13,349 nt of DNA, taken from the NCBI GenBank assembly GCA_023132135.1, contig JAGLYR010000024.1, positions 1 through 13,349 of the forward strand, written 5' to 3'. The notes beneath the pieces are model-generated. The model searched no databases and was not told where the DNA came from. It was given only the letters and a program-made list of their open reading frames with translations. Positions 1 through 13,349 of this stretch are shown here, in pieces (position 1 is the stretch's first letter; every line of letters begins with the position of its first letter). Source of the stretch: Candidatus Eiseniibacteriota bacterium (GTDB lineage Bacteria > Arandabacterota > Arandabacteria > JAGLYR01). The position numbers and the translations under genes were made by a program.

Positions 1-725
1 GGGACAAACAACTCCGGCGTTGACATGGACCCCAAGTCTCAACAGTCTTTGTCTGGCGGTACGGCAGTGTCTCCTTGGCAAACAGGGGCAGCAACGACTC
101 TATGTTCCACCTGCCCTCCTTCACAGAGTGACGGAGGAATGCGAAGAACATCCATAGAGCAGGCGCTACTGAGAGCAACAGCCCAACTAAGAACTTCCAA
201 TTCGGAGACAGCTTCGGACTGATGCTGAATTGAAATCCATCTTCGAGGCCAGATTGCAGGAAAGCCAGACCAACAGGCACAAACAGTAGCAGCAAGGCGA
301 ACACCGCTCCCGCCCTCGTGAGGCGCGGAAGCGTTGTTGTCTCTTCGTAGCTTCCCCCCCCTGGATATCTTGTTGAGGCTCTGCTGCCACTTCTCTTTGT
401 CTTTGATCCAGTCTAGCCCGTCTATGACGCGTTCAAGGAACGTCCGCCGCAGAGGATCACCTTGGTGAGCCCACGCGTCAACGATGACAACGGCCACTTC
501 CCCTTGTTTCTTCTCCCGATCTCGATCCAGTTCCTCCTTCACTAGATTCACCACGGTCGACTTACCAGAACCCCATGTCCCCTGAAGTCCAATTGTCTTT
601 CCCCCGCTCTCAGTACGGAGCAGCTGAACAATTGCCTTGGCTATCCTATCATGTGATCCGAATTCATCCTTGCTGGCCGGAACATCTGAGATCAGATTCG
701 TCGAGCGTGTTTCGTCTTTGCCCAT
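1..725 (-). pseudogene. KAP-family P-loop NTPase, frameshifted and cut by window edge
   Basis: KAP NTPases are membrane-associated P-loop ATPases with a transmembrane insertion between Walker A and Walker B; many lie in bacterial defence or plasmid loci. The first frame (725 to about 354) reads MGKDETRSTN and then the Walker A motif GTWGSGKST, followed by VVIVDAWAHQGDP, all typical of the family. At a run of eight G (plus strand C, 354-361) the frame is lost. Dropping one G restores a sensible continuation: SYEETTTLPRLTRAG, then two hydrophobic helices (around AVFALLLLFVPVGLAFL and FLVGLLLSVAPALWMFFAFL), exactly where KAP proteins have their membrane hairpin. Near 30-36 a second shift is likely, because another frame gives GSMSTPELFV, which fits the family better than the in-frame reading. 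The Walker B half lies beyond base 1. The start at 725 was chosen over ATG 785 because GAAGGGAA lies 10 bases upstream. It is either a real pseudogene or a homopolymer sequencing error. Confidence 0.75.
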
Positions 726-900
726 GGTGGCACAATTCCCTTCTGGCCTGAGCTTGACAGATTTTCCTGTTGCCGTCCTCTCCATCCGGACGGGCCTGCG
801 CTGTCGGGTGTCCTCGGAAAGAGCCCCATGTCCAGAACCACTTGACCTTAGTCGGATTACTGCGAGTCACCCGCGTATTCTGGGGACATAACATCTATTT

Positions 901-1130
901 CTAGTCCCACCGCTTCGGAGGCCGCCCGGCCTTGCCTTTCGTGAAGTCTCGACCGGTGAGCTTCTCCACCAGCTCACGTGGTTCGTCATCAAACACCACG
1001 ACAGAACCTCCACCCCAAACCGCTCCGTCTCCTCACGTATGAATGCGAGATACCGCCGACGATCTTCATCATCGCCGAAGATCGCCATCGACCGCACCCC
1101 CCGCTGCGTCACGTGGTACGGGTACTCCGG
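901..1130 (-). pseudogene. REP-associated (RAYT / IS200-like Y1) transposase remnant
   Basis: The reading PEYPYHVTQRG..RSMAIFGDDEDRRRYLAFI....FGVEVLSWCLMTNHV is a clear match to the N-terminal part of TnpA-REP (Y1_Tnp) transposases, single-strand HUH nucleases that mobilise REP palindromes. Three faults show it is dead. The first residues before PEYPYH are missing. The HUH motif, which should read NHVH, stops after NHV at about 971-980. In a different frame the sequence then resumes directly with ELVEKLTGRDFTKGKAGRPP and stops at TAG 901-903; this is the usual basic C-terminal tail of the family. The catalytic tyrosine region between these points is therefore deleted. The joint falls in CACGTGAGC, so a short shared GTG may have guided the deletion. 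The N-terminal end overlaps, out of frame, the C-terminus of the neighbouring membrane protein. No REP-like palindromes could be confirmed next to it. Confidence 0.8.
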
Positions 1131-1773
1131 CCAGTCTACTGTAGTGTTCGTGAACTCTGTACATGTGCAGGGAGTGGAGGCTGGCAAAGACCATGAACAT
1201 GACCAGAGCGCCGGATCCGACGATGAGCTCAATTACCGCAAGGTGAGGCCTAACCAGTACATAGGTGAGCAATGTGAAAATCACACTGTTGAGAGCAAAC
1301 CCCCAGTATACGAAGAAATGCAAGAGCTGCCACTCCCAGTGACCCTTGGCTTCCGGGTTCCTGAAGAACCATGAAAGCACTTCCACGTACGGAAGCCCGC
1401 TCATCATGCGAGTGGAAAACAACCGCCACTCCCAGTGACACAACCTCGGAATGAGATTCAACAGGGCCGTTACCACAAGACGGAATGTGCTCTCTAGTGG
1501 CGTGAGTGCTATGCCGATTAGCAGACTCAACAGGAGCATGGCGGAGAATTCGAAGAAGGTACTCGCATTCTCAGTCTGTGAGACCCAAGTCCCGAAGATC
1601 CCGGATTCGAGCATGGACTGCAGGCTTTCAAACTTGGTGCGCCTGATGAGATGGATCAATAGCGGGACGTTAACGAAAAGGAAGATGGCTCCTTTGAGAA
1701 ACATAGCTGTGATTACCATGATGAATGGGAATCTGGCAACAGCGCTATGTAGCTGAGCGCTCGGGGTGGTCAT
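1069..1773 (-). CDS. Four-helix membrane protein of unknown function, C-terminus fused to transposase debris
   Basis: A 234-residue protein I do not recognise. Hydrophobic segments lie at about 15-43, 72-96, 150-174 and 178-200, so it is an inner-membrane protein with roughly four helices. A cytoplasmic or periplasmic loop between helices 2 and 3 carries two HWEW motifs (113-116 and 145-148). The start at 1773 was chosen because GGAGGA lies 7 bases upstream; a longer reading to 1902 adds 43 polar residues without any ribosome site. The last 15-20 residues (after HEHYSRLAG) are translated out of frame from the transposase remnant, so the natural C-terminus has probably been replaced or cut off by that insertion. 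It may still be stable because the helices are complete. The next gene upstream ends 411 bases away, so it is probably transcribed on its own. No function can be claimed. Confidence 0.6.
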   Translation of the reverse strand: MTTPSAQLHSAVARFPFIMVITAMFLKGAIFLFVNVPLLIHLIRRTKFESLQSMLESGIFGTWVSQTENASTFFEFSAMLLLSLLIGIALTPLESTFRLVVTALLNLIPRLCHWEWRLFSTRMMSGLPYVEVLSWFFRNPEAKGHWEWQLLHFFVYWGFALNSVIFTLLTYVLVRPHLAVIELIVGSGALVMFMVFASLHSLHMYRVHEHYSRLAGVPVPRDAAGGAVDGDLRR

Positions 1774-2184
1774 ATGAGCTTCCTCCAGAGCTTTGGGGGA
1801 CGTTGTCAGCTCAATCAGCCTACTGTGCACCTTCCCGGCACCATCTGTCCAAGTCTGATCGGCATTCGGATCCTTTTCGCATTGCGTGCCATCTGCATAC
1901 ACCTCATTGAACGGCCGAATACGATTGTCTGGCCTAGCTACGGCCTAATGTGGACAGCTTTGTGGAACGTCGCCAGCTTTTTCGACTCGCACTGTTACCA
2001 GCACCATTTCTCCAGAGCAGAGAAGTGTCCGGCGGTCATGGCCTCCCACAGAACACGCACAAGTTGGCAACGGCGCCTAGAGTCTGTATCGGAGCTCCAC
2101 GGCTGGCCCGCGTTTTCCCCCCTGTCAACGCTTAGCAGGCACCGTAGTCGGTACCCACTCATGACTCGGGGCCATGATGGGTCG
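1774..2184. other. 411-base gap without a convincing gene
   Basis: This stretch between the DUF4145 gene and the membrane protein holds only a ribosome binding site at its lower end. A 78-codon minus-strand frame (1995-2231) overlaps the end of the DUF4145 gene and has an Arg/Ser-rich, non-conserved look; I do not accept it. The 43-codon extension above base 1773 is also probably untranslated. No attC-like palindrome, terminator or promoter pair stood out by eye. Confidence 0.5.
1781..1786 (-). promoter_or_regulatory. Ribosome binding site deciding the start at 1773
   Basis: GGAGGA on the minus strand, 7 bases before ATG 1773. It is the reason the membrane protein is called at 234 rather than 277 residues. 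Confidence 0.7.
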
Positions 2185-2880
2185 CTACTCCTTACTCTTG
2201 TCCGGCCGCCTTTCAGAACGACGCCTCCCAATCTCCGCGGGGAGTTCGTACAGAACCTTCAACATCTCACGAATGAACGAGATCAGTTGATATGCATCCT
2301 GTCGTGAGACCTTTGTAATGGGATCGAAATGGGCACCCACATTGCCCACAAGACGAATCTCCTTGGACCATTCCGTTAAGCTGGGGTGAAGAGCTCCCGA
2401 CTTCGAGAGAGCTTCGAGGCGGCTTGCCAAGCTACCGTCGCTGGCGCCCTGATCGTCGCAAATGGCCTCTAGCGTTCTGCGGGCCATTGCAGCGGCAGCT
2501 CTTGGGCAGTTGGCTGCAAGAACAGTCCTGGCCTCTGTGTATGCGGATGATATGGAATCGGGCACATCCCCCGATGTTTCGGTCTCGGGCAGTGGCCACC
2601 AGTATATCCCGCGATGATGAACCTCACGTCCGCCCGAGCGCCGACCCTCGGGCTTCTTGGCGTACTGCTCCTCTATAACGACAACCCCTTGCCGACAGTG
2701 ACGACAGCTCAGTATGACGGCGCGTTGTGTCTCAGTTGGTAAGCCGTCGATTGTTGTGCCAAAATCCCAGCTGACGCCCACTGGATGGCCAACTGCAAAA
2801 CTCGATGGATAACCGCATCGCGGACACACACCACTGGGGCTCTCGGAATCGGGCAGCTCGTCCAACTCCTTCTTGGTCAT
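2185..2880 (-). CDS. DUF4145 (HEPN-clan) protein with N-terminal zinc ribbon
   Basis: A 231-residue soluble protein. Residues 19-22 (CPRC) and 59-62 (CRHC) form a likely Cys4 zinc ribbon. Residues about 110-215 are a DUF4145 domain: a helix with ARTVLAANCPRAAAAMARRTLEAI, then the hallmark EIRLVGNVGAH (176-184), and a closing helix with FIREMLKVLYELP. DUF4145 belongs to the HEPN superfamily and occurs alone or fused to restriction and other defence enzymes, so an RNA-directed or regulatory defence role is possible, but no activity is proven for this form. The start at 2880 was chosen because GGAGGG lies 5 bases upstream and the zinc ribbon follows soon after. A longer start at 2952 (MVNLSEP) also has a GGGAAG upstream and cannot be excluded. 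The C-terminus is Arg/Lys-rich. It is about 300 bases from the gene before it. Confidence 0.8.
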   Translation of the reverse strand: MTKKELDELPDSESPSGVCPRCGYPSSFAVGHPVGVSWDFGTTIDGLPTETQRAVILSCRHCRQGVVVIEEQYAKKPEGRRSGGREVHHRGIYWWPLPETETSGDVPDSISSAYTEARTVLAANCPRAAAAMARRTLEAICDDQGASDGSLASRLEALSKSGALHPSLTEWSKEIRLVGNVGAHFDPITKVSRQDAYQLISFIREMLKVLYELPAEIGRRRSERRPDKSKE

Positions 2881-2885
2881 CTCAT

Positions 2886-2891
2886 CCCTCC
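2886..2891 (-). promoter_or_regulatory. Ribosome binding site deciding the start at 2880
   Basis: GGAGGG on the minus strand with a 5-base spacer to ATG 2880; stronger than the site for the alternative ATG at 2952. Confidence 0.65.
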
Positions 2892-3177
2892 GAGATCGCG
2901 CCGAGTCCTGCGGCTGGTGCCAGAACTCGATTGGCTCTGATAGGTTCACCATTTCACATCTTCCCAATCGCTGATAGTGCGGGTGTCTGAACGTACCGCC
3001 TCGTACAGGACGCATGACACGGTTGCTGTGCAGCATATCACGCGTGCGACTTCGTGTCTGACGGTCATACGAGCTCTCCGATGGTCTTCTTTGCCACTAT
3101 CTAATCCGAGTGCTACCCATTTCTCAATCGTCAGATGATCATGCCACAGGCTGAACTTAAGCCACCATTTTATCCGG

Positions 3178-3972
3178 CTAATAGAGAAGGACAGTTCCGT
3201 CAAGCCTGAAATTGGGCTCGCCGTTAAGCGCGATCACTGCAACACTATGAGATACTTCTGGATCTTCTTCTATGTGGATCTCTCCGAGCAAGTATGTGGC
3301 CAGAGCATCTCGGAACTCCTCAGCCGTAGTCCTTAGACCCGGCGCCCCCTTGATAGCCAGAGGACATATCCTTCGACCTACGATGATTGTCTCATAATGC
3401 CGGATGGGCGTGCGAACTGGTATACCCACATGATTCAAGAGCTGCGTCAGGACAGATTCAACGACAGGGGCATTCTTGGTGCCAGCATTGAGCAGGTAGA
3501 TGTGCACCTTCCAGTCTGGGTGGGAACTCTGCCATTCCTTCAAAGCTAGGACGGTCTTCTTAGTAATTTCTGGACTGGGCGTGGTCGGAATGTCTCGAGA
3601 AGCCAGTTCTCGGACCTCTGTGATATCAGACCTAATTCTTGCGAGCGCCAGACCAACATCGAGGGCAGGATACATGTCGCGGGCCAGATCGAGGAAGGGC
3701 TCCAACTGTTCTTTCACTTCTCCAATCTGATCAACGAGCTCCTGTCGAGCCTGTTGCTGCTTCGCCACCTCGCCTTGCAGAGCAACGAGCTCCGGTGACG
3801 GAAACCTCGCGTGATAGACCTGAGTAAGTAGAAGACCAACCAATGCACCGATGATGCTAGACACGAGAAGCGGTATCTTCTCGATATGAAACAGGCAGTA
3901 GCTGGACCTCGGTAGGGCTCGTTTCTTGCACTGTTTACCGCTACTGTCTGCGATGGCCCTGCAACGTCTCAT
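3178..3972 (-). CDS. Membrane-anchored coiled-coil protein with N-terminal CCCH-type zinc motif
   Basis: A 264-residue protein that I cannot assign to a named family. Residues 4-29 hold Cys4, Cys15, Cys26 and His29 in the pattern C-x10-C-x10-C-x2-H, with the local sense CRAI...GKQCKKRA...YCLFH, a small zinc-finger motif seen at the ends of many phage and accessory proteins. Residues about 33-52 (LLVSSIIGALVGLLLTQVY) form one transmembrane helix. Residues about 60-95 are rich in Glu, Gln and Lys with heptad spacing and should form a coiled coil. The remaining 160 residues look like a soluble alpha/beta domain (WKVHIYLLNAG, then PIRHYETIIVGRRI, ending GEPNFRLDGTVLLY). The topology suggests a short zinc-binding tail on one side of the membrane and an oligomeric sensor or effector domain on the other. 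It starts 62 bases after the HEPN-like gene and may be cotranscribed with it. The ribosome site is weak. Confidence 0.7.
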   Translation of the reverse strand: MRRCRAIADSSGKQCKKRALPRSSYCLFHIEKIPLLVSSIIGALVGLLLTQVYHARFPSPELVALQGEVAKQQQARQELVDQIGEVKEQLEPFLDLARDMYPALDVGLALARIRSDITEVRELASRDIPTTPSPEITKKTVLALKEWQSSHPDWKVHIYLLNAGTKNAPVVESVLTQLLNHVGIPVRTPIRHYETIIVGRRICPLAIKGAPGLRTTAEEFRDALATYLLGEIHIEEDPEVSHSVAVIALNGEPNFRLDGTVLLY

Positions 3973-4034
3973 TGTTACTCATCTACCCAGATTATCCAAA
4001 ACTGTGTTAGCCAGCGGTTGATAGATTCCCGGTT

Positions 4035-4796
4035 TCAGCGCTGAATCATATCGCGGACCATCCTGTTGATCGCGTCGATAGTTGCCGCTAGCAAGTCTTG
4101 GGCCTCATCAATGTCAAATCGCTTGTCGGGGTGCTGAGTTGGATTTCGGTAGTTGTACCGGAGGTTGTCAAGAGCGTCGAGCATTTCCTTCGGAGGTGAA
4201 TCCCGTCGTTTTCGGAGATGATCGATCATGCCCTTCCACAACATGGTCTTGAGGCGGCCGCGCCTAACGACTCTGCAGTAATAGCTGCGCAAGACGCCCT
4301 CTACGCATCGCATGAGGTAAAAGGCGGCCCCAGTCGGTACTCCGAAGGCAACGCATCGGCAGGCGTCGCTGAAGTCCGCTTGGCAAATGGGCGATAGCTC
4401 GTTATAGGTCTTTTTCCCGAGCAACTCAGCGGGGGAATCAACCAGATGTACAATATCGAAACGCTTTGGAGTCACAACGTAGGCAGTCCGGAGCTGCAGC
4501 TCCGCATCGAGTGTAGCGTCGAGTGCTTCCACAGCCTCAGAGACTCTTTGAGCGAGCGCAGAATCCACCTTTGCATCCTTGGGGAGCCTCCTGGCATCTG
4601 CTCGGATACGCAGAAGTTTCTTCGCGGCTTGGCGTGTGACCTTTAGGTTCAGGTCATCAAGATTGTCAACAAACTCGTCGACTCGCGAGAGTAATGTATC
4701 CCCTCTTCCGTGAACGGGGGTATCTTCGTTGTAGAAACGCAGTAGATGGTAGTTGTACCCGAAGGCGAAGTACTTATAGATTTTGGTTCTACGCAT
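4035..4796 (-). CDS. HEPN-like protein, possible ribonuclease or toxin
   Basis: A 253-residue soluble protein. The N-terminal 100 residues are helical and charged. Residues about 138-250 look like a HEPN-type helical bundle: DFSDACRCVAFGVPTGAAFYLMRCVEGVLRSYY, then LDNLRYNYRNPTQH, then a final helix with EAQDLLAATIDAINRM. The segment RNPTQH (217-222) fits the Rx4-6H motif that forms the RNase site in active HEPN proteins. HEPN domains act in toxin-antitoxin, abortive infection and CRISPR-linked systems. The first ATG (4796) has CGGAG about 10 bases upstream and lies 40 bases after the attC site, as expected for the next cassette gene. No partner antitoxin such as a MNT nucleotidyltransferase lies beside it. 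The HEPN call rests on motif reading, not on a search. Confidence 0.65.
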   Translation of the reverse strand: MRRTKIYKYFAFGYNYHLLRFYNEDTPVHGRGDTLLSRVDEFVDNLDDLNLKVTRQAAKKLLRIRADARRLPKDAKVDSALAQRVSEAVEALDATLDAELQLRTAYVVTPKRFDIVHLVDSPAELLGKKTYNELSPICQADFSDACRCVAFGVPTGAAFYLMRCVEGVLRSYYCRVVRRGRLKTMLWKGMIDHLRKRRDSPPKEMLDALDNLRYNYRNPTQHPDKRFDIDEAQDLLAATIDAINRMVRDMIQR

Positions 4797-4836
4797 CGTG
4801 TCGGATCTCCGGTTCGAGGACTTGCCCCATGAGTCA

Positions 4837-4899
4837 GGCTAACGCTTTGGCGATCAGAGGCGCCGCGAAGCGCCGTCCGTCTGCATCGCCTTGTTAGCC
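4837..4899 (-). other. attC: Integron attC recombination site
   Basis: Read on the minus strand, the 63-base site starts GGCTAAC and ends GTTAGCC, perfect 7-base inverse repeats that match the R'' (RYYYAAC) box and nearly the R' (GTTRRRY) box. Inside them come AA against AAAGC (the unpaired central spacer), then GGCGAT against ATCGCC (L'' and L'). A single unpaired G follows GGCGAT on the 5' side only, the extrahelical base that sets strand choice. CAGA/TCTG then pairs, and the centre is a GC-rich terminal hairpin (GGCGC/GCGCC around CTTCGCG). The stop codon TAA of the upstream membrane protein lies inside the first box, a classic cassette arrangement. No integrase gene is in the window. Confidence 0.9.
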
Positions 4900-5352
4900 G
4901 CCGACGTTCGATCGAAACACATCGAGAGCCTTGCACTCACAGAATGATGCCAAGACGAAAAGACCTGTGAGTAGGATGTTCAGGGCGATGAGGCCAATGA
5001 AGACCGCCCGCAGGATTACAGATCCGCACCACAACTTGTTCCGCGGGGTCTTGATCATGCGAATGCCGAGTGGCTTGTTCACCTTATCAAGAAGGTCTAG
5101 GTCTTGGTCGCGTACTTCCCAGTCGCGTTCGACGAGACGCCAGATAGCCAATACGAGGAACACGCCAAAGAGGAGAATCGGCACCGCCAGGGGGCGTAGC
5201 GAGAACGCGGCCGCGAGCGTTCCGGCCTCGATGGCGACCAGCAACTGCGTCCTGCCCCAACTAAGCTGGTCTTGGTGGAGATAGTTCGCGGTGAGGTAAG
5301 CGTACACCGCCTCCGGAAGCTCCTTGAAAACGTCCTGCTGTTCCTCGGACAT
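4894..5352 (-). CDS. Small membrane protein carried as an integron gene cassette
   Basis: A 152-residue protein with a polar N-terminus (EEQQDVFKELPEAVYAYL), a stretch SWGRTQLLVAIEAGTLAAAF that begins the first membrane region, a second segment around VPILLFGVFLVLAIW, a charged loop (residues about 72-105) and a third segment VFIGLIALNILLTGLFVLASF. The pattern resembles the short unknown membrane proteins often found in environmental gene cassettes, but I cannot name a family. The start is fixed by GGAGAG 4 bases before ATG 5352. The last codons are GTC GGC GGC TAA and the stop overlaps the attC site, which makes gene plus attC a complete cassette in the minus orientation. The region upstream is the 117-base inverted-repeat element, not a recognisable attI or second attC. 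Its function is unknown; related cassette proteins may act in stress or defence, but nothing in the sequence shows this. Confidence 0.75.
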   Translation of the reverse strand: MSEEQQDVFKELPEAVYAYLTANYLHQDQLSWGRTQLLVAIEAGTLAAAFSLRPLAVPILLFGVFLVLAIWRLVERDWEVRDQDLDLLDKVNKPLGIRMIKTPRNKLWCGSVILRAVFIGLIALNILLTGLFVLASFCECKALDVFRSNVGG

Positions 5353-5372
5353 CGTTCTCTCCGTGCGGCAAA

Positions 5373-5489
5373 CCCGCGTTTCTCACCAGCGATCTGCTGC
5401 GGCGACGCATCTGCCTGCGCTTACTTCGTCATGCTCGTCATCACAGGCAACTCCGTCGCCTCGCGACGATGCGTGGTGAGAAACACGGG
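5373..5489. repeat. 117-base element with 16-base terminal inverted repeats
   Basis: The ends are CCCGCGTTTCTCACCA (5373-5388) and TGGTGAGAAACACGGG (5474-5489), complementary at 15 of 16 positions. A second nested pair is GGCGACG (5401-5407) with CGTCGCC (5455-5461), and GCCTG/CAGGC further inside, so the whole element can fold into one long imperfect hairpin. It lies exactly between the stop of the pilin-like gene (5490) and the start of the cassette gene (5352). It could be a miniature inverted-repeat element, a two-way terminator, or a scar at the edge of the accessory region. No GTTRRRY core was found in it. Confidence 0.75.
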
Positions 5490-5876
5490 CTAGTCGTTGA
5501 GCTTTTCCCACGTCGTACTATCCGCAAATGCATTGTACGTGAGCCGGATCTGGAGCGGATCGCCGTCCCCATCCCCATCCTCAACACCAGTGGCTATCAA
5601 CTGGAAACCCTTCTCCGTGACATTCTGGAATTCAAAGGTACCATTGTCATTGGAGGGCTTTGCGTTGAGCATCTCGATAGTGAGCCCCTCGAAACTCTGC
5701 GTTCCCGATTCCTTGTACCAACGCTCGGCTGCAGCCACAATCAAGGATGCATCCCAAGAGAGGGCTTCTTCGTTGGCCACCGACCGGTCGCCGCCGAACT
5801 GGGTAATCCCCACAAAGGCAGCGAGCCCAAGGAGAAGAACCCCCACAACCAGCAGCACGATCTGAGTGCTATTCAT
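5490..5876 (-). CDS. Small pilin-like single-pass membrane protein
   Basis: A 128-residue protein with an N-terminal hydrophobic helix (residues about 5-27, IVLLVVGVLLLGLAAFVGI) that runs on into an amphipathic stretch (ANEEALSWDASLIVAAAERWYKESG), as in type IV pilins and pseudopilins, where a long helix continues out of the membrane. It lacks the usual basic leader and the G/F-T-L-x-E cleavage motif, so it is at most pilin-like. Residues 99-107 (EDGDGDGDP) are an Asp/Gly-rich loop that may bind calcium, and the C-terminal half is likely beta-rich. GAGGAGGGGG just before ATG 5876 is a very strong ribosome site. It follows the large dockerin protein by 78 bases. Similar short proteins with an N-terminal helix and an 'N-D-A-A-x-Y' stretch are common in this broad group of bacteria (from memory, not searched). 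Confidence 0.65.
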   Translation of the reverse strand: MNSTQIVLLVVGVLLLGLAAFVGITQFGGDRSVANEEALSWDASLIVAAAERWYKESGTQSFEGLTIEMLNAKPSNDNGTFEFQNVTEKGFQLIATGVEDGDGDGDPLQIRLTYNAFADSTTWEKLND

Positions 5877-5900
5877 CTTTCCCCCTCCTCACTTCACCGG

Positions 5901-5936
5901 CGCGGATTACGCAGATTGCACAGATGGAATCTGTGC
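5901..5936 (-). repeat. Period-9 degenerate repeat plus 8-base-arm hairpin
   Basis: On the minus strand the units ATCTGTGCA, ATCTGCGTA and ATCCGCGCC follow each other with a period of nine (7 of 9 and 6 of 9 matches between neighbours). The first unit is also one arm of a hairpin (5918-5936) with perfect 8-base arms GCACAGAT/ATCTGTGC and a 3-base loop. There is no T-run, so a terminator is doubtful. Similar ATCTGTGTAATC-type repeats are scattered between genes in many bacteria. Confidence 0.55.
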
Positions 5937-5954
5937 CGACGACACCGGCTGTTC

Positions 5955-8900
5955 TTATCGCACGACGACAACTTTCCGCACCTGCGCGATGTCGTCTCTC
6001 ATCATCCGGACCAGGTAAACTCCCGGCGCCACCTTCGCCCCAGCCGCATTTCGGCCATCCCAGAAAGCCGTGTGCTCCCCGGCAGGAAGACCCTTCTCAA
6101 CCAACGTTCGCACGGCTCGACCTGTCACGTCATAGACTCTCATGGTCACCTGCCCGCGGCGTGCAATCGTGAATCGGATTTCCGTACCCGACCCGGCCGG
6201 ATTCGGGCTGCAAGCGGCAAGCCAATCCTGCGGCCCCACAAGCGACCTCTCCGCCAGGACTATCAAGTGCCCCACATATGCCCGGACAGCTGCCAGACCC
6301 GTCCCGGATGGAACATCCGCCACGGCATCGTAAAGCGCACGGTACCGCTCCAGATAGGGCCCGTGATCCTCAATCCTCGGCCGGCACGTTCTCGCCGCCG
6401 CGCCGCGGACATGTGTTTGCCCCCAGTTCACACCGACGGGCAGCAGATCCGCCACATCCACGCGCCCGCTGCCGTCGGCGTCGGCATAGACCGCAGACTC
6501 CGGATCCCAGATGGAACCACCCTGGCCCTGCCATGCGAAACCACCTGAGCGCTCCACCCCCTCTGCATGCCAGTAGACAACGAGAGGCAGTACATCCTCC
6601 TCGTCAACATCGCCATCGTTGTCCGTGTCCCCCGGCCAGATGGTGAGGAGTGTGCTTCCCTCCACAATCGTGGTCCGCTGGTCGGCGTTCCACCGGTCCA
6701 GACGATCCACTGTTCCCGAGGGCCACACCACCACAAGGGAATCCACCGTCGTGTCCGCTCCCAGTCCGAAATGCAGGGTTCCTCCGTTCTGCGAGAACCC
6801 CAGCCCGCCGTTTTCCTCCTGAACCCAAGCCCGTCCGTTCCTCCACAACGTCACCCGCGCCCCGATGCCGTCGCGGTTGGACGTTACCCCAACCAGGTCC
6901 AGTTCGATCCAGTGATGAATTGCATCGCCGGAGTCCCCGTTGCGGAACAGGTCGTCGGATTCGCCGGAGACGATGTTGCTGAGAAAAAGATCCGGATCCC
7001 CGTCGTTGTCGTAGTCGGCCCATCCCGCGCCGTTGAAACTCCCTGTCTGTCTCAGACCGGCAGCGGAGCCGATTTCAGCGAACCGTCCCTGACTGTTGTT
7101 CCGATACAGCGCGGTCGTGGCTTCAGTCGTGACAAGACTGGCGAACAGGTCCGGATCGCCGTCGTTGTCCACATCTTCCCAGATCGCCACCGTGCCCTGC
7201 CCCTGCCCGGCGAGAAGCGTCCCGTCCGCGACCTCAACAAAACCGCCGCCGTCGTTCCGGTAAAGCGCGTTGGGACTCAGGTTGTTGAGGACAAAGAGAT
7301 CCAGATCCCCGTCCAGATCGAAGTCGGCCCATGAACACGCTTCACTGTTGACCGGATTGTCCAGGCCAAGTGCCGTTGCCAGTTCTGTGAAGGTCCCGTT
7401 TCCTTCATTGTGGAAGAGGAGATTCGGACCGTAGACGGCAATGTAGAGATCGGGCCATCCATCCATATCGTAGTCGGCCCAGCAGCACCCGTGGCAGTCC
7501 ATCCCGGCGGCGTCCACCCCCGCAACGACAGCCGAGTCCGAGAATCCCGCTCCGGCATCATTGTGGTAGAGGGCGTTGGAACCCGTGGAAGAACTGGTCA
7601 CTACAAGATCCACCCACCCATCCCGATCATAGTCACACCAGGCCAGGGCTCGACCTACGAATGCTCCCCCCACACCCGCATCCGATCCCACCTCCACGAG
7701 TGAATCGCCGCCCGCATTGTGGAAGAGCAGAGTCGACCCTCCCCATTGTGCAATCGCAAGGTCCCGGAACCCATCGTTGTCGTAGTCCGCCCAAGCCACG
7801 GAATTCGCCAGGTCCGGGGTCTCGAAAGCCTCCAGCAGCTCGAACGTCGTTCCCCGATTCCCAAACACCGAACCCCGTCCACCCGGAAACGCCCACCGGA
7901 GAACCACCAGATCCTCCAAACCGTCCCCATCCACATCCGCCCAACCCATTCCCCGGGAGAGCCCCGTCTGATCCAGACCTGCCTCTTCCCCCACATTGGT
8001 GAACAGAACTTCGGAGAACCCGCTACGCGTCATGATGTGGTAGGGAGCCGAGTTCCCCTCCACCCAGCAGGCGATGAACCCGTATCCGTCAAGAACCTCC
8101 ATCTGAGTCGTCCCAAGGGATGACTCGCCGCTGTTGCTGACGTTTTCGGCGGTTGTCCACCCGGACCAGCCGTCGTAGGAACGGTGATAGACATCGAAGT
8201 CGCCATCGGTCTCATCACTCCAGACGAGGTGGAGTGTCCCTAGAGCATCCAGTGAAAGAGTGGGGTACCGGGAGGCCACTCCCGGTGTGTTGCTCAGGTT
8301 TTCCGGCGCCGAACAGCCGGTACCATCGGAGGAGATGTAGTGAATCTCGGAATCCGCCCCCTCTCCTTCCTGCCAGACCACGTGCACCGTCCCCTGGTCG
8401 CCGTCCACAACTACGTGAGGGAACATGGACAGCGCGCCGCTCTCCGAGAGGCGCGTGGTGTCGGACCAGCTGAACCCGCCATCGACCGAAGTCATGTAGA
8501 AGACGTCCGTGGGCGCGGGCGGTTCGGATGCCAGATCGGCCGAGTAGCTGAACACTGCGTGCAGCGTGCCGCCGGCATCGACGGAAACCGAGGGCCACTG
8601 CGCGTACCCGCCACTGGGGCCAATGAACATCGTCTCGAGAATCGGCGGATACGACACTCTCGTGTCATAGCGGATGTACCCCAGCATTGCAGTTGTATCG
8701 GGCCTCTCGTCGTACCAGAGGATGTGTACCAGATCATCACTGATCCCGACCTTGGGGCCCGACATCCAGTTGCCCGTTGCCGCCAGTTCGACCGGCGTTG
8801 ATCCGGTGACCGGCTCGTACAGCAGGTATATCGAAGTTGAGTCCTCCGGACCCTCAGACCACACGAACGCGATATCCCCGTTCGGACCGGCCGCCAGGTC

Positions 8901-9170
8901 CGGGGGTTCGGCCGAACCCATATCGGGAGTCGAAGACAGGTTCTCAGGGGTCGACCACGTGAACCCCTCATCCGACGAGAGTGTGTGGTAGACGTCCAAC
9001 TGGCTGCCGTCCCACCCCAGGTACACGAGGTGGAAATTGCCTTCCCCATCGATCACCAGGTGATTGTCCGCGGCGAAGGCCGTGTGTATCCCGGGATCGA
9101 TCTGTGCAACGGCAGCGCGCGCCGGGAAAATGGTCCCCACCAACAAGCCGATGACGAGCGCCCGTTTCAC
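5955..9170 (-). CDS. Secreted multidomain FG-GAP/ASPIC protein with dockerin-like pair and FlgD-like C-terminus
   Basis: A 1071-residue secreted protein. Residues 1-22 are a signal peptide (VKRALVIGLLVGTIFPARAAVA). Residues about 30-385 hold BNR/sialidase-like propeller repeats, with Asp boxes SSDEGFTWS (about 65-73) and SVDGGFSWS (about 228-236). Seven FG-GAP/VCBS repeats follow, each with a calcium loop such as DVDGDGLED (412) or DYDNDGFRD (462), then at about 513, 566, 616, 666 and 719: a likely seven-bladed propeller. Residues 750-840 are an ASPIC/UnbV domain (GIGARVTLW...QNGGTLHFGLG...VVVWPSG). Two dockerin-type loops are at 848-860 (DTDNDGDVDEEDV) and 897-910 (DADGSGRVDVADLL). Residues 980-1071 are a FlgD-like Ig domain (VYDVTGRAVRTL...AFWDGRNAAGAKVAPGVYLVRM) that often ends exported proteins of this group. 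GTG 9170 was chosen because GAGGGAGG lies 8 bases upstream; ATG 9197 follows the previous stop directly and has no such site. The role is probably cell-surface carbohydrate or protein binding. Confidence 0.92.
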   Translation of the reverse strand: MKRALVIGLLVGTIFPARAAVAQIDPGIHTAFAADNHLVIDGEGNFHLVYLGWDGSQLDVYHTLSSDEGFTWSTPENLSSTPDMGSAEPPDLAAGPNGDIAFVWSEGPEDSTSIYLLYEPVTGSTPVELAATGNWMSGPKVGISDDLVHILWYDERPDTTAMLGYIRYDTRVSYPPILETMFIGPSGGYAQWPSVSVDAGGTLHAVFSYSADLASEPPAPTDVFYMTSVDGGFSWSDTTRLSESGALSMFPHVVVDGDQGTVHVVWQEGEGADSEIHYISSDGTGCSAPENLSNTPGVASRYPTLSLDALGTLHLVWSDETDGDFDVYHRSYDGWSGWTTAENVSNSGESSLGTTQMEVLDGYGFIACWVEGNSAPYHIMTRSGFSEVLFTNVGEEAGLDQTGLSRGMGWADVDGDGLEDLVVLRWAFPGGRGSVFGNRGTTFELLEAFETPDLANSVAWADYDNDGFRDLAIAQWGGSTLLFHNAGGDSLVEVGSDAGVGGAFVGRALAWCDYDRDGWVDLVVTSSSTGSNALYHNDAGAGFSDSAVVAGVDAAGMDCHGCCWADYDMDGWPDLYIAVYGPNLLFHNEGNGTFTELATALGLDNPVNSEACSWADFDLDGDLDLFVLNNLSPNALYRNDGGGFVEVADGTLLAGQGQGTVAIWEDVDNDGDPDLFASLVTTEATTALYRNNSQGRFAEIGSAAGLRQTGSFNGAGWADYDNDGDPDLFLSNIVSGESDDLFRNGDSGDAIHHWIELDLVGVTSNRDGIGARVTLWRNGRAWVQEENGGLGFSQNGGTLHFGLGADTTVDSLVVVWPSGTVDRLDRWNADQRTTIVEGSTLLTIWPGDTDNDGDVDEEDVLPLVVYWHAEGVERSGGFAWQGQGGSIWDPESAVYADADGSGRVDVADLLPVGVNWGQTHVRGAAARTCRPRIEDHGPYLERYRALYDAVADVPSGTGLAAVRAYVGHLIVLAERSLVGPQDWLAACSPNPAGSGTEIRFTIARRGQVTMRVYDVTGRAVRTLVEKGLPAGEHTAFWDGRNAAGAKVAPGVYLVRMMRDDIAQVRKVVVVR
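6441..6629 (-). other. Dockerin-like pair of calcium loops within the large protein
   Basis: The two loops (DTDNDGDVDEEDV and DADGSGRVDVADLL) each lead into a hydrophobic helix ending in a Trp (LPLVVYW and LPVGVNW), the doubled F-hand layout of type I dockerins, but with a 30-residue insert between them. They lie between the ASPIC/UnbV and FlgD-like domains. Confidence 0.7.
6990..7937 (-). repeat. Seven FG-GAP/VCBS coding repeats
   Basis: About every 150 bases the plus strand shows variants of a block such as TCGTTGTCGTAGTCGGCCCA, each coding W-A/E-D-x-D-x-D-G-x-x-D. Units begin near 7937, 7787, 7634, 7475, 7325, 7175 and 7016. They are conserved at the protein level and degenerate in DNA, so they are old blades of a propeller rather than a recent tandem duplication. 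Confidence 0.85.
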
Positions 9171-9178
9171 TGGAAATA

Positions 9179-9186
9179 CCTCCCTC
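9179..9186 (-). promoter_or_regulatory. Ribosome binding site deciding the GTG start at 9170
   Basis: GAGGGAGG on the minus strand with an 8-base spacer to GTG 9168-9170. The resulting N-terminus is an immediate signal peptide (VKRALVIG), which supports this start. Confidence 0.8.
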
Positions 9187-9200
9187 TTGTTCCGCATCGA

Positions 9201-10019
9201 CTACTGGACCGTGATGCTCGATTCAACGACCACGAGTTGATCGAAGTCCGCGATGAGAGCGCCCGACGGATCCCTGAGTGCAATCGACCCCTCCCGGAAG
9301 TCAACCACCGAGAGCCCCGGCTGCTCCGCCGCCAGCTCCAGCCATGCCAGAGTCCCATCCCCGTCGACTCCCTGCGAGGGACTCAGGCGTGTGATAGCCA
9401 CTTCAAGCACATCCGTATCGGTATCGTACAGGGACAGGGCCTGCACGTTCTGGCCAAGGAAGGGACCGGCCGAAAAGGCATCGCCATCGAAGAGAGCACC
9501 GTTCCCGATGGAACTGATGTCGAAGGAAATCCCGAAGAGGTCCGCCACATTCAGCACCCTGATCGCCAGCAGCAGCGTATCGCCAACCGCCACCGTGGCC
9601 TCCCACGGATCCACCACGAGGGTGGGCAATATGCTGAAGGTCTCGAAGGCCGCCGGCTCCGTTGGATCGGATGCATTGCCGGCCGCGTCCGCAGATTGAA
9701 CGGTGAACAGGTACTCCGTTTCGGGCGAGAGTCCTGCTATCGCAACCGCGTGCTCAAACACCAGAGCAGCGTCCGATGCTTCCTGCCACCCGGCCGTGCT
9801 ATCTGCAGTCCAGAAGACGGTGGAACTGCTGAGCTCGTCGGTCGTCCACCGGATTGCCGCCGCGCTCGCCGTGATCTCGCGGACGCCGGGGTCAACCGTG
9901 ATGGAAGGCGGCGTGATATCTCCCGGAGGCAGTCCGTTGTCCTCGCCACAACCCGGGCACAGCAGCAACCCCACCAGAAGGATTGGAACGAGACCTGTCC
10001 GGCTGCATGAGAGGCCCAT
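9201..10019 (-). CDS. Lipoprotein with fibronectin type III and cohesin domains
   Basis: A 272-residue exported protein. Residues 9-24 (GLVPILLVGLLLCPGC) are a signal with a probable lipidated Cys24, although the residue at -3 is Cys, not the usual Leu. Residues about 36-128 form a fibronectin type III domain (PPSITVDPGVREITASAAAIRW...LSPETEYLFTVQSADAAGN). Residues about 132-262 match a cohesin: LVVDPWEATVAVGDTLLLAIRV, then NVADLFGISFDISS, ending VDGDGTLAWLELAAEQPG. Cohesins bind dockerins tightly. The next gene, 30 bases on, carries a dockerin-like pair, so this protein may be the membrane anchor that holds the large propeller protein at the cell surface. ATG 10019 has GAGGGGG 6 bases upstream. 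It is the first gene of the probable two-gene operon; a promoter should lie in 10020-10250 but none is evident by eye. Confidence 0.85.
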   Translation of the reverse strand: MGLSCSRTGLVPILLVGLLLCPGCGEDNGLPPGDITPPSITVDPGVREITASAAAIRWTTDELSSSTVFWTADSTAGWQEASDAALVFEHAVAIAGLSPETEYLFTVQSADAAGNASDPTEPAAFETFSILPTLVVDPWEATVAVGDTLLLAIRVLNVADLFGISFDISSIGNGALFDGDAFSAGPFLGQNVQALSLYDTDTDVLEVAITRLSPSQGVDGDGTLAWLELAAEQPGLSVVDFREGSIALRDPSGALIADFDQLVVVESSITVQ

Positions 10020-10149
10020 CGTTGTCCCCCTCTTGAAGGTTCGTTGTGTAGCGCATCCTGATTGATGCTACCCGGTGGCATTGTAGAGGTCAAGCCTGGA
10101 TTATTCAGGAATCCCTGCTGCGAGTGCCTCAGGATGTGCCTAGACTGCG

Positions 10150-10201
10150 TTGCGGGGCCGGACTCCGGCGCAGAAAGCGAGACACTCCAAGGCGCCCCGC
10201 A
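10150..10201. other. Possible long-loop hairpin between histidine kinase and cohesin lipoprotein
   Basis: TGCGGGGC (10150-10157) and GCCCCGCA (10194-10201) are complementary, with a 36-base loop that holds CCGGACTCCGG. It may end transcription of the kinase gene or be chance in GC-rich DNA; there is no T-run. Confidence 0.3.
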
Positions 10202-10243
10202 GCCCATGGACCGGTACCGTAGCAGAAAACTGGTGAGATATGC

Positions 10244-10257
10244 AGGCTAGCTAGCCT
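10244..10257. other. 14-base perfect palindrome at the kinase stop codon
   Basis: AGGCTAGCTAGCCT is self-complementary over 14 bases and contains the TAG stop of the histidine kinase. It could be an operator-like site or chance. Confidence 0.35.
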
Positions 10258-11348
10258 ACGGGATATTCCATCTGATCGCTGGGCAGGACGTCATATTCTG
10301 GTTCCCCGGGGAATTCGGGCTCGGTGGAGACGGTGGCGGGAATGGCAAGAACGAAGGTGGTGCCCTTGCCGGGTTCGGTCTGTACGCTCAGGCGCGCCCC
10401 GTGCTGTTCTACGATCCGCCTGCAAACGGCCAGGCCATAGCCATGACCATCGGCGCGGGTCGTGAACCCGGGTTCGAACACGCGGCTCAGGACGTTGGGC
10501 TGGATTCCGCTGCCATCGTCGGAGACGACGACTTCGACAACATCCTCTTCGGCCCAGTAGCAGGTGGAAACGTGGATTCGTCCTGAATGTCCCCGCATCG
10601 CATCCGCTGCGTTGTTGAACAGATTCAGGAATACCTGTTGTACCTGCTGGGCATCGGCGATAACGGTAGGAAGGTCATTGGCAAGATCCATGGTGAACCG
10701 GATGTCTTTGAACCGTGTCAGGGGTGTGACGAACTCAACCGTCTCGCTCAGAATCTGGTTGAAGTCGCACTCATCCCTGGACGGGCGGTTTCCCCTGAAT
10801 CCCATGAGCCCGCGGGACATGGTGTACATCCGGCTGAGCTGTGACGACAGGGAATGGACGTAGCGCTGTGCCCGTTCGCTGACGGAGTCCTCCACCGCGT
10901 GTGAGAACAGTTCCACTTGCGCCTTTGCAATCGCAAGGTAGTTATTGATCTCGTGCCCGATCTCGGCCGACATCTCCCCCATGGTTGCAAACCGCTCCGA
11001 ACTGAGGAGCGACTCGAGCAACGTCTCCCGGGTACGCCTGAGCTCCTCCACCTCGGCACGGATTCTGGCGTCCCGGCCGACAAGGGCAACACCGACCAGA
11101 CCGCCGAACAGCGAGAAACCCAGGAAGGCCAACCCCGGTCCCGAAACGGCCAGTGCACCCAAGGACAATGCTATCCCGTGCGCGGTGCCGTCCCAGTCCT
11201 GCGAAAAAAGCAGGCGCAGGAGTTGATCTCCCACAGCGACGACAAAAAGCAGAAGGACACTGCTGAAGATCATTGTGCCGGTGAGCGCTCCCAGGAGCAG
11301 TCTGGACGCGATGGGTCTTCCTCCGGAGTTTGCAGAGGGACGGCTCAA
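10251..11348 (-). CDS. Orphan membrane sensor histidine kinase
   Basis: A 365-residue kinase that autophosphorylates a histidine and passes the phosphate to a response regulator. Two transmembrane segments (about 15-40 and 58-90) enclose a very short extracytoplasmic loop, so the stimulus is more likely sensed in the membrane or cytoplasm. A helical linker (about 93-118) leads to the dimerisation domain with the H box EIGHEINN (His132). The catalytic domain has the N box LNLFNNAADAM (Asn242, Asn245, Asn246), the G1 box DDGSGI (277-282), the F box FEPGFTT (291-297) and the G2 box GHGYGLA (301-307). All key residues are present. The acidic 30-residue tail after the domain is unusual. The start is a TTG (11346-11348) with GAGGGAG 6 bases upstream; no ATG gives both membrane helices. 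No response regulator lies beside it, so its partner must be elsewhere. Confidence 0.93.
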   Translation of the reverse strand: MSRPSANSGGRPIASRLLLGALTGTMIFSSVLLLFVVAVGDQLLRLLFSQDWDGTAHGIALSLGALAVSGPGLAFLGFSLFGGLVGVALVGRDARIRAEVEELRRTRETLLESLLSSERFATMGEMSAEIGHEINNYLAIAKAQVELFSHAVEDSVSERAQRYVHSLSSQLSRMYTMSRGLMGFRGNRPSRDECDFNQILSETVEFVTPLTRFKDIRFTMDLANDLPTVIADAQQVQQVFLNLFNNAADAMRGHSGRIHVSTCYWAEEDVVEVVVSDDGSGIQPNVLSRVFEPGFTTRADGHGYGLAVCRRIVEQHGARLSVQTEPGKGTTFVLAIPATVSTEPEFPGEPEYDVLPSDQMEYPVG

Positions 11349-11354
11349 CAGGTT

Positions 11355-11361
11355 CTCCCTC
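11355..11361 (-). promoter_or_regulatory. Ribosome binding site deciding the TTG start at 11348
   Basis: GAGGGAG on the minus strand, 6 bases before TTG 11346-11348. It supports a rare start codon for the histidine kinase and so possibly low translation. Confidence 0.7.
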
Positions 11362-11484
11362 GTGGTATCGCGAAAGGTCCGCCGTCAGGGATGCGAGCGC
11401 ACATGACCGGCGCCCGCTCTATGGGATACGTCGGCATGCTGCGCCCCTGTCTTTAGCCGTACTGCGCACCTAAAAAGATTGAAC

Positions 11485-11509
11485 CACGAAGTCCACGAAG
11501 AACACGAAG
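11485..11509 (+). repeat. Three-unit period-9 CACGAAG repeat
   Basis: CACGAAG occurs at 11485, 11494 and 11503 with two variable bases between copies (TC, AA). It lies between the kinase and the thioredoxin lipoprotein. The same CACGAAG repeat is known as a dispersed intergenic sequence in many unrelated bacteria; its function is unknown. Confidence 0.8.
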
Positions 11510-11527
11510 GGGAGAACCGGTGGGCCC

Positions 11528-12760
11528 CTACTCAGACTGGCAAGAAATACGGGGGAGCGCTTTCTCGATTTCTTTTCTCAGCTCTTCCTCATCGCCCGGC
11601 TCATACCCGACGTGCTTGTACGTGATCCTCCCGGCTGAGTCGATCAGGAAGAGCGTTGGGATCGGGCCGACCTGGTACAGGGGACCTGTGGTACCGCTAT
11701 CCCGATCATCAATCGCCACAAGGCAATCGTACCCGTTCTTCTCCAGAAACGCCGAGAGCTGCTCCATGTCGCTATCGTAGGTCACGGTGAACAGAACCAC
11801 ATCCTGGTCTGCATACTCAGCAGCAATCTTCACGAGTTGCGGAAACTCCGCAACACACCCTCCGCACCCACTGGCCCAGAAGGACAGGAGTATGGTCTTG
11901 CCGGCGTGCTGATCCAAACTCACCTCGTTCCCCGAGAGGTCTTTCAGAGTGAACCCCGGCGCCTCTTCCCCCACCTCCAGCCGATCCCGGGGGACAAACG
12001 ATCCGTCGTAGGGCATGAGGGACAGGCGGACCCCGCGGCTGTTGATCCCCAGCACGCGGCAGGGCCGATCGCCCAGCATGAAGGGTTCGCTCATCAGGTA
12101 TCGTTCGACGCTGTTGCGATTGCCGTCAACCACCCCATCGCGGTTCGTATCGATGACCAGCACATCCCTGTGATCGTAGTACCCGTTGTAGTCGGCATCG
12201 AAGAAAATGAAACCGAAGGGCTCTCCGTCGAGATGGTCGAACCGGCCGACGCGGTGCCCGATGAACTCGTACCGGACCCACCGGTCTTCTTCGCTCCACT
12301 TCGCGATGAAGTAGATCTTCCGCTCCACAGTGCAGCTCTCGCCTCCCGTATCCACATTGTAGTGGATCACCAGAGTGTCACTGAGGTAGTAGGGCGACCC
12401 TTCACTGTACGGATCAAACGGGTAGGCGGCATCGTTGGAGAAATCCCGGTCCAGGTTCTGGTCCAGCACGACCCTCATCCCTTCGGGGCCGTCAACGACG
12501 GCAAGGGCATAGCATTCGTGGTAGTTGCCGAGGACAAGACTGGAGAACCAGATGCGGCTCGCCTCCAGCCCCTCCATGCCCTTGATCCCGGCCGGAGGGT
12601 CAACTGTGAGATCGAGGTGCGGACGCTTGACGGCATGCACATACTGATCCAGCGTCTCGTCGAGAGTCATCTCGAAGGTGTAGCTGCCCTTCCGCTGACC
12701 ACAGCCGCTCAGGAAAGCGAACCCCACCAGCAGGACCAGTCCGGCGAGAGTCCATTTCAT
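11528..12760 (-). CDS. Lipoprotein with C-terminal TlpA-like thioredoxin domain
   Basis: A 410-residue envelope lipoprotein. The signal MKWTLAGLVLLVGFAFLSGC has a perfect lipobox LSGC with lipidated Cys20. Residues about 25-255 are an unassigned, mostly beta N-terminal region with three Asp-rich loops: LDQNLDRDFSND (about 99-110), DADYNGYYDHRD (188-199) and DTNRDGVVDGN (204-214); the last two resemble calcium loops. Residues about 262-405 are an AhpC/TSA-TlpA thioredoxin fold: APGFTLKDLSGNEVSL, the active site FWASGCGGC (Cys299, Cys302) and the cis-proline GPIPTLFLID (Pro368). Such proteins reduce or exchange disulfides on partners outside the cytoplasm. The start at 12760 was chosen because GGAGG lies 7 bases upstream and the signal begins at once; the longer frame to 12841 adds 27 non-signal residues. 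The gene is followed by 179 bases before the kinase start and is probably a single unit. Confidence 0.9.
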   Translation of the reverse strand: MKWTLAGLVLLVGFAFLSGCGQRKGSYTFEMTLDETLDQYVHAVKRPHLDLTVDPPAGIKGMEGLEASRIWFSSLVLGNYHECYALAVVDGPEGMRVVLDQNLDRDFSNDAAYPFDPYSEGSPYYLSDTLVIHYNVDTGGESCTVERKIYFIAKWSEEDRWVRYEFIGHRVGRFDHLDGEPFGFIFFDADYNGYYDHRDVLVIDTNRDGVVDGNRNSVERYLMSEPFMLGDRPCRVLGINSRGVRLSLMPYDGSFVPRDRLEVGEEAPGFTLKDLSGNEVSLDQHAGKTILLSFWASGCGGCVAEFPQLVKIAAEYADQDVVLFTVTYDSDMEQLSAFLEKNGYDCLVAIDDRDSGTTGPLYQVGPIPTLFLIDSAGRITYKHVGYEPGDEEELRKEIEKALPRISCQSE

Positions 12761-12767
12761 ACAGGAG

Positions 12768-12772
12768 CCTCC
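12768..12772 (-). promoter_or_regulatory. Ribosome binding site deciding the start at 12760
   Basis: GGAGG on the minus strand with a 7-base spacer to ATG 12758-12760. It may be partly hidden in a small GGAGGCTCC hairpin, which could lower translation. Confidence 0.65.
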
Positions 12773-12880
12773 AGTAAAGGAAGAAGTGGGCTGGTGCGCA
12801 TCAAACGCTGCAAGTCTGGCATAGACCGACCAAACCCGCAACCCGAAACCAAGGGGAGGGTCGAAGGGTAGGAATCATGG

Positions 12881-13349
12881 CTACGTAGTGAAATCCTGCT
12901 GCCCGGTGTCCCCGGTGGATTCCCTTCGCGCCAGAACGAAGATCTCCGCACTCAGCAGCTCCCCGAGTCCCGGAAGCCGAGACAGCGTCGACGCGAACCT
13001 TCCCCGGATTCCCAGCCGCAACCGGGGCGGCAGAACACAGAGGAACCGCACCGGCGCCAGCCCGCTCTCCCGAAGAAGATCTTCTATGTCGGCCCGGGTG
13101 AAGTAGTGCAGGTGCCCCCCGTCGTAGGCCAATCGCAGATCCTCCCCATCTCCCGCCGTGACCGGAAACCGCCTCCGGATAATGAGTGACCACAGATGCT
13201 TGACATATCGCATGTTCGGGGTGTCCAGGAGCAGCATACCTCCGGGAGCGAGCACCCGCGCGACCTCGTCCAGAAGCGCCCGCGGATCGAAGACATGCTC
13301 GATCACGGCCAGGCAGGTGACCGTGTCAAAGGTCCTGTCCGGATAGGGA
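12881..13349 (-). CDS. Class I SAM-dependent methyltransferase, 5' end beyond window
   Basis: The frame is open to the window edge, so the N-terminal SAM-binding motif I (GxGxG) is not visible. The 155 residues seen begin PYPDRTFDTVTCLAVIEHVFDP, the motif II/III region of Methyltransf_11/23-type enzymes, followed by LLDEVARVLAPGGMLLLDTPN (post-motif strand) and GGHLHYFTRADIEDLLRESGL, the typical closing part. These enzymes transfer a methyl group from S-adenosylmethionine; the HLHYFTRADI variant is common in enzymes of lipid, quinone or surface-polysaccharide pathways, but the substrate cannot be told. An internal GTG at 13306 is inside the domain and is not a start. About 120 bases separate its stop from the thioredoxin lipoprotein. 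Confidence 0.88.
   Translation of the reverse strand, partial: PYPDRTFDTVTCLAVIEHVFDPRALLDEVARVLAPGGMLLLDTPNMRYVKHLWSLIIRRRFPVTAGDGEDLRLAYDGGHLHYFTRADIEDLLRESGLAPVRFLCVLPPRLRLGIRGRFASTLSRLPGLGELLSAEIFVLARRESTGDTGQQDFTT

Follow-up and report, generated by a model that had tools for sequence, protein, structure and literature searches.

The stretch of DNA analysed here, referred to as the window, is 13,349 nucleotides long and represents one whole contig (C157) of the draft genome of a Candidatus Eiseniibacteriota bacterium (3.4 Mb, 345 contigs, 96% complete). It contains a short membrane-protein gene with an integron attC site at its end and a dispersed repeat before its start, among other features:

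2019-2213, minus strand, fragment of a group II intron (RF02005, 70.1 bits) that overlaps a DUF4145 gene at the gene's end
4035-4796, minus strand, gene of 253 aa, the next beyond R' (ORF list), with no attC of its own recognised
4837-4899, minus strand (the cassette, or top, strand), attC site of 63 bases (folding, shuffle control, covariance model)
4899-4893, 4890-4885, 4884, 4853-4848 and 4843-4837, in minus-strand reading, the R'' box, L'' box, bulged G, L' box and R' box of the attC site
4894-5352, minus strand, cassette gene for a 152-aa protein (ORF list, hydropathy)
5353-5373, minus strand, putative 5' end of the cassette, with TTTGCCGCACGGAGAGAACG before the ATG and GCGGG preceding it
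5371-5496, strand not assigned, palindromic MITE-like repeat of a dispersed family (one copy), directly next to the putative cassette start

The 152-aa open reading frame encodes a membrane protein with two hydrophobic helices by hydropathy. As had been proposed from the sequence, the site overlaps its stop codon, the TAA at 4896-4894 lying inside R'', and the gene runs in the same direction as the attC, with one gene in the cassette. No relatives of the protein were detected in GTDB contigs, viral contigs or plasmids, and a Pfam search has given only a sub-threshold match to 8xMP (E 0.028). The single-sequence fold of the protein (mean pLDDT 65.7) was too poor for a structure search. The seven relatives of the class carry no match to the gene; conservation of a non-mobile locus in relatives would have spoken against a cassette.

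Read on the minus strand, the site consists of GGCTAAC-AA-GGCGAT-G-CAGACGGACGGCGCTTCGCGGCGCCTCTG-ATCGCC-AAAGC-GTTAGCC. R'' and R' pair at 7/7 positions and L'' and L' at 6/6, and both R'' (GGCTAAC) and R' (GTTAGCC) have one mismatch to their consensus (RYYYAAC and GTTRRRY, respectively). Folding with DNA parameters has given a hairpin of -17.8 kcal/mol (z -2.95) on the window plus strand and of -20.6 kcal/mol (z -4.12) on the minus strand, and the folds of both strands show the L''/L' boxes, an extrahelical base on the L'' side, unpaired spacers of unequal length and a terminal stem-loop. The recombining strand of an attC is the bottom strand. The extrahelical G noted earlier is present on the cassette top strand, but the base bulged on the bottom strand (window plus) is a C. 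Crossover is expected between G 4843 and T 4842 (G|TT), and the bulge in L'', the spacers and the gene direction all agree on the polarity of the site. A strict scan for paired R''/R' and L''/L' boxes found one site in the window versus a mean of 0.007 per dinucleotide shuffle, with such a site present in 1/300 shuffles. An Rfam search of the window yielded the group II intron fragment only and no attC-family match. No DNA match to the attC was found in E. coli genomes or plasmids, and the attC pattern had no match in viral contigs.

The covariance check was made with a model built for this analysis (R1) in place of that of IntegronFinder. Training sites were collected with a degenerate pattern derived from the genome's own attCs, so that the model is tuned to that attC type. 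In GTDB genomes the pattern has found 25 loci, in genomes titled Nitrospira, Planctomycetota, Gemmatimonadota, Acidobacteria, Limnobacter, a cyanobacterium, Actinomycetota, Bacteroidota, Dehalococcoidia and deltaproteobacteria; the titles of GTDB genomes with the same attC type name about ten phyla. Class 1 cassette attCs for training were taken from plasmids. R1 was made from 18 attCs of other organisms, none from this genome, and 16 of the 25 pairs in its stems have changed on both sides, beyond all 500 shuffles. R1 also recovered a large Gemmatirosa array and class 1 sites on which it had not been trained, which shows that the model is not confined to the type to which it was tuned. The window attC scored 58.9 bits on the minus strand (E 2.4e-13 over 98 kb and 8.2e-12 over the whole genome), and the plus strand gave no match at this place. 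The R1 scan of the whole contig found no second attC, the next best match having 13.4 bits (E 1.1). The 63 bases at 4837-4899 are thus a genuine integron attC, exactly where the sequence-only reading had placed it, as borne out by fold, shuffles and covariance score.

The 253-aa gene beyond R' would be part of the next cassette or of the insertion site; its protein has a distant relative in Aeromonas (33.5% identity), the gene of which is surrounded by transposases and has no attC of this type beside it. Five minus-strand open reading frames lie downstream of the attC, including those for the DUF4145 protein and a partial KAP ATPase, and the G+C content is 55% in the left part of the contig versus 61% in the right part, where FG-GAP, kinase and redoxin genes are found. 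The idea that other open reading frames of the window are cassettes with decayed attCs is unsupported save for a single GGCTAAC at about 4013-4007, past the end of the 253-aa gene, a motif whose chance frequency is too high to count. Group IIC-attC introns sit in the attC, opposite to the cassette direction. The RF02005 fragment shares its strand with the cassette genes, has no attC adjacent, and was rejected as an intron of this class. It has no reverse transcriptase reading frame beside it, and a second copy at C212:2326-2455 (plus strand) of the same genome is 87% identical to it over 91 bases. Positions 867-1232 (minus strand) contain a weak IS200-like transposase fragment (Y1_Tnp, below the cut-off). 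The contig was broken at a repeat, because its first 25 bases (window 1-25) recur on other contigs, at the ends of C301, C46 and C298 and near the start of C168. A repeat with GGCACCATCTGTCCA is common to all three attC-bearing contigs of the genome (window 1790-1864 on the plus strand, L019:4910-4981 and L084:7435-7473) and is perhaps the end of an insertion sequence.

The finding of a single good site holds for the window but not for the genome, in which the R1 scan has revealed at least four further attCs on two other contigs, in each case near contig ends:

C107, 29855-29914 and 30479-30577, minus strand, attC sites (R1)
C228, 7490-7555 and 8990-9052, plus strand, attC sites (R1)

Comparison of the 63 bases with these sites, as had been proposed, also upheld the window attC. 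The cassette-like genes on C107 encode an Abi_C protein and a 173-aa protein of no known type. Past the last attC of C107 is a Gabija-like GajA/GajB pair (L019:5187-7765, minus strand; GajA E 4e-109, GajB E 3e-54). Directly before the first cassette gene on both C107 and C228 are 33 identical bases, GGGGGTCTTATACGGAACAAGATACTCATAGTT (L019:9432-9464 on the minus strand and L084:6604-6636), whose end is the GTT to which a cassette would be joined. They are a candidate attI that has no intI; this reading is suggestive only, as C107 stops at this point. They are absent from the window and from viral contigs, and a 25-base match (88%) on C282 was set aside as probably due to chance.

The sequence-only reading had expected a new host integrase. 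The genome was searched with the integron-integrase profile TIGR02249 and its cut-off. No match above the cut-off and no complete integron (intI and attI beside an array) was found; the recombinases below the cut-off include two that are XerC/XerD-like and two that are phage-like, as judged by context. The description of a one-gene cassette with no integrase in view stands, and the expected host integrase was not found. It is possible but unlikely that this picture is an artefact of assembly, the intI of an ordinary integron being hidden in a gap, and C157, C107 and C228 being pieces of its array or of strain variants of it. The genome is in 345 contigs with the attCs of C107 and C228 near contig ends, the attI-like 33 bases precede the first cassette gene on both, and CALIN counts are known to be inflated in drafts (PMC9024848), but the genome is 96% complete, on C228 the attI-like sequence and the next gene are too close together to leave room for an intI, no contig end carries a fragment of an integron-type integrase, and the upstream side of C157 consists of 8 kb of ordinary genes with no intI.

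At the start of the 152-aa gene we infer a cassette 5' boundary at 5353-5373 from the sequence. The G|TTTGCC found there is one base off G|TTAGCC, no upstream attC or attI was seen at this point, and the motif sits at the end of the MITE-like repeat. This repeat has 49 matches in the genome on many contigs, in a shorter and a longer form, with terminal repeats CTAGCCCGCRTTTCTCACC (aligned over nine copies) and ends of the form YTAR-CCCGC; in the window the inverted repeat spans 5366-5496. A contaminating or mis-binned contig was rejected, since the repeat family adjoining the cassette is dispersed through this genome. The putative cassette start coincides exactly with the repeat end. A repeat ending in YTAR should show TTAG here, but this TTAG follows the attC instead. 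Both observations would fit a single cassette inserted off target, in trans, at an attG-like GTT in the repeat end (GCGGG|TTAG), with the sequence left of R' as the old repeat flank, and insertion at attG sites has been described as a route (PMC12901181, citing Loot et al. 2024). However, the TTTG at the repeat end is itself one base from YTAR, TTAG is the commonest start of an R' box so that the fit may be due to chance, and R' pairs 7/7 with R'', as a foreign flank would do only by luck. Such an insertion is on balance distinctly improbable. Almost no weight can be given to the view that the 152-aa gene is followed by a transcription terminator, or by a palindrome that arose by chance, and not by an attC: the position at the stop codon and the stable hairpin are outweighed by an E of about 1e-11 in a strand-specific model, the rarity of such sites in shuffles (1/300), the absence of a T run after the hairpin and the existence in other phyla of related sites whose stems covary.

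Of seven further genomes of the phylum that were compared, only that of another family (G004) has an integron-type integrase (402.9 bits), and by eye its sequence looks broken, the C-terminal catalytic part being shortened and out of frame. Sites resembling attC are present in six of the seven; their scores lie between 46 and about 20 bits, the lowest-scoring sites being doubtful, and in one genome (G001:C177) a methyltransferase gene is flanked by two of them. Two relatives from different genera have in common a 1.4-kb stretch with 84% identity (L090:1396-2787 and L092:1614-3005), and each copy adjoins a weak attC-like hairpin (25 and 20 bits, respectively); the two genomes either share a cassette here or have a fixed locus followed by a terminator. 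A much bolder proposal, to be regarded as a long shot, is that attC cassettes persist across the genera of this small phylum almost without an integrase of their own, are kept and moved by integrases that arrive in trans, and in some cases land at the ends of dispersed repeats that serve as attG-like sites.

Overall, the locus is best explained, with a probability of about 0.8, as a gene cassette (the 152-aa gene with its own attC) within a scattered set of attCs without integrase, that is, a CALIN or, for the contig alone, a single-site SALIN. The earlier choice between a lone cassette and the edge of a cluster is thereby refined to a scattered integrase-less set, with the four attCs on two other contigs. 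The cassette reading is supported by the strand-specific 58.9-bit match to a model that was not trained on this genome; the absence of the gene from the class relatives and the lower G+C content of the left part of the contig also speak for it. A CALIN needs two or more attCs within 4 kb in the absence of an integron integrase; C107 and C228 fit the two-site rule, in a draft genome in which no such integrase was found, while C157 has one attC only, and against the CALIN reading the assembly is fragmented, so an integrase could sit in a gap. An integron integrase would once have been active in this lineage, or have been supplied in trans; it would have bound the folded bottom strand (window plus strand), inserted the cassette after a cut next to G|TT. 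With no integrase present, the cassette would now be immobile, and an incoming integrase could still excise it. Movement by an integrase in trans is plausible by analogy, because 8/9 of the archaeal attCs tested have recombined with a class 1 integron (PMC9668308). For integrase-less attC sites, off-target insertion, loss of intI and rearrangement have been proposed as origins (PMC8618304); any of these, or an assembly gap, may account for the stranded cassette.

These results add integron cassettes for a sparsely sampled bacterial phylum, and show that the genome's other attCs have genes of phage-defence type in their vicinity (Abi_C and the Gabija-like pair). An attC type common to about ten phyla fits cassettes as a pool that crosses phyla. 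This kind of element is well described already, and the gain is one of range, not of principle.

The set resembles the CALIN and SALIN elements of IntegronFinder (PMC9024848, PMC8618304), which likewise comprise attCs and cassette-like genes without an integrase. Integrons in metagenome-assembled genomes (MAGs) of poorly sampled lineages are mostly of these forms, and CALIN is the commonest form in archaeal MAGs (PMC9668308). Unlike a typical CALIN, the sites here are spread over three contigs of a draft, of which two only fit the two-site rule. The window attC shares its length class, core (GATGCAG..ACGGCGCTTCGCG) and polarity with a 60-bp attC type (TAACAACAGCATGCAGCGGACGGCGCTTCGCGCCGCCGCTGATGCTG..CGTTA) of Limnobacter, Nitrospira, Gemmatimonadota, Planctomycetota and others, but it differs in its L boxes (GGCGAT/ATCGCC) and in the greater length of the L'-R' spacer, and a site on C107 (76.9 bits) is nearer to the common type. 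Although it differs from the cassettes of class 1 integrons in having no intI, attI1 or resistance gene, the window cassette shares with them the R''-L''-L'-R' order, the extrahelical base in L'' and a gene that ends at the site.
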